DNA from: Halobacillus yeomjeoni
GTDB taxonomy: Bacteria > Bacillota > Bacilli > Bacillales > Halobacillaceae
Assembly: GCF_020171525.1 (NCBI RefSeq)
Contig: NZ_JAIVAI010000001.1
Span: 1,240,001 to 1,304,000, forward strand
DNA: 64,000 bases
Direction of reading: 5' to 3'
In this document: positions 1-64,000 of the stretch, piece by piece
Numbering within the stretch: position 1 is the stretch's first letter
Layout: each line of letters begins with the position of its first letter
Translations under genes and position numbers: made by a program
Notes under the pieces: generated by a model
The model's database searches: none
What the model was told of the DNA's origin: nothing
The model's input: the letters and a program-made list of their open reading frames with translations, nothing else

Positions 1-48
1 TTATCCCCCAGTGGAAACAAAAAGACGAACCAAAAAATTCCCCTTTCA

Positions 49-999
49 TCATTCGAACCATCCTTTATTTTTGAACCATCTGTACATGGCATAAGCAATG
101 GCGATCATCACAATCCAAACCACAAAGTAGCCGTACCTGTATTGTAGTTCAGGAATGTATTGGAAATTCATCCCATAAATTCCTACAATGAAAGTCAAAG
201 GCATGAAAATAACGGATATGACAGTCAAAATCTGCATCGTACGGTTCGTTTGATGGGAGTTCAAGGATAAGTAACTATCCCGGATATCCTGTGTCATCTC
301 GCGGTTTGATGCAATCATATCTGCCACTTTGATCAAGTGATCGTGGATATCAGCAAAATACTCTTTACGTTCTCTTACCCCGTCCAGATGATGCGTGTTC
401 ATCACCCGATATAGAAGATCCCTCATCGGATGAACGGTTTGGCGCAGAGTAAGCAGTTCACCTCTCCGATCAAACAATTCTTCCAATAACTTTTCCATAG
501 ACAGATCCTTCGTGTTGTCTTCGATTTCATTGATATGGTCTTCTATTCTATATACAATCGGGAAATAGTTGTCGACGATATTGTCCAACACCTGATAAAA
601 AATGAAGAACTCATCGACTGCGCTCATGTCTTTCGTTTTTTTCAATGTACTTTTCGCCGCCTCCAACGCAGGAGCCGGTTTTTTATGAAAGGTCACAATC
701 GCACATTCACTAACGAAAAGGTCGATTTCTTCCCTTTTCAAGGTTTTCGGGTTGATTGCATGTGTTACAAAAAATGTATGATCATCATAATAGTCGACTT
801 TCGGTCTCTGTAACTCATGCAGACAATCCTCTACAGCCAGAGGGTGAAAATGAAAATGTGTTTCCAGCAGCTTCACTTCTTCTTCCGTTGGAGATTCAAA
901 ATCCACCCAATACCAGTCGTAACTTCCTTTTGACAATTGCTCTAAATCAAGCTTTTCTTCTAAGCCTTGATCTTCAGAGTACGCTGTCACATGCAGCAT
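49..999 (-). CDS. corA: CorA-family Mg2+/Co2+ transporter
   Basis: Divalent cation channel of the CorA/MIT family, acting in the cytoplasmic membrane as a pentamer (family knowledge). The 316-residue product has the long acidic, helical cytoplasmic N-terminal domain and two C-terminal membrane helices; the first ends in the YGMNF signature loop and the second is followed by a short basic tail, the standard CorA arrangement. I place the start at the ATG at 999 (MLHVTAYSED), preceded by a GGGTGG-like ribosome site; an in-frame ATG farther upstream would add 17 residues that do not look like the family. It is transcribed alone and leftward, divergent from the acetyltransferase. Cation specificity cannot be told from the sequence. 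Confidence 0.93.
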   Translation of the reverse strand: MLHVTAYSEDQGLEEKLDLEQLSKGSYDWYWVDFESPTEEEVKLLETHFHFHPLAVEDCLHELQRPKVDYYDDHTFFVTHAINPKTLKREEIDLFVSECAIVTFHKKPAPALEAAKSTLKKTKDMSAVDEFFIFYQVLDNIVDNYFPIVYRIEDHINEIEDNTKDLSMEKLLEELFDRRGELLTLRQTVHPMRDLLYRVMNTHHLDGVRERKEYFADIHDHLIKVADMIASNREMTQDIRDSYLSLNSHQTNRTMQILTVISVIFMPLTFIVGIYGMNFQYIPELQYRYGYFVVWIVMIAIAYAMYRWFKNKGWFE

Positions 1000-1123
1000 G
1001 AAACCACCCTTCATCTTCCAGACATCTTTTATCGTTATACCCAATAACACTCAGAAAGAAACTCTCAATCTGACACCTCGGTATGATAACATAAAACCAA
1101 CAGCGTGATGAAGGAGAATAATC

Positions 1124-1729
1124 ATGGCGAGAACAGAAAACTCCACCCTTATAAAAGGAGAAAACCTGACGCTTCGTTCTATTGAAGAGAAAGATATCAA
1201 GCCTTTATGGAGGTTGATCTATGGAGAGAAAGAAGGACCACCGGAGTGGAAAAAATGGGATGCTCCTTACTACCCTTTGGAGCCGCATACCGTTGAAAGT
1301 TACCGCAGTCACGAAAATGCCAGGAAAGAACGATTAAAGGAAGGTGAACCAGATTCACGGCTGCTCCTTGAAGTAGAAGGTGAAATCATCGGAACGATCA
1401 CATACTACTGGGAGCATAAACCTTCGTTATGGCTTGAAGTCGGTATTGGTATATATAATCCAGCTTATTGGAATGGCGGGTATGGAACGGAGGCATTGAC
1501 TTTATGGATTGACCATCTTTTCAACTCCCTCCCTATTGCACGAGTCGGACTGACGACCTGGTCAAAGAATGAACGTATGATGAAAGTCGGAGAAAAGCTT
1601 GGAATGAAATTAGAGGGCCGGATGAGAAAGTGCCGGATTTATGAAGGTGAGTATTATGATTCCATCCGCCTCGGCATCTTGAGAGAAGAGTGGAATCAGC
1701 GCAAACAAAAAGCGATCTCCTCAAAATAG
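1124..1729 (+). CDS. GNAT-family N-acetyltransferase (RimJ/RimL-like)
   Basis: Predicted acetyl-CoA dependent N-acetyltransferase of the GNAT fold, 201 residues. It opens with the LTLRSIEEKD pattern typical of the RimJ/RimL branch and has the acetyl-CoA binding stretch around residues 115-130 (YNPAYWNGGYGTEAL), followed by NERMMKVGEKLGM and a C-terminal Y-E-G-x-Y-Y-D-S motif, all usual for that branch. The substrate (amine, ribosomal protein or antibiotic) is unknown. The start follows GAAGGAGAAT. It is a single-gene unit; its TAG stop lies in the loop of the terminator hairpin that ends it. Confidence 0.9.
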   Translation: MARTENSTLIKGENLTLRSIEEKDIKPLWRLIYGEKEGPPEWKKWDAPYYPLEPHTVESYRSHENARKERLKEGEPDSRLLLEVEGEIIGTITYYWEHKPSLWLEVGIGIYNPAYWNGGYGTEALTLWIDHLFNSLPIARVGLTTWSKNERMMKVGEKLGMKLEGRMRKCRIYEGEYYDSIRLGILREEWNQRKQKAISSK

Positions 1730-1747
1730 GAGATCGCTTTTATTTTT
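1707..1747 (+). terminator. Intrinsic terminator shared by the acetyltransferase and ppaC
   Basis: A 14-15 bp stem (AAAAAGCGATCTCCT pairing with its complement at 1728-1741) with a short loop and T-runs on both sides. It can terminate the rightward acetyltransferase transcript and the leftward ppaC transcript. The last codons of the acetyltransferase form the left arm. Confidence 0.9.
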
Positions 1748-1751
1748 ATAT

Positions 1752-2678
1752 TTAAGCAAAATGTTGATTCAACGGAGGGACAATTTGTTTCTTACGTGAA
1801 ACTACGCCCTCAAGAACAGCTTGGTTACCATCCATATCTACGTCAAAAGCGTGAGAAACTGCTTCTGCCTGCTCCCCTACTGCTACAACCGTTGAGTTGT
1901 TCGTCAGGATGTCTGTGACTACAAGCAGGAATAGATCCAGGCCTTTTTCAGACACGGTGTGATCCATCGCTTTCTCCAACTCTGATTTACGTGATAGGAC
2001 ATCGTCCGTATCCACCGTATTGACTTGAGCGATTTCCACTTTACGGCTTCCCATGTCAAATTCCTTCGCATCTAGAGAAATCAACTGCTCTGCTGATTTA
2101 TCGCTGATGTCCGCTCCTGCTTTCAACATTTCAAGGCCATATTCTTCAGCATCTACACCAGCAATTTCAGCCAGCTCCTCAGCTGCTTTGCGATCTTCAT
2201 CCGTGCAAGTAGGAGACTTGAACAATAAGGAATCGGAAATGATAGCAGAAAGCATCAAACCAGCCATCGGTTTAGAAACTTCTTTTCCATTTTCTTTATA
2301 CATCTTATTCAAAATCGTAGCTGTACATCCAACAGGCTCAGCACGGTAGTATAAAGGACCTTTTGTTTCGAAATTAGCGATACGGTGGTGATCGATCACC
2401 TCGATCACCTGCACATCTTCAATATCCTCTACACTTTGCTGGCGTTCGTTGTGATCCACTAAAATCACTTGTTCCACTTCATCTGATACACGCTCGACCT
2501 GACGAGGAGCCTCAACGTTGAAGTGATCCAATGCAAATTGCGTTTCAGCATTCACTTCTCCCAAACGGACAGGCTCTGTATCCTTACCTAGTGAATTTTT
2601 CAAGTCAGAATAAACGAGAGCTGAACAAATTGTATCGGTATCTGGATTCTTATGACCGAAAATGAGAACTTTACTCAT
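1752..2678 (-). CDS. ppaC: Manganese-dependent inorganic pyrophosphatase
   Basis: Family II (DHH superfamily) soluble pyrophosphatase that hydrolyses PPi to two phosphates and pulls biosynthetic reactions forward. The 308-residue length is standard. Visible metal ligands: GHKNPDTDT (His9, Asp13, Asp15), Asp75 in VDHNE and the DHH triplet (Asp96, His97, His98). The C-terminal substrate-binding SRKKQ motif is present near residue 293. The start is preceded by AGGAAGGGG and the product begins [15 protein letters not shown], as in Bacillus orthologues. Monocistronic. Confidence 0.97.
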
Positions 2679-2767
2679 CTCACTACCCCTTCCTATGTAC
2701 GTATTCTAATAAAATCTTCACAGACCCGATTATAATGCATAATCAAAGACGAGTCCATCTCCCCCTA

Positions 2768-3181
2768 TTATGATTTTCTTCCTTCACTCTCCTTATATAC
2801 ACTTGTGATCATCGTATAACCGAAAATGATTTGTGCAGCCACTCCGATAGAAGGACTTGTGAGAATTCCAAAGGGCAGCAAAAGGGGAAGTGATAGTACA
2901 TAAGGGACTAATAATAAATAGAGAGAAGGTAAAGCTATAAAAACAATTGATGGTCCATTAACTTTCCACTTTCCAGAACCATTCCAAGCTTCATAGAATC
3001 GATTAAAGCCAAGGATCAAACCCACGGGTATGAAGGCCAGATGATTAAAAATGAGATAAGGGTATATTTGAAAATAATGTTCGGCAAATGTCTTCAGTTT
3101 TTCGTCTACTATGAAATACCCAAACAAATAAACGAAGATAAACGAACTTTTTACGATATGGAACTTCATGGATGATTTCAT
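2768..3181 (-). CDS. Hypothetical small integral membrane protein
   Basis: 137 residues with about four hydrophobic segments (roughly residues 9-26, 42-60, 78-98 and 103-124) and no motif I recognise. A good GGGAGGGATGAG ribosome site precedes the ATG, which supports it being a real gene. It sits alone between ppaC and glnA and is transcribed away from glnA. Function unknown. Confidence 0.7.
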   Translation of the reverse strand: MKSSMKFHIVKSSFIFVYLFGYFIVDEKLKTFAEHYFQIYPYLIFNHLAFIPVGLILGFNRFYEAWNGSGKWKVNGPSIVFIALPSLYLLLVPYVLSLPLLLPFGILTSPSIGVAAQIIFGYTMITSVYKESEGRKS

Positions 3182-3311
3182 CTCATCCCTCCCTTATTCA
3201 TATATGCGAGCTGCGCCATTTTAATTATTTTTATATTTCGTATTACAACTACGTTTAGCACATCAGTAAAAGGGAATATAAAAAAAGGATTTGAGATTAA
3301 GCTACATGTTA

Positions 3312-3328
3312 TGTTAGAATTCCTTACA
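3312..3328 (+). promoter_or_regulatory. GlnR/TnrA box upstream of glnA
   Basis: TGTTAGAATTCCTTACA matches the established GlnR/TnrA consensus TGTNA-N7-TNACA exactly. It lies 66 bp before the glnA start codon, where such boxes control nitrogen-regulated promoters in Bacillus. Control by GlnR or TnrA is an inference from the site. Confidence 0.8.
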
Positions 3329-3393
3329 TAGCAAACAACTTACATATCCACATCATTGGATAACACAAAATTCAAAAAAAGAGAGGGTACAAA

Positions 3394-4704
3394 ATGACTT
3401 ACACAAAAGAATCGATCAAGCAAAAAGTAGAGGATCACAAGGTAGAATTCATCATTCTTGAATTTACAGACATGAATGGGGAAACGAAAAATGTAGAGCT
3501 TCCTGTAGAAGAATTGGATATGGTCTTGAATAATGAAGCCATGTTCGATAGTTCTTCCATCTCAGGATTCTCTGAAATTCAAGAAAGTGACATGTATCTT
3601 GTTCCAGACTTGGACACGTTTTTAGTGCTTCCATCTCTGGTGGACGAAGACCAGAGTGTTCGATTCATCTGTGATATTTATAAACCGGACGGTACACCGT
3701 TTGAAGGGGATCCCCGCTACATCCTTAAGCGTGCAATGAAAAAAGCAGAAGATATGGGCTATACTGTCAATGTTGGACCAGAACCGGAATTCTTCTTATT
3801 CAAATTGAATGAAGAAGGGTACCCGATCCGTAAGATGAATGACCGTGGAGGATATTTCGATGCTTCTCCTAAAGATAAAGGAGATAAAGTCCGCCGCGAC
3901 ATCGTACGTACCCTGAAAAAATACGGATTCGAGATGGAAGCTTCCCACCACGAAGTGGCGATGGGACAGCACGAAATCAATTTCCGTTTTGACAACATGC
4001 TGAAAACTGCGGACAACATCCAAACATTCAAAAACGTGGTCAAAGATATCGCTACAAATCACGACTATCATGCGACATTCATGCCAAAACCATTCTCCGG
4101 CGAAAACGGCTCCGGCATGCACTGCCACCTTTCTTTATTCCAGGATGGATCAAGTGCATTCTACGACGAAGATGCTGATGATGGCGTTTCCAAGACAATG
4201 AAGCAATTCATCGCAGGTATTTTGAAGCACGCGAATGGTATTGCAGCGATTACAAACCCTAACGTAAACTCTTATAAACGTTTGGTGCCTGGATACGAAG
4301 CTCCTGTAAGTGTAGCTTGGTCCCACTCCAACCGTAGCTGCATGGTCCGTGTACCGACGACACGCGGAAATGGTACACGCTTTGAAGTTCGTAACCCGGA
4401 CCCGACAGCCAACCCTTACTTGACGCTTGCTGTTCTTATTCAAGCTGGTCTTGAAGGAATTGAAAAAGAAATGGATGCAGGTAAAGCGGAAAGCCGTAAC
4501 CTTTACGAAGTGAAGGACGACAGCGTGCCGACCCTTCCTACAAACCTCAAAGAAGCTGTAGAAGCACTGAAGAAAGACGAGCTTTTATTAGAAGCTCTTG
4601 GCGATCACACTTCTAATGCTTATATCGAGGATAAAGAAGCAGAATGGACAGAGTATTCCCTACGCGTAAGCACATGGGAAGTTGACAAGTATATGAATAA
4701 ATAA
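3394..4704 (+). CDS. glnA: Type I glutamine synthetase (solitary copy)
   Basis: ATP-dependent synthesis of glutamine from glutamate and ammonia; dodecameric cytoplasmic enzyme. The 436-residue product has the N-terminal beta-grasp domain and the catalytic domain motifs: GPEPEFFLF, EASHHEVAMGQHEINF, the ATP-binding KPFSGENGSGMHCHLS, VNSYKRLVPGYEAP (flap Glu) and the RNPDPTANPYL region. No glnR lies directly upstream, unlike the Bacillus glnRA operon, so this is likely a second or relocated copy. The loop that in B. subtilis GlnA reads GSSIEGFVRIEESD is SSSISGFSEIQESD here: the Arg equivalent to Arg62, needed there for feedback inhibition, is replaced. The ribosome site is AGAGAGGG. Catalytic assignment is firm; altered regulation is inferred. 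Confidence 0.96.
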   Translation: MTYTKESIKQKVEDHKVEFIILEFTDMNGETKNVELPVEELDMVLNNEAMFDSSSISGFSEIQESDMYLVPDLDTFLVLPSLVDEDQSVRFICDIYKPDGTPFEGDPRYILKRAMKKAEDMGYTVNVGPEPEFFLFKLNEEGYPIRKMNDRGGYFDASPKDKGDKVRRDIVRTLKKYGFEMEASHHEVAMGQHEINFRFDNMLKTADNIQTFKNVVKDIATNHDYHATFMPKPFSGENGSGMHCHLSLFQDGSSAFYDEDADDGVSKTMKQFIAGILKHANGIAAITNPNVNSYKRLVPGYEAPVSVAWSHSNRSCMVRVPTTRGNGTRFEVRNPDPTANPYLTLAVLIQAGLEGIEKEMDAGKAESRNLYEVKDDSVPTLPTNLKEAVEALKKDELLLEALGDHTSNAYIEDKEAEWTEYSLRVSTWEVDKYMNK

Positions 4705-4705
4705 A

Positions 4706-4755
4706 AACCTCAAAAAGACCAGGATCCTTTACGGAATCCTGGTCTTTTTGAGGTT
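4706..4755. terminator. Bidirectional terminator between glnA and rsgA
   Basis: Near-perfect 50-bp palindrome: AACCTCAAAAAGACCAGGAT and its complement around a short loop, with A/T runs in both arms. It serves the convergent glnA and rsgA transcripts. Confidence 0.93.
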
Positions 4756-4768
4756 GCTACAATTCCAC

Positions 4769-5818
4769 TTAGTCGAGTTTGTGCAGAAACTCATTTTTGT
4801 TGGAACCATGAAGCATTCGGTTGGTTTTATGTGTTCCATAACGATCTTTCAGATCCAGTCGGAAGAGTTCCCGTTTGAGTTTGTTGTAACTTTTCAAGCG
4901 TCCCTCTTCTAACTCACCGCTTTCAATCGCTTTACGGACAGCACATCCGGGTTCTTTTTCGTGCTTACAATTTCTGAATTTACAATTCGTCGCCAGTTCA
5001 TCGATGTCAGAAAAAGTCGTGTCGACCATCATCTCATCTCCCCAAAGCTGCAATTCCCTCATCCCCGGCGTGTCTATGATATACGTACCGTTAGGAAGTT
5101 GGAAAAGCTCACGATGGGTGGTCGTATGTCTTCCTCGATCATCACTTGAACGCACCTCTTGGGTAGACTGTACGGACTTGTTCATCAATCGATTAATTAA
5201 GGTGGATTTGCCTACCCCGGAAGAACCGATCAATGAAATCGTTTCTCCGCTGATCAGCTCTTTTGACAGCTCTTCCACTCCTCCACCAGACATGTTGTCT
5301 ATCGCATGGAACGGGACTCCGGGTGCTGCACGCTGGACGGAGGCAAGTTTATCCTCTACATTTTCACATAAGTCACGCTTGGTACACACAATTACCGGCA
5401 TGGCGCCACTTTCATAGACTTGCTGTACATAGCGCTCAAGTCTTCGTTCGTTGAATTCCTTCGTCAATGCAGTTACAATGAATACCTTGTCGATGTTAGC
5501 AGCAATCACTTGTTCGTCGTTGCTGGTTCCAGCTTTTTTTCTGGACAAAAGCGTCTGTCGATTTAAAACACGATGAATCAACGCTTTTGTATCATTCTCA
5601 TAAGGTTGAAAGACGACCCAGTCCCCCACCGCTGGATAATCGCTGACTTGGTGGCAGTGATAATGGAATTTTCCAGATAATTCTCCGGTCAAAGTGTTGC
5701 TTTCTGTGGAAATCGTGTAGATTCCATGAGTGAAGGTCGTCACTCTACCTACCGATTCATCTTTTTCTACTTGTGCTTGGAAATACGTGTGAAAATCTAA
5801 TCTACCGTTCTTGTTCAA
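4769..5818 (-). CDS. rsgA: Ribosome small-subunit-dependent GTPase RsgA
   Basis: Circularly permuted GTPase for late 30S subunit maturation. 349 residues: N-terminal OB-fold, then the permuted G motifs with G4 (TKRDL, about residue 146) before G1 (GSSGVGKST, about residue 198) and G3 (DTPGM, about residue 252), and a C-terminal zinc finger with C-x4-C-x-H-x5-C spacing (CKFRNCKHEKEPGC). The start is a TTG at 5818, seven bases after AGGAGG; no in-frame ATG fits better. A 25-codon reading frame ends 29 bases upstream and may be co-transcribed. Confidence 0.96.
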   Translation of the reverse strand: MNKNGRLDFHTYFQAQVEKDESVGRVTTFTHGIYTISTESNTLTGELSGKFHYHCHQVSDYPAVGDWVVFQPYENDTKALIHRVLNRQTLLSRKKAGTSNDEQVIAANIDKVFIVTALTKEFNERRLERYVQQVYESGAMPVIVCTKRDLCENVEDKLASVQRAAPGVPFHAIDNMSGGGVEELSKELISGETISLIGSSGVGKSTLINRLMNKSVQSTQEVRSSDDRGRHTTTHRELFQLPNGTYIIDTPGMRELQLWGDEMMVDTTFSDIDELATNCKFRNCKHEKEPGCAVRKAIESGELEEGRLKSYNKLKRELFRLDLKDRYGTHKTNRMLHGSNKNEFLHKLD

Positions 5819-5846
5819 TCAAATTCCTCCTGAATTGTGGAGGACA

Positions 5847-5924
5847 CTAAGAAGTGATGGGCCCCCCATTTTGTAGTTTCTTCTGTTTTTGCATATTTTT
5901 AAACTTTACGTTGACGTTTGCCAT
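5847..5924 (-). CDS. Possible 25-residue basic peptide upstream of rsgA
   Basis: A short frame, MANVNVKFKNMQKQKKLQN then GGPITS, with a good AGGAG ribosome site eight bases before its ATG. It is very basic (five Lys in residues 7-16) and ends 29 bases before the rsgA TTG start. I do not recognise it; it could be a real small protein, a leader peptide coupled to rsgA translation, or chance. The evidence is the ribosome site and tight spacing only. Confidence 0.35.
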   Translation of the reverse strand: MANVNVKFKNMQKQKKLQNGGPITS

Positions 5925-6001
5925 AAAACATCACTCCTATCCCGTTGATTGTATATTCAGTATAGCAATAAATTCCTGCGAATGGGGCTTTTTTGTAAAT
6001 A

Positions 6002-6661
6002 TTATGCATTCAATTCAATGGTGCTCGTAATATCGACACCATTCAAAGCCTGAGTCGCCAGCCTGTCCGTCTCCTGGTTATGTTTTCTTGAAACCAATAC
6101 AAATTCAGGTTCTAATCCCAGTTCTTGCAGCTTTGCTTCTATCCGGTCCGCCCAGTCAGATAACTCCTCTTTCATAACCGGCCACTCATCTTTCAGTTGG
6201 TTGATGACTACGTTAGAGTCCCCGATGATTTTTACCGGTAAATGGTGGACTCCTAACAAATCCAATTCCTGAACAGCTAAATGGAGAGCTGCATATTCCG
6301 CCTCATTATTACTTTTCAACTCATCGACTGCCGTATTTCTCCGCAGTCTGTAAGATTTTCCGTTTTGGTCGTAATAAATGGCACAGCCTAAACCTGCCTT
6401 CTGGGTTGCTTTATCATAACCCCCGTCAAAATAAAGGGTCACATTATGAGGCTCAGTTTCAATGCCTTTCAAATATTTTTTTAAATCCTTCAACCTAAAG
6501 CTCTGCTCATGACGATCATAAAATATGATTTCCTTCCCTCTTCCGGAAGCTTCCAGATCTTCGGCAATCATGATGGCTTGTGCAGCAGGCATTTCATCTG
6601 ACTTGAACAAAGCTTTCGGTCCTTTAGGCGCTTTATATGTAAACTCAATACTCACTTTCAC
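6002..6661 (-). CDS. RNase H-like protein (YpeP/YpdQ type)
   Basis: 219 residues: an N-terminal segment of about 70 residues without a motif I know, then a type I RNase H fold. The four acidic active-site residues are all visible: Asp in YFDGG (about residue 79), Glu in NNEAEY, Asp in IGDSN and the final Asp in QETDRLA. It could cleave RNA in RNA-DNA hybrids, but B. subtilis proteins of this type have weak or unclear activity, so the role is open. The start is a GTG preceded by GGAGGG with a six-base spacer. Monocistronic. Confidence 0.85.
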   Translation of the reverse strand: MKVSIEFTYKAPKGPKALFKSDEMPAAQAIMIAEDLEASGRGKEIIFYDRHEQSFRLKDLKKYLKGIETEPHNVTLYFDGGYDKATQKAGLGCAIYYDQNGKSYRLRRNTAVDELKSNNEAEYAALHLAVQELDLLGVHHLPVKIIGDSNVVINQLKDEWPVMKEELSDWADRIEAKLQELGLEPEFVLVSRKHNQETDRLATQALNGVDITSTIELNA

Positions 6662-6751
6662 CTGAATCCCTCCTTTTAATTCTATCGCTTACATCCATTG
6701 TACCCTTTCAGAAAAGAATTATTGATAAGAAGACCGGGGATTTAAATAAAA

Positions 6752-7039
6752 GGCTCTGTTAAAGTCTGTTGTTGATATTTTTAATGATTACTAAATAGTC
6801 CCCGTCTAGGATTAGAAGTCCGGTCCATTATTTAGTCAGAGCATGGGATGGCAGGGAAAACAGGTAGACTCCTACGGGAAAAAGGAACAAGGTGAGACCC
6901 CGGATAACGAAGTTCGAGGAGGCTAAAGCGTCCCTGCGGAAAGAGAGTCATTCCCAAGTCCGCCTCATACAAAACCCAGGATGGAAAGAGCTGATATGAG
7001 CTCATATGTGAAATAACAACACCAAGTAATAACAGAGCC
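6752..7039. repeat. MITE-like dispersed repeat, copy 1 (288 bp)
   Basis: Begins GGCTCTGTTAAAG and ends AATAACAGAGCC, an inverted pair, and is flanked by an exact 8-bp direct repeat AAATAAAA (6744-6751 and 7040-7047). No coding potential. The interior holds the AGACTCCTACGGG ... GTGAGACCCCGG ... GAGGAGGCT block shared with the other copies and, from memory, common in Bacillaceae genomes. It appears to consist of the outer arms of the longer 448-bp copy joined together. Confidence 0.85.
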
Positions 7040-7043
7040 AAAT

Positions 7044-7082
7044 AAAAAAAAGCAGCCATATCCGGAACGGATACGACTGCTT
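7044..7082 (-). terminator. Terminator of the DUF6612-type lipoprotein gene
   Basis: On the minus strand AAGCAGTCGTATCCG pairs with CGGATATGGCTGCTT and is followed by a run of eight Ts. The repeat element's right target duplication overlaps the T-run. Confidence 0.85.
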
Positions 7083-7092
7083 CACTTACAAT

Positions 7093-8043
7093 TTACTGCA
7101 TATTTTCAGGAGGAGCCATCATGGAATCCATCATCATCTGATTGAACTTCTCCTCCAACTGCTTTTGAGTCATGGTATTTTCTTCTGTAGGGTTCATTTG
7201 GAAAGATACATCTTCTCCGATATTCTCGTACTCATTTTTCACATCAAGTTGGAATGCACCTTCTTGACCTGATTCTTTCACAGAGAAACCTACAGAAACT
7301 TCTTCTTTCTTAAGTTGACTGCCATCGAGTTCTGATTTTACAGAAAGCTCTTTGAATTGGATCGCTTTCAACCCTTCTTCAATATCTCCTTCTGTCATCC
7401 CTTTCGGCAATTGACCATTTTCACTAAGTGCTGAACTTAGGAAAGTGCGGACGAAATCCTTCACCTGCCCGCCTTCCATCTTCATGGTGATTTGTCCATC
7501 TTCTTCGTTAAAGTTTTCTTCAGAAATGGATTTCATCATTTCTTCAATTTGCTTTTGCTGTTGAGTTTCTTCTTCCATATTAAATTCTTCTGAATCAAGG
7601 ATGACGTACTCTCTCTCAAACTCCATCTCCTGACTCATCGGTACGATTGGGAACATGGTCATCGCCTGTTTTATGGTTTCTGTTTTAATATACATGTTTT
7701 GATTTTCCATGTTCATATGAACGGGGATATCAAGTTCGAAGGACATCGGCCCCTGCATCGTTTTAAGATGAATGACAGTTTCTGTGATTTGCTTTTTTTC
7801 ATCTACTGTAGTCTCAGCTGTAATCTCAGCGTTATTCAGCAATCCCACGACCATCTGTGCTTCCGGCATGCCTTCTATTTCAGCTGTTTCCACGTTCAGG
7901 TTGATCGTGGATGTCGTTTGATAAGAATCAGCTTCCATTAAATTTGAATGGGCTTCTAAATACGTTTCTTTTGCTGTTTTCCCACAAGCGGAAAGAGCAA
8001 AAAGAATGGCTGTCAAAGTAAAAATAGTAATAACTTTCTTCAA
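7093..8043 (-). CDS. Secreted lipoprotein, DUF6612-like
   Basis: 316-residue lipoprotein: a Lys-Lys N-terminus, hydrophobic core and the lipobox LSAC with the lipidated Cys near residue 19, so it should be anchored on the outer face of the membrane. The rest is rich in Glu, Gln, Thr and Met and built of beta-strand-like amphipathic stretches, consistent with the LolA/LprG-like fold of DUF6612 proteins; the family call is from pattern, not alignment. The start is a TTG at 8043, seven bases after a perfect AGGAGG; starts farther upstream would break the signal peptide. No partner gene nearby. Confidence 0.75.
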   Translation of the reverse strand: MKKVITIFTLTAILFALSACGKTAKETYLEAHSNLMEADSYQTTSTINLNVETAEIEGMPEAQMVVGLLNNAEITAETTVDEKKQITETVIHLKTMQGPMSFELDIPVHMNMENQNMYIKTETIKQAMTMFPIVPMSQEMEFEREYVILDSEEFNMEEETQQQKQIEEMMKSISEENFNEEDGQITMKMEGGQVKDFVRTFLSSALSENGQLPKGMTEGDIEEGLKAIQFKELSVKSELDGSQLKKEEVSVGFSVKESGQEGAFQLDVKNEYENIGEDVSFQMNPTEENTMTQKQLEEKFNQMMMDSMMAPPENMQ

Positions 8044-8186
8044 AAAACTTCCTCCTAAACTTTTGGTCAAACTTTGACTACTGTAACATATTTGTAATGT
8101 GATTGACATAACCAAATATACCCATGCGTTTATGCACATTGTTTAAGGATTAGAAAACTACATTCGCCCCGAATGATGCCCACATT

Positions 8187-8216
8187 AAAAAAAGGCCCGC
8201 AAAGGAGGGGCCTTTT
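8187..8216 (-). terminator. Terminator of the lysine-degradation operon
   Basis: AAAAGGCCCC pairs with GGGCCTTTTTTT (minus strand) just after the lysine dehydrogenase-like gene. It marks the end of the four-gene leftward operon starting near 13.78 kb. Confidence 0.88.
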
Positions 8217-8227
8217 CAGCACATTAT

Positions 8228-9382
8228 TTATTCAAGAGTCAGTCTTTCAGAAATGTTTACATTTCTTTTGGCCATTTCTTTCATATATAAAGCACCCGGT
8301 ACGATCTGTTCAGGTGGATAAACACCCTTTTTAATAATGTCTTTTCTACCGATCATTTGTGCAACTACGGAAATCGTGTTCGCTGTCGCCCTTGCCATGG
8401 CAGTCACCTGATTTTCCCGATCTTTATAGGTGACCATTTCATATTGATAGGTGGCTTTATCGTTGTTTTTCCTTCCTCCTACTTGAACACGAAGAAGGAC
8501 GACGTCATCTTTGTCTTTCAAGTCCAGAATCGGATCTATCGTTTTTAACAACACGTCTCTCGGTTTCACAGCCACCCCGTTGACTTCCACAACATGCTCG
8601 TTGCCTGTCAGCTTCAAGTCGACGAGCAGTTTCATTTTGGCTGCGTGTCCTGGATAACGGATGGTTTTGTATTCGAGCGTTTCAATAGACGGGTACGATT
8701 TTATTAACGTCGATGTACCGCCTGATGTATGGAAAGCTTCCAATGGACCGAAACGATCGAAGTGAAGCTCTTCAAGTTCTGTCAAAGAATCAACGATTTG
8801 TTTCTTACCATTTCGAATGATTGTAGAAGCATCGGTGTAATGATCCAGCAATCCTTCCATTGAAAAAACATGATTATATTCTATCGGAGGATCTGGATGG
8901 ACAGGTATCCCTCCTACATACAAGCGAATGGACTCCAACTCATCCAATTGACCGACTCCATGGCCGGAAAGAATATTGATCATCCCCGGTGCGACACCTA
9001 AATCCGGAATGATGGTTACACCGGCAGCTTTCGCATCTTCATGAAGCTCAAGCACATGGTCAGTCACCTCCCCGATGTGTCCACCCAGGTCCACTGAACT
9101 GACTCCTACCTCTACAGCTGTACGCGCAACGATTTCATTGAATGAATAAAACAAAGCATTGATCACGACATCATAATTTTTGATGAAGGCTGCGAGTTCT
9201 TCGACATTCCCGGCATCTACTTTATAGGGGTGGATTTTTTCCGAATCGATCTTCTCACATACGAATTTTGCTCGATTGAAATCGATATCCGCCAAACCCA
9301 CTTTTTCAACACCAGCGCTTTGGACCAAGTCCCGTGCTGCTTCTTTCCCCATCAATCCCGATCCTAATACAGCTACTTTCAT
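8228..9382 (-). CDS. Lysine 6-dehydrogenase-like (saccharopine dehydrogenase family)
   Basis: 384-residue NAD(P)-dependent oxidoreductase of the saccharopine dehydrogenase family. The Rossmann motif [15 protein letters not shown] is at the N-terminus, followed by DLGGHIGEV and [18 protein letters not shown], which resemble Geobacillus lysine 6-dehydrogenase (LysDH). That enzyme oxidatively deaminates the epsilon amino group of L-lysine to 2-aminoadipate semialdehyde, which cyclises to piperideine-6-carboxylate. Last gene of a four-gene operon with an aldehyde dehydrogenase, a ThDP enzyme and an aminotransferase, which supports the lysine assignment. The start is the ATG at 9382, six bases after AAAGGGGTG. 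A different amino acid substrate cannot be excluded. Confidence 0.82.
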
Positions 9383-9421
9383 CGTCCGCACCCCTTTTTA
9401 ATTCGTTGTATCCAATACCCT

Positions 9422-10924
9422 TTATTCCACGTCAATTTGTGCACGTTGAAGTTTTCCACTGAAATCTACATAGACAGCCTTCCATTCTGTGAATACATCC
9501 AGCGCTGCAACACCTGAATCACGGTGACCGTTCCCCGTCCCCTTCGTTCCACCGAAAGGCAGATGAATTTCAGCACCTGTCGTACCTGCGTTCACATAAA
9601 CGATGCCTGTATCTAAATCTCGTTGAGCCTGGAAAACATGATTTACATTTTGAGTGAAAATTGAACTGGACAGTCCATACTCGACACTATTGTTGATTTC
9701 AATCGCTTCCTCTAAGCTGTTGATAGGAATCAATGAGACGACCGGTCCGAAAATTTCCTCCTGCGCAATGCGCATGCCCGGGTCTACATCCGTAAATAAA
9801 GTAGGAGCGAAATAGTTGCCACGCCCGTGTGCTCCACTTTCCATGATATAGCCTCCGGTCAGCAGTTTCGCCCCTTCTTCTTTTCCGACTTTAATGTAGT
9901 TTTTAATTTTCTCAAGACCCGCTTGATTGATGATCGGACCGACTTTGATCGATTCATCCAACCCGTTTCCGATGGTGAGTTTGGAAATCTCAATCATCAA
10001 CCGTTCTTCGAGTTTTTCTTTCAGGCTCTCATGGACCATGACACGGCTGCAGGCGGTACAACGTTGACCGCTTGTTCCAAACGCACTCCATAAAATACCT
10101 TCTACAGCTAAAGAAAGGTCGGCATCATCCATGACGATGACCGCATTTTTCCCACCCATCTCAAGAGACACCTTCTTCAACCGACTCCCACATTCAGCAG
10201 CAATTTTACGGCCGACTTCATTGGAACCCGTAAACGAGATGACCCGGATCGCTTCTTGTTCTACCATCGCTTGTCCGACCTTTGATCCAGAACCGAAAAC
10301 GACATTGAGAACGCCTTTCGGTAAACCTGATTCTTCAAAAATCCTGGCTAATTCATAGGCCATGATCGGTGTTTCGGTAGCAGGCTTCCAAATGACGGCA
10401 TTTCCAGCAACAATCGCAGGAAACGACTTCCACGTCGCGATGGCAATCGGAAAATTCCATGGGGTGATGATTCCTACAACGCCGACCGGAGCTCGGACAC
10501 TCATAGCGAATTTGTCTTTTAATTCAGATGGGGTGGTCTGGCCGAATAACCTCCGCCCTTCGCCCGCCATATAAAACGCCATATCAATTCCTTCCTGCAC
10601 TTCCCCACGCGCCTCTTCAATGACTTTTCCATTTTCCATGGTCAATAATTGAGCCAGTTTCTCTTTTCGTTCTTTCATCATCAGCCCAACTCTATAAAGG
10701 ACTTCAGCTCGCTGCGGCGCAGGAACGAGAGCCCATTCTCGCTGGGCTTTTTTCGCAGCTTCTACGGCCCCCTCCACATCCTGCTCAGCTGATAACGGGA
10801 CTTGAACCAGTTTTTCAGACGTCGCCGGGTTGGTTACCGCCGTGTATTTCCCTGAAGATGGAGCTTGCCAAAGTCCGCCGATATAATTAAGTAACTTTTC
10901 TTCCTTCATCCATTTTTTAGCCAT
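9422..10924 (-). CDS. NAD(P)-dependent aldehyde dehydrogenase, probable aminoadipate-semialdehyde dehydrogenase
   Basis: 500-residue class-3-fold aldehyde dehydrogenase. Visible: cofactor-binding TPWNFPIAIATWK (about residue 154), FTGSNEVG (231), general base Glu255 in LEMGGKN, catalytic Cys289 in SGQRCTACSR and the EEIFGPV motif. In this operon it would oxidise 2-aminoadipate semialdehyde (piperideine-6-carboxylate) made by the adjacent LysDH-like enzyme to 2-aminoadipate. It might also oxidise glutarate semialdehyde made by the ThDP enzyme, since no second aldehyde dehydrogenase is present in the cluster. The gap to the next gene is 39 bases; the ribosome site is GAGGGGG. The enzyme class is certain, the substrate inferred from context. 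Confidence 0.9.
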   Translation of the reverse strand: MAKKWMKEEKLLNYIGGLWQAPSSGKYTAVTNPATSEKLVQVPLSAEQDVEGAVEAAKKAQREWALVPAPQRAEVLYRVGLMMKERKEKLAQLLTMENGKVIEEARGEVQEGIDMAFYMAGEGRRLFGQTTPSELKDKFAMSVRAPVGVVGIITPWNFPIAIATWKSFPAIVAGNAVIWKPATETPIMAYELARIFEESGLPKGVLNVVFGSGSKVGQAMVEQEAIRVISFTGSNEVGRKIAAECGSRLKKVSLEMGGKNAVIVMDDADLSLAVEGILWSAFGTSGQRCTACSRVMVHESLKEKLEERLMIEISKLTIGNGLDESIKVGPIINQAGLEKIKNYIKVGKEEGAKLLTGGYIMESGAHGRGNYFAPTLFTDVDPGMRIAQEEIFGPVVSLIPINSLEEAIEINNSVEYGLSSSIFTQNVNHVFQAQRDLDTGIVYVNAGTTGAEIHLPFGGTKGTGNGHRDSGVAALDVFTEWKAVYVDFSGKLQRAQIDVE

Positions 10925-10945
10925 TTATAAAATCCCCCTCAAAAG

Positions 10946-12604
10946 TTACTGCTTATGCCGTTTTCTCAACTGTTGAATCGTAGACGATACAGATATTTGT
11001 TCAGGATCCGTTTCCACTTCGATTACCACCGGCTTATCATAATTCAACGCTTCCAACAGAGCGCGTTCGAACTCTTCGAATCCACGCACATAAAAACCCG
11101 CAGCACCTAGATCTTCAGCAAATGTCGAAAAAGGAACATCACCAAGGTCGGTTCCGATTGTCTTATATGGATAATGGATTTCCTGGTGCATCCGTATCGT
11201 GCCGTACATTCGATTATTGAATATAATGCTGATGACGGGAATGTGGTAACGTACGGCGGTTTCCATCTCCTGCATCGTCATCATGAAGCCGCCATCTCCC
11301 GATAGTGAAACGACGGTTTTATCAGGATGGGCGAGTTTCGCTCCCAGTGCTGCCGGCATCCCATACCCCATCGCTCCAGAGGTAGGACCGATATAGGTGT
11401 TTTTTTCTTTGAACCGATAAAACTTATGAAGCCATCCTGCAAAGTTCCCGGCATCATTGGTAAGGATAGTGCCCGTTGGAAGCCTTTGCTCCAGAATGGA
11501 AATGATGCGGTAAAGATCACTCGACTTATTTTCATCATCGTGAAGCGTCATTTCATACTTGCGCCTCCGGCCTTCAGCCCATGCACTCCACACAGGCGTC
11601 ACGCCTAGATGCATAAATGATTCGAGCGCCTGCTCTGCATCTGCCACAATACCTAAATCAGGCGAATATACTTTTCCGATTGTGTCAAAGTCGATATCTA
11701 TGTGAACGAGCGTCTGCTCTTTGGAAAGAAGCGAATAATCCTGGGTCGTCACTTCCGATAATCGTGTTCCTACGGCTAATATCACATCAGATTCTTTTAC
11801 ACTTTCAATGATATTTTTATGTGCCCCAAGCCCAAGATGTCCGATATAAAGGTGGTGATGATTAGGAAATACATCATGCCTTCTAAATGCAGCCATGACA
11901 GGGAGATCATACTTTTCAGCGAACCCTACCAGCGCATCTTCTGCACCAGCAAGTTTCACACCACCACCTGCCAGTATCAAAGGTCTTTCAGCCTTGAGTA
12001 AAATTTGTTCTAAAAGATCGACTTCTTTTGATGAAGGACGTGGTGATGGACGAATGACTGGTTCACCGAATTCCATCTGCGCTTTTTTTACAAGCACGTC
12101 TTCAGGGAGGGAAACTACCACCGGACCGGGTCTTCCGGTACGCGCCACCCGGAATGCCCGTTGAACAAGCTCTGGAATCCTTGCCGGTTCTAGAATCTCA
12201 ACTGTCCATTTTGCGATCGGTTTAAAATATTGATCGAGATCGACTTCTTGAAACCCTTCTCTCCCTCTGAACTGACTATGGACTTGTCCTAGAAAAACCA
12301 CCATAGGGGTTGAATCCTGGGCAGCCGTATGGACGCCGATCGACAAATTTGAAGCCCCGACACCGCGGGTGGCCATCACGACCCCTGGATTCCCGCTTGC
12401 TTTGGCAAAACCCTCAGCCATGAATGAAGCTCCACCCTCATGCCTCGCTGAAACCAAATCCATAGAGGGCTCATCAAGAATCGCGTCCATCACAGGAAGG
12501 TAACTCTCTCCCGGCACGCAAAATACTTTTGTGACCGACTCCCTCTTCAAGCATTCAACAATCGCTTGAGCTCCGGATAAAATGTGAGCTTTTCTATCCA
12601 TCAT
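10946..12604 (-). CDS. Thiamine-diphosphate enzyme, acetolactate-synthase-like; candidate 2-oxoadipate decarboxylase
   Basis: 552 residues with the three-domain ThDP fold: N-terminal PYR domain with catalytic Glu56 in SARHEGGASF, a central Rossmann-like domain, and the C-terminal PP domain with the ThDP/Mg motif GDGGFMMT (436 on) closing at NN (463-464). The closest general resemblance is to acetolactate synthase large subunits, but there is no regulatory subunit gene and no ilv context. Lying between an aminotransferase and an aldehyde dehydrogenase, it is well placed to decarboxylate a 2-oxo acid, in my reading 2-oxoadipate to glutarate semialdehyde. Its start overlaps the aminotransferase stop (ATGA), indicating translational coupling. 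Fold certain, substrate inferred. Confidence 0.85.
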   Translation of the reverse strand: MMDRKAHILSGAQAIVECLKRESVTKVFCVPGESYLPVMDAILDEPSMDLVSARHEGGASFMAEGFAKASGNPGVVMATRGVGASNLSIGVHTAAQDSTPMVVFLGQVHSQFRGREGFQEVDLDQYFKPIAKWTVEILEPARIPELVQRAFRVARTGRPGPVVVSLPEDVLVKKAQMEFGEPVIRPSPRPSSKEVDLLEQILLKAERPLILAGGGVKLAGAEDALVGFAEKYDLPVMAAFRRHDVFPNHHHLYIGHLGLGAHKNIIESVKESDVILAVGTRLSEVTTQDYSLLSKEQTLVHIDIDFDTIGKVYSPDLGIVADAEQALESFMHLGVTPVWSAWAEGRRRKYEMTLHDDENKSSDLYRIISILEQRLPTGTILTNDAGNFAGWLHKFYRFKEKNTYIGPTSGAMGYGMPAALGAKLAHPDKTVVSLSGDGGFMMTMQEMETAVRYHIPVISIIFNNRMYGTIRMHQEIHYPYKTIGTDLGDVPFSTFAEDLGAAGFYVRGFEEFERALLEALNYDKPVVIEVETDPEQISVSSTIQQLRKRHKQ

Positions 12605-13779
12605 CCCCGGTCTCCCCCCGTCTGGATTCGTTTCATTCGTTCGACCGCTTCCACTAATCGTTCAATTGGTACTGAAAGAGAAATCCTTACAAAACCTTCC
12701 CCGTTCGGACCGAATGCCGTACCCGGGGTAAGGATGACGCCTGCTTCATCAAGCATTTTTTCTGCAAATGTCTGCGATGAAAACCCTTCTGGCACTTTAG
12801 CCCAAATAAAAAAAGTTCCTCTCGGCTTTTCTGCAGCCATTCCGATTTCCTTTAAAGCCGTGTGCATCCATTCCATCCGCTCTTTGTAAATTTGATTATT
12901 TTCATGAACGGAACGAAAATCACTCATCAGCGCTTCCGCTGCAGCTTTTTGTACAGCTAAAAATTGGCTCGTATCCGTGTTGCTCTTCACAACAGCCAAA
13001 GCACGGATCAATGCTTCATTTCCTACTACATATCCGATTCTCCATCCGGTCATGTTAAAGCTTTTCGAAAGAGATCCGAACTCAACCGACCGTTGTTTCG
13101 CACCAGGAACCTGCAACAGGCTTGGAGCCTTATAGTCTTCAAAAGTGACCAGATCATAGGCGGAATCCTGCATGATGCACAACTGGTGTTGTGCAGCAAA
13201 ATCAACAACTTCTTTGAAAGTTTCAAAAGAGACCGTCGCTCCGGTCGGATTACTGGGGTAATTGACCAATAATACCTTGGCACACTGTAAATCCTCTTCA
13301 TTTATAGAATCAAAATCAGGTTGGAACGCCCTTTCTTCATTCAATGGGAGAGAGATCACTTTTCCTTTCGCTAAATGTACGGCAGACCGATAGACCGGAT
13401 ACCCGGGGTCCGGGATGAGAACTCCATCATCAGGGTCGATCACCGCATGAATCATATGCGCAATGCCTTCCTTTGACCCCACTAAAGCCATGACTTCCGT
13501 ATCTGGGTCCAGCGAGACACCATAATGTTTTTGATAAAAAGAAGCCACAGCTTCTTTGAATTCACGACATCCTCCATAAGGAGAATAGCGATGATTCTGA
13601 GGTTTCTGCACTTCTCTGATTAAACGGTCGATAATGAATGCTGGTGTCGGCAGATCGGGGGCGCCTATCCCAAGATCTATGACATCCACCCCTTTTTCTT
13701 GCAGCTTTCTCTTTTTTTGTTGAAAGATTGAGAACAGATAAGGAGGCAAGCTATTCACTTGTGAAGATCCAAATTCCAT
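12601..13779 (-). CDS. Class I/II PLP aminotransferase, candidate 2-aminoadipate aminotransferase
   Basis: 392-residue fold-type I aminotransferase close to the LL-diaminopimelate/aspartate aminotransferase group. Visible: the SPYGG and GSKEG regions, NYPSNPTGA (173-181), MQDSAYD and the PLP-lysine Lys239 in GSLSKSFNMTGWRIGY. In this operon the expected amino donor is 2-aminoadipate, giving 2-oxoadipate for the downstream ThDP enzyme. First gene of the leftward operon. I choose the ATG at 13779, eight bases after GGAGG; the ATG at 13785 would be only two bases from it. Substrate inferred from neighbours. Confidence 0.88.
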   Translation of the reverse strand: MEFGSSQVNSLPPYLFSIFQQKKRKLQEKGVDVIDLGIGAPDLPTPAFIIDRLIREVQKPQNHRYSPYGGCREFKEAVASFYQKHYGVSLDPDTEVMALVGSKEGIAHMIHAVIDPDDGVLIPDPGYPVYRSAVHLAKGKVISLPLNEERAFQPDFDSINEEDLQCAKVLLVNYPSNPTGATVSFETFKEVVDFAAQHQLCIMQDSAYDLVTFEDYKAPSLLQVPGAKQRSVEFGSLSKSFNMTGWRIGYVVGNEALIRALAVVKSNTDTSQFLAVQKAAAEALMSDFRSVHENNQIYKERMEWMHTALKEIGMAAEKPRGTFFIWAKVPEGFSSQTFAEKMLDEAGVILTPGTAFGPNGEGFVRISLSVPIERLVEAVERMKRIQTGGDRG

Positions 13780-13910
13780 ACTCATGACCTCCAAACGAAA
13801 TTGACATTAAAATAATTGAAACCCACCACCTTGGTTTGTCCCATTGCTCTATCCTATTAAATGCATCTACATTTCATGTTAGGAGATTTTTCTTTTCTAT
13901 TTTTTAGAAA

Positions 13911-14196
13911 GACTCTTTTAAAGTCTTTTTTGATATTTTCAACGATTACTTATCCTTCCTTTAATCAGACTATGGGAGGGATGAGAAAAAAGTTCGTTTT
14001 CCTAGGGGACGCTGAGCCTCCTAGATTTTATCGTTCTCCGGGTCTCGCATTGTTCCTTTTTCCAGCAGGAGTTTACCGGTTTTCCCTTCCCTCCCATTCG
14101 TAGTTGGTGTAACGGACACTGCTATATCATGGTATATGACCTTTATATCCACCTTCTTTGAAGATGTGTCCTTGAGAATGGCGAGACTCTACGAAG
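13911..14196. repeat. Degenerate copy 2 of the dispersed repeat in the divergent intergenic region
   Basis: The stretch starts GACTCTTTTAAAGTC, continues with TTTGATATTTTCAACGATTACT as in the other left ends, and contains recognisable versions of the GGGTCTCGCA, GTTTACC and TAGTTGGTGTAA blocks and of the GAGAATGGCGAGACTC block seen in the 448-bp copy. The right end is missing and many bases differ, so this is an old, decayed insertion. It fills much of the 650-bp gap between the aminotransferase and CoA-transferase genes, which otherwise holds unassigned AT-rich sequence and must carry both divergent promoters. Confidence 0.65.
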
Positions 14197-14365
14197 GGTA
14201 AGTAGAAATCTCTCACATTTACACTGGTCTTACGAAGATAGAAATTAATTATCGAAAAAATAAACAAACTTCATATTTTTTAAATTCATAATAGAAGAAA
14301 TCAGAGAATAAGATGGAGTAAAGCAACCCACAAATACTTTTACACCCAATTCATTTGTTGTTCCC

Positions 14366-14409
14366 AAGCCAGTAGGATTCATACGTCGTATGGGTTCTTC
14401 TGGCTTTTT
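14366..14409 (+). terminator. Terminator-like hairpin in the CoA-transferase leader
   Basis: AAGCCAG pairs with CTGGCTT, with further imperfect pairing of GGATTCATACG to CGTATGGGTTC, followed by TTTTT. It lies only about 20 bases before the CoA-transferase start codon and points toward it. It may end a short upstream RNA or act as an attenuator; I could not identify a riboswitch or T-box in the sequence ahead of it. Confidence 0.6.
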
Positions 14410-14429
14410 CCTATGAAAGAGGTGAAATG

Positions 14430-15617
14430 ATGAGAGCTCCATTAGAAGGTATCCGGGTCCTTGACCTATCTCGGGTACTTGCAGGTCCATATTGTTCGAT
14501 GATTTTAGGAGATTTAGGTGCAGAAGTCATAAAAGTAGAAGCTCCTGGAGGCAGTGATGAAACACGAGAATGGGGTCCTCCTTTCCAAGGAGGAGTCAGC
14601 GCCTACTATATATGCGCCAACCGCAACAAACAGAACATTACAGTCAACTTGAAGACTGGACAAGGAAAAGAAATCATAAGGCAGCTGATTCAAAAAAGTG
14701 ACGTCCTTCTTCACAATTTCAAAACAGGAACAATGGAACGGTTCGGTCTTGATTACGATTCTGTAAAAGAATGGAACCCAAAACTCGTTTATTGTTCGAT
14801 AACAGGCTTCGGGGAGACAGGTCCTTATAAACATTTACCAGGCTATGACTTCATCATCCAGGCGATGAGTGGGCTGATGAGCATTACTGGAAATGAAACA
14901 TCCGGCCCTCAAAAAATGGGAGTAGCCATCACAGATATTTTGACCGGGTTGTATGCATGCATAGGAATTCAAGCTGCTCTGTTGGAAAGAAATCACTCCG
15001 GATCAGGCCAGAAAATAGACTTATCATTGTACGATGCAGCCATCAGCTCACTCGTAAATATAGGCAGCAATTATTTGATGTCTGGACAACCCCCAATTAG
15101 ATTAGGCAACCATCATGCAAATATAGTCCCCTATCAAACGTTCGCATCCAATGATGGAGAAATGGTGATTGCCGTAGGAAATGACCAACAGTTCAAAGCT
15201 TTATGTGAAATCGTCGGTTTACCAGAGTTGGCTGTGGATTCGAGATTTCAAGATAATCGTTCACGTGTCTCCAATCGTTTCGAACTCTCAAACCTATTAC
15301 AACAGGCTTTCGCTAAACGCTCGACCCATTACTGGCAGGAAAAGTGTCACCAATCCTCCATTCCATTCGGCCCGATCCAGTCTGTCTCAGACCTTCCTTC
15401 AGACCCGCAGCTTAAGGAGAGAAACATGTTCATCTCCAGCCATCATCCGAAAGCTGGACAAATATCGATGATAGGAAGTCCATTGAAACTCTCGCGGACT
15501 CCGGTAGAAGTGACCCACCACCCTCCTGAACCGGGGGAGCATACAGTGGAAATATTAGGTGCATTAGGATATAGCCGCGAGTCCATCAATCAGATGAAAA
15601 AGAAGAACATCATTTAA
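14430..15617 (+). CDS. CaiB/BaiF family CoA-transferase, candidate glutarate CoA-transferase
   Basis: Class III CoA-transferase, about 395 residues, moving CoA between acids through an aspartyl intermediate. It opens with LEGIRVLDLSRVLAGPYCSM and GDLGAEVIKVE, the standard N-terminus; the catalytic Asp is in GYDFIIQAMSG (about residue 140), and RLGNHHANIVPYQTF matches the family. The human glutarate CoA-transferase SUGCT belongs here. Paired 11 bases upstream of a GCDH-like dehydrogenase, glutarate to glutaryl-CoA is the likely reaction. GAGGTG precedes two adjacent ATGs at 14427 and 14430; the second has the better spacing. The acid substrate is inferred. Confidence 0.88.
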   Translation: MRAPLEGIRVLDLSRVLAGPYCSMILGDLGAEVIKVEAPGGSDETREWGPPFQGGVSAYYICANRNKQNITVNLKTGQGKEIIRQLIQKSDVLLHNFKTGTMERFGLDYDSVKEWNPKLVYCSITGFGETGPYKHLPGYDFIIQAMSGLMSITGNETSGPQKMGVAITDILTGLYACIGIQAALLERNHSGSGQKIDLSLYDAAISSLVNIGSNYLMSGQPPIRLGNHHANIVPYQTFASNDGEMVIAVGNDQQFKALCEIVGLPELAVDSRFQDNRSRVSNRFELSNLLQQAFAKRSTHYWQEKCHQSSIPFGPIQSVSDLPSDPQLKERNMFISSHHPKAGQISMIGSPLKLSRTPVEVTHHPPEPGEHTVEILGALGYSRESINQMKKKNII

Positions 15618-15628
15618 GGAGTGTTACT

Positions 15629-16822
15629 ATGAATTTCGAATGGTCAGATGAACAACGGATGCTCAGAAAGACGGTCAGGGACTTTGTCGACCGTGAAATT
15701 ATGCCTCACATCGGAGAATGGGATGCAAAAGGCAAATGGAACCCCTCCGTCATGAATCAACTGGCGAATCTCGGTTTGATGGGAGTATGTATACCTACCA
15801 AGTACGGTGGCAGCGGGATGGATTACAACGCCCTGGCCATCGTCTGTGAAGAGTTGGAGAGAGGAGATACCGCTTTTCGGACAGCGGTTTCCGTCCATAC
15901 AGGATTAAACAGCATGACCCTCCTTCAGTGGGGAACCGAAGAGCAAAAAAGAAAATACTTGGGTCCCCAGGCCAGAGGTGAAAAAATCGGCGCTTTCGGT
16001 TTGACGGAGCCCGGAGCTGGTTCAGATGTCGCTGCATTGCAGACAACAGCCAGACGAGATGGAGACTTTTATATTTTAAACGGTCAAAAAACATGGATTT
16101 CATTATGTGATATCGCCGATCATTTCCTGGTATTTGCGTATACGGATAAAAAAATGAAACACCACGGCATCTCTGCCTTCATCGTTGAAAGGACAATGGA
16201 TGGCTTTTCCTCAAAAGCGACCAAAGGAAAATTAGGGATACGCGCAGGTAATACGGGAGAACTTTTCTTCGATCAATTGAAGGTTCCTGCAGAGAATCTC
16301 CTTGGGAAGGAAGGAGATGGGTTCAAAATCGCCATGTCTGCTTTAGATAGCGGACGTTTCACGGTTGCCGCTGGTGCATGTGGACAAATCATGGCTTGTT
16401 TGGAAGCAAGTGTGAATTATTGTCACGAGAGAAAGACGTTCGGAAAAGAAATCGGGAAACACCAATTAGTACAGCAGATGATTGCAAAAATGGAAGCAGG
16501 ACTGCAAATGAGCCGCCTCCTTGTTTATCGTGCTGGAGAACTTAAAAACAGCGGCGTGAGAAACACAAGAGAAACGTCATTAGCTAAATGGCAGGCCTGT
16601 GATTTTGCCAATCAAGCCGCTGATGATGCGGTGCAAATACATGGGGCTTACGGTTACTCGAATGAATATCCGGTTGAAAGGTATTTGAGGAATTCCAAAG
16701 CTCCTGTCATCTATGAAGGGACCCGGGAAATTCATACAATCATGCAAGCTGAATATGTCCTTGGATATCGAAAAGATAAACCACTAAACAAAATGCTACC
16801 AGCATGGGATCCCGATGCTTAA
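15629..16822 (+). CDS. Acyl-CoA dehydrogenase, glutaryl-CoA dehydrogenase-like
   Basis: 397-residue FAD-dependent acyl-CoA dehydrogenase. Visible: FGLTEPGAGSD (FAD/substrate region), the WIS motif, and the catalytic base Glu363 in YEGTREIH. The segment ELERGDTAFRTAVSV aligns by eye with human glutaryl-CoA dehydrogenase (ELERVDSGYRSAMSV); Arg84 and Ser88 correspond to Arg94 and Ser98, which bind the distal carboxylate there. This favours glutaryl-CoA (oxidation and decarboxylation to crotonyl-CoA) over simple acyl-CoAs. It is in an operon with the CaiB-type CoA-transferase and has a clear GGAG ribosome site. The C-terminus reads more like general short-chain dehydrogenases, so other dicarboxyl-CoA substrates remain possible. 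Confidence 0.9.
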   Translation: MNFEWSDEQRMLRKTVRDFVDREIMPHIGEWDAKGKWNPSVMNQLANLGLMGVCIPTKYGGSGMDYNALAIVCEELERGDTAFRTAVSVHTGLNSMTLLQWGTEEQKRKYLGPQARGEKIGAFGLTEPGAGSDVAALQTTARRDGDFYILNGQKTWISLCDIADHFLVFAYTDKKMKHHGISAFIVERTMDGFSSKATKGKLGIRAGNTGELFFDQLKVPAENLLGKEGDGFKIAMSALDSGRFTVAAGACGQIMACLEASVNYCHERKTFGKEIGKHQLVQQMIAKMEAGLQMSRLLVYRAGELKNSGVRNTRETSLAKWQACDFANQAADDAVQIHGAYGYSNEYPVERYLRNSKAPVIYEGTREIHTIMQAEYVLGYRKDKPLNKMLPAWDPDA

Positions 16823-16828
16823 ATGATG

Positions 16829-16863
16829 AAGGTCCGCTGTATAACTTCAGCGGACCTTTTGGT
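16829..16863 (+). terminator. Terminator of the CoA-transferase/dehydrogenase operon
   Basis: AAGGTCCGCTG pairs with CAGCGGACCTT, followed by a short T-run, directly after the dehydrogenase stop codon. Confidence 0.88.
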
Positions 16864-17080
16864 TTACTAGAGAGTTTGATACAAATTCTTATTGTTAAAC
16901 GATGATAGATAATGCAAATCCCCCGATGGACATATAACCAATCCACCTAAAAAAAACACACATATTATCAAAAATTTACAAAATACAACGAAGTTTTGTT
17001 AAAACGTTTACAAATTGGCCGATAACAAAAATAAGAAAATATTAAGGCAGGCGATATATCAAGAAGGGTGTGAGCTTAAA

Positions 17081-18199
17081 ATGGTTCAAGAAATGTTCTT
17101 CAACTTAACCATCATGGTATCTTTCATGTTTATCATTATTCAAACCTTCCATAGTTCCATGTTGAAAAATAAACCACCTATCTACCGTAAAGTTTATTTA
17201 GGGGCGGTGAGCGGTATTCTATCCGTCATCCTCATACACTTTTCCATTTATGTAGGTGAAGATGGAATGTTTGATTTAAGACACATCCCTCTCATGATCA
17301 GCACTATCTATGGTGGATGGGTATCTACTCTCATTACGGGCACCTTCAGTATAGCAGCACGATTTTCTTATGGTATGGATACGCCTTCTATGATGAATTT
17401 CTTAGGTGTCATCGCTTTTTCAATGGTTTACTTGAGTATTTCCACTAGAAAGTGGAATGTTTACAAAAAAACCACTGCCATGTTGTTGACGACAAATATC
17501 ATCTTTACACTTAGTACGAATAAAATCATCTCATCTCAGTCGATTCACCTGGAACTCAATACTTATTATTGGATGGTCACCTTCATCGGAGGCTTCGTGG
17601 CTGTTTCGATTTTTGAATCTATAAAAAAGAAAGAAAAAGCTTTCGCTGTTTTTCAAACACAGGCATTCAAAGATCCGCTGACAGGTTTGAACAATGTTCG
17701 AGGTTTTCAACATGAAGTAGAATGTGTAGAAAAAAATGGACTCGGCCGAAAACCTTTCTTCTCTCTCTTGATGATTGATATCGATCATTTTAAGAAAGTG
17801 AATGATACATATGGCCATCAAACCGGAGATGAATTGTTAATCCAACTTAGTAAGCTTCTCCTCAAAAACTGCCATCCAAATGCCATCATTTCAAGGAACG
17901 GAGGAGAAGAGTTTACCGTAGTGGTTGCAAACCTGACCCATGACTCAGTCTCTAAAATGGCTGAAAAGCTTCGCAGAGAAGTCGAAGCTCATCTTTTTCA
18001 CACGAAAGAACAGGAAAAGATTCATTGTACCATCTCCATCGGGGTGGCAACGTACAAAAATAGTCAAAAGAACGTCATGACACTATATCAAATGGCAGAC
18101 GGTGCACTTTATGAAGCGAAAAAAGCTGGAAGAAATCAAGTGGTATTCTCAAAAACATCTCCAAAAAAAGAAACCTATTCCTCACAACAGATCAGTTAA
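17081..18199 (+). CDS. Membrane diguanylate cyclase, DgcK (YhcK)-like
   Basis: 372 residues: an N-terminal 5TM sensor domain of the LytS/YhcK type (five to six hydrophobic helices through about residue 180, with the typical M-I-S-T-I-Y-G-G-W region) followed by a GGDEF domain (DPLTGLNNVRGF, DIDHFKKVNDTYGH, active-site motif GGEEF, GVATY). GGEEF is an active variant, so c-di-GMP synthesis is likely; the RxxD product-inhibition site is not seen upstream of the motif. I use the ATG at 17081, after AAGAAGGGTG; a longer frame would add a poorly supported basic leader. A mobile repeat has inserted just after its stop codon. Confidence 0.88.
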   Translation: MVQEMFFNLTIMVSFMFIIIQTFHSSMLKNKPPIYRKVYLGAVSGILSVILIHFSIYVGEDGMFDLRHIPLMISTIYGGWVSTLITGTFSIAARFSYGMDTPSMMNFLGVIAFSMVYLSISTRKWNVYKKTTAMLLTTNIIFTLSTNKIISSQSIHLELNTYYWMVTFIGGFVAVSIFESIKKKEKAFAVFQTQAFKDPLTGLNNVRGFQHEVECVEKNGLGRKPFFSLLMIDIDHFKKVNDTYGHQTGDELLIQLSKLLLKNCHPNAIISRNGGEEFTVVVANLTHDSVSKMAEKLRREVEAHLFHTKEQEKIHCTISIGVATYKNSQKNVMTLYQMADGALYEAKKAGRNQVVFSKTSPKKETYSSQQIS

Positions 18200-18204
18200 T
18201 AATA

Positions 18205-18652
18205 GGCTCTGTTAAAGCCTGTTGTTGATATAATAGTCCCTGTCTGGGATTAGGTGTCTGGTCCGTTATTTACTCAGAGCATGGGATGGCAGGGAAAACA
18301 GTCCGCTTTCCGCGGGGAACGCTGTGCCTCCTCGAACTTCGTTCTCCGGGGTCTCACCTGGTTCCTTTTTCCCGCAGGAGTCTACCTGTTTTCCCTGCCA
18401 TCCCTTTCGTAGTTGGTGTAAGGGACTTCGGTTATGGCTTTTCCGATCCTCCTACTTTGAAGAGGCTGCCTTTTAGAATGGCGAGACTCCTGTGGGATAA
18501 AGGTACATCGTGAGACCCCGGAAGGCGCAGCCTGAGGAGGCTCACGGTACCCCACGGAAAGGGAGTCATTCCAAAGGCAGCCTCATACAAATTCCAGAAA
18601 GAGCTGATATGAGCTCACATATGAAATAACAACACCAAGCAATAACAGAGCC
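18205..18652. repeat. MITE-like dispersed repeat, copy 3 (448 bp, longest)
   Basis: Starts GGCTCTGTTAAAG and ends ATAACAGAGCC, flanked by an exact 8-bp duplication TAATAATA (18197-18204 and 18653-18660). The interior consists of two large hairpins: about 18280-18402 (GGGATGGCAGGGAAAACAG pairing with its complement) and about 18467-18585 (GAGGCTGCCTTTTAGAATG pairing with CATTCCAAAGGCAGCCTC). No transposase. The duplication includes the TAA stop of the diguanylate cyclase gene, so the element lies between that gene and a terminator at 18661-18696. Confidence 0.88.
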
Positions 18653-18660
18653 TAATAATA

Positions 18661-18696
18661 AAAACGCTCCTTTTCACTTAAAAGGAGCGTTTTTTG
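18661..18696 (+). terminator. Terminator, probably the original one of the diguanylate cyclase gene
   Basis: AAAACGCTCCTTTT pairs with AAAAGGAGCGTTTT and is followed by Ts. It follows directly on the repeat's right target duplication, so before the insertion it would have stood a few bases after the cyclase stop codon. Confidence 0.88.
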
Positions 18697-18763
18697 GTCT
18701 CAATTTTTGTAATTTAAGTTTGAAAATTGTCGACAAAGATAATAGGTAGGTAGAGGTGATCTA

Positions 18764-19174
18764 ATGACAAACTTTTTAATAGGAGCAACAATCGTATTCG
18801 TTGCCATCAATCTCGTTTACTTTTTCAAAAATAAAACCTATGAAAAGAGCTACTTCAGTTCTGCCCTGCTGTTGAAACTGGTAATTGTTATGAGTGCAGT
18901 TTTATTCGGATTTGCGATCATCTACTATCTCTTATCATTGAATGACGTCATTTTGGTCGAAAGTCTTTCAAAAAGAAAACCGATCGATCCCACCTTTCTT
19001 AACCTGCTTTATTTCAGCGGAGAGACATTAGTTTCGGTGGGTTATGGTGATATGATCCCTGTAAGATCGGCTCGTTTCTTTGCTATCATTGAATCATTTT
19101 TAGGAATTCTTCTTCCTTCGGCTTATTTTATGAAATCCCTGGATTTGGCGAATCAATCCAAACGCAATGGATAG
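18764..19174 (+). CDS. Small two-pore-helix potassium channel-like protein
   Basis: 136 residues with three hydrophobic segments (about 4-21, 38-59 and 103-123). Between the last two is a pore region ending in SVGYGDM, which matches the K+ channel selectivity filter (T/S-V-G-Y-G-D). This is the Ion_trans_2 type pore without a cytoplasmic RCK domain. It probably conducts K+ as a tetramer in the cytoplasmic membrane; gating is unknown. It starts after TAGGTAGAGGTG. Not part of an obvious operon. Confidence 0.82.
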   Translation: MTNFLIGATIVFVAINLVYFFKNKTYEKSYFSSALLLKLVIVMSAVLFGFAIIYYLLSLNDVILVESLSKRKPIDPTFLNLLYFSGETLVSVGYGDMIPVRSARFFAIIESFLGILLPSAYFMKSLDLANQSKRNG

Positions 19175-19209
19175 AACAGCATATAAAGCGGCAAATCTGT
19201 CAAAGGGCG

Positions 19210-19989
19210 TTACCCCCTCGCTACTGCTTTTTTAGCTGACAAGGCAGCAAAGGTGATGGTAATCGTACAGGCAATGACAATGGCGATGACCCCCTGCATC
19301 AGATCCCAGAAAATCCACCCATCAATCAAAACCGTCCTCATACTTTCAAATATATAGGTGGTAGGATTGATGGTGGCTGCAATCTTTAACCATTGAGCGT
19401 CAATCAGTTCGTAGGGTACAAAAGTGGTACTCAAAAAAATCAGCGGAAAAAAGATGAAAGTTCCCGCCTGTGCAGCCTGTGCATTTTTCGTACGTAAGGC
19501 TACACCAGCGGAATAACCTGCAAATGCCAGCCCCCATCCGATGGCAATCATTAATACGAATAAGATTCCACCGAAGCCTGTCGCAACTTCCAACCCAAGC
19601 AAATAACCGATTCCGATAATCAATAATGTTTGAATGAACAGTTGGAGCATGCCGGCGATGATCGGACCCAGCACGATAGCAAGCCTTGATGCAGGAGTCA
19701 ATAATAACCTGGAGAAGAATCCGTTCTCAATGTCTTTTACAATTCCCTGACCTGCTCCTCCAGCCCCGCCTATGGCTGCAGAAACAATGGATACAGGCAG
19801 AATGAATGCGAGATAATTCGCACCTTCAAATGTGGGAAGCTGAGATATACCACTCAGCCCTCCCTCATACACCAATAAAAAGAAAGCAGATATCATCAAG
19901 TTAGGAATGAACGAGAATGGATTTCTCAAGGTTGTTTTAATACTCCGCGCTGTGATCAGCCACGTATCTTTCCAAATACTATTCCCCAT
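19210..19989 (-). CDS. ABC-2 type exporter permease
   Basis: 259-residue permease with six hydrophobic segments, of the DrrB/ABC-2 type that works with the ATPase encoded just upstream. The region FFSRLLLTPASRLAIVLGPI resembles the conserved ABC-2 cytoplasmic loop. I choose the ATG at 19989 (MGNSIWKDTW), nine bases after AGGAGG inside the end of the ATPase gene; the two genes overlap by 11 bases. Substrate unknown: drug, lipid and peptide exporters share this form. Confidence 0.88.
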   Translation of the reverse strand: MGNSIWKDTWLITARSIKTTLRNPFSFIPNLMISAFFLLVYEGGLSGISQLPTFEGANYLAFILPVSIVSAAIGGAGGAGQGIVKDIENGFFSRLLLTPASRLAIVLGPIIAGMLQLFIQTLLIIGIGYLLGLEVATGFGGILFVLMIAIGWGLAFAGYSAGVALRTKNAQAAQAGTFIFFPLIFLSTTFVPYELIDAQWLKIAATINPTTYIFESMRTVLIDGWIFWDLMQGVIAIVIACTITITFAALSAKKAVARG

Positions 19990-20941
19990 GCGTCTCCACC
20001 TCCTGGTCATTCGTTATTTTCAAGAAAATATCATCCAATGTCGGAGAGGATAGATTGACGGTTTCAATTTCAATCCCCTCCCCATCTAAAATCCTTACAA
20101 TCTCAAGCAGCTGCTTAGCGCCATCTTTCACATAGACCGTCAATTTTTCGCTTTGGCGAATGACTTCCGACGCTCCCATCTGCCGCTTCAGAATATCTTC
20201 GGCTGTTCCACTATCTATATCGGATATAAACGTCAAAGTAACGAGATCGCTTCCGATTTGTGCCTTCAATTCTTTCGGTGTACCCGTCGCTACGATTTCA
20301 CCATGATTGATGATGCTGATCCGATGTGCAAGAGAATCCGCTTCTTCCAAGTATTGAGTCGTAAGAAAAATAGTCGTCCCTTTCTCTTCGTTCAATCGCT
20401 GCAGTTCCTTCCAGATCGCCATCCGGTTCGATGGATCCAATCCAGTCGTCGGTTCATCCAGGAAAAGAATCTTCGGTTCGTTGACGAGAGTGAGAGCTAA
20501 GTCAAGCCTCCGTCTCATTCCTCCAGAATAATTCCCGATTCTACGCTCGGCTGATTCAGTCAGTTGTACGATCTCCAATAGTTCAACTGCTCTTTCTTTC
20601 GCTCGATCTTTAGAAAAACCAAAGATATTCGCTTGTAGTTCTATCAATTCACGACCGGTTAAATCAGGGTCCACTCCTGTTTCCTGCAGCGCAACTCCTA
20701 TGTATCTCCTTACTTTTTCCGGTTCTCTGATGACATCATGTCCCGCTACTGCCGCTTCTCCACCTGTAGCATTGATCAAGGTGGTAAGGATTTGTACGGT
20801 CGTCGATTTCCCTGCACCGTTTGGACCGAGAAAAGCAAAAAATTCCCCTTCTTTCACAGAGAATGAAACATCCCTGACAGCTTTGACGTTCCCTTTCTTA
20901 AATGTTTTTGATAAATTCTTTACTTCAATACTCCCGTTCAC
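19979..20941 (-). CDS. ABC exporter ATP-binding protein, DrrA-like
   Basis: 320-residue ATPase: Walker A GPNGAGKST (about residue 39), Q-loop ALQETGVD, signature YSGGMRRRLDLAL, Walker B ILFLDEPTTGLD and the switch His region. The C-terminal extension of about 90 residues after the core is typical of the daunorubicin-resistance (DrrA) subfamily. It starts with a GTG at 20941, seven bases after GGGAGG. Forms a two-gene exporter with the overlapping permease gene. Confidence 0.92.
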   Translation of the reverse strand: MNGSIEVKNLSKTFKKGNVKAVRDVSFSVKEGEFFAFLGPNGAGKSTTVQILTTLINATGGEAAVAGHDVIREPEKVRRYIGVALQETGVDPDLTGRELIELQANIFGFSKDRAKERAVELLEIVQLTESAERRIGNYSGGMRRRLDLALTLVNEPKILFLDEPTTGLDPSNRMAIWKELQRLNEEKGTTIFLTTQYLEEADSLAHRISIINHGEIVATGTPKELKAQIGSDLVTLTFISDIDSGTAEDILKRQMGASEVIRQSEKLTVYVKDGAKQLLEIVRILDGEGIEIETVNLSSPTLDDIFLKITNDQEVETHGE

Positions 20942-21062
20942 AGCAATTCCTCCCAGAACGTATTTATCCGAATTCCAAATTCTATGTAGGAGTCTCGGTT
21001 CTAAGGATTAAGATATTAATTCCTACTCCGCGTCCTCCCTGGTTTTTTCAGCTCTTAAATAA

Positions 21063-21170
21063 GGCTTCGTCAAAGATTCGTGTATATTCAGATGGGGGTT
21101 TAAGGCAACGAATCACTTTCCATATGGTGAGTCCCATTTTGTAAAAATCAATCCAACACAAAGCAGAGTC
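21063..21170. repeat. Possible remnant of the dispersed repeat (copy 4)
   Basis: A 108-bp stretch starting GGCTTCGTCAAAG and ending ATCAATCCAACACAAAGCAGAGTC, which resembles the termini of the repeat family (ATCAACACTAAACTTTAACAGAGCC in copy 6). The middle shares nothing obvious with the others. It may be a deleted, diverged copy. It is the only thing I see in the 468-bp gap between the ABC exporter and the next gene apart from a promoter. Confidence 0.3.
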
Positions 21171-21335
21171 TAAAATAAAGATACTTCACATTAAGAGAAC
21201 TGTCACCTTTAACCATCTATCTTTATACATACAGGAATCTCCATTTAATCAGATGTTTAACCTTATAGTAATGCGGGAAAACTCGGCTTTGTCTGAAAAA
21301 AATTAATCATTCGCAAAACTAGACGTTTTTCACGG

Positions 21336-21364
21336 TTGTGAAAGAAATTCGAAAGTGATAGGAT
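21336..21364 (+). promoter_or_regulatory. SigA-type promoter for the small membrane protein
   Basis: TTGTGA, a 17-bp spacer and TAGGAT, about 45 bp before the start codon at 21410. A reasonable SigA match read by eye. Confidence 0.5.
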
Positions 21365-21409
21365 GGTAAAAATTAAAATTCAGACAATAATCAATAAGGA
21401 GGTGTCGAT

Positions 21410-21661
21410 ATGAATGTGTTAGAGATGTATCCCTGGATAACTCCTTTATTGTGGCTGATCGTAGTTATTTCTATTTTTTGGTCTTACCATAGCTTTAGAA
21501 GTAAGAGGTACAGTATGTTGGTGCTTTCCGGTATGCTTCAAACCATTTTAAGTCCACTGTTCGCCTTCACGATTGGACCGATCCTCCTCGCGCTGGGTCT
21601 GACGCAATTTTATATGGGTATCGTTAATGCAAAAAGGGTGAAAGCTGTGAGACATGACTAA
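21410..21661 (+). CDS. Hypothetical small membrane protein
   Basis: 83 residues, two to three hydrophobic segments (about 10-25, 38-62 with a conserved-looking GPILLALGLTQFYMG), ending in a basic tail. No family recognised. The ribosome site AAGGAGGTG is excellent and a promoter is visible upstream, so it is very likely real. Its last codons form the left arm of the terminator that follows. Confidence 0.75.
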   Translation: MNVLEMYPWITPLLWLIVVISIFWSYHSFRSKRYSMLVLSGMLQTILSPLFAFTIGPILLALGLTQFYMGIVNAKRVKAVRHD

Positions 21662-21692
21662 TGTCTTATCAGCATTTCACCCTTTTTTCGAT
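21637..21692. terminator. Bidirectional terminator overlapping two convergent genes
   Basis: AAAAGGGTGAAAGCTG pairs with CAGC-A-TTTCACCCTTTT, and an inner GACAT/ATGTC pair extends the stem; T-runs lie on both sides. It overlaps the 3' ends of both the small membrane protein gene and the leftward hypothetical gene. Confidence 0.85.
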
Positions 21693-22007
21693 ATATTCAC
21701 ATAGGTCTCCGATCGTCTCCAATACTTCGAAACCCACCTGAATCCTTTCCTCACTTCTCTCAATCTTCCAGTATTGAACCAAGTCGTTAAGCGTAGCAGC
21801 AAGTTTTTGTTCATCCCCCTTAAATAATTCCCGAAGTTGTACATGAGTGGTCAAATGATCGAGAGGATCATCATATTTCTCTTCAAGGTTGTGATGTATG
21901 AATTCTACAGCTGATCTGTATACTTCATAAACCAATCCTTTATGACGGAATCGTTCCTGGAGCAGCTTCTTCGTCTTATGATAGTCGTAATCATAAAGAT
22001 CCCCCAC
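21669..22007 (-). CDS. Hypothetical protein, 112 residues
   Basis: A mostly helical, charged, soluble protein starting MGDLYDYDYHKTKKLLQERF. No signal peptide, membrane segment or recognised motif. A GAGGGGG ribosome site precedes the ATG. Convergent with the small membrane protein gene and sharing its terminator. Function unknown. Confidence 0.65.
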   Translation of the reverse strand: MGDLYDYDYHKTKKLLQERFRHKGLVYEVYRSAVEFIHHNLEEKYDDPLDHLTTHVQLRELFKGDEQKLAATLNDLVQYWKIERSEERIQVGFEVLETIGDLCEYIEKRVKC

Positions 22008-22189
22008 AACAACCCCCTCCTCTAAATTCCGGATACATTATATAATTCTCTCTTTCTCGACAAATTCCTCCTGTCGTTCCTCATATTAAGCTTGTAAAGA
22101 TAGGTAAAACATCGTGAAATCTGGGTGAATAAAACGAAAATTGTGATATCATTTACATGAAGCGACTTTTTTCCAATAAGGAGATTCTT

Positions 22190-22879
22190 ATGAGTAGACT
22201 ACCATTTTTTATTTGTATAATCATGATTCTGGTTCTTACTGGATGTCAAAACCACCAGCCAATCGCAGAGGCGACCACGACGAAACAAGAACCTTCTACT
22301 GAACCAATACATGAAAAAGAAAATCTAACAGAATCCGACCTTATGTCTGAACTTAATCTTCATATAAATGAGAAAACTTACACCATAACCCAAAAGAACT
22401 ATCCGATTCTATACCGATATGTCAGCGGTTTCGAGAATCCTGAGAAGCAGTTGAATGCTTTGAACTACTCTCCCTTATTAGAGGATCAGTACCTGATTGA
22501 ATTTGCATGCAAGAACACTACATGTTCACATATTGTATTGGATTTTCATTTAGAAACCTCTTTTCTGCTTAACGATCTCAGTGCCTTGAAATCAGTCGAC
22601 TGGTCGACCGATAAGCGTTATATTTCCTTTTTATTTGAAAGATCGAACAATGACGGTGTAAAAAAACATCATTTGGCAATCATGGACTTATATACATTAG
22701 AACCTGCTTCATTGGAGTTGGTCGAAGATGAACCTCTCATTCCTTTACCTAATCAATATCAATATGAAATAAAATCCGTCAAATTCATTGATGGAAATCA
22801 AATCCAAATTAAAACCGAAGATATAATAAAAAAATCATCTAGGAATGTTACAACTACTTGGCAATACGATGCGCCTTAG
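22190..22879 (+). CDS. Hypothetical lipoprotein
   Basis: 229 residues with a signal peptide (MSRLPFFICIIMILVLTGC): the lipobox LTGC puts the lipidated Cys near residue 19. The mature part starts with a Thr/Glu-rich linker and then a domain of about 170 residues of mixed beta character; no family recognised. I use the ATG at 22190 after AAGGAG. It ends 10 bases before the nitroreductase start, so co-transcription is likely. Confidence 0.72.
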   Translation: MSRLPFFICIIMILVLTGCQNHQPIAEATTTKQEPSTEPIHEKENLTESDLMSELNLHINEKTYTITQKNYPILYRYVSGFENPEKQLNALNYSPLLEDQYLIEFACKNTTCSHIVLDFHLETSFLLNDLSALKSVDWSTDKRYISFLFERSNNDGVKKHHLAIMDLYTLEPASLELVEDEPLIPLPNQYQYEIKSVKFIDGNQIQIKTEDIIKKSSRNVTTTWQYDAP

Positions 22880-22889
22880 GAGGAAAAAA

Positions 22890-23627
22890 ATGAATGCCAC
22901 AATAGAAACTCTGCTTAACCACCGTTCCATTCGATCCTTCAAAGATACACGTTTGAATCAGGAGCAGATTGATACGCTCGTAGCAGCAGCTCAACAAGCC
23001 TCGACTTCCAGTTATATGATGGCCTACAGCATCATCGGTGTAACAGATGAAGACAAGAAAGCTGAACTCGCTGACATCACCGGTCAAAACTACGTTAAAG
23101 AGAATGGTCATCTTTTCATTTTTTGTGCAGATTTGTACCGTACAACCATAAAAGCCGATAAAAAACAATATGAAGAAATGCTTGCCAATCTGGAGAACAG
23201 CGAGCACTTCCTCGTATCTGCAATCGATGCTGCATTAGCTGCTCAAAATGCAGCCATTGCAGCAGAATCTATGGGTCTTGGCATTTGTTATATTGGCAGC
23301 ATCCGAAATCAAATAGCCCGGGTCGATGAATTATTATCTCTCCCGAAACATGTCATCCCCTTATTCGGTATGGTCGTTGGTGAGCCTGCTCAAAAGCCTG
23401 AGCAAAAACCACGTCTACCAAAAGATGCTGTTTACTTTGAAAATGAATACTCTCACTATGAAGAAAAACTGGACACTTTTAATGAAACGATAGCCGCATA
23501 CTATCGTTCACGCTCCAATAATAACCGCCAGGACTCTTGGACAGATCAAATGTTGAGACGTTTCCAGACACCAATGAGAATGGACGTAACTGAATTTGTC
23601 CAGAAGAAAGGCTTCAACAAGAGGTAG
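22890..23627 (+). CDS. NfsA-type NADPH nitro/flavin reductase
   Basis: 245-residue FMN-dependent oxidoreductase of the nitroreductase family, NfsA/YcnD type. HRSIRSF at the N-terminus (FMN phosphate contact), the central A-L-A-A-Q-N-A-A-I-A-A-E-S-M-G-L-G helix and the YIGSIRN and GMVVGEP segments are typical. Reduces nitro compounds, quinones or flavins with NADPH. The ATG at 22890 follows AGGAGG with a six-base spacer. Followed after five bases by the sirtuin gene, so probably one transcript. Confidence 0.92.
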   Translation: MNATIETLLNHRSIRSFKDTRLNQEQIDTLVAAAQQASTSSYMMAYSIIGVTDEDKKAELADITGQNYVKENGHLFIFCADLYRTTIKADKKQYEEMLANLENSEHFLVSAIDAALAAQNAAIAAESMGLGICYIGSIRNQIARVDELLSLPKHVIPLFGMVVGEPAQKPEQKPRLPKDAVYFENEYSHYEEKLDTFNETIAAYYRSRSNNNRQDSWTDQMLRRFQTPMRMDVTEFVQKKGFNKR

Positions 23628-23632
23628 ACGAA

Positions 23633-24361
23633 ATGGACAATATCAAAACGTTGGCGTTACACATCCGGAGCGCGGAATCGATTGTCGTCTTGACCGGAGC
23701 TGGTGTCTCTACAGCAAGCGGCATCCCTGATTTCCGATCGAGTGAGGGTCTCTGGACTGAAGACGAATCCAGGGAATATTTCATGTCTACAAGCTATTTC
23801 GAGCAAGAACCTGAAGATTTTTGGAAAAAGTACAAAGCGATTTTTCGACTGAAGCTGTTAAAAGATTATAAACCGAACCTCGTCCACCGCTTCATTAAAG
23901 ATTTAGAGGCAGGCAGCCGATCTGTTACTGTCATCACTCAAAATGTGGATGGCCTTCATGAAGCTGCAAAAAGCAGCCGCATCATTGAGTATCACGGCAC
24001 CCTGAATACATCCAGCTGTCCGCGATGCCACGGATCATTTTCCTTGAATTACGTGATGGGGATGGACGTACCAAGATGTGATCAGTGCAGAGTCGTATTG
24101 AAGCCGGACGTTTTACTCTTCGGGGATTTGATAACCGCTCACGAAGATGCTGAAAAAGCTATCCGGGAAGCTGACTTGATGTTGGTCATGGGGACATCCC
24201 TACTCGTAACCCCCTTCAACCTCCTTCCTTACACAGCCCTGGAAGAAGACGTGACCACTGCCATACTGAACAATGAACCGACAGACAAAGACCGGCTTTT
24301 TGATTACGTCATTCACGAAGATCTATCTCTTGCTGTCGATCAACTGACGAAATACCTGTGA
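23633..24361 (+). CDS. NAD-dependent protein deacetylase (sirtuin)
   Basis: 242-residue Sir2-family enzyme removing acyl groups from lysine with NAD+. Visible: GAGVSTASGIPDFRS (22-36), TQNVDGLHE (102-110), catalytic His121 in EYHGTL, a zinc ribbon with Cys129, Cys132, Cys149 and Cys152, and GTSLLVTPF. In Bacillus the orthologue is SrtN, which acts on acetyl-CoA synthetase among others. It follows the nitroreductase by five bases and ends at a good terminator. Confidence 0.94.
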   Translation: MDNIKTLALHIRSAESIVVLTGAGVSTASGIPDFRSSEGLWTEDESREYFMSTSYFEQEPEDFWKKYKAIFRLKLLKDYKPNLVHRFIKDLEAGSRSVTVITQNVDGLHEAAKSSRIIEYHGTLNTSSCPRCHGSFSLNYVMGMDVPRCDQCRVVLKPDVLLFGDLITAHEDAEKAIREADLMLVMGTSLLVTPFNLLPYTALEEDVTTAILNNEPTDKDRLFDYVIHEDLSLAVDQLTKYL

Positions 24362-24392
24362 CTCCTGAATCAAACTTCAGGAGTTTTTTTAT
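24361..24392 (+). terminator. Terminator after the sirtuin gene
   Basis: CTCCTGAA and TTCAGGAG pair around a short loop, followed by TTTTTTTATT. Confidence 0.85.
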
Positions 24393-24536
24393 TGGTTAAA
24401 ACAGTCTCATGCAGCCGGCGTAGACAGCTTGCTGTTTTTCCTGATGTAAAGCGGATATTTGAACATCTTGAATAATTATGAAACCTTTTTTTCCATATTG
24501 AGTATATAAACCACAATATGAAAAAGGAGTGCAGTC

Positions 24537-24860
24537 ATGAAAAAGTTGATGACGGGATTGATTACTATTTTTATACTGATTATAGTGAATGTTTTTGTAA
24601 GCCTGGCAACTGCAACCTACTTCTTGGATTTTGCATTTGTTATCGGTTTAGGAGCTGCTTTTCTTATAAAATTCTTCAATTCATCAGGAGTGTTTTCCAG
24701 TAGGAGCCTGGACCTTAGTGTCCAATCCCAAACCGGGGTGAAACAGGAAAGTGCTGAGAAGAAATTCAGTCCTGGCGCCAGTTTTTATACAGCACTTTTG
24801 TACGCATTCTCAACTCTCATAGGTACCTTTCTTATGTATAAAGACTACTTCTTCAATTGA
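24537..24860 (+). CDS. Hypothetical membrane protein, 107 residues
   Basis: Three hydrophobic segments (about 4-26, 29-46 and 83-102) separated by a short polar cytoplasmic or external stretch. No known family. An AAAAAGGAGTG ribosome site supports the ATG. It lies 94 bases ahead of the PAS-STAS gene and could share its transcript. Function unknown. Confidence 0.65.
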   Translation: MKKLMTGLITIFILIIVNVFVSLATATYFLDFAFVIGLGAAFLIKFFNSSGVFSSRSLDLSVQSQTGVKQESAEKKFSPGASFYTALLYAFSTLIGTFLMYKDYFFN

Positions 24861-24954
24861 TTGGAATAAGGTCTTCTTTTACAAAAACAAGGAGGAATCT
24901 TAAGGCAGTAAGCAGAATTTTAAGAGTAACTGTATTTTTAGGGGGAGTGAACAA

Positions 24955-25734
24955 GTGGGTAAATTACCGAAAGAGAGTACATTATCGATTCCGGAACAAG
25001 AGGAGATGTATCGTAAAATCGTTGAATATTCCTTTGAAACGACCATCATTCATTCCAATCAACAAGTATTGTATATCAATGAGGCCGGTTCTGAGTTTTT
25101 AAGATCTTCGAAAGAAGCGATCATCGGAGCTAATATCGTCGATGTGTTTCCAGATGAGTATAAAGATTTCATTGTCGAGAGAATTCGTAAAGGTACGTTT
25201 GAAAACAAAGTCGGAGAGCTGATTGAGACCAAGGTATTCCGCTTTGATGGAACCATTTGTGAAGTCGAACTGTACTGCCACCCTGTTCTATTCGGTAAAA
25301 CAAAAGCGATTCAATCGATCATCCGCGATATTACCCCTAGAAAAGAAACGGAAAGAAGATTGAAGAAGGTGATTGGTGAAGTTTCCACCCCACTCGTCCC
25401 AGTAGCAGATGAGATCGCAGTCCTTCCCCTGGTAGGAGTTATCGATGAAACGAGAGCAGAACAACTCCTCGAGCTTATCCCTGCAAAAACCCAGCAATAT
25501 CCCCTTCGCTACTTGATCGTTGATGTGTCCGGTATCTATAATATCGACCATGTGGTAGCAGAGTTTCTTTTCAACATCAATGCAATCGTAGAACTTTTGG
25601 GCATATCTTTGATTTATACCGGATTAAGACCAGAGTTGGCGCATAAAGCTATAGAAGCTCGTTCAGACATAACCTCTTTAAAGACGATGGCTACAGTACA
25701 GCAAGCTCTAAAACGATTATCGAACGCCGGATAA
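24955..25734 (+). CDS. PAS-STAS regulatory protein (RsbR-like)
   Basis: 259 residues: PAS sensor domain (about 15-125, with the IVEYSFETTIIHSNQQVLYIN start and the IRDITPRKETERRLKK linker), then a STAS domain from about 145. This layout recalls RsbR-family stressosome proteins and YtvA. The PAS domain lacks the LOV Cys motif, so it is not a blue-light sensor of that type. In RsbR-type STAS domains a Thr follows the Asp of the IDT motif; here it is IDH, so that phosphorylation site is absent. GTG start after GGGGGAG. Partner unknown. Confidence 0.82.
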   Translation: MGKLPKESTLSIPEQEEMYRKIVEYSFETTIIHSNQQVLYINEAGSEFLRSSKEAIIGANIVDVFPDEYKDFIVERIRKGTFENKVGELIETKVFRFDGTICEVELYCHPVLFGKTKAIQSIIRDITPRKETERRLKKVIGEVSTPLVPVADEIAVLPLVGVIDETRAEQLLELIPAKTQQYPLRYLIVDVSGIYNIDHVVAEFLFNINAIVELLGISLIYTGLRPELAHKAIEARSDITSLKTMATVQQALKRLSNAG

Positions 25735-25737
25735 TAA

Positions 25738-25771
25738 ATGAGGCCCCCTTTAAAGGGAGCCTCTTTTTTTA
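25738..25771. terminator. Bidirectional terminator
   Basis: GAGGCcCCCTTT pairs with AAAGGGaGCCTC and is followed by TTTTTTT; it also reads leftward into the end of the antiporter gene. Confidence 0.85.
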
Positions 25772-26986
25772 TGTCTTCATGATTCCAAGCTTTTGAATCA
25801 GTGGTTTAATGGTTAACCCTTGGACGATGAGTGAAAAAAGAACGACTGAGAACGTGAATAGCAGGACTTGTTCCCGCCCATCGAATTCCATCGGTAAACT
25901 GAGGGCCAGTGCGATGGATAAACTGCCGCGCAGTCCTCCCCAGTTCAATAAGATTCTTTCTCTTGCTGTCAACTCTTTCACCCACCCTGTACTTACGTAT
26001 AGCGCGATCGTCCGCCCAACCAATACTATGACAATGGCCAGGACAATATATCCCCAACTGCCGGCAAATGATATATTCCTTATTTCCAAACCGACCATCA
26101 AGAATATCAATGAATTGGCAATCAAGGTGATGACATCCCAAAACGTGTTGATATTCGTTCGCGTTTCTTTAGACATTCCGATTTTCGCACCGTAGTCTCC
26201 AAACATGAATCCTGCTACGACGACCGCAATTACACCCGAGGTATGGAAATGTTCCGCTATAAAGTAACTTCCAAAAAACAAGAGTGCACTAAACGCGATT
26301 TCCAGTGGGTAATCATCAAAAATTCTGATGATTTGAGAGAAGATGAAGCCTAAAATCACTCCAATCAAAGCTCCCCCGATGGCAAATTTCAGGAACAACA
26401 AAACACCACTGCCCAGCCCCTGCCATCCCATCTCAATGTATGTCAGTAAATAGATACTTGAGATTTTGAAGAGGACCACCGCTATGCCGTCATTGAAAAG
26501 TGACTCCCCTTCCATAACGGTTGATAACTTTTCAGGTACCCCGAGAGACTTGAAGATCGAAAGCACGCTGATTGGATCCGTTGCACTCATGAGCGCTGCA
26601 AATGTAAAGGCTACGACCAGAGGCAGGTCTAATAGGTAGTACGCACCTCCACCGATGCATAGAAAAGATAGAAATGTCCCGACAAACGCCAGTCCCAGCA
26701 CAGGTTTCTTCTGCTCATACAAGTGATGAAAAGGCAGTTTCAAAGTAGCATCGCCTAACAGAATAGGTAAAAACAGTGAGATGACTGTAGCCTGGAACAC
26801 TTTAGATTGAGTTATGTAAAACTCCGCATCTTCAATGATCGGAAGTTCTGTCAAACCAAGTATGAGTCCAACGATGACCAAAGCGATGGAATAAGGCTCT
26901 TTCAGGAGTTTTGCAATACCGATGACTGTTACAGAAATGGCTAATAACAGAAGAATTTGAATGAAAGCATCATGAAATTCGTGCAT
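25769..26986 (-). CDS. Cation:proton antiporter, CPA1 (NhaP-like) family
   Basis: 405 residues with about 12 hydrophobic helices. The family motifs are visible: the FAALMSATDPISVLSIFKSLGVPEKLSTVMEGESLFNDGIAVVLF region with the TDP-Asp and the ND pair thought to carry the ion. This is the sodium/hydrogen antiporter type used for Na+ extrusion and pH control, which fits a salt-tolerant host. No long C-terminal cytoplasmic domain. Single gene. The exchanged cation is not determinable by eye. Confidence 0.93.
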   Translation of the reverse strand: MHEFHDAFIQILLLLAISVTVIGIAKLLKEPYSIALVIVGLILGLTELPIIEDAEFYITQSKVFQATVISLFLPILLGDATLKLPFHHLYEQKKPVLGLAFVGTFLSFLCIGGGAYYLLDLPLVVAFTFAALMSATDPISVLSIFKSLGVPEKLSTVMEGESLFNDGIAVVLFKISSIYLLTYIEMGWQGLGSGVLLFLKFAIGGALIGVILGFIFSQIIRIFDDYPLEIAFSALLFFGSYFIAEHFHTSGVIAVVVAGFMFGDYGAKIGMSKETRTNINTFWDVITLIANSLIFLMVGLEIRNISFAGSWGYIVLAIVIVLVGRTIALYVSTGWVKELTARERILLNWGGLRGSLSIALALSLPMEFDGREQVLLFTFSVVLFSLIVQGLTIKPLIQKLGIMKT

Positions 26987-27042
26987 GGTGGCCCCCCTCG
27001 ATTATTGAATATCTTTATTGTGCCACATTTTTCCTTTCTATA

Positions 27043-27831
27043 CTATCCAAGCCTTTTCTCACTATAGAAATCCTCCTCCTCCCTGTCTCTTTTCACATGC
27101 TTCAATACAGCCACTATCAAAAAGCTGACAATGACCAATAATAGCCAGGAACTGATTTTACCTATGTGGACCAACTCCCAATGATTTTGTTGATTGGGAT
27201 ATCGCCATGCTCCAAAAAAGGTTGCTATATTCTCTGCAATCCAGATGAAGAACCCAATCAAAACGAACGACAGAGATAACGGCATTTTATATACTCTCCC
27301 ATTTACTGTAAAGAAGATAAACGTCTTCACGAAAAGGATGATAGTTAGCAGCTTAAGTTCCCAACGAAAGTCATAAATGAAGTGATGAGTGAAAAAGTTG
27401 AAATAGATCGCACAGCTGAGCAGGATGACCATCCATGTGGAGGGCCAGTGAATCAACTGTAGTTGCAGCCTTCTCCAAGCCTGACACATATAGCTTGCTA
27501 CGCTGGCATACATGAAGCCACTGTATAATGGGACACCGTAAACCTTCGTCCATCCTTCTTCAGGATAACTCCACGATCCCATATGAACTTTGTAAAGTTC
27601 CAGGGCAAGTCCTATCAAATGAAAAACCGAAATGACTTTCAATTCATCAAACGTTTCATAACCAGATAGAATTAAAAGAAACTGGGCGGCTAGACAAATG
27701 AAAAAGATAAGATCATAACGATTCAGGCCCTCGACTTCAACCATAGTCGTTAGAGCTAAAGTTGAAAAAATAATTAAAGGAAATAAACAGGATTTTGCTT
27801 GGACCACTCCAAACCGAACCAATTGTTTCAA
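27043..27831 (-). CDS. DUF817 integral membrane protein (YoaT-like)
   Basis: 262 residues with about eight hydrophobic helices and motifs such as VHMGSWSYPEEGWTKVYGVPLYSGFMYASVASYMCQAWRR in pieces that mark DUF817 (B. subtilis YoaT); a second WRYPNQQNHWE segment lies near residue 215. Function of the family is unknown to me. The hydrophobic pattern and conserved Trp/Tyr-rich loops are all that can be read. Monocistronic, 56 bases from the antiporter start. Confidence 0.85.
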   Translation of the reverse strand: MKQLVRFGVVQAKSCLFPLIIFSTLALTTMVEVEGLNRYDLIFFICLAAQFLLILSGYETFDELKVISVFHLIGLALELYKVHMGSWSYPEEGWTKVYGVPLYSGFMYASVASYMCQAWRRLQLQLIHWPSTWMVILLSCAIYFNFFTHHFIYDFRWELKLLTIILFVKTFIFFTVNGRVYKMPLSLSFVLIGFFIWIAENIATFFGAWRYPNQQNHWELVHIGKISSWLLLVIVSFLIVAVLKHVKRDREEEDFYSEKRLG

Positions 27832-27990
27832 TGTCTCATTCTCCTCTCTAATAACCGATCAATCTTAACAAAACCCACTTCATTGAACAACGTCTCTAAT
27901 GACTATAGAATGATTTCGACCATCAACTAGATTAGGAACGGGGCGATAAGGGTACTTACAACGAGAAAAGAGGGAAATGGAGGAATGAAA

Positions 27991-28995
27991 ATGGAAAAGA
28001 CCCGTATTAGCAATACGAATATCGAAACAAGTCGGATCGGACTGGGTACCTGGGCGATCGGCGGTTGGATGTGGGGTGGAACGGATGAGAAGAAGTCCAT
28101 TCAAACCATTCACCATGCCATTGACCAAGGCATTAATTTAATTGATACTGCTCCTGTCTATGGTTTCGGACGTTCAGAGGAAATCGTCGGTAAAGCCATT
28201 CAGCAATATGGTAATCGTGAAAATTTAGTGCTTGCCACGAAAGTAGGTTTGGACTGGCAAGATGATCAAGTCTTCCGAAATGCCAGCAAAGAGCGAATTC
28301 ATAAGGAGGTTGATGATTCTCTCCGTCGTTTGCAAACCGATTATATTGATATTTACCAAGTGCATTGGCCGGATCCGATGACACCCATCCATGAAACGGC
28401 AGAAGCGCTTCATTATCTACAAAAGCAAGGAAAAATCAAAGCGATCGGCGTAAGCAACTTTTCACCAGAACAAATGGACATATTCCGTGAAGCGGCACCA
28501 TTGCATACTCTTCAACCTCCTTACAACTTATTTGAAAGAGAAATTGAAGGAAAGACACTTCCTTACGTTGAAGACCATGGTATGACGACAATATCTTATG
28601 GATCTCTATGCCGTGGATTGTTGTCTGGTAAAATGTCTATGGACCGCGAGTTTGAAGGAGATGATTTACGCAACAACGATCCCAAATTCCAACAACCGAG
28701 GTTCAAAAAATACTTGAACGCAGTTCATGAACTCGATCAATTAGCCCAAAGCCGCTACGGAAAAACGGTCTTACACCTTGCATTACGCTGGGTGCTGGAC
28801 CAGCCAGGTTCAGGAGTAGCATTAATGGGAGGACGCAAACCAGGACAACTGGACCCAATTCAAGGCATTCAGGATTTCTCCATTGATGAGGACACGATGA
28901 AAGACATCGATGAAATTCTTGTGAAACATGTGCAGGATCCTGTAGGACCGGAATTTATGGCTCCACCTGACAGGCAGGAACTTGGTTATAAATGA
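27991..28995 (+). CDS. Aldo/keto reductase
   Basis: 334-residue NADPH-dependent reductase with a TIM-barrel fold. The catalytic tetrad is visible: Asp and Tyr in IDTAPVYGFG, Lys in LATKVGL, His in YQVHWPDP. The IGLGTWAIGGWMWGG start is typical of YajO/IolS-like bacterial members. GGAGG lies seven bases before the ATG at 27991, so I prefer it to the ATG two codons earlier. Substrate unknown. Confidence 0.93.
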   Translation: MEKTRISNTNIETSRIGLGTWAIGGWMWGGTDEKKSIQTIHHAIDQGINLIDTAPVYGFGRSEEIVGKAIQQYGNRENLVLATKVGLDWQDDQVFRNASKERIHKEVDDSLRRLQTDYIDIYQVHWPDPMTPIHETAEALHYLQKQGKIKAIGVSNFSPEQMDIFREAAPLHTLQPPYNLFEREIEGKTLPYVEDHGMTTISYGSLCRGLLSGKMSMDREFEGDDLRNNDPKFQQPRFKKYLNAVHELDQLAQSRYGKTVLHLALRWVLDQPGSGVALMGGRKPGQLDPIQGIQDFSIDEDTMKDIDEILVKHVQDPVGPEFMAPPDRQELGYK

Positions 28996-28999
28996 TAAA

Positions 29000-29036
29000 A
29001 TGAAAAAGCCGGACTTACTTTGTCCGGCTTTTTCAA
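29000..29036 (+). terminator. Terminator of the aldo/keto reductase gene
   Basis: GAAAAAGCCGGAC pairs with GTCCGGCTTTTTC. The dispersed repeat copy 5 starts three bases later. Confidence 0.9.
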
Positions 29037-29038
29037 AT

Positions 29039-29445
29039 GGCTCTGTTAAAGTCTGTTGTTGATATCTAAACGATTACTAAATAGTCCTCGTCTGGGTATA
29101 GGTGTCCGGCCCGTTATTTACTCAGAGCATGGGATGGCAGGGAAAACAGTTCGCTTTCCGCGGGGGACGCTTGAGCCTCATCGAACTTTGTTCTCCGGGG
29201 TCTCACCTTGTTCCTTTTTCCCGCCTATTCCTACCCTCCTACTTTGAAGAGGCGGCCTTTTAGAATGGCGACACTCCTGTGGGATGAAGGTACATCGTGA
29301 GACCCCGGAAGGCGCAGCCTGAGGAGGCTCACGGTACCCCACGGAAAGGGAGTCATTCTAAAAGGCCGCCTCATACAAATTCCAGGACAGAAAGAGCTGA
29401 TATGAGCTCACATGTGAAATAACAACACTAAGCAATAGCAGAGCC
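29039..29445. repeat. MITE-like dispersed repeat, copy 5 (407 bp)
   Basis: Ends are GGCTCTGTTAAAG and AATAGCAGAGCC. Flanking octamers TTTCAAAT and ATTTAAAT match at six of eight positions, as expected of a decayed target duplication. The interior parallels the 448-bp copy but lacks part of the first hairpin; the second hairpin (GAGGCGGCCTTTTAGAATG against its complement) is intact. Confidence 0.85.
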
Positions 29446-29514
29446 ATTTAAATAAAATGAAACTTTTTTTACAGGAAACGTATTTAAAAGTATTTGGTAG
29501 AAGGAGGTATAAGT

Positions 29515-29991
29515 ATGGAAATCGCGATTTGGATTGTCATCATCATTTGTTTCATCGCCAGTTTTGCAAGCGTCATTTTTCCAATCATCCCTGCGCCATT
29601 AGTTTTGTGGATCGGATTCTTATCATATTTTTTCTTCATTGATAACGAAGCCCTGTCTCTGTTTTTTTGGATTGCAATGATCGGTTTGACCATTTTGCTC
29701 ATTGTTTCTGATATCATTGCCAACAGTTATTTCGTTAAAAAATATGGAGGCAGTAAATGGGGAGAAAGAATGGCTGCAGTAGGAGTGATTGCCGGATCGT
29801 TCATTATTCCGCCCTTAGGGATTTTAATCGTTCCTTTTGTTCTCGTAATCATCACGGAGCTTATACAAAAAAGATCGGGCAATGATGCCATGAAAGCTGC
29901 GATTGGATCATTGTTTGGCTTTTTAAGTGGAACTTTCGCAAAGATTGTTATCCAAGTGATCATGATCATTTGGTTCTTTGTAGATATTTAA
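29515..29991 (+). CDS. DUF456 membrane protein
   Basis: 158 residues with four to five hydrophobic helices and the small-residue/glycine pattern of DUF456 (VIFPIIPAPLVLWIGF near residue 20; GERMAAVGVIAGSFIIPPLGILIVPF near 95). Function of the family is not known. AGAAGGAGGT precedes the ATG at 29515; a longer frame starting at 29494 would place the ribosome site inside the gene. Its promoter must lie in or just after the upstream repeat. Confidence 0.85.
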   Translation: MEIAIWIVIIICFIASFASVIFPIIPAPLVLWIGFLSYFFFIDNEALSLFFWIAMIGLTILLIVSDIIANSYFVKKYGGSKWGERMAAVGVIAGSFIIPPLGILIVPFVLVIITELIQKRSGNDAMKAAIGSLFGFLSGTFAKIVIQVIMIIWFFVDI

Positions 29992-29992
29992 A

Positions 29993-30016
29993 GAGAGCCT
30001 GGAGGCTCTCTTTACT
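29993..30016. terminator. Terminator between convergent DUF456 and DUF1641 genes
   Basis: AGAGAGCCTGGAGGCTCTCTTT: a 7-8 bp stem with a short loop and T-run, usable in both directions. Confidence 0.8.
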
Positions 30017-30017
30017 G

Positions 30018-30482
30018 TTATCGTCCCATCCCTCTCAAAAATTGAAGCAGCATCGTAATACTACGATTGATTTCCGGATCTTTGAGTGCTTTGGCCAGAT
30101 CAAGGAAACCTGTTTTTTCTTCAGAAGCACCTGTATCCATCTGCTCAAGTCCTTGATTCAATTTCGAACTAAATTCCCTCAACGCTTTAACATCGATTTC
30201 ACCGAGGAGGAAAATCAATTCAGGAAGGTTTTTAAGCAGAGGAGTATATTGCTCTTTGCTTATCTCCTCCACCACATAACCTAACGCCTCTTTTTTCTTT
30301 TTGGTAAATGCATAGGCTGTGTCGAGCGTCCCACCTTCTTCTAAGGCTTTTAATAATTGTATTCCTTTCAGGATCGCATCCTTATTGTCAGAAACTGCCG
30401 CTTTAACTTCTGCAACATTCTGGTCAATTTCTTCCTCATGTGTCTTTTCATATTTTTTGATGTTGGATATTGGTTTCGCCAT
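30018..30482 (-). CDS. DUF1641 protein, formate dehydrogenase-associated (YjgD-like)
   Basis: 154-residue soluble helical protein of the DUF1641 family (EGGTLDTAYAF, LRGMGR). In Bacillus the homologue yjgD follows yjgC just as here, and its start overlaps the end of the FDH-like gene by one base, indicating coupling. A role as accessory or electron-transfer partner of the dehydrogenase is inferred from this conserved neighbourhood; the biochemical function is not known to me. Confidence 0.88.
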   Translation of the reverse strand: MAKPISNIKKYEKTHEEEIDQNVAEVKAAVSDNKDAILKGIQLLKALEEGGTLDTAYAFTKKKKEALGYVVEEISKEQYTPLLKNLPELIFLLGEIDVKALREFSSKLNQGLEQMDTGASEEKTGFLDLAKALKDPEINRSITMLLQFLRGMGR

Positions 30483-33427
30483 TATCGATCCACCTTGCTT
30501 CCCGGGAATTCATAATCTGCCCTTCCCCATTTTTTCTCTACATTGACACTGATTTGAGGAACGGGATTCCCTCTTCGGTGATTATTGGCTGGTATCGGAG
30601 ACTTGCCTTTCTTCTTCAATACCTTCATTTTCACAGCGATTTCTTTATAGGCAGGTGTATTGCTGTCTTTATCGACTCTATTGTCTGTCAGCAAATTGAT
30701 CGATAGCTCATCGTTATCATTCAGCGGTATGAAAATCTCCTTACCTTTCACACGGTCTGTGACTGTAACATGCCCGACCGCTTCCCCTGTACGAGAAATC
30801 AACTTCACTTTCGCCCCTTCTTCCAAACCACGTTCTTCGGCGAGATCTTCTGAAATTTCAATGAAAGCACGAGGCGTTTTCCTCGTTATTCCTTCAGACT
30901 TATAAGTCATGTTCCCTTCATGGAAGTGTTCCAACAAACGGCCGTTATTCACATGCAAATCATATTCTTCATCAGTGTCATGTGTAAGCTCGAAATCTAC
31001 AGGATATAAGCGTGCCTTTCCATCCTCAAATGGGAACCCTTCGGTGAATAGCAACGGTTGATCGGTACCGTCAGCAGCCACCGGCCACTGCAGGGATTGA
31101 TATCCTTCCAAGCGTTCGTAGCTCACACCTGCAAATAATGGAGCGAGTGAGGCAGCTTCTTCCATGATTTCTGAAGGATGGGTATAACCCCAATCATGCC
31201 CCATTTCTTTGGCTATGAGCTGGATGATTTTCCAGTCGGGATTCGTCCCTTCTAGTGGAGGGAAGGATTGATACAGGCGCTGTATTCTTCTTTCGGTATT
31301 AGTGAATGTCCCTTCTTTTTCGAGACTAGGCGATGCAGGCAGCACAACATCCGCATATTCAGCTGTTTTCGTAAGAAATAAATCCTGCACGACGAAAAAG
31401 TCCAATTTTTCAAAAGCAGCCGTCACATAGTTGATATTCGCATCCACTACACCGGTGTCTTCTCCCATGACATACATGGAAGAAAGTTCACCCTTATGAA
31501 TCGCCTCGATCATTTCATGGTTATCCATACCGATTTCCTCTGGTAGAACAACCTTCCAAGCTGCTTCATAGCGCTTCCGCACATCATTTTCGGTCACTTT
31601 TTCATATCCAGGGAAAAAGTTTGGCATACTGCCGAAGTCACTGCAGCCCTGGACGTTGTTATGCCCTCGGAGAGGATAAGCGCCTGTGCCAGGTTTACCG
31701 TAATTTCCTGTAATCAATAATAAATTGGAAATCGCGGTACTCGTATCACTCCCCCGCACGTGCTGCGTCACTCCCATAGCCCAGCAAATCGCAACGCTTT
31801 CTGCATGCGCCACTTCTTCAGCCAGTTCCTTCAACTCTTCTGCTGATATCCCGGTCATGTCAGAGGCGTACTCTAAAGTGAATGGCTCTAAACTGCTTCG
31901 GTAATCTTCCAATCCATTTACCCACTCTTGTAAAAACGTCTGATCGTGCCACCCCTGATCTAAAATATATTTTGTGATCGCTGAAAGCCAGACAAGGTCA
32001 GTCCCCGGCTTCGGCTGGAAGAAACGATCCGCCCGCTTCGCCATTTCGTGTTTCCGCAAATCAAATACATATAGTTTATGACCGAAGAGTTTTTGTGAAC
32101 GCTTTATTTTCGAGGCTAAAACAGGATGGGACTCAGCCGTGTTCGACCCGACCGTAAGAACAAGCTTCGCCTCTGCGATGTCTGAAATCGACCCGGAATC
32201 TCCACCATAGCCTACTGTTCGGAATAACCCCATTGTCGCTGGAGCCTGGCAATAACGAGAACAATTATCAACGTTGTTCGTCCCAATCACTTGTCTTGAA
32301 AGCTTCTGCATCAAATACGATTCTTCGTTCGTCGCTTTTGATGACGAAATGAAGGCAAGGTGATCTGAACCTTTTTCCTTTTTGATTTCGCTAAACCTTT
32401 GAGCGACATATGAGATGGCTTCATCCCAATCCACTTCTTCAAAATGGTCTTCACGTCTGATCAACGGTTTGGTCAACCGTTCTTCGCTATTGACATAATC
32501 CCACCCGAACTTTCCTTTGACACAAGTAGAGATTCCATTGGCAGGGGAATGCGGATGAGGCTCGACTTTCAAAATCTTACGCCCTTTTGTCCATACATCA
32601 AAGGAACATCCTACTCCACAATACGTACATACGGTTTTCTTTTTATCAATCACCTCTTCACGCATCGCTGCTTCCGTATCAGAAACCGCAAATAAAGGGC
32701 CATACCCGGTTTCAACTTTTTTAGTGAGTTCAATCATGGACTTCAATATGCCAGGTTCCTGATTGGTCAAAAAGCCTGCTTCTTTTTCCATCCCTTTTTC
32801 CATCATTGCATTACACGGACAAACCGTAGAACACTGGCCGCAGTTCACACACGAAGATTGATCCATAGGGACATCATTGTCCCAAATGACTCTAGGCTGC
32901 TGCCGGTCCCAATCAATCGTCAACGTTTCATTCACTTGTACATCCTGACAGACTTCTACACAGCGGCCGCACAAGATGCATTGATCCGGGTCATACCGAT
33001 AAAATGAACCAGATCGATCCACCTCGTAAGACGTCGGCTGAAAAGGTCTGGACTGATGCTCCAACCCGAACGCCGCCATCGTGTTATGAATCTCACAGGA
33101 ACCATTGTTATAATCACACACAGTACAATACAGTTCATGATTCTCTAATATTCGATCCAACGCTTCTTTCTGAGCTTTATGTACTCTCTCCAAGCCTGTT
33201 ACAACCTTCATCCCAGGTTTCACTCTGGTCCCGCATGCCCGCTTCAACTCACCATCTACCTGCACAATGCAAGTATCACAAGTCTGAATCGGTCCGAGTG
33301 ATTCGTTATAACATATCTGAGGTACATGTTCTCCAGTAGAATTGATCAAATCCAGCAAGTTCTGCTCCGGATCCGCCAAGTATTCCCGATTATTGATCCA
33401 TACAACGTTATGATCCCTTTCGCTCAC
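30482..33427 (-). CDS. Formate dehydrogenase alpha subunit-like molybdoenzyme (YjgC type)
   Basis: 981 residues. N-terminal NuoG-like [2Fe-2S] domain (Cys39, 50, 53, 65), a Cys-rich segment with Cys101/104/111, two ferredoxin-type [4Fe-4S] sites (Cys150, 153, 156, 160 and Cys193, 196, 199, 203), then the molybdopterin oxidoreductase domain with its own cluster (Cys267, 270, 274, 302), Mo ligand Cys393 in [11 protein letters not shown], and the C-terminal dinucleotide-binding domain. Same length and order as B. subtilis YjgC. The residue after the Mo ligand is Gln394, where E. coli FdhF has His141, so formate as substrate is not assured. Overlaps fdhD by 20 bases. Cytoplasmic; no Tat signal. 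Confidence 0.9.
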
Positions 33428-34229
33428 GGTCAGCTCCTCCTTTTTCTGTCAGGTCAATTCGTTCAGGATGAGTATAAATATTCATTCTATTCCCCCGGAC
33501 AAAACCCACAGCCGTAATGTTCAAATCGCGGGCAAGCTCTAATGCGAGATTCGTAGGTGCTGATTTTGACAGGAGACATCCCACTCTCATTTTAGATACT
33601 TTCAATAAAACCTCCGAAGAAATTCTACCGCTGAAAATGACTATTCTTTTCTTGTTTTCTACATTATTTAATAAAAGATAGCCAAATAACTTATCAAGAG
33701 CATTATGACGACCGATATCAGCGAATTGAACAAAGATTTCCCCCTCATCAGCCAAGGCAGCCTGATGTACACCTCCAGTCTGCTTGAACATTTGAGACTG
33801 GTTTTGGAACTCAGCCATCACCTTCATGCACTCATCTGGAGAGATCTTATAAATGTCCATAACCGTGCGTGCTGTAGAAGCATCATTCTGAAAATAAAAC
33901 GACCTGCTTTTTCCACAACAAGAACCGATCCAACGTTTAGTGTTGACCTCTTTCAGTTTCAAGTCCTTCTTCGTTTCTACGTATGCAAAACCCCGGTCTT
34001 CATCGATGGTGAGGCCTTTCAAGTCATGTACTTTGCGAATCACACCTTCAGAAGCTATAAAACCGACAACAAGCTCCTTCAAATCCATAGGCGTACAAAC
34101 CATCGTAGCGAACTCCTCACCGTTGATCACAATCGTGAGCGGATATTCTTCCGCTACCTCGTCCTCTTCTTCATAGAAGTGCTTATCTTCTACACGGACC
34201 ATCTTCCAGGGACGTGTACCTCTTTTCAT
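33408..34229 (-). CDS. fdhD: Formate dehydrogenase sulfurtransferase FdhD
   Basis: 273 residues. FdhD carries sulfur from a cysteine desulfurase to the Mo-bisMGD cofactor of formate dehydrogenases. Visible: the [11 protein letters not shown] segment, the Cys pair in GSCCGKSRS (about residues 113-114), the TGGVHQAAL and [13 protein letters not shown] motifs and FSGRISSE. First gene of the fdhD-fdhF-DUF1641 operon; overlaps the next gene by 20 bases. It supports the view that the downstream enzyme uses a sulfurated bis-MGD cofactor. Confidence 0.94.
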
Positions 34230-34465
34230 AAAATCCCCCGCTTCTTAGGCTCTCTCCAACCGGCATGCCTCCAATAGCTCCTTCATACACTCCGGAAATT
34301 TTTACACAAGATTCTGTCTATTAATATATTTCGCCAAACTTCAGGTAAATCCTCCAAACACCCTTGTATAATAGACAGCATTGAAAATGAGCCTATTGAC
34401 ATGTTTTCCCTTTTCTAAAAACGGAAACAAGACTAATGAAATCACATTAAAAAGGAGTGGATATA

Positions 34466-34813
34466 GTGAAACCATTAGTTCGAGAATATTCTAATGATGA
34501 GAAATTGATGGAAGACGTGAAGTCGCTCAAACAAAAAGGTATCGATAATGAAAACATCTATATTCTGGCTCATGATGACGATCGGACCGAACGCATCTCC
34601 AGTAATGTCAATGCAAATACAATCGGCTTATCTGAACAAGACTTGAAAAAAGTATTGGGCAACATCTTCAGTAAACAAGGGGATGAATTGAGGACCAAAC
34701 TTCAAGAAATGGGCCTTTCTGAACAAGAAGCGGAAGAGTACGAAGAAGATATGGATGAAGGAAAAGTCCTTCTGATTGTTACAGACGCAGATAAAGCGGC
34801 CACGCTTTTGTAA
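34466..34813 (+). CDS. General stress protein 17M-like (YflT family)
   Basis: 115 residues, acidic, soluble, with the general-stress-protein-17M pattern (YSNDEKLMEDVKSLKQKGIDNENIYILAHDDDRT at the N-terminus; LLIVTDADKAA at the end). B. subtilis YflT belongs to the SigB regulon; a GTTTTCC...GGAAAC stretch at 34402-34431 is only a weak SigB match. The start is the GTG at 34466, eight bases after AAGGAG. Function unknown beyond stress association. Confidence 0.85.
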   Translation: MKPLVREYSNDEKLMEDVKSLKQKGIDNENIYILAHDDDRTERISSNVNANTIGLSEQDLKKVLGNIFSKQGDELRTKLQEMGLSEQEAEEYEEDMDEGKVLLIVTDADKAATLL

Positions 34814-34826
34814 AACTTGCGCGAGC

Positions 34827-34867
34827 AAAAAATAACCGTCCAGGAATCAATTCCTGGACGGTTATTT
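34827..34867. terminator. Bidirectional terminator
   Basis: AATAACCGTCCAGGAATC and its complement form a perfect stem of about 17 bp between the stress protein and MerR genes. Confidence 0.92.
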
Positions 34868-34872
34868 CCTTC

Positions 34873-35634
34873 TTACTTATATCCTAAATACACCAAAATG
34901 GAGTCTCTTAAAAATTCGGCTCCGCCTTTGACACGGCTTTCATAAAAGGACCGGAAACGTTCATCTGACACATACATTTCTGCGAGTCCTGCATGAGCTT
35001 CTTTTGAATAGCTGGACCAATTGTACATCAACCATTTTTTATGTTTTCCGGCTAATTCATCTGCCTCATCAGATGCTGGATCCCCTGTCGCATATGCTTT
35101 TTCAAGTAAGGAGAAGATTTCTTCACTTAGTTCATTCATTGATTGATAGTCTTCTTTAGACATCCCTTTCATTTTTTGATAGCTTGCATCGACTAAGTCA
35201 TCCCCATATTTTCTCCGCACCTCTTCACCGTAATTTCTCTCGTTTTCCTCCACCATGTGCTTTTTGAAACCTTCGAATTTTTCTTTATCCTCCATAATAA
35301 CTCTTCCTTCCTTATCAGCGATCGTCTTCTCAAGTGTCGCGATGACTGCGTCGAGGTTTGCACGCTTTTTTTGCAGTTGTTTGTAATGGTTTTTCAAAGC
35401 GGTCATTTGAACGAATGACGGCTGACTGATAATCTCTCTGATTCCCTCCAAGCTGACGTCCAATTCACGATAAAATAAGATTTGCTGAAGCAGATCCACC
35501 TCTTTCCTTCCGTAAATCCGATATCCTGATGCATTGATTCTTGCCGGTTTGAGGAGTCCGATTTGATCATAGTAGCGGAGAGTGCGTCCACTTACCCCTG
35601 ATAATTGAGCCAACTGGCTGACTGTATATTCCAT
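34873..35634 (-). CDS. MerR-family regulator with TipAS ligand-binding domain
   Basis: 253 residues: N-terminal MerR winged helix (YTVSQLAQLSGVSGRTLRYYDQIGLL; YRIYGRKEVDLLQQI), a coiled-coil dimer helix (about 75-110) and a C-terminal TipAS domain with its KYGDD and WLMYNWSSYSKEAHAGLAEMYVSDERF features. TipAS domains bind drug-like compounds, so this is a candidate sensor of hydrophobic toxins (family knowledge). No target gene is adjacent; a promoter with a 19-bp spacer directly upstream suggests autoregulation. The ribosome site is GGAGGG. Confidence 0.92.
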   Translation of the reverse strand: MEYTVSQLAQLSGVSGRTLRYYDQIGLLKPARINASGYRIYGRKEVDLLQQILFYRELDVSLEGIREIISQPSFVQMTALKNHYKQLQKKRANLDAVIATLEKTIADKEGRVIMEDKEKFEGFKKHMVEENERNYGEEVRRKYGDDLVDASYQKMKGMSKEDYQSMNELSEEIFSLLEKAYATGDPASDEADELAGKHKKWLMYNWSSYSKEAHAGLAEMYVSDERFRSFYESRVKGGAEFLRDSILVYLGYK

Positions 35635-35658
35635 ACCTGCCCTCCTTTATTACTTCTT

Positions 35659-35689
35659 ATCTTAGCCCCTGACGTTGCGTAATGGTCAA
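35659..35689 (-). promoter_or_regulatory. MerR-type promoter with 19-bp spacer
   Basis: On the minus strand TTGACC, then exactly 19 bp, then TAAGAT, about 25-30 bp before the merR start. The long spacer and the ACG-TTG-CGT partial dyad inside it are characteristic of promoters activated by MerR proteins through DNA distortion. Autoregulation is inferred. Confidence 0.7.
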
Positions 35690-35706
35690 TAGCTTATTTT
35701 TATAAA

Positions 35707-36008
35707 GGCTCTGTTAAAGGCTGGTGTTGATATTCTCTGTTTTATAAAACTGTTTGGTCGGAAATGAATTCCAACCTCCTATGAAGTGGAGGGTCATTGG
35801 GGAAGGTGCCGCACACCTAGAGGGGGAAACGGTGAGACTCCTATGGGACGTGTGGGACAGGTTAGACCCCGGAAGGCGCTATTCCTTGAGGAGACTCAGC
35901 GACCGCCCCATGGAAAGCGAACCTAATCCCTGAGCCTACACGCATACAAACATTTCGTAATGAATTCTTTTTTTGATGGAGATATCAACACTAAACTTTA
36001 ACAGAGCC
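35707..36008. repeat. MITE-like dispersed repeat, copy 6 (302 bp)
   Basis: Ends GGCTCTGTTAAAGG-CTGGTGTTGATAT and ATATCAACACTAAACTTTAACAGAGCC give a 27-bp inverted repeat with few mismatches, the best-preserved termini of the family. Flanked by an exact 9-bp duplication TTTTATAAA (35698-35706 and 36009-36017). The interior has a divergent version of the AGACTCCTATGGG ... GTTAGACCCCGG ... GAGGAGACTCAG block. Confidence 0.88.
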
Positions 36009-36096
36009 TTTTATAAAAATAATTGTTAACCTTGATTATTCATTAATGGTTAGAGTTGCCAAGACTATACTCAACCGTATTTAAGGTAAACAATGC

Positions 36097-36132
36097 AAAA
36101 AAGGAAGAAACCCTATGGGGTCCCTTCCTTTT
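36097..36132 (-). terminator. Terminator of the phospholipase D-like gene
   Basis: On the minus strand GGAAAAGGAAGGGACCCC pairs with the following GGGTTTCTTCC segment, with TTTTTT after it. Confidence 0.8.
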
Positions 36133-36145
36133 CCATGCATGACCT

Positions 36146-37597
36146 TTAATAAGTCGTAAACCATGTCCATTTCTGCAAGTAATAGGTGATATAACGAACC
36201 AGCGTCATGTTGCCTTTATACTTCTCATAATCCGCGGTGTAGTGGCCATCTTCATTCTTCCATATTCTATTAAAATACGTGGAGACCTCTTGGAATACTT
36301 CTTCAGAAGGGTCACCTTTTATGACAACGTCGGCCTCTAAATTCAAATCAGCCAAGTTCCGACGGGTGTAGTTCGCCGACCCGGCAATGATCACATTTTC
36401 TTCCTGCTTGTCCAAATAAAGCATTTTGGTATGGAATTGTTCAATGTTGACGTCATACCAACGCAAGTGAATGTTGTCATTTCCCAAGCGCTGCATTTCT
36501 GCTGCCACCGGCAGATTCGGCAGACCAGGCTTTTCATGACCAAACGCTTTTTTATTTGGATCCATCACGATATTTACAACTGCCCCCCGCTCAGCAGCCC
36601 GATCCAAATGGTCAATCACTTTTCGATCCGCTAAATAATACATGCCAAGCCAGATGGTGTCTCCGTCCCCTGTCCTCTTCAATTCTTCGAGTATCGATTG
36701 ATATATTTTCCCTTCGGTCACAAATTGCGTTCTTAAATCTCCTTCTTGTTTTTCCCACGAACGATTTTCGAAATCGGGAAAATCAACATTGGATAATGAA
36801 TAATCAACAACGGCTTTTTCTGCTTCTAAAATATCCTTAATGATTGGTCCTTTCATTTTAAAAGCGACGTTTTCATGATAACCACTCGCGTCGTGCGGGT
36901 TAGCAGTCGACACTACGGCTGCGTCTTCAGTGACCAATACCTTTCTGTGGTTCGCTTTTATATTAAGCAGCTTCAAGTAGGAAGTAAGGGACACATCCGG
37001 GGCTTGTTTTGCAAGAGGATTATCGATCCACCCCTTTTCACTTGTCCCCATCCATGAAAAGAATAAACGCCAAAGGCTGGAGTATACAGGGTTCGAATCC
37101 CTCAGTTCATTCAAATTTGTGAGGACCACTTCCACATCCGCCTCTTCCAATCTTCGTATGGTCTCTGACTCATAAGATCCGTAAATCGTATTGATTTTAT
37201 CTGTAATGAAAATGACCTTCAAATCCTCGTGCTTTTCTTTTTGTTTGACGATTGCCTCCACTAAGTTTTCGGATATAGGAGGAAATTCATTTTCGCCATT
37301 CGTGTATCCATTGAAAAGGAACATATCCGCAACGATAAACTCTTCCGCATCATTTATAGTCCGGTACAATTCCTGAAAAATTTGTCGTTCATGAACCCTT
37401 TCCCCATCTTTATTTTCGTACGACAAATCATAAAAAAATTCGATATCATCCATTTGATGGATATCTCCTTCATAAGAGATCCCTTCAGGTAAAGGTTTCC
37501 AGGATGTATGGTAGGCAATCAAGAGTGCAATAACGCAAATGAAGGTGGCAATCACCCAGAATATCTTACTTTTATGTAGACGCTTCAGTTTTCCCAT
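36146..37597 (-). CDS. Membrane-anchored phospholipase D superfamily protein
   Basis: 483 residues: one N-terminal membrane helix (about residues 10-28), then two PLD-like halves. The second HKD motif is complete (FHTKMLYLDKQEENVIIAGSAN). The first reads NHRKVLVTEDAAVVSTAN, with Glu where the motif usually has Asp and Asp one residue later. Cardiolipin synthases and phospholipase D-like transferases share this form, but only one N-terminal helix is present and the length differs slightly, so exact activity is unclear. The active sites should face outward after the single helix. Monocistronic, weak GGTGGTG ribosome site. Confidence 0.82.
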   Translation of the reverse strand: MGKLKRLHKSKIFWVIATFICVIALLIAYHTSWKPLPEGISYEGDIHQMDDIEFFYDLSYENKDGERVHERQIFQELYRTINDAEEFIVADMFLFNGYTNGENEFPPISENLVEAIVKQKEKHEDLKVIFITDKINTIYGSYESETIRRLEEADVEVVLTNLNELRDSNPVYSSLWRLFFSWMGTSEKGWIDNPLAKQAPDVSLTSYLKLLNIKANHRKVLVTEDAAVVSTANPHDASGYHENVAFKMKGPIIKDILEAEKAVVDYSLSNVDFPDFENRSWEKQEGDLRTQFVTEGKIYQSILEELKRTGDGDTIWLGMYYLADRKVIDHLDRAAERGAVVNIVMDPNKKAFGHEKPGLPNLPVAAEMQRLGNDNIHLRWYDVNIEQFHTKMLYLDKQEENVIIAGSANYTRRNLADLNLEADVVIKGDPSEEVFQEVSTYFNRIWKNEDGHYTADYEKYKGNMTLVRYITYYLQKWTWFTTY

Positions 37598-37621
37598 TGT
37601 CCAACACCACCGTTTCTACTT

Positions 37622-37778
37622 GGCTCTGTTAAAGTCTTTTGTTGATATTTTTATTGATTTTCTATATGGTCCATCCGTCCGTGTGTGTAGTTTTAATCCG
37701 TTCTTTACCCAGAGTATGGGACGAAAGAGCTGATACGAGTGCATATGTGAAATAACAACACCAGACAATAACAGGGCT
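37622..37778. repeat. Short internally deleted copy 7 of the dispersed repeat (157 bp)
   Basis: Starts GGCTCTGTTAAAGTC and ends AATAACAGGGCT, with GAGCTGATACGAG and GTGAAATAACAACACC as in the other right ends. Both internal hairpins are missing. The flanks do not show a clear target duplication. Confidence 0.75.
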
Positions 37779-37825
37779 TTTTATTTAGGCATTATACTAT
37801 TCACCGTTTCACGCCTTTTTAAACA

Positions 37826-37855
37826 AGAAAAATCCGGCTCCTTAGAGCCGGATTC
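37826..37855 (-). terminator. Terminator of thiT
   Basis: AATCCGGCTC and GAGCCGGATT pair perfectly, followed by TTTTC on the minus strand. Confidence 0.9.
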
Positions 37856-37857
37856 AT

Positions 37858-38424
37858 TTAACGTAAGACAAGTTTAGGACGTTGGACAAACAGCAGACTA
37901 ACGATCAATGCACTTAATATAAACGCGGGTAACATATACCCTCCGTTATAAACGAGCGAGTAAAGCCAAACCGGCTGACCTTCAGGAGCAAACTTACCAT
38001 AAAAGACAATCCCTGCAATGAAATGACCTGCAAAGCGAAGGGCGCTTCCTATGAAGCAGCCGATTACGACCCAGAAAATCAATGATTTTTGCTTATTCTC
38101 TCTAATGGCCTCCCAAATAGGCTTGGCTACAACTCCTGCAAAACCTATGACAGCAAATGCTACTCCATAATCAAGGAAGGTCTGCAGTGGAGTCATGATA
38201 TAGGCTCCCGTAAGAATTTGATAGATTCCGAATAACAGACCAGTCGCTACGCCTCCTTTAACTCCCCACCTGAATGCGATGATGAAGACCGGTACCATGG
38301 CAAAAGAAACCGATCCTCCTTGTGCCCAAAGCTTGAATGACAAAAATGGAATGATGTCCAGCAGAATTGCAAGTGCAGAAAAAATTGCAATTTCCACTAG
38401 AAAAAGCACACGTTTATTTCTCAT
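37858..38424 (-). CDS. thiT: Thiamine-specific ECF transporter S component ThiT
   Basis: 188-residue membrane protein with six hydrophobic helices. It binds thiamine and works with the shared EcfAA'T energising module, encoded elsewhere. The LWAQGGSVSFAMVPVFIIAFRWG and G-x-x-G-L-x-F-G-I-x-Q segments and the C-terminal FVYNGGYMLP-like region are typical of ThiT (YuaJ). It starts at the ATG at 38424 after GGGGGA. The upstream leader is a TPP riboswitch, which confirms thiamine as the ligand and means transcription falls when thiamine diphosphate is abundant. Confidence 0.95.
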   Translation of the reverse strand: MRNKRVLFLVEIAIFSALAILLDIIPFLSFKLWAQGGSVSFAMVPVFIIAFRWGVKGGVATGLLFGIYQILTGAYIMTPLQTFLDYGVAFAVIGFAGVVAKPIWEAIRENKQKSLIFWVVIGCFIGSALRFAGHFIAGIVFYGKFAPEGQPVWLYSLVYNGGYMLPAFILSALIVSLLFVQRPKLVLR

Positions 38425-38449
38425 TCCTAAATCCCCCTTATTTAAAGAC

Positions 38450-38605
38450 ACAAAAAAAGCAATGCCTGCAGGGAAGCTTCCTGATGGAGGAGCCTCGCTA
38501 AACACGCATTGCACCATCAAAAAAGCCACCATTCCTACACCAGTGTTAACTGACAGGTTCGAAGGGTCTGAACACATTGTTCACTCTCAGCCGGAAGGCT
38601 CCCCT
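38450..38605 (-). promoter_or_regulatory. TPP riboswitch with transcription-terminator expression platform
   Basis: On the minus strand the aptamer runs from about 38605 to 38524 and contains the conserved GGCTGAGAGT, GACCCTTCGAACCTG and GGTGTAGGAA segments. It is followed by an intrinsic terminator in which GCAATGC (38506-38512) pairs with GCATTGC (38458-38464) and a TTTTTTT run. This is the classic OFF switch: TPP binding favours the terminator and lowers thiT expression. Confidence 0.95.
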
Positions 38606-38714
38606 TGAAGGCTTTATTCCGTTTGCTTTTCTTGATTTGTCTCTAGTATAAGTTATTTTTCGAACAATTACAAAAGAAAATTACATTGCCCGGGCAATAG
38701 TCAAAAAGACGGTC

Positions 38715-39470
38715 TTATCCAGTTTTAGTATTCGTATACATTTGGAAAAATTCCAGAGTCCGTTCCACGATCATATCCTGATCATGATCAAGAGTGGCTA
38801 CGTGATAACTTTGTTCTAAGTGGACAATTTCCTTGTGTTCAGAAAATACCGTTTCAAAAATCACTTCTGAATTATGAGGCGGCACGACATGATCCTCATC
38901 AGAAACGAAAACGAGTATCGGAACATGGACACTGGAAAGCTTCATTTTTACTATATTCATCAATTCCTGCAGCTCTCGAATGGACCGGGCGGGTGTTCGT
39001 TCATAGGCCAGTTCTTTGATGCCTTCTTTTTTAATGTCGGATGCGACTGCATCTAAGAAACGGTCTCCACTCTGAGCCATGGTATCCATGGTTGGGATAT
39101 CTATCGCAGCATTGATAGGGACCACCCCGAGTACATCAGGAAATTGTACGGCTGCATGTAAAGCCAGCGTACCACCCATTGAAAGCCCTACGACAAAAAC
39201 AGCATCACATCTTTTCTTTAAAGCGTGATAGGCTGTATCTACTGAAGCCATCCAGTCTTGATATTGAGTGGATTCCATATCCTCAACAGTAGTCCCATGT
39301 CCTTTCAACCGAGGGGCACTGACGGTATACCCAGCTTTAGCATAAGCCATTGCCAGTGGACGAATACTCTGAGTTGTCCCTGTAAATCCGTGAATGACTA
39401 GAATCCCTATTTCATTCCCCTCATAAAAAATCGGTTCAGCGCCTGAGAGAATATTGATTTGATCTTCCAT
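38715..39470 (-). CDS. Monoacylglycerol lipase/carboxylesterase (Est30/bMGL type)
   Basis: 251-residue alpha/beta hydrolase. The catalytic triad is visible: Ser97 in GLSMGG, Asp193 in SDEDHVVPP and His223 in SYHVATLDHD; the oxyanion region is VIHGFTG. The start VLSGAEP-like ILSGAEP and many blocks agree with the Bacillus sp. H257 monoacylglycerol lipase that I remember. It hydrolyses monoacylglycerols or short carboxyl esters. Cytoplasmic, with no signal peptide. Stands about 50 bases upstream of nothing co-directional except the SDR gene before it. Confidence 0.9.
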   Translation of the reverse strand: MEDQINILSGAEPIFYEGNEIGILVIHGFTGTTQSIRPLAMAYAKAGYTVSAPRLKGHGTTVEDMESTQYQDWMASVDTAYHALKKRCDAVFVVGLSMGGTLALHAAVQFPDVLGVVPINAAIDIPTMDTMAQSGDRFLDAVASDIKKEGIKELAYERTPARSIRELQELMNIVKMKLSSVHVPILVFVSDEDHVVPPHNSEVIFETVFSEHKEIVHLEQSYHVATLDHDQDMIVERTLEFFQMYTNTKTG

Positions 39471-39523
39471 GAAGCATTCCTCCTCTAACAGGGTACTACC
39501 CTGATCGGGAGCCTTTTACACGA

Positions 39524-40363
39524 TTAATAGGATTCAAGCAGCTTTTTGAGTACACTTTTCTCAAGCCAGGACCAAGGCAGAACCCTCTTCAAAAGGAGAT
39601 TTACACGGACACCGGCTCCTATAGGGTATCGAAGCTTATTCACCCTGTCTTTGGAAGCTAATTTAGTCATAAGGGAGGCAACATGTGAAGGATCCCCATG
39701 GGATTCTCGATTCAATGCTTTCCACAATCCTTTTGTATATTCAGAATAAGGAGAATCTGGATCATGAATCTGATCTGGTACTTCCATCCCTGTAGACCAT
39801 ATATTCGTTTGATAGGAGCCCGGCTCTACTAAAGCGACACCGATTCCGAAAGGCTTCACTTCAAAACGTAAGCTTTCTGAAAAGCCTTCTAATGCATGTT
39901 TAGAAGAAACATAGGCTGATAACCCTGGAAACCCAATCAAGCCACTGACACTACTCACATTAATGATTTTCCCTGACTTCTGTCTCCTCATCACCGGTAA
40001 AACAGCTTGGGTTACTTGAACCAGCCCAAAGAAATTCGTTTCAAACTGACGACGATAATCATCGATCGGGACTTGCTCAACGAAACCCCCAAGAGCAAAA
40101 CCAGCGTTATTAACGAGAACATCCAGCCGCTCCAACTGTTGGATTCTGGCATTAAACTCCTGAATGGAAAATGACTTTGTCACATCCAATTGCCATACTT
40201 CTATTCTCTCTCTCACCTCTCTCGTAATACGATCCGATTGAAATACAGATGCTTTTTCCATATTTCTCATTGTTGCAATGACACGAAAACCTTTTTCAGC
40301 ACATTTCAGAGCCGTCAAGTATCCGAATCCGCTCGATGCTCCGGTTATCACGACCGTTTTCAT
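39524..40363 (-). CDS. Short-chain dehydrogenase/reductase
   Basis: 279-residue classical SDR: cofactor motif TGASSGFGYL (about residues 7-16), NNAG (about 88-91), the catalytic Ser in INVSSVSG and Tyr/Lys in YVSSK. The longer-than-usual C-terminus with SPYSEYTKGLWKAL is common in Bacillus members annotated as oxidoreductases. AGGAGG lies eight bases before the ATG at 40363. Lies 53 bases upstream of the lipase gene on the same strand, so the two may be co-transcribed. Substrate unknown. Confidence 0.92.
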   Translation of the reverse strand: MKTVVITGASSGFGYLTALKCAEKGFRVIATMRNMEKASVFQSDRITREVRERIEVWQLDVTKSFSIQEFNARIQQLERLDVLVNNAGFALGGFVEQVPIDDYRRQFETNFFGLVQVTQAVLPVMRRQKSGKIINVSSVSGLIGFPGLSAYVSSKHALEGFSESLRFEVKPFGIGVALVEPGSYQTNIWSTGMEVPDQIHDPDSPYSEYTKGLWKALNRESHGDPSHVASLMTKLASKDRVNKLRYPIGAGVRVNLLLKRVLPWSWLEKSVLKKLLESY

Positions 40364-40519
40364 CAACCTTTCCTCCTTTTTTCATTCTAATTAACCCTTC
40401 TATATTTGCAGGACTTTTCCCTCCTGTCAAAAGGAATCCTGCACTTGTGAAGAGAATAGTGTTAAAATAGAATGCGTCTGTCTTCAGACGAAAATTTTCA
40501 ATAGAAAGGAAGTTTCATA

Positions 40520-41644
40520 ATGAGTTCAAGCATGAAGCTTCAAGACATGTCCCCGAAAAACGACCCATGGGAAGCTTATATGGACGTGAAAGAACACGGG
40601 GAAATGACGTTATCCAATATAGAATTCACGACAACCACTCTATGTAATATGCGGTGTGAGCATTGTGCAGTGGGCTATACTTTACAATCGAAGGATCCCG
40701 ATGCACTGCCGATGGAATTGATTTTGAAACGCTTGGATGAAATACCACACCTGCGAACGTTGAGCATCACAGGCGGGGAGCCGATGATGTCTAAAAAATC
40801 AGTGGATCAGTATGTGGTCCCGTTATTGAAATATGCCCACGAGCGAGGCGTCCGTACTCAAATCAATTCAAACCTTACCCTTCCATATGAACGATACATT
40901 CCGATTATTCCTTACCTTGATGTATTACATATTTCTCATAACTGGGGAACCATCGAAGAATTCATTCATACAGGATTCGCACGTATGGAGAGAAAACCTT
41001 CAGAAGAGAATCGAAAGAAATTCTTTGACAGGATGGTAGAAAACTCACAACGACTCTCAGAAGAAGGGGTCATGGTTTCAGCAGAAACCATGTTGAATAA
41101 AAGAACGTTCCCGTACCTTGAAGACATACATGAACATGTTCGTGAAATGAAGTGTGCCAGACACGAAATTCATCCGATGTATCCCGTCGACTTTGCCAGC
41201 AGTTTAGAGACGTTGAGCCTTGAAGAAATGCGGGAAGGAATCAATCGTCTGCTTGACTGCCGGGATTCTTCCACGTGGATGTTATTCGGCACTTTACCAT
41301 ATTATCCATGCAGTAGTTCGGAAGAAGATCTGCAGATGCTGAAACGACTTTATAGCGAGAAAAATGTAACCGTCCGAAATGACCCTGATGGCCGCTCCCG
41401 CTTGAATGTCAATATCTTCAGCGGCGATATCATCGTGACGGATTTTGGGGACGAGCCCGGCCTTGGGAATATCCAGAACACGAAACTCGTCGATGCCTAC
41501 CAGCAATGGCTGTCTACCGATACAGCAAAAAGTTTGAATTGCCATTGTCCGGCAGTCGAGTGTCTCGGACCGAATGTGCTTGTAAAAAACACTTATTATA
41601 AAGAAGTCGATTTTCAAAAACGAAAAACAAAACTAACGCTCTGA
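40520..41644 (+). CDS. yfkAB: Radical SAM protein YfkAB
   Basis: 374-residue radical SAM enzyme. The [4Fe-4S]/SAM motif is C-N-M-R-C-E-H-C (CxxxCxxC, about residues 42-49), followed by the ITGGEPMM SAM-contact motif. The C-terminal part has further Cys (NCHCPAVECLG), typical of the YfkA/YfkB fusion found in Bacillus, likely a second cluster. Reaction unknown. AAAGGAAG precedes the ATG. Monocistronic. Confidence 0.93.
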   Translation: MSSSMKLQDMSPKNDPWEAYMDVKEHGEMTLSNIEFTTTTLCNMRCEHCAVGYTLQSKDPDALPMELILKRLDEIPHLRTLSITGGEPMMSKKSVDQYVVPLLKYAHERGVRTQINSNLTLPYERYIPIIPYLDVLHISHNWGTIEEFIHTGFARMERKPSEENRKKFFDRMVENSQRLSEEGVMVSAETMLNKRTFPYLEDIHEHVREMKCARHEIHPMYPVDFASSLETLSLEEMREGINRLLDCRDSSTWMLFGTLPYYPCSSSEEDLQMLKRLYSEKNVTVRNDPDGRSRLNVNIFSGDIIVTDFGDEPGLGNIQNTKLVDAYQQWLSTDTAKSLNCHCPAVECLGPNVLVKNTYYKEVDFQKRKTKLTL

Positions 41645-41648
41645 TTTT

Positions 41649-41681
41649 GAAGACTTTCCTTAGGAAAGTCTTCTTCTTTAA
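41649..41681 (+). terminator. Terminator of yfkAB
   Basis: GAAGACTTTCC-TTA-GGAAAGTCTTC, followed by TTCTTT. Confidence 0.88.
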
Positions 41682-41774
41682 TGAGAAAACCCATACAATC
41701 AGGGATTAGCAATACATTCAGACGGCTGTTTGAGTTATGATAAAAATAAACGCATAAAGAAAGGGGAATTTTAC

Positions 41775-42365
41775 ATGCCAATGGTAACCGATCAAACCAA
41801 AACCATTCACTATGACGTCCATAAAATGCCTGATATCCATTTCGTAAAAATATACATAGATGAACTGAACGGAATCCAAGTGACCGCTTCACCTTCTAGA
41901 GCTTTACCAAAAATCGAGAAATTTTTACATAAGAAAAAGGAATGGATTCATGAAAGGTGGTGCTCCCTGCATGATGACCTTTACGTCATCGACGAATTAG
42001 AAATGAAAGAGGAGCAAAGAATCCCTTATTTGGGGCGCTCATACAAATTACATATCAGCACAACAGACAAAGATCAACCAGATTTCGCTTTTCATAAGGG
42101 AAGCTTTCACTTCACCTACCCTGAAGAAATGGAAAAAGAGGCAGCAATCGATCATATGAAACGTTTGATGAATCAATGGTTAAAGGAAAAAGCGGGAGTC
42201 AAATTCAACGAACTCCATTCCGCTTCCATCGCAGTTGAAGAAGACCTTCATCGGCTTGGAGGCGTAGGTGAAGAACAGTTTCACCTTAATTGGCGCATGA
42301 TTCAACGTTCCAAACCAGAAATTAAAAATATCATAAAGCAGTTGGAAAACAGGGAAACTTGTTGA
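41775..42365 (+). CDS. DUF45/YgjP-like protein lacking the zinc protease motif
   Basis: 196 residues. The N-terminal part, YLGRSYKLHI, and the later NWRMIQRSKPEI segment recall the YgjP-like (DUF45, M48-related) metallopeptidase domain, which normally continues with HELxH about ten residues after this point. Here the protein stops at KQLENRETC, so neither HExxH nor the third ligand is present; the usual RWGSC stretch is also replaced (HRLGGVGEEQ). I see no frameshifted continuation downstream. It is either a shortened non-catalytic paralogue or a decayed gene. The ATG at 41775 follows AAAGGGG. Confidence 0.6.
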   Translation: MPMVTDQTKTIHYDVHKMPDIHFVKIYIDELNGIQVTASPSRALPKIEKFLHKKKEWIHERWCSLHDDLYVIDELEMKEEQRIPYLGRSYKLHISTTDKDQPDFAFHKGSFHFTYPEEMEKEAAIDHMKRLMNQWLKEKAGVKFNELHSASIAVEEDLHRLGGVGEEQFHLNWRMIQRSKPEIKNIIKQLENRETC

Positions 42366-42393
42366 CCGACTCTTTGATTTTGAAAGAGTACAA

Positions 42394-42475
42394 AAAAAGG
42401 TGGAAGTGGTGAAACTCCCCTCACTACTTCCACTTCCATGCGAATGAAAAAACCGCAGAATATTCTGCGGTCTTC
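42394..42475 (-). terminator. Tandem terminators after the SIMPL-domain gene
   Basis: Leftward: first GACCGCAGAATATTCTGCGGTTTTTT (42446-42475), then GTGGAAGTAGTG ... CACCACTTCCACCTTTTTT (42394-42437). Two consecutive intrinsic terminators for the same strand. Confidence 0.82.
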
Positions 42476-42477
42476 TT

Positions 42478-43143
42478 TTATGAAAAATATTGAAATTGAG
42501 CTTCCACTTTTGCTACCACTTCCTGTTCTCCAGGTTCAATAGGTGTTGCGCTGTAACTTGCAGTTTCCGCTTTCATATATGGTTGGACTGGGGAAGGCTG
42601 AACGATGCTGCTTTCAACGATTTTTACCGGGGTTTGGTCCAAGTTCAACTGTAGTGTATTGGCAATGGTCTGAGCATTAGCCAAAGCATTACCCAATGCG
42701 ATGCTTAAAGCTTCCTGGTAATACATTTGCGCATTTTTCAAGGTGAACTGAATATTGGAAACTCTGTTCGCTCCATTCGCTACGGCTAAATCGATGATGG
42801 TTCCGGTTTGTTCGATATCATCAATCGTCACAGAAAGCATATGAGTCACTTGATAGCCTCTGAATTCTTGTTTTCCATCAACGTAATCATATTCTGGATA
42901 AATGTAATAATCCTGCGTTTGTATTTGTTCATCAGCGATTCCAGCTTGGTTGAGAGCATCAGTTATCTGTTGGATTTGATCGGCATTATCCTGCTGAGCT
43001 TTCGTTAGTTCTTCGTCTTTTGTAACCACTCCGATCTGGACCACAGCCGTGTCAGGCTGTACCAAAACTTTCCCACTGCCGTTCACCGTCATCAGACGCC
43101 CCTCATTGTTTCTATGATTATTGTTCATCATTGGATAATACAA
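42478..43143 (-). CDS. SIMPL-domain (DUF541/YggE-like) protein
   Basis: About 221 residues of the SIMPL family, with the MTVNGSGKVLVQPDTAVVQIGV start and the DQIQQITDALNQAGIADEQIQTQDYYIYPEYDY block in pieces. No signal peptide is visible, unlike Gram-negative members. Bacillus members are suggested to be oligomeric; function is poorly known. The start is uncertain: a TTG at 43143 lies five bases after GGGGTGG, the next ATG is too far, and an upstream GTG is too close. Monocistronic. Confidence 0.82.
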   Translation of the reverse strand: MYYPMMNNNHRNNEGRLMTVNGSGKVLVQPDTAVVQIGVVTKDEELTKAQQDNADQIQQITDALNQAGIADEQIQTQDYYIYPEYDYVDGKQEFRGYQVTHMLSVTIDDIEQTGTIIDLAVANGANRVSNIQFTLKNAQMYYQEALSIALGNALANAQTIANTLQLNLDQTPVKIVESSIVQPSPVQPYMKAETASYSATPIEPGEQEVVAKVEAQFQYFS

Positions 43144-43216
43144 AGAAACCACCCCTCTTCTATTTCATGAAAGGCGGTCTTTTTTTATACCAACACATGA
43201 AGAATATTCATACAAA

Positions 43217-43246
43217 AAGCCATTCATTCATGAATGGCTCTCTTTT
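43217..43246 (-). terminator. Terminator of the amidase gene
   Basis: On the minus strand GAGCCATTCATG pairs with the following ATGAATGGCTTTTTG, just after the stop codon. Confidence 0.8.
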
Positions 43247-44031
43247 TACTTCTTATTCAACTTATCGTACAGGTTCATCAAAGCAATAGCTAAATCTCCA
43301 CGTTTCATCGGTTGTTCTGGACGGAATGTTCGATCGGGGTACCCATTTAACACACCGAGTGCTTTTGCTCTCATAATGTCTTTCGCATAATAAGAATTCA
43401 GTGGAACATCTAAAAATCCCGTGCTTGGAATTTCTTTTTCCTCTGGAACATATTTGACATTGAAATATTCACATATACCTTTGGCGTGCTCGATTGCTAC
43501 TTCTTTTTGGAAGAGTGGGTCGATCATCAACAAAGCTTCTCGTTTGTTATCCATATACCCGTTTTCAGTCAATACAGCAATCATATCTGTTTCGCGGAGA
43601 ACGTGGAAGTTCGCTTCCTTGATTCCGCGGAAATTCTGCTGCGTTCCCTGCTTCAAATGTTTCGCGATTGCTGCTGCTAATTTACCAGCCGGTTTATTTT
43701 TGTATCCAGGATACACATAAACTTCTATTCCGGAAGGGTCTGCACCTTGGAATGAACCGTCGAAAGCATTATAGTGAACAGCGATATATGCATCGGCCTT
43801 CTTCCGGTTCGCCAAATCAGTTCTTTCCTTCAACGGAACATCTTTATCAGTAGGAGCCACAAGAAGTGTATCAAATCCGCAACGCTCTAATTCTTTCTTC
43901 AGGAATTTCACGACAGCACGGTTGAACTCGTTTTCCTTGATTGCACGACCTAATTCCGGAATATAAGGCGTTCTCTTTCCCGCAGTGGCCATACCATGTC
44001 CATCGTCCAACGCAATTAACTTCTTAGCCAT
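43246..44031 (-). CDS. N-acetylmuramoyl-L-alanine amidase with one SLH repeat
   Basis: 261 residues: Amidase_3 catalytic domain with zinc ligands His12 (DDGHG), Glu35 (ENEFN) and His86 (HYN) and catalytic Glu156 (LTENGYMDN), followed by a single SLH motif (about 206-255: GFLDVPLNSYYAKDIMRAKALGVLNGY in part, then FRPEQPMKRGDLA). It cuts the amide bond between MurNAc and the stem peptide. Normally such enzymes carry a signal peptide and three SLH repeats; here there is neither, so export may be by another route (phage-type holin, mother-cell lysis). AAGGAGACG precedes the ATG. Confidence 0.9.
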   Translation of the reverse strand: MAKKLIALDDGHGMATAGKRTPYIPELGRAIKENEFNRAVVKFLKKELERCGFDTLLVAPTDKDVPLKERTDLANRKKADAYIAVHYNAFDGSFQGADPSGIEVYVYPGYKNKPAGKLAAAIAKHLKQGTQQNFRGIKEANFHVLRETDMIAVLTENGYMDNKREALLMIDPLFQKEVAIEHAKGICEYFNVKYVPEEKEIPSTGFLDVPLNSYYAKDIMRAKALGVLNGYPDRTFRPEQPMKRGDLAIALMNLYDKLNKK

Positions 44032-44180
44032 CTATTCGTCTCCTTTTCTATATTTATTAATTCATTGAAACCTTTACCCAAAAGGTACCAAAGAACCTTC
44101 ATTACTATTAAATGCTTGTCTGAGAGATTTGCGTGTGCGTATGCTAGTGTTCGTACTATTTTTTTACATTTATGGACATA

Positions 44181-44212
44181 AAAAAGGTCTAAGAAGTTTT
44201 CTTCTTAGACCC
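44181..44212 (-). terminator. Terminator of the protease operon
   Basis: On the minus strand GGTCTAAGAAG-AAAA-CTTCTTAGACC followed by TTTTTT. Confidence 0.92.
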
Positions 44213-44219
44213 ATTCCCT

Positions 44220-45374
44220 CTACTCATCCACCTGGGATGTTAACTCTTTCCCCTGACCATTCATGATTTTCAAAGACTTGTTTTCATATTGCACAGGATA
44301 AGTTACTTTATATTTTTTAACGACCACTTCTCCGTCTTTCGTTTCTTCTGCTGTGAGGAAAACAGTAACTTCGACCCCATCTTCATTTGGATCGGCTACG
44401 ATATTATCGACTGAGACAGCGAGCGTATTGTAATAGCCGGAACGGAATTCCTCAAAAGAGGTCTGTTCCTGCCATTCACTCGAAAGCAGGGAGTATGCGG
44501 TGACAAAGTCTCCCTGATTGATGCTGTTGTAAAAATACTGGACTAAATATGTGGCCTGCTCAGCTTTTGTCCCAGCTACAGGAGATTGCAATTCCTGTTC
44601 CTTTAATTCCGGAAACTCAGGCAGTGATTTCATCGGGGTTTCACTCCATTTTCGTACCATCGGTAAGACATCTGCGATCGGTATACTGAAACCGATAGAT
44701 TCTTTCCCGATTTTTGCAGAGTTGATTCCGATGACCTCACCTGTCTTCCCATCAAGCAAGGGGCCTCCACTGTTTCCGGGTGAAATCGGCGCAGAAATTT
44801 GGTAGACATCCTCATACTCAAAAGGTTCTATGCTCAAGTTACGATTCAATCCGCTGATTTCTCCTCGAGTCACCGTGTTCTGAAGTCCAAGCGGGCTTCC
44901 CAGGGCTAAAACTTCATCCAGCAGTTCAGCGGTTTCCTCTTCCCGAACAGGCAGCGGCTCCTTATCTTTCAAACCAGAGACTCTTACTACCGCAACATCG
45001 GTATCCCTGCTCACCCCAATGACTTCACCTTCCATTTTCTTTGAATCTGCAGTCATTACACTGACTTTCTCATGGTTGGCGACCACATGGGCGTTCGTAA
45101 TGATATCACCCTGGTTATTATACAAAAATCCTGATCCGATAGAACCGTCTTCCAGCTCGATTTGTACGACAAGTTTTTGAGATTCATAGATAATATCTTT
45201 CGTTTTTTTCGGTACTTTTTCTCCATTATCTTCTGTTTTTTCAGGGGCTTGATTCAATACGGTATCTGCTTTCAGTTGACTTGAAATATAATCTGTCACA
45301 TAAAAGACAGCCCAACCGCCTCCCGCTAAGAGCAATAAAGATATGGAAAGGCTGATGATCCATTCACGCCTCAC
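44220..45374 (-). CDS. Membrane-anchored HtrA-like serine protease without PDZ domain
   Basis: 384 residues: N-terminal membrane helix (about 7-27), linker, trypsin-like domain with His96 (TNAHVV), Asp126 (DTDVAV) and Ser202 (SPGNSGGP), then a C-terminal region of about 130 residues resembling an NTF2-like fold (YFYNSINQGDFVTAYSLLSSEWQEQ in part) where HtrA proteins carry PDZ. The catalytic domain would be extracellular. GTG start, seven bases after AGGAGG. It follows the zinc-ribbon gene by 11 bases, so the two are one operon and probably work together at the envelope. Confidence 0.9.
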   Translation of the reverse strand: MRREWIISLSISLLLLAGGGWAVFYVTDYISSQLKADTVLNQAPEKTEDNGEKVPKKTKDIIYESQKLVVQIELEDGSIGSGFLYNNQGDIITNAHVVANHEKVSVMTADSKKMEGEVIGVSRDTDVAVVRVSGLKDKEPLPVREEETAELLDEVLALGSPLGLQNTVTRGEISGLNRNLSIEPFEYEDVYQISAPISPGNSGGPLLDGKTGEVIGINSAKIGKESIGFSIPIADVLPMVRKWSETPMKSLPEFPELKEQELQSPVAGTKAEQATYLVQYFYNSINQGDFVTAYSLLSSEWQEQTSFEEFRSGYYNTLAVSVDNIVADPNEDGVEVTVFLTAEETKDGEVVVKKYKVTYPVQYENKSLKIMNGQGKELTSQVDE

Positions 45375-45385
45375 TCGTCATCCTC

Positions 45386-46555
45386 CTATTCTACTAACCA
45401 TTCCATTTCAGTGATCTTCACTGAATACTCTCCATCATCAAGCTCATAATATACTTTCTCAAACGTTCCGACATCCCCGGGGTTCAGGTAAATCGGATAG
45501 ACTTTCGCCTCTTCCGATTTTACGACCTTACCTTTTTCATTCAAGATGTCATACTTGGCAGTTATGGTACTGATGATTTGAGTAGCGACACTTTTAACTT
45601 TCCCAGTCACTTTTATATCTCCATATTCATCTTTCGTAAGTTTTGCTTCTACGACTTCCAAAGCGTCCGTTTTGTTTTTGAGCTCATCTTCAGCGGCTTG
45701 TTCCATCGCTTTTTCCAGTCGTTTCCTTTGTTCTTGTTCGAATGCTGTCTGCTCTTGCTTGATACGCTCTTTCAACTGCATCAGTTTTTCATCATTAGAT
45801 ACATATTGCAGCGCTTGATCCACGATTGCGATCGCTTCGCTGTACTGTTTTTCAGCAAGTGCATCTTCCGCTTTTTTAGTAGATAAAGTGATGATTTTTT
45901 CATTAATTTTCTTTCTCACTTTGGAAGCTTCTTCAAGGTTCAAGCCGGAGAGTGTATTCAATTTACCCGCAAGTTCATCCACGGTAGACAACCGGCTGAT
46001 CTCATCATTGACTTTCATGACTGTGATCCTTGACTCCAAATGATTCGCCTCAGGAGTCAGCGTCACCAACAACCGACTCTTTTTTTCCTGAATCTGGTTC
46101 TGAATTTTCTTCAATTCACTCTCCGCTGTTTTCAGCTGATTCTCTTTGATCTGCTTCTCTACATCATCCAATTCTTCAGATAAAAAAAGTGCTGTTTGGA
46201 CAGCATTCAATTCTGATTGCAAAACTTGAAATTCAGGGCGGCGGTCCACAGCCTGAACAAGAATTTTTTCTGCTTTTTCGTAGTTGCCAGACAAAGCAGA
46301 TTCCTCTGCTTTTTTCTTCATATTTATTACTTCTTCATTGACGTTTTTCTGATGCGTGTAAACCACAAATAACGTTATTGTCATAATGATCAAAGTGATG
46401 ACAGGGACAATCACCGGCCACCATCGTTTACTTTTCTTCCCACTTTTCTCCTTATGTATGTGATGCTCTTCAGTTCCTTTGATTGGTTGACCACATTGGG
46501 AGCAATAACGGGAGCCCTCTGACACTTCTTTTTTACAGTGGGGGCATACATTCAT
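45386..46555 (-). CDS. Zinc-ribbon, single-pass membrane protein with long coiled coil
   Basis: 389 residues: N-terminal zinc ribbon (CPHC at 4-7, CSQC at 18-21), membrane helix at about 46-66, then about 220 residues of Lys/Glu-rich helix with heptad-like character and TPR-like repeats (NYEKAEKILVQAVDRRPEF; QYSEAIAIVDQALQYV), and a C-terminal beta domain (VTGKVKSVATQIISTITAKYDILNEKG in part) resembling FxLYD domains. The ribbon is cytoplasmic, the rest outside. Function unknown; coupled to the HtrA-like protease. Confidence 0.82.
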   Translation of the reverse strand: MNVCPHCKKEVSEGSRYCSQCGQPIKGTEEHHIHKEKSGKKSKRWWPVIVPVITLIIMTITLFVVYTHQKNVNEEVINMKKKAEESALSGNYEKAEKILVQAVDRRPEFQVLQSELNAVQTALFLSEELDDVEKQIKENQLKTAESELKKIQNQIQEKKSRLLVTLTPEANHLESRITVMKVNDEISRLSTVDELAGKLNTLSGLNLEEASKVRKKINEKIITLSTKKAEDALAEKQYSEAIAIVDQALQYVSNDEKLMQLKERIKQEQTAFEQEQRKRLEKAMEQAAEDELKNKTDALEVVEAKLTKDEYGDIKVTGKVKSVATQIISTITAKYDILNEKGKVVKSEEAKVYPIYLNPGDVGTFEKVYYELDDGEYSVKITEMEWLVE

Positions 46556-46760
46556 AACCCCGTCCTCCTTTTCCTATGGACTGTTGGACGTATGGTAGTC
46601 CACATCAGTCCTCATTATAGCATGAGAAAGTTTTATTTCGAACAGAAATTCAGAATGTGTTTCTTTTCAGACAAAACGCCTTTTTTTCTAAAATCATGAT
46701 AGGCGCACTACCTGTTTTCAGCCATCGTACATAAGATACGTTATAAAATGGAGGAGGAAT

Positions 46761-46865
46761 ATGGCTATGGCTAAAAATGAATCCAATAAACAATCCAATC
46801 AACCTAGACAAAGACCATCTCGCCCTACTTGTTGTGGAAAAAAGAGAAAAGGAAATTCAAAATAA
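46761..46865 (+). CDS. Small basic Cys-Cys protein, 34 residues
   Basis: MAMAKNESNKQSNQPRQRPS then RPTCCGKKRKGNSK. Very basic and Gln/Asn/Ser rich, with an adjacent Cys pair before a Lys/Arg cluster. It has a very strong ribosome site (GGAGGAGGAAT, ending directly before the ATG) and a terminator 12 bases downstream, so a free-standing small gene is likely. Compositionally it recalls small spore or nucleic-acid-binding proteins, but I do not recognise it. Confidence 0.55.
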   Translation: MAMAKNESNKQSNQPRQRPSRPTCCGKKRKGNSK

Positions 46866-46876
46866 TGAAGTGATCA

Positions 46877-46912
46877 CGAGCCGCCAGGAGAACGAGCGGC
46901 TCGTAACTTTTA
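46877..46912 (+). terminator. Terminator after the 34-residue ORF
   Basis: ACGAGCCGC pairs with GCGGCTCGT, followed by AACTTTT. Confidence 0.7.
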
Positions 46913-47024
46913 GGGACTTTGACTGCAATCAAAATGTAACAGAATTGACGCGGTTTTGTATTTGTTTGCCGTTCCCCTAACCTGTTATACTCATCTCATG
47001 AGATTTTGAAAGGGGACAAAAGTC

Positions 47025-47537
47025 ATGAAGAAATTATCATTTTTACTATTTGCGGTGACTTTGTATACAGGCCTAATGGTGAATTTTCAAACCCAGTCCC
47101 ATACGATTTTTGCTGAAGAAAAAACACAAGAGTCTATAAAAAACGCCCAAGAGATGGTAACAAAAAAAATAGAGATCGATGATAAATCAACGGATCATAC
47201 CCGTTTTGAGAAAGATAAAAATAAAAAGCCTTCACAATCTGAAGTGAAACGAACTGTAAATGTAGAGGCGACGGCTTATACCGCTTTTTGTGATGGGTGC
47301 AGCGGCATCACGTATACAGGAATTGACTTGCGCAGCAATCCTGATAGAAAAGTTATCGCTGTAGATCCTGATGTTATTCCTTTAGGATCAAAAGTAAGAG
47401 TTCCTGGATATGGGGTAGCTGTTGCAGGAGATATCGGAGGCGACATTCAAGGGAATAGAATTGACGTATTCATTCCCCAGCAAGGACAAGCATTAGACTT
47501 TGGCCGACGTCAAATTCAAGTTGAAATAATAAGTTAA
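47025..47537 (+). CDS. Secreted 3D-domain protein (YuiC/YocH-like)
   Basis: 170 residues: a signal peptide (KKLSFLLFAVTLYTGLMV) and a charged linker, then a 3D domain from about residue 82 with its three Asp motifs: VDPDVIPLGS, AGDIGGDIQG and the final NRIDVF. 3D domains are the double-psi-beta-barrel of MltA-like lytic transglycosylases and stationary-phase muralytic Sps proteins; a cell-wall-degrading role is likely. CDGCSGITYTG is a usual part of the YuiC-type domain. AAAGGGG ribosome site. Monocistronic with a terminator at 47541-47578. Confidence 0.9.
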   Translation: MKKLSFLLFAVTLYTGLMVNFQTQSHTIFAEEKTQESIKNAQEMVTKKIEIDDKSTDHTRFEKDKNKKPSQSEVKRTVNVEATAYTAFCDGCSGITYTGIDLRSNPDRKVIAVDPDVIPLGSKVRVPGYGVAVAGDIGGDIQGNRIDVFIPQQGQALDFGRRQIQVEIIS

Positions 47538-47540
47538 ATA

Positions 47541-47578
47541 AAAGACCAGCCATCTGCATGAGCAGAGGCTGGTCTTTC
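47541..47578. terminator. Bidirectional terminator
   Basis: AAAGACCAGCC and GGCTGGTCTTT pair around an internal ATCTGCATGAGCAGA loop; it serves the 3D-domain gene and the convergent small gene. Confidence 0.88.
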
Positions 47579-47580
47579 GT

Positions 47581-47817
47581 TTAGTCTCTGGAGAATCGAG
47601 TCTTCTTGGCACAACGATCAAGATAGAAGCATTCAACACCACTGGTGTGAAGGGCAACTCCGTCTTCCAGATACCACCAAGTACCACGATCAAGCTGTTT
47701 GACAATGAATTCCATTGCTTCTCTTTCATCCATCTCTTCACTCAATTCCAAATCGTGGGTGACCACGCGCTTGCTGTCTAATAAGAAGATTACATGCCAC
47801 TCTTTTTGTTTAACCAT
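47581..47817 (-). CDS. Hypothetical small protein, 78 residues
   Basis: A soluble acidic protein starting MVKQKEWHVIFLLDSKRVVTH and containing GTWWYLEDGVALHTSGVEC. The compact alternating pattern suggests a small beta domain. No family recognised. AAAAGGAGTG ribosome site. Convergent with the 3D-domain gene. Confidence 0.7.
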   Translation of the reverse strand: MVKQKEWHVIFLLDSKRVVTHDLELSEEMDEREAMEFIVKQLDRGTWWYLEDGVALHTSGVECFYLDRCAKKTRFSRD

Positions 47818-47917
47818 ATGGAATCACTCCTTTTTATGTATCTTAAATATTATTCAATACCCTTTGCTGTCTTAGTTTAATCTTTCAATTGAATAAAATA
47901 CATAAAAAAATAAAAAA

Positions 47918-47942
47918 GCTACGCAAATTCACCGTAGCTTGT
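47918..47942 (-). terminator. Leftward intrinsic terminator with no assigned gene
   Basis: On the minus strand AAGCTACG-GTGAATTTG-CGTAGCTT is followed by TTTTATTTTTT. It would end a leftward RNA coming from the otherwise empty 47945-48250 interval. Confidence 0.65.
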
Positions 47943-47977
47943 TCAAATTTATAAAATGGTCGGAGGAGGTGCGCCAG

Positions 47978-48127
47978 ATGTACGCCACGAAGTTCTTCGA
48001 CTTGATTTCAGACAAACAAGGAAAAACCAACGGGTGACATTGCGGCAGATGACAGGTATAAGACATCCCTCCATAAAATTAATGATTTTCAGCCTGTCCA
48101 CGGTTCCATGTTACCACTTGTCTGAAA
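47978..48127. other. Possible structured RNA in the yeeE upstream region
   Basis: The 455-bp gap between two genes holds nested complementary segments: 48006-48015 with 48118-48127 (10 bp, perfect), 48033-48040 with 48108-48115 (8 bp with one wobble in the rightward RNA), 48051-48056 with 48093-48098 (6 bp) and an apical 48075-48079 with 48085-48089. This nesting is more than I would expect by chance. A 19-codon frame with a GGAGGAGG site (47978-48037) overlaps it. No known RNA family recognised. Confidence 0.35.
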
Positions 48128-48272
48128 GCCACGTGTTAAGGGTTCGTAAACGCATGTTATTTCTTTGTACAACCATTCTATGCATACTTGTTTACAAATA
48201 GACGAGTTATATTTTACACTTGGATATATTCTTTTAAAACCAAGTAAACTTATATGATTTAGGAGGAATATA

Positions 48273-49520
48273 ATGCAGACTTCCATCCATCAACATTCAA
48301 TTAAATGGAACAATAAATCCACGGTCGTCGATCAATTGAATCCCGTACAGCTACCTTTAGTGGTGATAGGGATTTTCTTCTCTATTTTGCTTTTTTCATT
48401 GATTGTTTCTGTCACCTCTATCACCCAAGGCGTACTGTTTATCATTGGGATCGCTTTCGGTTTGACTCTTTTACATGCCCGATTTGGTTTTACTTCAGCT
48501 TTTCGACGTTTACTTTCTGTAGGTAACATCCAAGGGCTGCAATCTCATTTGCTCATGTTAGCTGTAGCCACCACGCTTTTTGGAATTATTTTGTCGACTG
48601 GATTCAGTTTTACCGGATCAGGCCCTCAAGGGTACGTCTTTCCAGTAGGACTTAGTGTAGTCGCAGGTTCATTCTTGTTCGGAATAGGTATGCAGATGGG
48701 TTCTGGATGCGCATCCGGCACGCTTTATACCGTGGGCGGAGGCAAATCTTCAATGATATTAACTCTGCTGGGTTTCATAGGTGGGTCCGTACTCGGAGCC
48801 TATCATATAGCTTTTTGGAGAGGTCTTCCGTCTTTACCTGCTATCTCTCTGGCAGAATCTACGGGCTTTGGTTATTTTGGTGGATGGATCGTACAAATGC
48901 TTATTTTCGCAGGTATTTATGGAATTACTCTTAAAATTGCAAGAAAGAAAAATCCACCGAAAATGAAACCATTAGCTACAACCACAGGTTTCAAGAAGTT
49001 ATGGCGTGGAGCTTGGCCATTGCTTTTGGCAGCCATCATCCTCGGAGGACTTAATGCTCTTACCCTATCAATTCGAGGAAATCCATGGGGAATCACCTCA
49101 GCTTTCGCGCTTTGGGGTTCCAAGTTCTTACAGTTATTGGGTATCGATGTATCCAATTGGACTTATTGGCAAGGCAATACAGAGGCGTTGCAGCAAACCG
49201 TCCTCGCTGATTCAACGAGCGTCATGAATTTCGGAATCATATTAGGAGCCTTCATTGCTGCAGCATTTCAGGGGAACTTTAAACCTGGAAAAATAAAACC
49301 AGGAATCGCAGCTGCATCGATTGTCGGCGGTGTCTTGATGGGATATGGTGCCCGACTTGCTTTTGGCTGTAATATCGGAGCATATTTCGGTGGCATCGCT
49401 TCCTTCAGCCTTCACGGTTGGGTTTGGATGATCATGGCTTTGGCAGGAACTTACACAGCCCTTTTTATCCGCCCTTTATTCGGATTGAAAAATCCTTCAC
49501 CTAAAGATTCGATCTGTTAA
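48273..49520 (+). CDS. YeeE/YedE-family transporter, probable thiosulfate/sulfur uptake
   Basis: 415 residues, about nine to ten hydrophobic helices, with two half-repeats each carrying the family's Cys motif: GMQMGSGCASGTLYTVGGG (about residue 145) and AFGCNIGAYFGG (about residue 366). E. coli YeeE (TsuA) moves thiosulfate through such conserved cysteines; this is the basis for the substrate guess. No TsuB/YeeD (TusA-like) gene is adjacent. TTAGGAGGAA precedes the ATG. Monocistronic. Confidence 0.9.
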   Translation: MQTSIHQHSIKWNNKSTVVDQLNPVQLPLVVIGIFFSILLFSLIVSVTSITQGVLFIIGIAFGLTLLHARFGFTSAFRRLLSVGNIQGLQSHLLMLAVATTLFGIILSTGFSFTGSGPQGYVFPVGLSVVAGSFLFGIGMQMGSGCASGTLYTVGGGKSSMILTLLGFIGGSVLGAYHIAFWRGLPSLPAISLAESTGFGYFGGWIVQMLIFAGIYGITLKIARKKNPPKMKPLATTTGFKKLWRGAWPLLLAAIILGGLNALTLSIRGNPWGITSAFALWGSKFLQLLGIDVSNWTYWQGNTEALQQTVLADSTSVMNFGIILGAFIAAAFQGNFKPGKIKPGIAAASIVGGVLMGYGARLAFGCNIGAYFGGIASFSLHGWVWMIMALAGTYTALFIRPLFGLKNPSPKDSIC

Positions 49521-49553
49521 AAAAAGGTTGGCTATTTGAGCCAACCTTTTTCC
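49520..49553 (+). terminator. Terminator of the YeeE-family gene
   Basis: AAAAAAGGTTGGCT pairs with AGCCAACCTTTTT. Confidence 0.9.
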
Positions 49554-49626
49554 ACTTCTATATTTTGTTTATCTAATTCTTTCAGATAGAAATCGGTTTC
49601 GTTGTCCGACAAAAAAATAAGTTCCT

Positions 49627-50970
49627 TTATAGTTCGAACCAACCGTTCTGAATCGTTTGTCGATACCAGTAATAACTATCCTTCGGTGTTCTTTCAAAGG
49701 TACGGTAATTGACGTGAATGATTCCAAACCTTTTCTCATATCCTTCCGCCCACTCGAAGTTATCCAAGAGCGACCATACGATATAGCCTTTGATCGGGAC
49801 CCCTGCTTTGATCGTACGATGAATGGAAGTCAAATGCTGTTTCAAATAATCGATACGCTCTTGGTCCCTGACACGTCCATCTTCGACTTCGTGGTTATAA
49901 CAAGCACCATTTTCAGTGATGTAGATCGGCACATCGCCGTAAGTATCATTTAGATCAGTAAGCAGTTTATAGAAGCCATCTGCATAAATCGGCCAGCCGA
50001 TATCCGTCTTACGATAATCAAGCGGAACCTCTTCCACTTCAAATAGTCCTTCGCCTTCTTTGTGCCTTGCCAGGCTGCCTGTGTAATAATTGATACCCAT
50101 GAAGTCAATCGGTTGAGAAATCAGTTCAAAGTCTCCATCTTCCACTTTCGGGGAAGCGTTGTCGTTTTCAAAGATTGAAGTTAACTCTTCTGGATAAGAA
50201 CCTTTGAATACAGGATCCATGAACCATTCCTTCTGCCACATCATCCCTCTACGAGCTGCATTGACATCTTCTTCAGCAGGACTGAAAGGCTCCAGCCAAG
50301 TCGCGTTTGGTGCATAACCGATTTCTCCTTCAGGTACAAGCTCCCTGAAAGATTTCACAGCTTTACCATGTGCAAGTAAAAGGTTATGAGCGACATCAAC
50401 ACCCGCCTGCAAATCTGTTTTACCCGGGGCGTGAATACCTAGATAGTTGGATAAGAAAGAAGCACACCATGGTTCGTTGATCGTGATCCATTTATTAACC
50501 TTTTCACCGAATTCCTTGAACATCGCTTCTGCATACTGTTGGAAAGCATCTGTCGTTTCTCTGCTTTCCCATCCGCCTTTATCCTGTAGAACCTGAGGCA
50601 GATCCCAATGATATAGCGTAATCATCGGTTCAATTCCATTTTCAATCAATTCATCAATCAAGTTATGATAATATGCTACGCCTTTCGGATTCAATTCCCC
50701 TGTTCCTTCAGGAATGACGCGAGGCCATGCAATAGAAAAACGATATAGATCTACACCTAATTTTTTCAGATGCTGCACATCTTCTTTATATAGATGATAG
50801 CTGTTACAAGCTTCATCTCCATGATCTCCATTTTTTACGTTTCCAGGAGCATGAGAAAACGTATCCCATATTGAAGGTGATCTTCCGTCTTCATTGGCTG
50901 CCCCTTCAATTTGGTAGGATGCAGTTGCTGCTCCCCACTTCAAATCTTTAGGAAATTCTATTGTTGTCAT
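49627..50970 (-). CDS. Glycoside hydrolase family 1 beta-glucosidase
   Basis: 447 residues, the standard length for bacterial GH1. The acid/base Glu is in TINEPW (about residue 165) and the nucleophile Glu in YITENG (about residue 352); KWGAATASYQIEG at the N-terminus forms the glycone site. Since uptake is by an ABC system, not a PTS, the substrate should be an unphosphorylated beta-glucoside such as cellobiose. Last gene of the sugar operon, 36 bases after the LacI regulator gene. Confidence 0.95.
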   Translation of the reverse strand: MTTIEFPKDLKWGAATASYQIEGAANEDGRSPSIWDTFSHAPGNVKNGDHGDEACNSYHLYKEDVQHLKKLGVDLYRFSIAWPRVIPEGTGELNPKGVAYYHNLIDELIENGIEPMITLYHWDLPQVLQDKGGWESRETTDAFQQYAEAMFKEFGEKVNKWITINEPWCASFLSNYLGIHAPGKTDLQAGVDVAHNLLLAHGKAVKSFRELVPEGEIGYAPNATWLEPFSPAEEDVNAARRGMMWQKEWFMDPVFKGSYPEELTSIFENDNASPKVEDGDFELISQPIDFMGINYYTGSLARHKEGEGLFEVEEVPLDYRKTDIGWPIYADGFYKLLTDLNDTYGDVPIYITENGACYNHEVEDGRVRDQERIDYLKQHLTSIHRTIKAGVPIKGYIVWSLLDNFEWAEGYEKRFGIIHVNYRTFERTPKDSYYWYRQTIQNGWFEL

Positions 50971-51006
50971 TTCGGTAACCCCCAGTTCTTGATAGCTTGA
51001 GAACTC

Positions 51007-52020
51007 TCACTTCTCAATGCTGGACTTTCTGATGACTAGTTCAGGATCCACCTTCACAGGATGAAGGTCATCATTTCCCTGGATCAAGTCATCAAGCATA
51101 TAGGCTGCGAGTTTTCCAAGCTTCTGTTTATCTTGTTTCACAGTGGTCAATGGTGGGTCACTATACCTGCAGGATTCTATGTCATCACAGCCAATCAGCT
51201 GGATGTCCCCAGGGATAGAAACCCCCTCTTCTTTCATAGCTTTCATGGCACCAAGAGCCATCATATCGGAAGCTGCGAATACAGCTTCTGGCCACTCTTT
51301 TTCTTTTAGAATTTCTTTCATAGCTTGATAACCGCTTTCCTCAAAGAAATCCCCATAATGGATCCACTTCTCATTCAATGGTAGTCCAAACTGCTCCATA
51401 GCCTTCAAGAAGCCTTCATTACGGATGCTTGAAATGAGTGAATTTTGCTTACCACCGATATATGCCACTTTTCTTACCTTATTTAAGTAGAGATTCTCTA
51501 CCACTTTAAGACCGATCTTTTCATTATCTGTCATGATAAAACTCGATCGTGGTCCGTCTAACTTCAAATCAATCCCCATACACGGGATATCACTTTCGGC
51601 AATTTCACGGACAGCTTCTTCAATTTCATCTCCGGCAACGATCAAACACCCATCGATATTGAAATGCTTGCACCTCTCCAAGTATTTGCTCTGACCTTTA
51701 TAAAACTTCTCATTTGAAAAAAGAAGAAGATCATATCCTAAAGCACCGACCGATTTTTTAAACGTATTCACCACTTCGTTGAAAAAAGGGTGTTTAAAGT
51801 CAACGTTTATTTTTCCTGCATAAATCAAACCGATTAAATTCGATTTTTTAGTTGCCAGTGATTTTGCAGAAAACTTCGGCTGATATTTTGTATCTTCAAT
51901 GATCTTATAAACTTTTTCACGGGTAGCCTCACTGATTCCTCCGTAATTGTTCATTATCTTGGATACGGTAGCCGGAGAAACCCCGGCCATCTTAGCGATA
52001 TCTTTAATTGTTAAGTCCAT
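51007..52020 (-). CDS. LacI-family transcriptional regulator of the beta-glucoside operon
   Basis: 337 residues: N-terminal helix-turn-helix (TIKDIAKMAGVSPATVSKIMNN) with hinge YQPKFSAKSLATKKS, then a periplasmic-binding-protein-like effector domain. Such proteins repress until a sugar binds. Likely target sites are the AAACCGGTTT palindromes around the operon promoter at 55.3-55.5 kb. The ATG at 52020 follows AAGGAG by 12 bases; a nearer ATG is directly adjacent to it. It lies inside the operon it probably controls. Confidence 0.92.
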   Translation of the reverse strand: MDLTIKDIAKMAGVSPATVSKIMNNYGGISEATREKVYKIIEDTKYQPKFSAKSLATKKSNLIGLIYAGKINVDFKHPFFNEVVNTFKKSVGALGYDLLLFSNEKFYKGQSKYLERCKHFNIDGCLIVAGDEIEEAVREIAESDIPCMGIDLKLDGPRSSFIMTDNEKIGLKVVENLYLNKVRKVAYIGGKQNSLISSIRNEGFLKAMEQFGLPLNEKWIHYGDFFEESGYQAMKEILKEKEWPEAVFAASDMMALGAMKAMKEEGVSIPGDIQLIGCDDIESCRYSDPPLTTVKQDKQKLGKLAAYMLDDLIQGNDDLHPVKVDPELVIRKSSIEK

Positions 52021-52101
52021 CTTACAATCCATCTCCTTAATTTGAACCGCTTTCTTCACCAATCTTATTCTAACAAAACAATTGGAGGATGAAACTCTCC
52101 G

Positions 52102-52941
52102 TTACTTGATTGATCCCTCAGTAATACTGGAAATGAACCATCTGTTGAAAATCAAGAAGATGACAATCAAAGGTACGGTCGCCCAGAATACACCGGATAA
52201 CAACATACCGAAGTCTACACGGAAAGCATTATTCAATGAAGCAAGCGCTACTTGCAATGTGTAGGAAGAAGGATCACGTAAGACGGTGAACTGCCATAGG
52301 AATTCTCCCCATACGAGTGTAAATACAATAATGCCGAGTGTAGCAAAAGCAGGCTTGATAATCGGAAGTACAATGCTGTAAAAGATTCTGAAATTCGAAC
52401 ATCCATCTAATTTTGCTGCTTCCATAAGTTCATCAGGAACGGATTCACTGATATACTGCCTCATAAGGAAGATTCCTAAAGGGTTCAATAGGAACAGAAC
52501 CCCCGCTCCCAGTAATGTATCCAGCCAACCCAATTGGGAGACTAAATAATATTGCGGAATCAATCCTAGTTGAGGTGGGATGACCATCGTCAACAATATA
52601 CAAATGAACAAAAAGTTTTTTCCAGGGAACTGGAATTTCGCAAATGCATATCCTGCGAGTGAACTGATGAGCAAGACTAGAGCTGTAACTACAGAACATA
52701 AGAGAATCGTGTTCCACATTGCCTGGAAAAAAGGAATCGTATCCAATACCTTTTGGAAGTTTTCAACTAACTTAGTTCCCGGCAGAAGCGTCGGAGGAAT
52801 GGAGTTGTAAGCCGCGCTTGGACGGGTCGCCATGACGAACATCCAGTAAAAAGGAAAAAGGGATAGAATAGAAGCCACCGTCAAAACTATATAGATCGGT
52901 AACGTCCCAGATTTAGATCGTTTCTTAAATTTTTGATTCAT
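52102..52941 (-). CDS. Sugar ABC transporter permease (MalG-like)
   Basis: 279-residue MalFG-type permease, six membrane helices, with the EAA loop MEAAKLDGCSNFRIFYSIVLPIIKPA in pieces (about residues 180-206). Forms the membrane channel with the permease encoded upstream; no ATPase gene is in the operon, so a shared MsmX-like ATPase is likely (as in Bacillus). Three bases separate it from the preceding gene. Confidence 0.94.
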   Translation of the reverse strand: MNQKFKKRSKSGTLPIYIVLTVASILSLFPFYWMFVMATRPSAAYNSIPPTLLPGTKLVENFQKVLDTIPFFQAMWNTILLCSVVTALVLLISSLAGYAFAKFQFPGKNFLFICILLTMVIPPQLGLIPQYYLVSQLGWLDTLLGAGVLFLLNPLGIFLMRQYISESVPDELMEAAKLDGCSNFRIFYSIVLPIIKPAFATLGIIVFTLVWGEFLWQFTVLRDPSSYTLQVALASLNNAFRVDFGMLLSGVFWATVPLIVIFLIFNRWFISSITEGSIK

Positions 52942-52944
52942 CTC

Positions 52945-53898
52945 TTACACCCCTCTTTTCTTCTTACGGCCAACGCCTGATGTCAACCAAGTGTTGATGG
53001 CAGCTGCCCCAATGATAATGATCAATAACAATACAGCCGTTGCAGATGCTGTTCCGAATGATCCTAGGTTGAATGCATCACGGTATAAGTACATAACCAC
53101 AGTCATCGCTTCATCTCGGCTGAATGCGGATGAGCCTAAGAATACTGTTGGTTCTGCAAACAATTGAAGTGCACCGACAGTGGACATGAACACAGTCAGA
53201 ATGATGAAAGGCTTCAATAATGGTACAGTAATATGCATGAATTGCTGTACTTTGTTTGCACCGTCGATCGTTGCAGCTTCATACAAGTCTTTAGGAATAC
53301 TTTGAAGTCCAGCCAAGTAGATGATCGTGTTATAGCCTACCCATCTCCAAAAGACCATCAATGAGATTGCAATTTTCGCTCCCCATTCAGATGTCTTCCA
53401 GCTTACCGGATCCAGTCCGAATAAACCGATGACGTAGTTTGCAAGAGCGGTTTCGTTACTACTGAAAAACACTCCGAAAACAAGAGCTACGGCTACCATA
53501 GAAGTGATGTATGGCATAAAGATGGTAACTCTGAAGAAATTCGTAAAACGAATGACAGCCAGGTTTAAAAAGTATGCCAGTATGATTCCGACAATCAATT
53601 GTGGGGCTGTCCCCATTAAACCGATAATGACGGTATTATAAAGTGACTTCCAAAAAAGCGGATCTTGCAGTACGACTCCAAAGTTTCTGAGTCCCACAAA
53701 GTCCATTTCCCCGAGCCCGTTCCACTCCTGAAAAGCCAGAACGATGCTGAAAACCGCCGGATATAGGCCGATGAGACCAAATATGATAAAGAAAGGCGCA
53801 ACGTATAAATAACCAGAAATCATGTCTTTCGTTTTATCAGACAGTTTACTGGCTTTTGGAGCTGTTTTAGCTTGCTGCCTCTTGTGTACATTCTCCAA
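52945..53898 (-). CDS. Sugar ABC transporter permease (MalF-like)
   Basis: 317-residue permease with six membrane helices; the EAA loop is YEAATIDGANKVQQFMHITVPLLKP in pieces (about residues 207-231). The N-terminal 25 residues are cytoplasmic and basic. It is preceded by an intercistronic hairpin after the binding-protein gene. Partner of the MalG-like permease immediately downstream. Confidence 0.94.
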   Translation of the reverse strand: MENVHKRQQAKTAPKASKLSDKTKDMISGYLYVAPFFIIFGLIGLYPAVFSIVLAFQEWNGLGEMDFVGLRNFGVVLQDPLFWKSLYNTVIIGLMGTAPQLIVGIILAYFLNLAVIRFTNFFRVTIFMPYITSMVAVALVFGVFFSSNETALANYVIGLFGLDPVSWKTSEWGAKIAISLMVFWRWVGYNTIIYLAGLQSIPKDLYEAATIDGANKVQQFMHITVPLLKPFIILTVFMSTVGALQLFAEPTVFLGSSAFSRDEAMTVVMYLYRDAFNLGSFGTASATAVLLLIIIIGAAAINTWLTSGVGRKKKRGV

Positions 53899-53922
53899 CT
53901 TTTCAACCTCCTTACATAATGA

Positions 53923-53951
53923 GGGCCAGACGAGTTTCCTCTATCCGGCCC
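53923..53951 (-). terminator. Intercistronic hairpin after the binding-protein gene
   Basis: GGGCC pairs with GGCCC around a 19-base loop that contains an inner GAGG/CTC pair, in the 69-base gap between the binding-protein and permease genes. Such hairpins commonly raise the amount of binding protein relative to the permeases by partial termination or mRNA protection. Confidence 0.5.
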
Positions 53952-53967
53952 TTTTACAATGATAGAA

Positions 53968-55257
53968 TTAACGATTCACTAAGCCTTCAATACGTTTAAC
54001 AGCGTCTTTCCATTCTTTTTCAGGATCTGCTCCCTCTTGAACGTTTTTCAGTGCTGTCAAAATTTCATTGTTTACAGTTACATATTTAGGTCCTTTGTAT
54101 ACTTCAGGGATTTCTTTTGCAGCTTCTGCAAAGTATTTAGCAGTGTTCTGACCACCGAAATACTCATCAGAGTTGTTCACGAACTCTTCCATTTCATACA
54201 CAGAAGGTGCAGAAGGGAATAGACCGCTTTCAGTGAAGGACTTCAGCTGATTTTCAGGAGATAGAAGCCATTTAGAGAACTTGTAAGCTTCTTCTTCGTA
54301 TTCAGTTTCAGCAGGAATCGCAACGTAAGATCCACCCCAGTTACCAGCAAACTCACTAGGCAGCGTCGTCACACGCCATTTACCAGAACCATCAGGAGCG
54401 TTTTCCGTCATATAACCTTTCAACCAAGCTGGAGCCATTTCTACAGCGAACTCACCTTTGTTCAAAGCATTCGCCCACTCTGGAGTCCACATATCAAATT
54501 TTCCGACATATCCTTTTTCATGTAGCTTGACTGCATAATCATAAGCATCTTTAACTTCGTTACCTTCATTACCGATAAGAAGTTCGCCTTCACGGTTGAA
54601 GTAGCTCTCTTTTAAAGCATCCATATTTGCTCTGAATGCGATTTCCATGCTGTCTACCATAGGCTTACCTGTTTCATCCAATACTTGTTGAGCAGCATCT
54701 GCAAACTCATCAGGATTGGAAATCATTTCACTTACTTTATCAGGGTCTGTTGGAAGACCTGCATTTTCAAAAACATCTGTATGGAAGTACATCGCTTTAG
54801 GACCGATGTCAGTAGGAAGACCGAATAGGAACTCCCCATCCTTACCTTCAGCCATGTTCCACTTCCAGTCTAAGTATTGATCCTGGACTTCTTCCGCGCC
54901 AAGGTCATACAAGTTAACAAAACGTTCCTGCGCTTCACGGTAACGATCCAATTGGTCGACCTCGATCATCGCCAAATCAGGAGCACCTGTTCCAGCTGAA
55001 ATGGAAGTGAACAAGCTGTTGTGGTGATCTCCCAGCTCTGAACGTTTAACGTTGATTTCAACATTTGGATTATTCTCTTCATATTCTTTCGCTAACGACT
55101 CATAGTTCGTTGCTCCAAATACCCAGAAATCTAATTTTACAGTATTTTCACCAGAAGCTGATTCCTTTTCCTTGTCGTCTCCACCACTTTCGCTGTTACA
55201 AGCAAAAAGGAATGCACTTAAACTTAACATTAAGACTAAAAGCAAACTTTTTTTCAT
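53968..55257 (-). CDS. Sugar ABC transporter substrate-binding lipoprotein
   Basis: 429-residue extracellular binding protein, cluster B/family 1 (MalE-like). Signal peptide MKKSLLLVLMLSLSAFLFAC with lipobox LFAC (lipidated Cys at about residue 20), then an acidic linker and a two-lobe binding protein (KLDFWVFGATNYESL; TMIEVDQLDRY-like block). It delivers the sugar to the two permeases downstream. The ATG at 55257 follows GAGGGGG by 11 bases; a TTG at 55263 is an alternative start. Confidence 0.93.
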   Translation of the reverse strand: MKKSLLLVLMLSLSAFLFACNSESGGDDKEKESASGENTVKLDFWVFGATNYESLAKEYEENNPNVEINVKRSELGDHHNSLFTSISAGTGAPDLAMIEVDQLDRYREAQERFVNLYDLGAEEVQDQYLDWKWNMAEGKDGEFLFGLPTDIGPKAMYFHTDVFENAGLPTDPDKVSEMISNPDEFADAAQQVLDETGKPMVDSMEIAFRANMDALKESYFNREGELLIGNEGNEVKDAYDYAVKLHEKGYVGKFDMWTPEWANALNKGEFAVEMAPAWLKGYMTENAPDGSGKWRVTTLPSEFAGNWGGSYVAIPAETEYEEEAYKFSKWLLSPENQLKSFTESGLFPSAPSVYEMEEFVNNSDEYFGGQNTAKYFAEAAKEIPEVYKGPKYVTVNNEILTALKNVQEGADPEKEWKDAVKRIEGLVNR

Positions 55258-55320
55258 TTTCAAAGTTTCCCCCTCTAATAAATTGCCCCAAACATAACCC
55301 AATATCAAAAGAATTGATTC

Positions 55321-55336
55321 ACGAAACCGGTTTCGT
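55321..55336 (-). promoter_or_regulatory. LacI-type operator O1
   Basis: ACGAAACCGGTTTCGT, a perfect 16-bp palindrome of the LacI-family operator type with central CCGG. It lies about 45 bp downstream of the predicted transcription start, in the leader of the binding-protein gene. Confidence 0.85.
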
Positions 55337-55379
55337 AAAAGTTTAAAAAATATAGAACTAAGTTTGAGTTCTTAAGTAG

Positions 55380-55407
55380 ATTATAGCATTTTTGAATCCG
55401 TTTTCAA
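55380..55407 (-). promoter_or_regulatory. SigA promoter of the beta-glucoside operon
   Basis: Minus strand TTGAAA (55402-55407), a 16-bp spacer and TATAAT (55380-55385). A close SigA match, between the two LacI-type operators. Confidence 0.8.
55393..55406 (-). promoter_or_regulatory. cre-like site (CcpA) overlapping the promoter
   Basis: Minus strand TGAAAACGGATTCA matches the cre consensus TGWAANCGNTNWCA at all fixed positions but one (A for T at position 10). It covers the -35 box and most of the spacer, so CcpA binding would block transcription. Catabolite repression is inferred. Confidence 0.6.
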
Positions 55408-55450
55408 CTACTTTTTTTAATTTTCAACACATTGGACTCTTTTTTTAAGT

Positions 55451-55460
55451 AAACCGGTTT
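55451..55460 (-). promoter_or_regulatory. LacI-type operator O2
   Basis: AAACCGGTTT, a perfect 10-bp palindrome sharing the core of O1, about 45 bp upstream of the -35 box. Centre-to-centre distance to O1 is 127 bp, close to twelve helical turns, which suits DNA looping by a tetrameric or paired repressor. Confidence 0.65.
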
Positions 55461-55590
55461 CTCTTTCTTCATTATAAAGATTGCATTGAAAACAGTTATA
55501 CCTTTCTGTTCATTTTACTATTTCCAATTGGATAACAGGGCTTACTCAGCTGGAACTCCACTATGTTTCTACTTGTAATAACCAAATTTT

Positions 55591-55628
55591 AAAAAAGACC
55601 TGAGCCACAGATAGACTCAGGTCTTTTT
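55591..55628 (-). terminator. Terminator of the dapF-yjbQ operon
   Basis: On the minus strand AAAGACCTGAGTC pairs with GACTCAGGTCTTT-like sequence (AAAAAGACCTGAG/CTCAGGTCTTTTT). T-runs on both sides. The rest of the 55258-55631 gap holds the sugar operon promoter and operators. Confidence 0.88.
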
Positions 55629-55631
55629 CTT

Positions 55632-56030
55632 CTATTGTAAAATCATCGCTTTGAACTTACGGTTTCTAGGACCATCGAACTCACAAAAGTATAACCCCTG
55701 CCACGTGCCGAGAACGAGACGTCCATCTTCGATCATTAACGTCTGGGAATGACCGACTGTACTTGTTTTCATATGAGCGGCTGTGTTCCCTTCAGCATGA
55801 CGATCCTCTGAATGATCCCAAGGGTAAACCTCTGAAAACCTGCGCAGCATATCTGTTTTCACATCAGGATCTGCGTTTTCGTTCACTGTAAAACCCGCCG
55901 TCGTATGCATGGAAGAGACGACGACCGCTCCTTCTTGTACCCCCAGCTCAGTAATCCATTGCTGTACTTGCGAGGTCACATCAATCATTTGATCGTGTCG
56001 TTCTGTTTTAATAGTAAAGGTTGTAATCAA
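55632..56030 (-). CDS. YjbQ/UPF0047 family protein
   Basis: 132 residues of the YjbQ family (secondary thiamine-phosphate synthase-like). Visible: [24 protein letters not shown] in pieces, [18 protein letters not shown] and [17 protein letters not shown], the conserved His/Glu metal-like cluster. A weak thiamine-phosphate synthase activity is reported for the family; the true role is unclear. The start overlaps the dapF stop by four bases (ATGA), so translation is coupled. Confidence 0.92.
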
Positions 56031-57004
56031 ATTGATTCACTCCTTACCTGTGAAGATGCGTATTCTTTCAGTTTTTCATACTTCTCATTTTCATCGGTGA
56101 AGAAATGTTTTTCGTGTAGTTCAAATTCGGTACATTCACTATTAACAGTCACCTTTGATTCGTAGACATTCGTTCCATTCCCTCGAAGTTGGATACGGAA
56201 GCCTTCATCTTTCTTCTCCACTACACAGTTGACAAGTCCACCTTTATTCATGACCACGATAGGGACACCCACTTCATTCGGGCCTAAAATCGTGGATACC
56301 AGTGAAGAAGCGGACATAGCCGTACCGCAGGCATTAGTCAGCCCCACACCGCGCTCATAGGTTTGAACAAATATTTTATTGGAATCCATGACTTTTACGA
56401 AACTTACGTTCACTCCGCGTGGAAATAATTCAGGGATTGCATTCGCTTTCTGCCCTGCAATCTTCAACTCTCTTTGGTCGATATGATCGACGATGGAAAC
56501 CACATGTGGGTTTGGAACGCTTAAAGCAGTAAAGGTCCGGTTCGTAGAAAGCTCCGGTATAGATACATCGATGGCTTCTTTATCCTTCACATTCATAGGA
56601 AGACTTGAGGGAGCAAACGAAACAGGTTCAATTGCCACCGCAAACGTGTCCACCCCCGGGAAGATTTCTTTGACTTGGCTGACATCTAATACGGCCTCTT
56701 TTGTTTCAATGGCAATCTCTTTTTCACCCAGGGCATCAATCATATGTCTAGCAACACATCTTAAGCCGTTGCCACACATCTCCGCTTCCGTCCCATCTGA
56801 ATTGAACATACGCATTTGGGCTTCAGCTTTTTCACTAGGCAGGACGAATAAAACTCCATCCGAACCGATACCGTGTTCTCTGTCGCACAAAAGCCTAGAA
56901 ATGTCTTTTCTTTGTTTCTCACTTAATGAAAGAGGGTTTTTGATTTCATCGATCAAAATGAAGTCGTTCCCTGATCCGTGACATTTAATGAAAGGTATTT
57001 CCAT
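56027..57004 (-). CDS. dapF: Diaminopimelate epimerase
   Basis: Converts LL- to meso-diaminopimelate for lysine and peptidoglycan synthesis. 325 residues; both active-site cysteines are visible in [12 protein letters not shown] and [23 protein letters not shown] at the N-terminus is typical. About 40 residues of charged helix extend beyond the usual end ([15 protein letters not shown] in part), as in several Bacillaceae. The ATG at 57004 follows GAGGAGG; an upstream in-frame ATG at 57040 is less likely. Confidence 0.95.
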
Positions 57005-57195
57005 GACCTCTCCTCCTCGGTAGCTGTTTCCATTTATCATAGCATAGAAATAAGCGAATTTTGAGGGTTGTATGATTGTTTAAAAAAGTTCACATTTTCA
57101 TAATATTCAAGTTGTGAAAACTTTCCATAAGTCCTGAAATCAAGCATGACAGTCGTCTTCCTGGCCCCCTCGTTTCGAAAAATCATTAGTTATTC

Positions 57196-57212
57196 TTAAT
57201 ACCTGGTATTAA
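57196..57212 (+). promoter_or_regulatory. FapR-like operator upstream of the desaturase
   Basis: TTAATACCTGGTATTAA is a perfect inverted repeat around one base and resembles the 17-bp FapR site as I remember it (TTAGTACCTGATACTAA type). It ends seven bases before the -35 box. FapR controls membrane lipid synthesis in Bacillus by sensing malonyl-CoA. Confidence 0.65.
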
Positions 57213-57218
57213 TTTGCA

Positions 57219-57247
57219 TTGACACATGTATATAAACACTCTACGAT
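57219..57247 (+). promoter_or_regulatory. SigA promoter of the desaturase gene
   Basis: TTGACA, a 17-bp spacer, TACGAT. A consensus -35 with a fair -10, leaving a leader of about 60 bases. The rest of the 57005-57314 gap shows no other feature besides the operator and an ACCGGTTTCGT half-site at 57290. Confidence 0.75.
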
Positions 57248-57314
57248 AAGACAAGATAGATGTTATAGGAACCGTTTGATTCACCATCGACCGGTTTCGT
57301 GAAAGGAGAAAGAT

Positions 57315-58388
57315 ATGGAAGATTTACATTCATTTGGCTGGTATGCTAAACGTGTCGCAAAATATATGCCAGAAGGTGTTTTCAAACCTGTCCCAGCGAG
57401 ACTATGGGGAGGGCTCGCTTACCTTCTAATCGTCATCGCCGGATTTTTGACGATTGGATTCTCAGATTGGAATCCACTGCTTTATATACCGATTTCTATT
57501 GTATTAGGAGCTAGTTTCGCCGGCATGGGATTCTTAGGACATGAAATCCTTCACGGAACGGTCATCAAACAGCCCTTACTCCGTGATATTTTAGGTGCCA
57601 TTGCTTTCTGGCCATTGAGTACTGGACCGAAATTATGGAGAAAGTGGCACAACTTGAACCACCACATCCACACACAGCATGATGAGAAAGATCCAGATTC
57701 ATGGCCGACCATTGAAAAAATCAAGAAGATGAAAATTTTCCAATGGATTTACAAGCTTCCGTTTTTTGTTCGTGCATTCTTTGGCTTTGCATCGTTGTCA
57801 TTCCAATTCACTGCACATTCACTGCACATGTTCTTTTTGTTCGTAACAGACTTCAAAAAGAAAAAACAACCCGAAGTTTGGATGCAAACCATTATGCCGT
57901 GGGCAAGCTGGATTGGTCTTCTTTTCATTGTCGGTTTTGGAAAGTGGGTATTCATGTTCTTGATTCCACTGATTATTGCCAACATGATTGTTATGGGATA
58001 CATTTCTACCAACCACCGTTTGAACCCATTGGTTCCTGTCAATGATCCTCTGGCTAACAGTCTGACGGTTACGGTTCCGAAGTGGGTCGATGTCATCCAT
58101 TTCAATTTCTCATACCATACCGAACACCACCTGTTCCCTGGCATGAGCCCTAAACACTATCCTTTAGTAAAAGAAAAAATTAAGGAAATGTGGCCTGAGC
58201 GGTACCATGAAATGCCGATGGGGCGTGCCTTAAAAGCCTTGTGGCAGACTCCGCGTGTTTACTCTAGTGAACAGACGGAACTTGTCGACCCTAAGAAAGG
58301 TTCGCTCTATGGTTCATTAGGGAATGGACTGAATCCTAAGAATATAAAAATCAAAGTCGATCGTCATAAAAGTCAGTCTCAATCCTAG
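57315..58388 (+). CDS. Membrane acyl-lipid fatty acid desaturase
   Basis: 357 residues with four to five membrane helices and the three His boxes of the desaturase family: GHEILHG (about residues 77-83), HNLNHHIHTQHDE (about 115-127) and HTEHHLFPG (about 268-276). It uses O2 and a diiron site to insert a double bond in membrane lipid acyl chains, adjusting fluidity. B. subtilis Des has the same form, but there DesK/DesR control it; no such pair is seen here. GAAAGGAGAAAG ribosome site. Confidence 0.93.
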   Translation: MEDLHSFGWYAKRVAKYMPEGVFKPVPARLWGGLAYLLIVIAGFLTIGFSDWNPLLYIPISIVLGASFAGMGFLGHEILHGTVIKQPLLRDILGAIAFWPLSTGPKLWRKWHNLNHHIHTQHDEKDPDSWPTIEKIKKMKIFQWIYKLPFFVRAFFGFASLSFQFTAHSLHMFFLFVTDFKKKKQPEVWMQTIMPWASWIGLLFIVGFGKWVFMFLIPLIIANMIVMGYISTNHRLNPLVPVNDPLANSLTVTVPKWVDVIHFNFSYHTEHHLFPGMSPKHYPLVKEKIKEMWPERYHEMPMGRALKALWQTPRVYSSEQTELVDPKKGSLYGSLGNGLNPKNIKIKVDRHKSQSQS

Positions 58389-58407
58389 ACAAGACGATAA
58401 ATAAGAC

Positions 58408-58446
58408 AAAAAGCCGGTCCTATTCGATATAGGACCGGCTTTTTCA
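58408..58446. terminator. Terminator of the desaturase gene
   Basis: AAAAAGCCGGTCCTAT pairs with ATAGGACCGGCTTTTT; symmetric, so also usable from the right. Confidence 0.93.
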
Positions 58447-58518
58447 TATTAATTCAGTTCATCTTGTAATTTTTGTGAGGCTGAAACCCCTGCAAACATC
58501 CACTCTCTTATTGAATGT

Positions 58519-59487
58519 TCAATCCATTGTAATTACAACATTCCCCTTTTTGTGTCCCTGATCAACGTAAAGATGAGCTTCCCTGATTTGGTCTAATGGA
58601 TATTTACGATCGATGACCACTTTTATTTTTCCCTCTTCAATCAAGCCTCTCAAAAACTCTAAATCTACCTTCTTTTCGCCGGCTATTCCACCAATGACTT
58701 TCTTGTCTCCGACTTTAGAAGTCCAAATCATCTGTAAAACCTCAGGGAAATCGAAGACCGCTACCACATACTTCCCATGTTCCTTCAACGAACACCTGCA
58801 CTGTTTGAAAGATGTTTTTCCTAAAGTATCAAAGATAATGTCATAGGTTTTTCCGTTATTCGTAAAATCTTCTTCCTTATAATCGATGACCTCATCTGCA
58901 CCGAGTGATTTTACCAACTCCACATTCACATTGCTGCAGACGCCGGTCACTTCAGCTCCGTAGTACTTGGCCAATTGGATTGCATAAGTCCCTACACTTC
59001 CTGATGCACCATAGACAAGAATCTTCTTTCCTTCACTAATTGCACCTTTTCTCAAGAAATCAAGAGCCGACATCGCTCCAAATGGAACGGCAGCTGCTTC
59101 TTCAAAGTTTATACTCTTCGGCCTATGTGCCACTGATCTAGATTCTTTGACAGTGATGTATTCCCTGTACGTACCTTTACCGCAAAATCCATACACCTCA
59201 TCGCCTGCCTTGAATTTCGTCACTTCTTTTCCAACCGCCTCGATAACACCTGAAAAATCCATCCCTAATATCTTTTTTCTAGGCTTTCTCAATCCGATTA
59301 CCATTTTAGATACAGGCCAGAGAGGTAAAGACTGTTTCGTCCCTCTCCTTATCCTTGAATCACCTGATGAAACGGTAATGGCCTGAACTTTAATCAATAG
59401 TTCATCCTCTTTGATCTCAGGCTTATCCATTTCTACTAATTCAAGAACTTCCGGCGCACCATACTTCTCACATATAATGCCTCTCAT
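58519..59487 (-). CDS. MDR-family NAD(P)-dependent oxidoreductase (quinone reductase-like)
   Basis: 322 residues of the medium-chain dehydrogenase superfamily: GroES-like N-terminal part (LLIKVQAITVSSGDSRIRRG), the GMDFSGVIEAVGKEV region and the nucleotide-binding VYGASGSVGTYAIQLAKYYGAEVTGVCS in pieces. The catalytic zinc ligands of alcohol dehydrogenases are not present, which points to the quinone oxidoreductase or zeta-crystallin branch. The ATG at 59487 follows GAGGAGG. Substrate unknown. Confidence 0.88.
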   Translation of the reverse strand: MRGIICEKYGAPEVLELVEMDKPEIKEDELLIKVQAITVSSGDSRIRRGTKQSLPLWPVSKMVIGLRKPRKKILGMDFSGVIEAVGKEVTKFKAGDEVYGFCGKGTYREYITVKESRSVAHRPKSINFEEAAAVPFGAMSALDFLRKGAISEGKKILVYGASGSVGTYAIQLAKYYGAEVTGVCSNVNVELVKSLGADEVIDYKEEDFTNNGKTYDIIFDTLGKTSFKQCRCSLKEHGKYVVAVFDFPEVLQMIWTSKVGDKKVIGGIAGEKKVDLEFLRGLIEEGKIKVVIDRKYPLDQIREAHLYVDQGHKKGNVVITMD

Positions 59488-59639
59488 AGATCTCCTCCTC
59501 AATCACTTAGTCCGTTGAAACAGGAGCTTTTTATTCATCATACCTCATCCTATGTAAAGAGTGACTATATATTTTTACAGCTTTCATGATTTTAATGATA
59601 TTCTTTTTTTAGTGTTCGAAATTCAAGGTTTATTACAGC

Positions 59640-59671
59640 AAAAAAAGGCTGCTGCACAAGGCAGCAACCTT
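59640..59671 (-). terminator. Terminator of the leu-ilvA operon
   Basis: On the minus strand GGTTGCTGC-CTTGT-GCAGCAGCC is followed by TTTTTTT, ending the branched-chain operon after ilvA. Confidence 0.9.
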
Positions 59672-59679
59672 CTTCATAT

Positions 59680-60642
59680 TCAAGCAATTCCTACGTTTTT
59701 CGGATGAGCCAGCTTGCGGATGGCAGCCAAGCGGGATATATCCATATTCCCTCCGCTCAACACGACTCCGCATTTTTGTTTATTCATATTGGGACTTACA
59801 CTTAACAGCCCGGCAAGGGCGGTAGCACCGGCTCCTTCCACAAGTGTCTTCTCCCGTTCCAATAAAAGCAGCATGGCTGTAGCAATTTCGAATTCATCGA
59901 CAGTGATGACCTGATCCACATATTTCTGAATGTAAGGGAACGTTAAATTCCCTTTTTCTTTGACGGCAATCCCATCGGCAATCGTCGAAACAGACTTCAA
60001 TTTCTCAGGACCTTTTTTATACAATGCATTGTACGTCGATGCGGCTTTCGCAGACTGTACACCGATGATTTTGATGCCGGGCTTCAATTGCTTAGCAGCA
60101 AAAGCAACACCGCTGATCAGCCCGCCACCTCCAATCGGAACAAACAAGGTATCAAGGTCTGGCTGCTGTTCCAGCATTTCCACTGCGACCGTCGCCTGAC
60201 CTGCCATAACGGTGTAATCGTCAAACGGGTGAAGGAAGGTTGCGCCTGTCAGTCTCTGCTCTCTAAGAGCGGACTGGTAAGCTTCCTGGAATGATTCTCC
60301 TGTCAGTACGACTCTCGCACCATAGCCTTCTGTCGCTTCAACTTTCGCTTTAGGAGTAGCCTCCGGCATGAAAATTTTCGCCTGGATCCCTTTTTTCGTT
60401 GCAGCTAGGGCGACACCCTGGGCATGATTTCCGGCGGAAGCGGCAATGACACCACGCTGCCCTTCTTCCTCCGTTAAACTTGCTACTTTATAGGAGGCTC
60501 CCCTTACTTTGAATGCACCTGTCTTCTGCTCGTTCTCCATTTTCATAAAGACTTCCTGGCCACTCAACTGGTTGAAAGTCGTCGATGTTTCCAGAGATGT
60601 ACGGTGCACCACCTCTTCCAACTGATTATGTGCGTCCATCAC
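59680..60642 (-). CDS. ilvA: Threonine deaminase, short form without ACT domain
   Basis: PLP-dependent threonine ammonia-lyase making 2-oxobutyrate for isoleucine. 320 residues: PLP Lys in TGAFKVRGA (about residue 45), SAGNHAQG (about 69-76), the GGGGLISG phosphate loop (about 172-179) and SGGNMD near the end. It lacks the C-terminal ACT-like regulatory domain of biosynthetic IlvA, so isoleucine feedback by that domain is not possible. At the end of the leu operon, 11 bases from leuD, so it is likely the biosynthetic enzyme; a catabolic TdcB-type role or serine deamination is the alternative. Confidence 0.85.
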   Translation of the reverse strand: MMDAHNQLEEVVHRTSLETSTTFNQLSGQEVFMKMENEQKTGAFKVRGASYKVASLTEEEGQRGVIAASAGNHAQGVALAATKKGIQAKIFMPEATPKAKVEATEGYGARVVLTGESFQEAYQSALREQRLTGATFLHPFDDYTVMAGQATVAVEMLEQQPDLDTLFVPIGGGGLISGVAFAAKQLKPGIKIIGVQSAKAASTYNALYKKGPEKLKSVSTIADGIAVKEKGNLTFPYIQKYVDQVITVDEFEIATAMLLLLEREKTLVEGAGATALAGLLSVSPNMNKQKCGVVLSGGNMDISRLAAIRKLAHPKNVGIA

Positions 60643-60653
60643 TTTAGCTAGCG

Positions 60654-61271
60654 TTAAGAAATCCCCAACGTCTTCACTCCTTTTTCATAGTTTTTTTCAA
60701 ATTGATCGATTTCTTCTTCATAAGTCAATGTCACTGCAATCTCATCCCATCCGTTCAACAGCATTTCTTTATGATAGGACTGGATATCGAAAGAAACTTC
60801 CGACTCACCATCAGACACGATTTGTTTTTCCAAATCGACCTCGAGGTGATAAGGAAGACTGCTCGATTTTTCCATCATTCTGTTGACCACTTCATTCGGG
60901 AGTTCGATCGGTAGAATGCCATTTTTAAAACAGTTATTGTAAAAGATATCAGCAAAACTAGGGGCGATGACTACACGGAATCCATAATCTTCAATTGCCC
61001 ACGGAGCATGCTCCCGGGAAGATCCACAGCCGAAATTTTCACCGCCGACCAAAATGGAAGCCGACTGGTATTTAGGGTCATTCAGAGAGAAGTCCTCTCT
61101 TATGCTTCCATCATCATGAAAGCGCCAATGATAAAAAAGAAATTGTCCGAATCCTTTACGCTCGATTCGTTTCAGGAATTGCTTCGGAATGATCTGGTCT
61201 GTATCCACATTCGTACGGTTCAGTGGATAGACAAGACCCTTGTGATATTTCAATGGTTCCATCTCATCCAC
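60654..61271 (-). CDS. leuD: 3-isopropylmalate dehydratase small subunit
   Basis: 205 residues. Swivel domain of isopropylmalate isomerase: [17 protein letters not shown] at the N-terminus, [18 protein letters not shown], and [17 protein letters not shown]. Works with LeuC to convert 2- to 3-isopropylmalate. Its start overlaps the leuC end by eight bases. Confidence 0.97.
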
Positions 61272-62685
61272 CTCCTACAGCACTAGCATATTTCCTGACA
61301 TCTACGAACTTTCCTTCTAAAGCTGCGGCGGCCGCCATTTCAGGACTCACCAAATGGGTTCTGGCACCGTTTCCCTGACGACCTTCAAAATTTCTGTTCG
61401 AAGTGGACGCGCACCTTTCACCCGGTGGAACGATATCATCATTCATCGCAAGGCACATGCTGCAGCCGGCGTCTCTCCATTCAAAACCCGCGGTCAGAAA
61501 GATGGTGTCCAACCCTTCCGCTTCAGCTGCTTCCTTAACCGACTTCGATCCAGGGACGACAATGGCTGTCACATTCTCATGAACCCGTCCTCCTTGAACG
61601 ATTTCAGCCGCTTTTCGCAAATCACTTAGTCGTGAATTCGTACAAGAGCCGATGAAGACATGTTCAATCTCGATGGACTCAATTGATTGATTAGCCTGAA
61701 GTCCCATATATTCAATGGCACGTTCGACACCATCAACATCCTCATCTGCACCCATAGCTTCAGGATCAGGAACTTTCGCACCTACAGGTACACATTGCGA
61801 TGGATTAGTTCCCCAAGTTACTTGGGGTTCAATTTCATCCGCATGCATGTGAAGCGTCTGATCGTAAACTGCTCCTTCATCTGAGGCAAGATCCAACCAC
61901 TCTTGAGCGAGCGTCTCAAAGTCCTCTCCTTCCGGTACATAGCGTTTTCCTCTCAAATATTCGACCGTCGTTTCGTCAGGACTGATCAGCCCCGCACGAG
62001 CTCCAGCTTCGATCGACATATTACAAACTGTCATTCTTTCTTCCATTGAGAGGTTACGAACCGCTTCCCCGGTATATTCAATAACGTGACCGGTGCCGAA
62101 CCTGACCCCATACCGGCCGATGACGGCAAGAATCAAGTCCTTCGCTGTCACGCCGGCACCCAGTTTCCCGTCAATGTGAACTTGAAGTGTTTTAGGACGT
62201 GCCTGCCAAAGAGATTGTGTAGCAAGGACATGTTCGACTTCACTCGTTCCAATACCGAAAGCAAGAGCACCGAACGCTCCGTGCGTGGACGTATGGCTGT
62301 CTCCACAAACAATGGTTTTCCCTGGCTGGGTAAGGCCAAGATCAGGACCGATGACGTGGACAATACCCTGATCCGGATGATCGATATCCGCTAAACGGAC
62401 TCCGAATTCTTCACAGTTTCTTTTCAATGTTTCCATCTGCTTTTTGGAAACCAAGTCTTTGATGACGTGGCGATCCTTTGTCGGGACGTTGTGGTCCATC
62501 GTCGCAAACGTCCGGTCTGGTCTGCGGACGTTACGCTGTTTCATCCGCAAACCTTCGAACGCCTGAGGAGAAGTCACTTCATGCACCAGATGAAGATCTA
62601 TATATAACAAATCAGGCTTTTCCTCTTCTTTATGAATCACATGTTTATTCCAAATTTTATCTACAATCGTTTGTGGCTGACTCAA
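61264..62685 (-). CDS. leuC: 3-isopropylmalate dehydratase large subunit
   Basis: 473 residues, standard length. The [4Fe-4S] cysteines are in [13 protein letters not shown] and in the later GCSMCLAMN motif; [14 protein letters not shown] is the substrate-binding block. Dehydratase of the leucine pathway, complexed with LeuD. Twenty-five bases after leuB. Confidence 0.98.
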
Positions 62686-62710
62686 TGGCTCCTCCCCCTT
62701 CTTTCATACC

Positions 62711-63817
62711 TTACACATAGCAACGCATGATGTTTTCAGTCGTGTCACTTGTACTCAACTGTTCGACTACTTTTTTCGCAAGGACGCTTCCGCTCACCTT
62801 TACTCCATTACTTATAGATAGATCTGATGTATGGAACCTTTCAGCCAAAACATCGGCCACAGCTTTTTCCACTTGTTCTGCTTCCTCTTCCATTTGGAAG
62901 GAATGTTTCAGCATCATGGCTACTGAAAGGATGGCGGCAAGAGGATTCGCTTTGTCCTGCCCTGCAATATCAGGTGCAGAACCATGGACCGGTTCATAGA
63001 GTCCTACGCCGTCCGTGCGGATACTGGCAGATGGCAGCATCCCGAGCGAACCTGTAAGGACAGATGCTTCGTCACTCAAAATATCACCGAACATGTTCTC
63101 CGTTACAATGACATCAAAAGCTGTCGGATTCGTAACCAGCTTCATGGCCGCTGCATCGACGAGCATGTGTTCCACAGTAACTTCAGGATAATCATGTTTT
63201 TTCTCTTCAACGATTTCACGCCACATACGGCTTGATTCAAGGACATTGGCTTTATCGACAGAAGTTAGATGCTTTCGTCTGACTCTTGCACTTTCAAACG
63301 CTTTTTCTACGATTCTTTCGATTTCATGTTTTTGATAAGCAAGGGTGTCCACCACTTGTGTGCCATTGTTCTTCCTTTCGCTCGGTTCCCCGAAGTAGAG
63401 ACCACCTGTCAATTCGCGGACGATAAGAAGATCGCTCCCTGCCACGACTTCCGGCTTTAATGGAGAAGCGTGCAGAAGCTGTTGGAATGCTTTGACCGGA
63501 CGCAGGTTTGCAAACAATTCCATCTGCTTCCGAATTCCAAGCAATCCTTTTTCAGGCCTCATATGACCCGGGAGATGATCCCATTTCGGGCCGCCTACGG
63601 CTCCGAGGAAAATCGCATCCGCCTTTTTACAAGCTTCAATAGTATCTTCTGGAAGAGGAGTGCCTTGAGAATCGATGGCACTTCCTCCGATTTCCTGGCT
63701 TTCAAAAGTAAACGTATGCTGATAACGTTCTGCTACAGCCTCTAACATTTTCTTGGCAGCTTGTGTCACTTCAGGTCCAATTCCATCCCCCGGCAAAAGA
63801 ACGATATGCTTTTTCAT
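62711..63817 (-). CDS. leuB: 3-isopropylmalate dehydrogenase
   Basis: 368 residues. NAD+-dependent oxidation and decarboxylation of 3-isopropylmalate. Visible: LLPGDGIGPEV, the LLGIRKQMELFANLRPVK substrate helix, the Tyr in RELTGGLYFGEP, the Lys/Asp metal site DAAAMKLV and VTENMFGDILSDEA, and the NAD motif VHGSAPDIAGQDKANP. The ATG at 63817 follows GGGGGAG; an upstream in-frame frame would overlap leuA and lacks a ribosome site. Confidence 0.98.
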   Translation of the reverse strand: MKKHIVLLPGDGIGPEVTQAAKKMLEAVAERYQHTFTFESQEIGGSAIDSQGTPLPEDTIEACKKADAIFLGAVGGPKWDHLPGHMRPEKGLLGIRKQMELFANLRPVKAFQQLLHASPLKPEVVAGSDLLIVRELTGGLYFGEPSERKNNGTQVVDTLAYQKHEIERIVEKAFESARVRRKHLTSVDKANVLESSRMWREIVEEKKHDYPEVTVEHMLVDAAAMKLVTNPTAFDVIVTENMFGDILSDEASVLTGSLGMLPSASIRTDGVGLYEPVHGSAPDIAGQDKANPLAAILSVAMMLKHSFQMEEEAEQVEKAVADVLAERFHTSDLSISNGVKVSGSVLAKKVVEQLSTSDTTENIMRCYV

Positions 63818-63833
63818 TGGATCTCCCCCTTTT

Positions 63834-64000
63834 TTATACTTGAGCTTCCTGCACTGGTTGATGCTTGCGGTACAGCGTCCGGTTGACTGCATTCAAAAAT
63901 GCGTGAGCAGAAGCTTCCAACACATCCTGGGCAGACCCCCGTCCGGAAGCAGGTACTCCATCAACCGTCAATTGAACGTGGACTTCAGCCAGCGCATCGC
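63834..64000 (-). CDS. leuA: 2-isopropylmalate synthase, C-terminal end (partial)
   Basis: The last 54 residues run off the window edge: a regulatory-domain segment reading [20 protein letters not shown] and continuing with [20 protein letters not shown], the typical end of the LeuA allosteric domain. It stops 16 bases before the leuB start. First committed step of leucine synthesis; position upstream of leuB fits the standard leuABCD order. Confidence 0.93.

Follow-up and report, generated by a model that had tools for sequence, protein, structure and literature searches.

Gene content and organization of the locus

The window, by which we mean the whole 64-kb stretch of the Halobacillus yeomjeoni genome that was analysed, contains a minus-strand operon headed by a class I aminotransferase (AT) gene and, upstream of it, two divergently transcribed genes (Table 1). 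The host genome is 3.27 Mb in size. The second operon gene encodes a ThDP enzyme, whose reading frame lies on the minus strand; read on the plus strand, the same segment is interrupted by many stop codons. The stop codon of the AT gene overlaps the start codon of the ThDP gene by 4 bp in an ATGA at 12604-12601, and the aldehyde dehydrogenase (ALDH) gene starts 21 bp beyond the ThDP stop codon. A preliminary description of this sequence had proposed that the ThDP gene is coupled to the AT gene through such an ATGA and that an ALDH gene comes next, and both proposals agree with the arrangement seen here. Many genomes have these genes as neighbours, which shows that the order of the three is not due to chance.

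The operon and its divergent genes extend beyond that description by a homologue of L-lysine 6-dehydrogenase (LysDH), a class III CoA-transferase and an acyl-CoA dehydrogenase. The open reading frame of the LysDH homologue was called from a GTG at 9391, but the ATG at 9382, which is preceded by AAAAGGGG, is the likelier start and leaves a gap of 39 bp after the ALDH gene. The first start codon of the divergent pair is located 632 bp upstream of the AT gene.

Table 1. Features of the ThDP enzyme locus in the window
Feature	Position	Strand	Remarks
L-lysine 6-dehydrogenase (LysDH) homologue	8228..9382	-	fourth operon gene; 3abi match, Sacchrp_dh domains
Aldehyde dehydrogenase (ALDH), predicted 2-aminoadipate semialdehyde/piperideine-6-carboxylate dehydrogenase	9422..10924	-	PF00171
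ThDP enzyme, family PRK08199/NF006052, predicted 2-oxoadipate decarboxylase	10946..12604	-	second operon gene; 552 aa
Class I aminotransferase (AT), predicted 2-aminoadipate aminotransferase	12601..13794	-	first operon gene; PF00155, NF006756; substrate inferred
Terminator-like hairpin and T run	14365..14409	+	some 20 nt ahead of the CoA-transferase start codon; fold -22.4 kcal/mol
Class III CoA-transferase, predicted succinyl-CoA:glutarate CoA-transferase	14427..15617	+	NF052585, 9br6
Acyl-CoA dehydrogenase, predicted glutaryl-CoA dehydrogenase	15629..16822	+	best families below cut-off; 3mpi alignment

The hairpin in front of the CoA-transferase gene is a possible attenuator, on which the main claim made below does not depend. 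A hairpin was reported by our script in 32 of 37 related loci, 28 of which have a stem base of GCCAG/CTGGC in common, while three (L049, L117 and L149) have other hairpins and the call at L038 is spurious; the remaining 5 of the 37 loci have none. A search against Rfam gave no match within positions 7000-19000 of the window.

Family assignment and active site of the ThDP enzyme

The ThDP protein belongs to the family NF006052 (PRK08199), with a score of 744.9 bits against a cut-off of 539, and this was the only one of 25 NCBIfam families listed for which the cut-off was exceeded. The family is described as "thiamine pyrophosphate protein" and its model names no function. All three Pfam domains of TPP enzymes were recovered well above their cut-offs (PF02776, 123 bits; PF00205, 130 bits; PF02775, 155 bits), and the ThDP-activating glutamate (E56), a GDG at residues 436-438 and N464 are retained, as in the superfamily of PDC and AHAS types and as expected from the full set of ThDP motifs noted previously. 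The AlphaFold2 model (pLDDT 94.6) was closest to BbmA ("ThDP-dependent HKA synthase"; Z 47.7) and acetohydroxyacid synthase (AHAS; Z 45.5) among solved folds, a comparison that does not discriminate between functions, as AHAS, glyoxylate carboligase, benzaldehyde lyase and BbmA all gave Z scores of about 43-48. Indolepyruvate decarboxylase (TIGR03393) was rejected as a candidate, with 92.7 bits for the window locus against a cut-off of 946.

The score for the acetolactate synthase large subunit (TIGR00118) was 420.2 bits, short of the cut-off of 538.35, and the protein likewise remained below the cut-off of every other AHAS model among the 25 families. In a tree of 93 sequences, the 80 family members were separated from 13 references with an SH-aLRT support of 100. 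The references comprised AHAS, GCL, POX, OXC, AruI-annotated, Xsc, AlsS and IolD sequences and the paralogues from the genome itself; the tree was inferred by a quick method after removal of two duplicates (L144, identical to L036, and L148, identical to L039), and the order among the references is uncertain because most of them have long branches. A tblastn search of the 64-kb window with ilvH and ilvN of E. coli gave no match (E ≤ 1), in line with the absence of a small subunit gene in the preliminary description. A separate ilvB gene is found at C1:1307014, some 3 kb beyond the end of the window, and both small subunit queries match directly behind it (L130). Inspection of the translation by eye revealed ilvE and leuA next to this ilvB. 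A true AHAS was therefore rejected as an identity for the ThDP protein, since it falls below the TIGR00118 cut-off and outside AHAS in the tree, and an ilvB with its small subunit is present elsewhere in the genome.

We also compared active site residues in alignments to solved AHAS chains and to AHAS, GCL and PoxB sequences. The positions of AHAS residues Met460, Trp464 and Arg276 (presumably in E. coli AHAS II numbering) are occupied by Thr469, His473 and Val285 in the ThDP enzyme, while the AHAS site residues Phe118, Gln119 and Lys132 are retained. The preliminary description had named conserved pyruvate-specific residues and a position within the acetolactate synthases as findings that would speak against a decarboxylase; the tree and the replaced residues both point away from AHAS.

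Residues T469, I470, R471, H473, R115, R241 and R281 are nearly invariant across 116 family sequences, for which conservation within PTSGAMGY and YGTIRMHQ is partly by construction in the scanned loci, since these two motifs were the patterns of the collection scan from which the best 80 matches were kept. The 116 sequences represent 37 LysDH-linked Bacillota, 20 other Bacillota and 59 members of other phyla, and include two Bacillota duplicates. In these three groups, Thr469 is conserved in 37/37, 18/20 and 58/59 sequences, His473 in 36/37, 19/20 and 59/59, Arg115 in 37/37, 18/20 and 57/59, and Arg80 in 37/37, 18/20 and 59/59, with L127 as one of the two other Bacillota that lack Arg80; Arg241 is conserved throughout. 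The three paralogues encoded in the same genome differ from the family at T469, H473 and R115. Thr469, His473, Arg115, Arg241 and Arg80 are candidates for a carboxylate pocket. The basic residue for the distal carboxylate, which the preliminary description had suggested looking for in the active site, was sought in the alignment, and the sequence does not single out one of these candidates. At Glu33 of the ThDP enzyme, AHAS has a glycine and E. coli PoxB has Asp27, but as a mark of decarboxylases this residue is only suggestive because the AruI-annotated sequences have a valine there despite the aspartate of PoxB.

Identity of the neighbouring genes

The AT matched PF00155 with 231 bits and NF006756 with 507.6 bits against a cut-off of 507. 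The ALDH matched PF00171 with 579 bits and exceeded the cut-off of none of the 25 NCBIfam families listed. The LysDH homologue contains Sacchrp_dh domains, and its best sequence match in the PDB, 3abi (137 bits), establishes homology to a solved enzyme, which is the L-lysine 6-dehydrogenase of Pyrococcus horikoshii according to the PDB title and a passage in PMC10413350. By fold, L-lysine 6-dehydrogenase and carboxyspermidine dehydrogenase were tied for a weak model (pLDDT 71), and the name LysDH therefore rests on sequence and context.

For the CoA-transferase, the best NCBIfam family was NF052585 (SucGlutTfsCaiB) with 457 bits, below the cut-off of 750, and the best sequence match in the PDB was 9br6, a succinate--hydroxymethylglutarate CoA-transferase (358 bits) that we take to be human SUGCT. 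The acyl-CoA dehydrogenase missed the cut-offs of both acryloyl-CoA reductase (386 bits, cut-off 640) and GlutCoADH_Des (373 bits, cut-off 470). Aligned to the glutaryl-CoA dehydrogenase 3mpi, it retains an arginine at one position, presumably that of the carboxylate-binding site, but equally high scores were obtained with other acyl-CoA dehydrogenases.

Conservation of the gene cluster in Bacillota

To describe the neighbourhoods we used tblastn at set identity thresholds, since greedy calling of open reading frames had missed genes covered by antisense frames. After removal of the two duplicates mentioned above, 67 Bacillota loci with the ThDP gene were compared. The AT was found in 46 of these, the ALDH in 43, LysDH in 41, and the CoA-transferase and the acyl-CoA dehydrogenase in 38 each, and in 44 loci the AT and ThDP genes are direct neighbours with the same orientation. 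Nearly all of these neighbours belong to the 57 loci with at least 55% identity in the ThDP protein, where the counts are 46, 43, 41, 37 and 37, respectively. None of AT, ALDH and LysDH was found at the thresholds used in the 10 loci with less than 55% identity, and the same is true for six loci with 55-64% identity (L046, L048, L122, L126, L185 and L186). Two divergent members, L054 and L127, adjoin genes that resemble UbiX/UbiD, as judged from their sequences, and another member (L109) is located near a hydantoinase-B gene and a gene for an FAD oxidoreductase. Nine of the 67 loci, including the one that supplied the query, have a second ALDH of SSADH-like type, and 7 of these 9 also have the genes for the CoA-transferase and the acyl-CoA dehydrogenase.

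Co-occurrence was scored in 61 genomes, consisting of the genome itself and 60 relatives (E ≤ 1e-100 for the ThDP enzyme and the CoA-transferase, E ≤ 1e-60 for LysDH). The ThDP gene was detected in 33 and LysDH in 34 of these; 32 genomes have both, one has the ThDP gene only, two have LysDH only and 26 have neither, counts for which Fisher values overstate the independence because the genomes are kin. The CoA-transferase was present in 33/33 genomes with the ThDP gene as compared to 6/28 of the others. When 200 genomes were sampled across the class, the ThDP gene was present in 14 (E ≤ 1e-160), LysDH in 24 (E ≤ 1e-100) and both in 7, indicating a weaker link (Fisher p = 3e-4, kinship ignored). 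A homologue of the CoA-transferase (E ≤ 1e-90) was found in 13 of 18 class-level genomes: in 10 of 12 with the ThDP gene, including all 7 without LysDH, and in 3 of 6 with LysDH only. Two of the seven class-level genomes with both ThDP gene and LysDH (G110 and G212) had none at this threshold.

The class-level genomes with only one of the two genes suggest how the operon may be composed. Loci were taken from 5 of the 17 genomes with LysDH only (L187-L191), and in all five LysDH is located beside the same ALDH, with AT and ThDP genes absent from the locus. Conversely, in 4 of the 7 genomes with the ThDP gene only (L174-L177), the AT gene is located beside the ThDP gene, this ALDH is missing from the locus and LysDH from the genome (E ≤ 1e-100); the other three (L179, L180 and L182) have no such AT. 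Pairs of AT and ThDP genes with a LysDH elsewhere in the genome were seen in L117 and L183. From the two sets of four and five loci, the operon looks like a combination of two modules, LysDH-ALDH, which would produce aminoadipate, and AT-ThDP, which would use it, with as exceptions two relatives with LysDH only that have no ALDH beside it in the map of reading frames (L151 and L152), and L192, in which the ALDH is only 39% identical and farther off from LysDH.

Lysine-linked neighbours in other phyla

Among the matches listed (best 80), 60 loci were from other phyla, mostly Proteobacteria. A piperideine-6-carboxylate dehydrogenase above the family cut-off (805-829 bits, cut-off 730) was found in 8 of these 60 listed loci, all in Proteobacteria, and directly beside the ThDP gene in five (L057, L071, L073, L075 and L082). 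Six of these eight listed loci also have members of the clusters that hold the saccharopine-dehydrogenase-like gene and the AsnC-type regulator of L071, labels that stem from a Pfam run on L071 only. In another 8 of the listed loci, from rhizobia and relatives, the CoA-transferase gene immediately precedes the ThDP gene, with an overlap of 4 bp in four. Three rhizobial CoA-transferases were scored against NF052585 (cut-off 750) and yielded 689, 712.5 and 800.5 bits, one of them above the cut-off. In total, 18 of the 60 listed loci have either of the two lysine-linked neighbours, including two with a distant CoA-transferase, and 42 have neither.

A predicted route from lysine to crotonyl-CoA

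Taken together, the gene order, the translational coupling, the family, the conservation and co-occurrence of the neighbours and the loss of AHAS residues suggest that the operon probably serves lysine degradation and that its ThDP gene encodes a 2-oxoadipate decarboxylase of the non-oxidative type. Pairs of AT and ThDP genes that persist without an adjacent LysDH (L117, L174-L177 and L183) also speak for this reading. A conserved homologue exists for every step; the substrates are inferred, and the CoA-transferase and the acyl-CoA dehydrogenase score under the curated cut-offs. In the predicted pathway, LysDH would convert lysine to 2-aminoadipate semialdehyde (piperideine-6-carboxylate), the ALDH would oxidise this to 2-aminoadipate and the AT would yield 2-oxoadipate, which the ThDP enzyme would decarboxylate to glutarate semialdehyde and CO2. 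An ALDH, either that of the operon or one encoded elsewhere in the genome, would then produce glutarate, the divergent CoA-transferase would activate it to glutaryl-CoA and the acyl-CoA dehydrogenase would form crotonyl-CoA. The preliminary description had read the enzyme as a 2-oxo-acid decarboxylase that acts on the AT product, with 2-oxoadipate as a fitting substrate; the tree, the replaced AHAS residues and the conserved lysine-type neighbours favour the same reading.

The main argument comes from the CoA-transferase. The 2-oxoadipate dehydrogenase complex (DHTKD1/OGDH type) is a ThDP-dependent, oxidative, multi-subunit enzyme that yields glutaryl-CoA directly, so that no glutarate CoA-transferase is needed for lysine. 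The steady presence of the CoA-transferase therefore suggests that free glutarate is made, which would imply that 2-oxoadipate is first decarboxylated to the aldehyde. The extra SSADH-like ALDH in 9 of the 67 loci is as the decarboxylation route predicts. A point against it is that two oxidations are needed, while the cluster in the window has one ALDH only. The weaker link to LysDH across the class, the Bacillota loci that have none of AT, ALDH and LysDH, the 42 of 60 listed loci of other phyla with neither lysine-linked neighbour and the genomes that have HglS as well (see below) also count against it. The genome has 11 ALDH-type matches including that of the cluster, in which there is no second one, and the operon ALDH may also oxidise glutarate semialdehyde in addition to its role with 2-aminoadipate semialdehyde.

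It is unlikely, although less so than the other alternatives, that the enzyme decarboxylates another 2-oxo acid provided by the adjacent AT and that AT and ThDP genes form a broad module with lysine genes as a frequent, non-exclusive partner. Such a module would account for the pairs without an adjacent LysDH (L117, L174-L177 and L183), which have genes for a TAXI-TRAP transporter nearby in L174 and an agmatinase-like gene nearby in L183, for the surroundings of L109 and for the 7 of 14 class-level genomes that have the ThDP gene without LysDH. It fits less well with the close relatives, where 41 of 57 loci have LysDH and 37 the CoA-transferase, with the CoA-transferase in all seven class-level genomes just mentioned, or with the lysine-type neighbours in some Proteobacteria.

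A carboligase of the acetolactate synthase or a related type, which would convert pyruvate to acetolactate or form an acyloin from 2-oxoadipate and pyruvate, is very improbable: the closest solved structures (BbmA and AHAS) and the retained Phe118, Gln119 and Lys132 are compatible with it, but the AHAS model scores, the tree, the replaced equivalents of Trp464, Met460 and Arg276, the small subunit found with ilvB rather than in the window, and Glu33 in place of the AHAS glycine all argue against it. We give still less credence, and very little, to an enzyme that has a CoA thioester as its substrate and the class III CoA-transferase as its partner, in the manner of oxalyl-CoA decarboxylase and formyl-CoA transferase. 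In E. coli, the adjacent frc and oxc genes belong to these two superfamilies, and the 4-bp overlap in four rhizobial-type loci among the matches listed recalls that arrangement; yet the CoA-transferase of the window resembles the succinate--glutarate type more closely than it does Frc. A pairing of the oxalyl-CoA decarboxylase type was rejected, since E. coli Oxc is placed outside the family on a long branch and has none of the family motifs.

The 2-oxoadipate decarboxylase function is proposed for the lysine-linked clade and not for all of PRK08199, because L054, L127, L109, L046, L048, L122, L126, L185 and L186 do not fit.

Relation to known systems

The predicted chemistry and the logic of an AT, a ThDP enzyme and an ALDH acting in sequence have a precedent in AruH-AruI of the arginine transaminase pathway, where AruI is a 5-guanidino-2-oxopentanoate decarboxylase whose product goes to an ALDH. 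As in that system, an AHAS-like ThDP enzyme, predicted here to be a decarboxylase, is coupled to an aminotransferase, and its product would pass to an ALDH. In a plasmid record (L170) the aminotransferase gene and an annotated AruI-type gene are 2 bp apart. The present enzyme differs from AruI by its separate branch in the tree, by Glu33 instead of valine, by other motifs and by the predicted link to lysine rather than arginine. With the biosynthetic AHAS (IlvB/IlvI) it shares the three-domain fold, the ThDP glutamate, Phe118-Gln119 and Lys132, but it differs in having no small subunit, in the replacement of Trp464, Met460 and Arg276, in its scores below the curated cut-offs and in its separate clade.

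In Ruegeria pomeroyi, a lysine dehydrogenase (lysdh, SPO0234) and an aminoadipic semialdehyde dehydrogenase (aasadh, SPO0235) with neighbouring locus tags have been functionally verified and give aminoadipate, which serves as an osmolyte under high salt, according to passages in PMC4334477. These are the same first two steps as in the pathway predicted for the window, which thus start from a known pair; the passages of PMC4334477 considered here mention neither acetolactate nor a ThDP enzyme. A different exit from 2-oxoadipate is HglS (DUF1338, PF07063), which, as described in a passage of PMC7286885, converts it to D-2-hydroxyglutarate and CO2 in bacterial lysine degradation. Both enzymes would consume 2-oxoadipate, the predicted substrate of the ThDP enzyme, and release CO2, but HglS is an iron enzyme of another fold. 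HglS was found in 0 of the 61 genomes of the relative set, a point in favour of the decarboxylase. Of 15 selected genomes, three have it (L064, L109 and L113), and these three also carry the ThDP gene. Both routes may occur together, since the genome of L064 has lysine-type neighbours as well as HglS. The oxidative complex would share with the ThDP enzyme a ThDP-dependent decarboxylation of 2-oxoadipate, predicted in our case, and differs in that it needs no glutarate CoA-transferase.

On balance, we favour the view that PRK08199 contains a ThDP-dependent 2-oxoadipate decarboxylase, with which bacteria would have a third way out of 2-oxoadipate in addition to HglS and the oxidative complex, and that a complete pathway from lysine 6-dehydrogenase to glutarate is common to Bacillota and some Proteobacteria. 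Strict phrase matching in the open-licence literature found no title or beginning of an abstract that names this enzyme, which argues only weakly that it is undescribed; one of the papers found deals with 3-oxoadipate (beta-ketoadipate) rather than 2-oxoadipate. A single protein and a single substrate would suffice to test the prediction. An enzyme that converts 2-oxoadipate to glutarate semialdehyde would be useful for the production of glutarate and C5 chemicals, toward which a route by 2-oxo-acid chain extension and decarboxylation has been engineered, to judge from a title cited in PMC5974017. If the prediction is true, it would provide a function for part of a family that is called only "thiamine pyrophosphate protein" and is easily mistaken for acetolactate synthase, and it would make up a full route of lysine degradation in many Bacillaceae, leading from lysine 6-dehydrogenase to crotonyl-CoA.

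A hairpin upstream of the CoA-transferase gene

The predicted succinyl-CoA:glutarate CoA-transferase gene is preceded by a terminator-like hairpin (see table), and a hairpin with the same GCCAG/CTGGC base and a T run was found about 20-60 nt 5' of the CoA-transferase start at 28 of 37 loci, among them the related loci L118, L131, L142, L035, L042, L043, L045 and L047. The upper stem differs in other genera. Hairpins of another kind stand before the gene at L049, L117 and L149, the one at L038 was rejected as spurious, and no hairpin was present upstream at the remaining 5 loci. A search of window positions 7000-19000, hairpin region included, matched nothing in Rfam. The element looks like a transcription attenuator.

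Features located in the window and in related sequences
Feature	Sequence	Position	Strand	Remarks
Terminator-like hairpin	window	14365-14409	+	strong stem, GCCAG/CTGGC base, then T run
Tryptophan dioxygenase, cyclase-family and kynureninase-like genes	L035 (Virgibacillus oceani)	5628-8449		adjoin lysine cluster
Lysine dehydrogenase homologue	G025:C1	2561173-2562314		in two frames

Variation in gene content and in the ThDP family

The related genome G025 keeps the remaining cluster genes, and its split lysine dehydrogenase homologue reflects either gene decay or a sequencing error. In some class-level loci, such as L174 and L183, the aminotransferase-ThDP pair has no adjacent lysine dehydrogenase. 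At L174 the pair is accompanied by TAXI-TRAP transporter genes together with an IclR regulator, and at L183 by a sigma-54 activator as well as an agmatinase-like gene.

Two loci, L127 and L054, carry divergent PRK08199 members (47% identity). Since the genes adjoining the ThDP gene in both appear similar to UbiX/UbiD, and the alignment places Ala at the Arg80 position in L127, these members suggest another reaction within the PRK08199 family.
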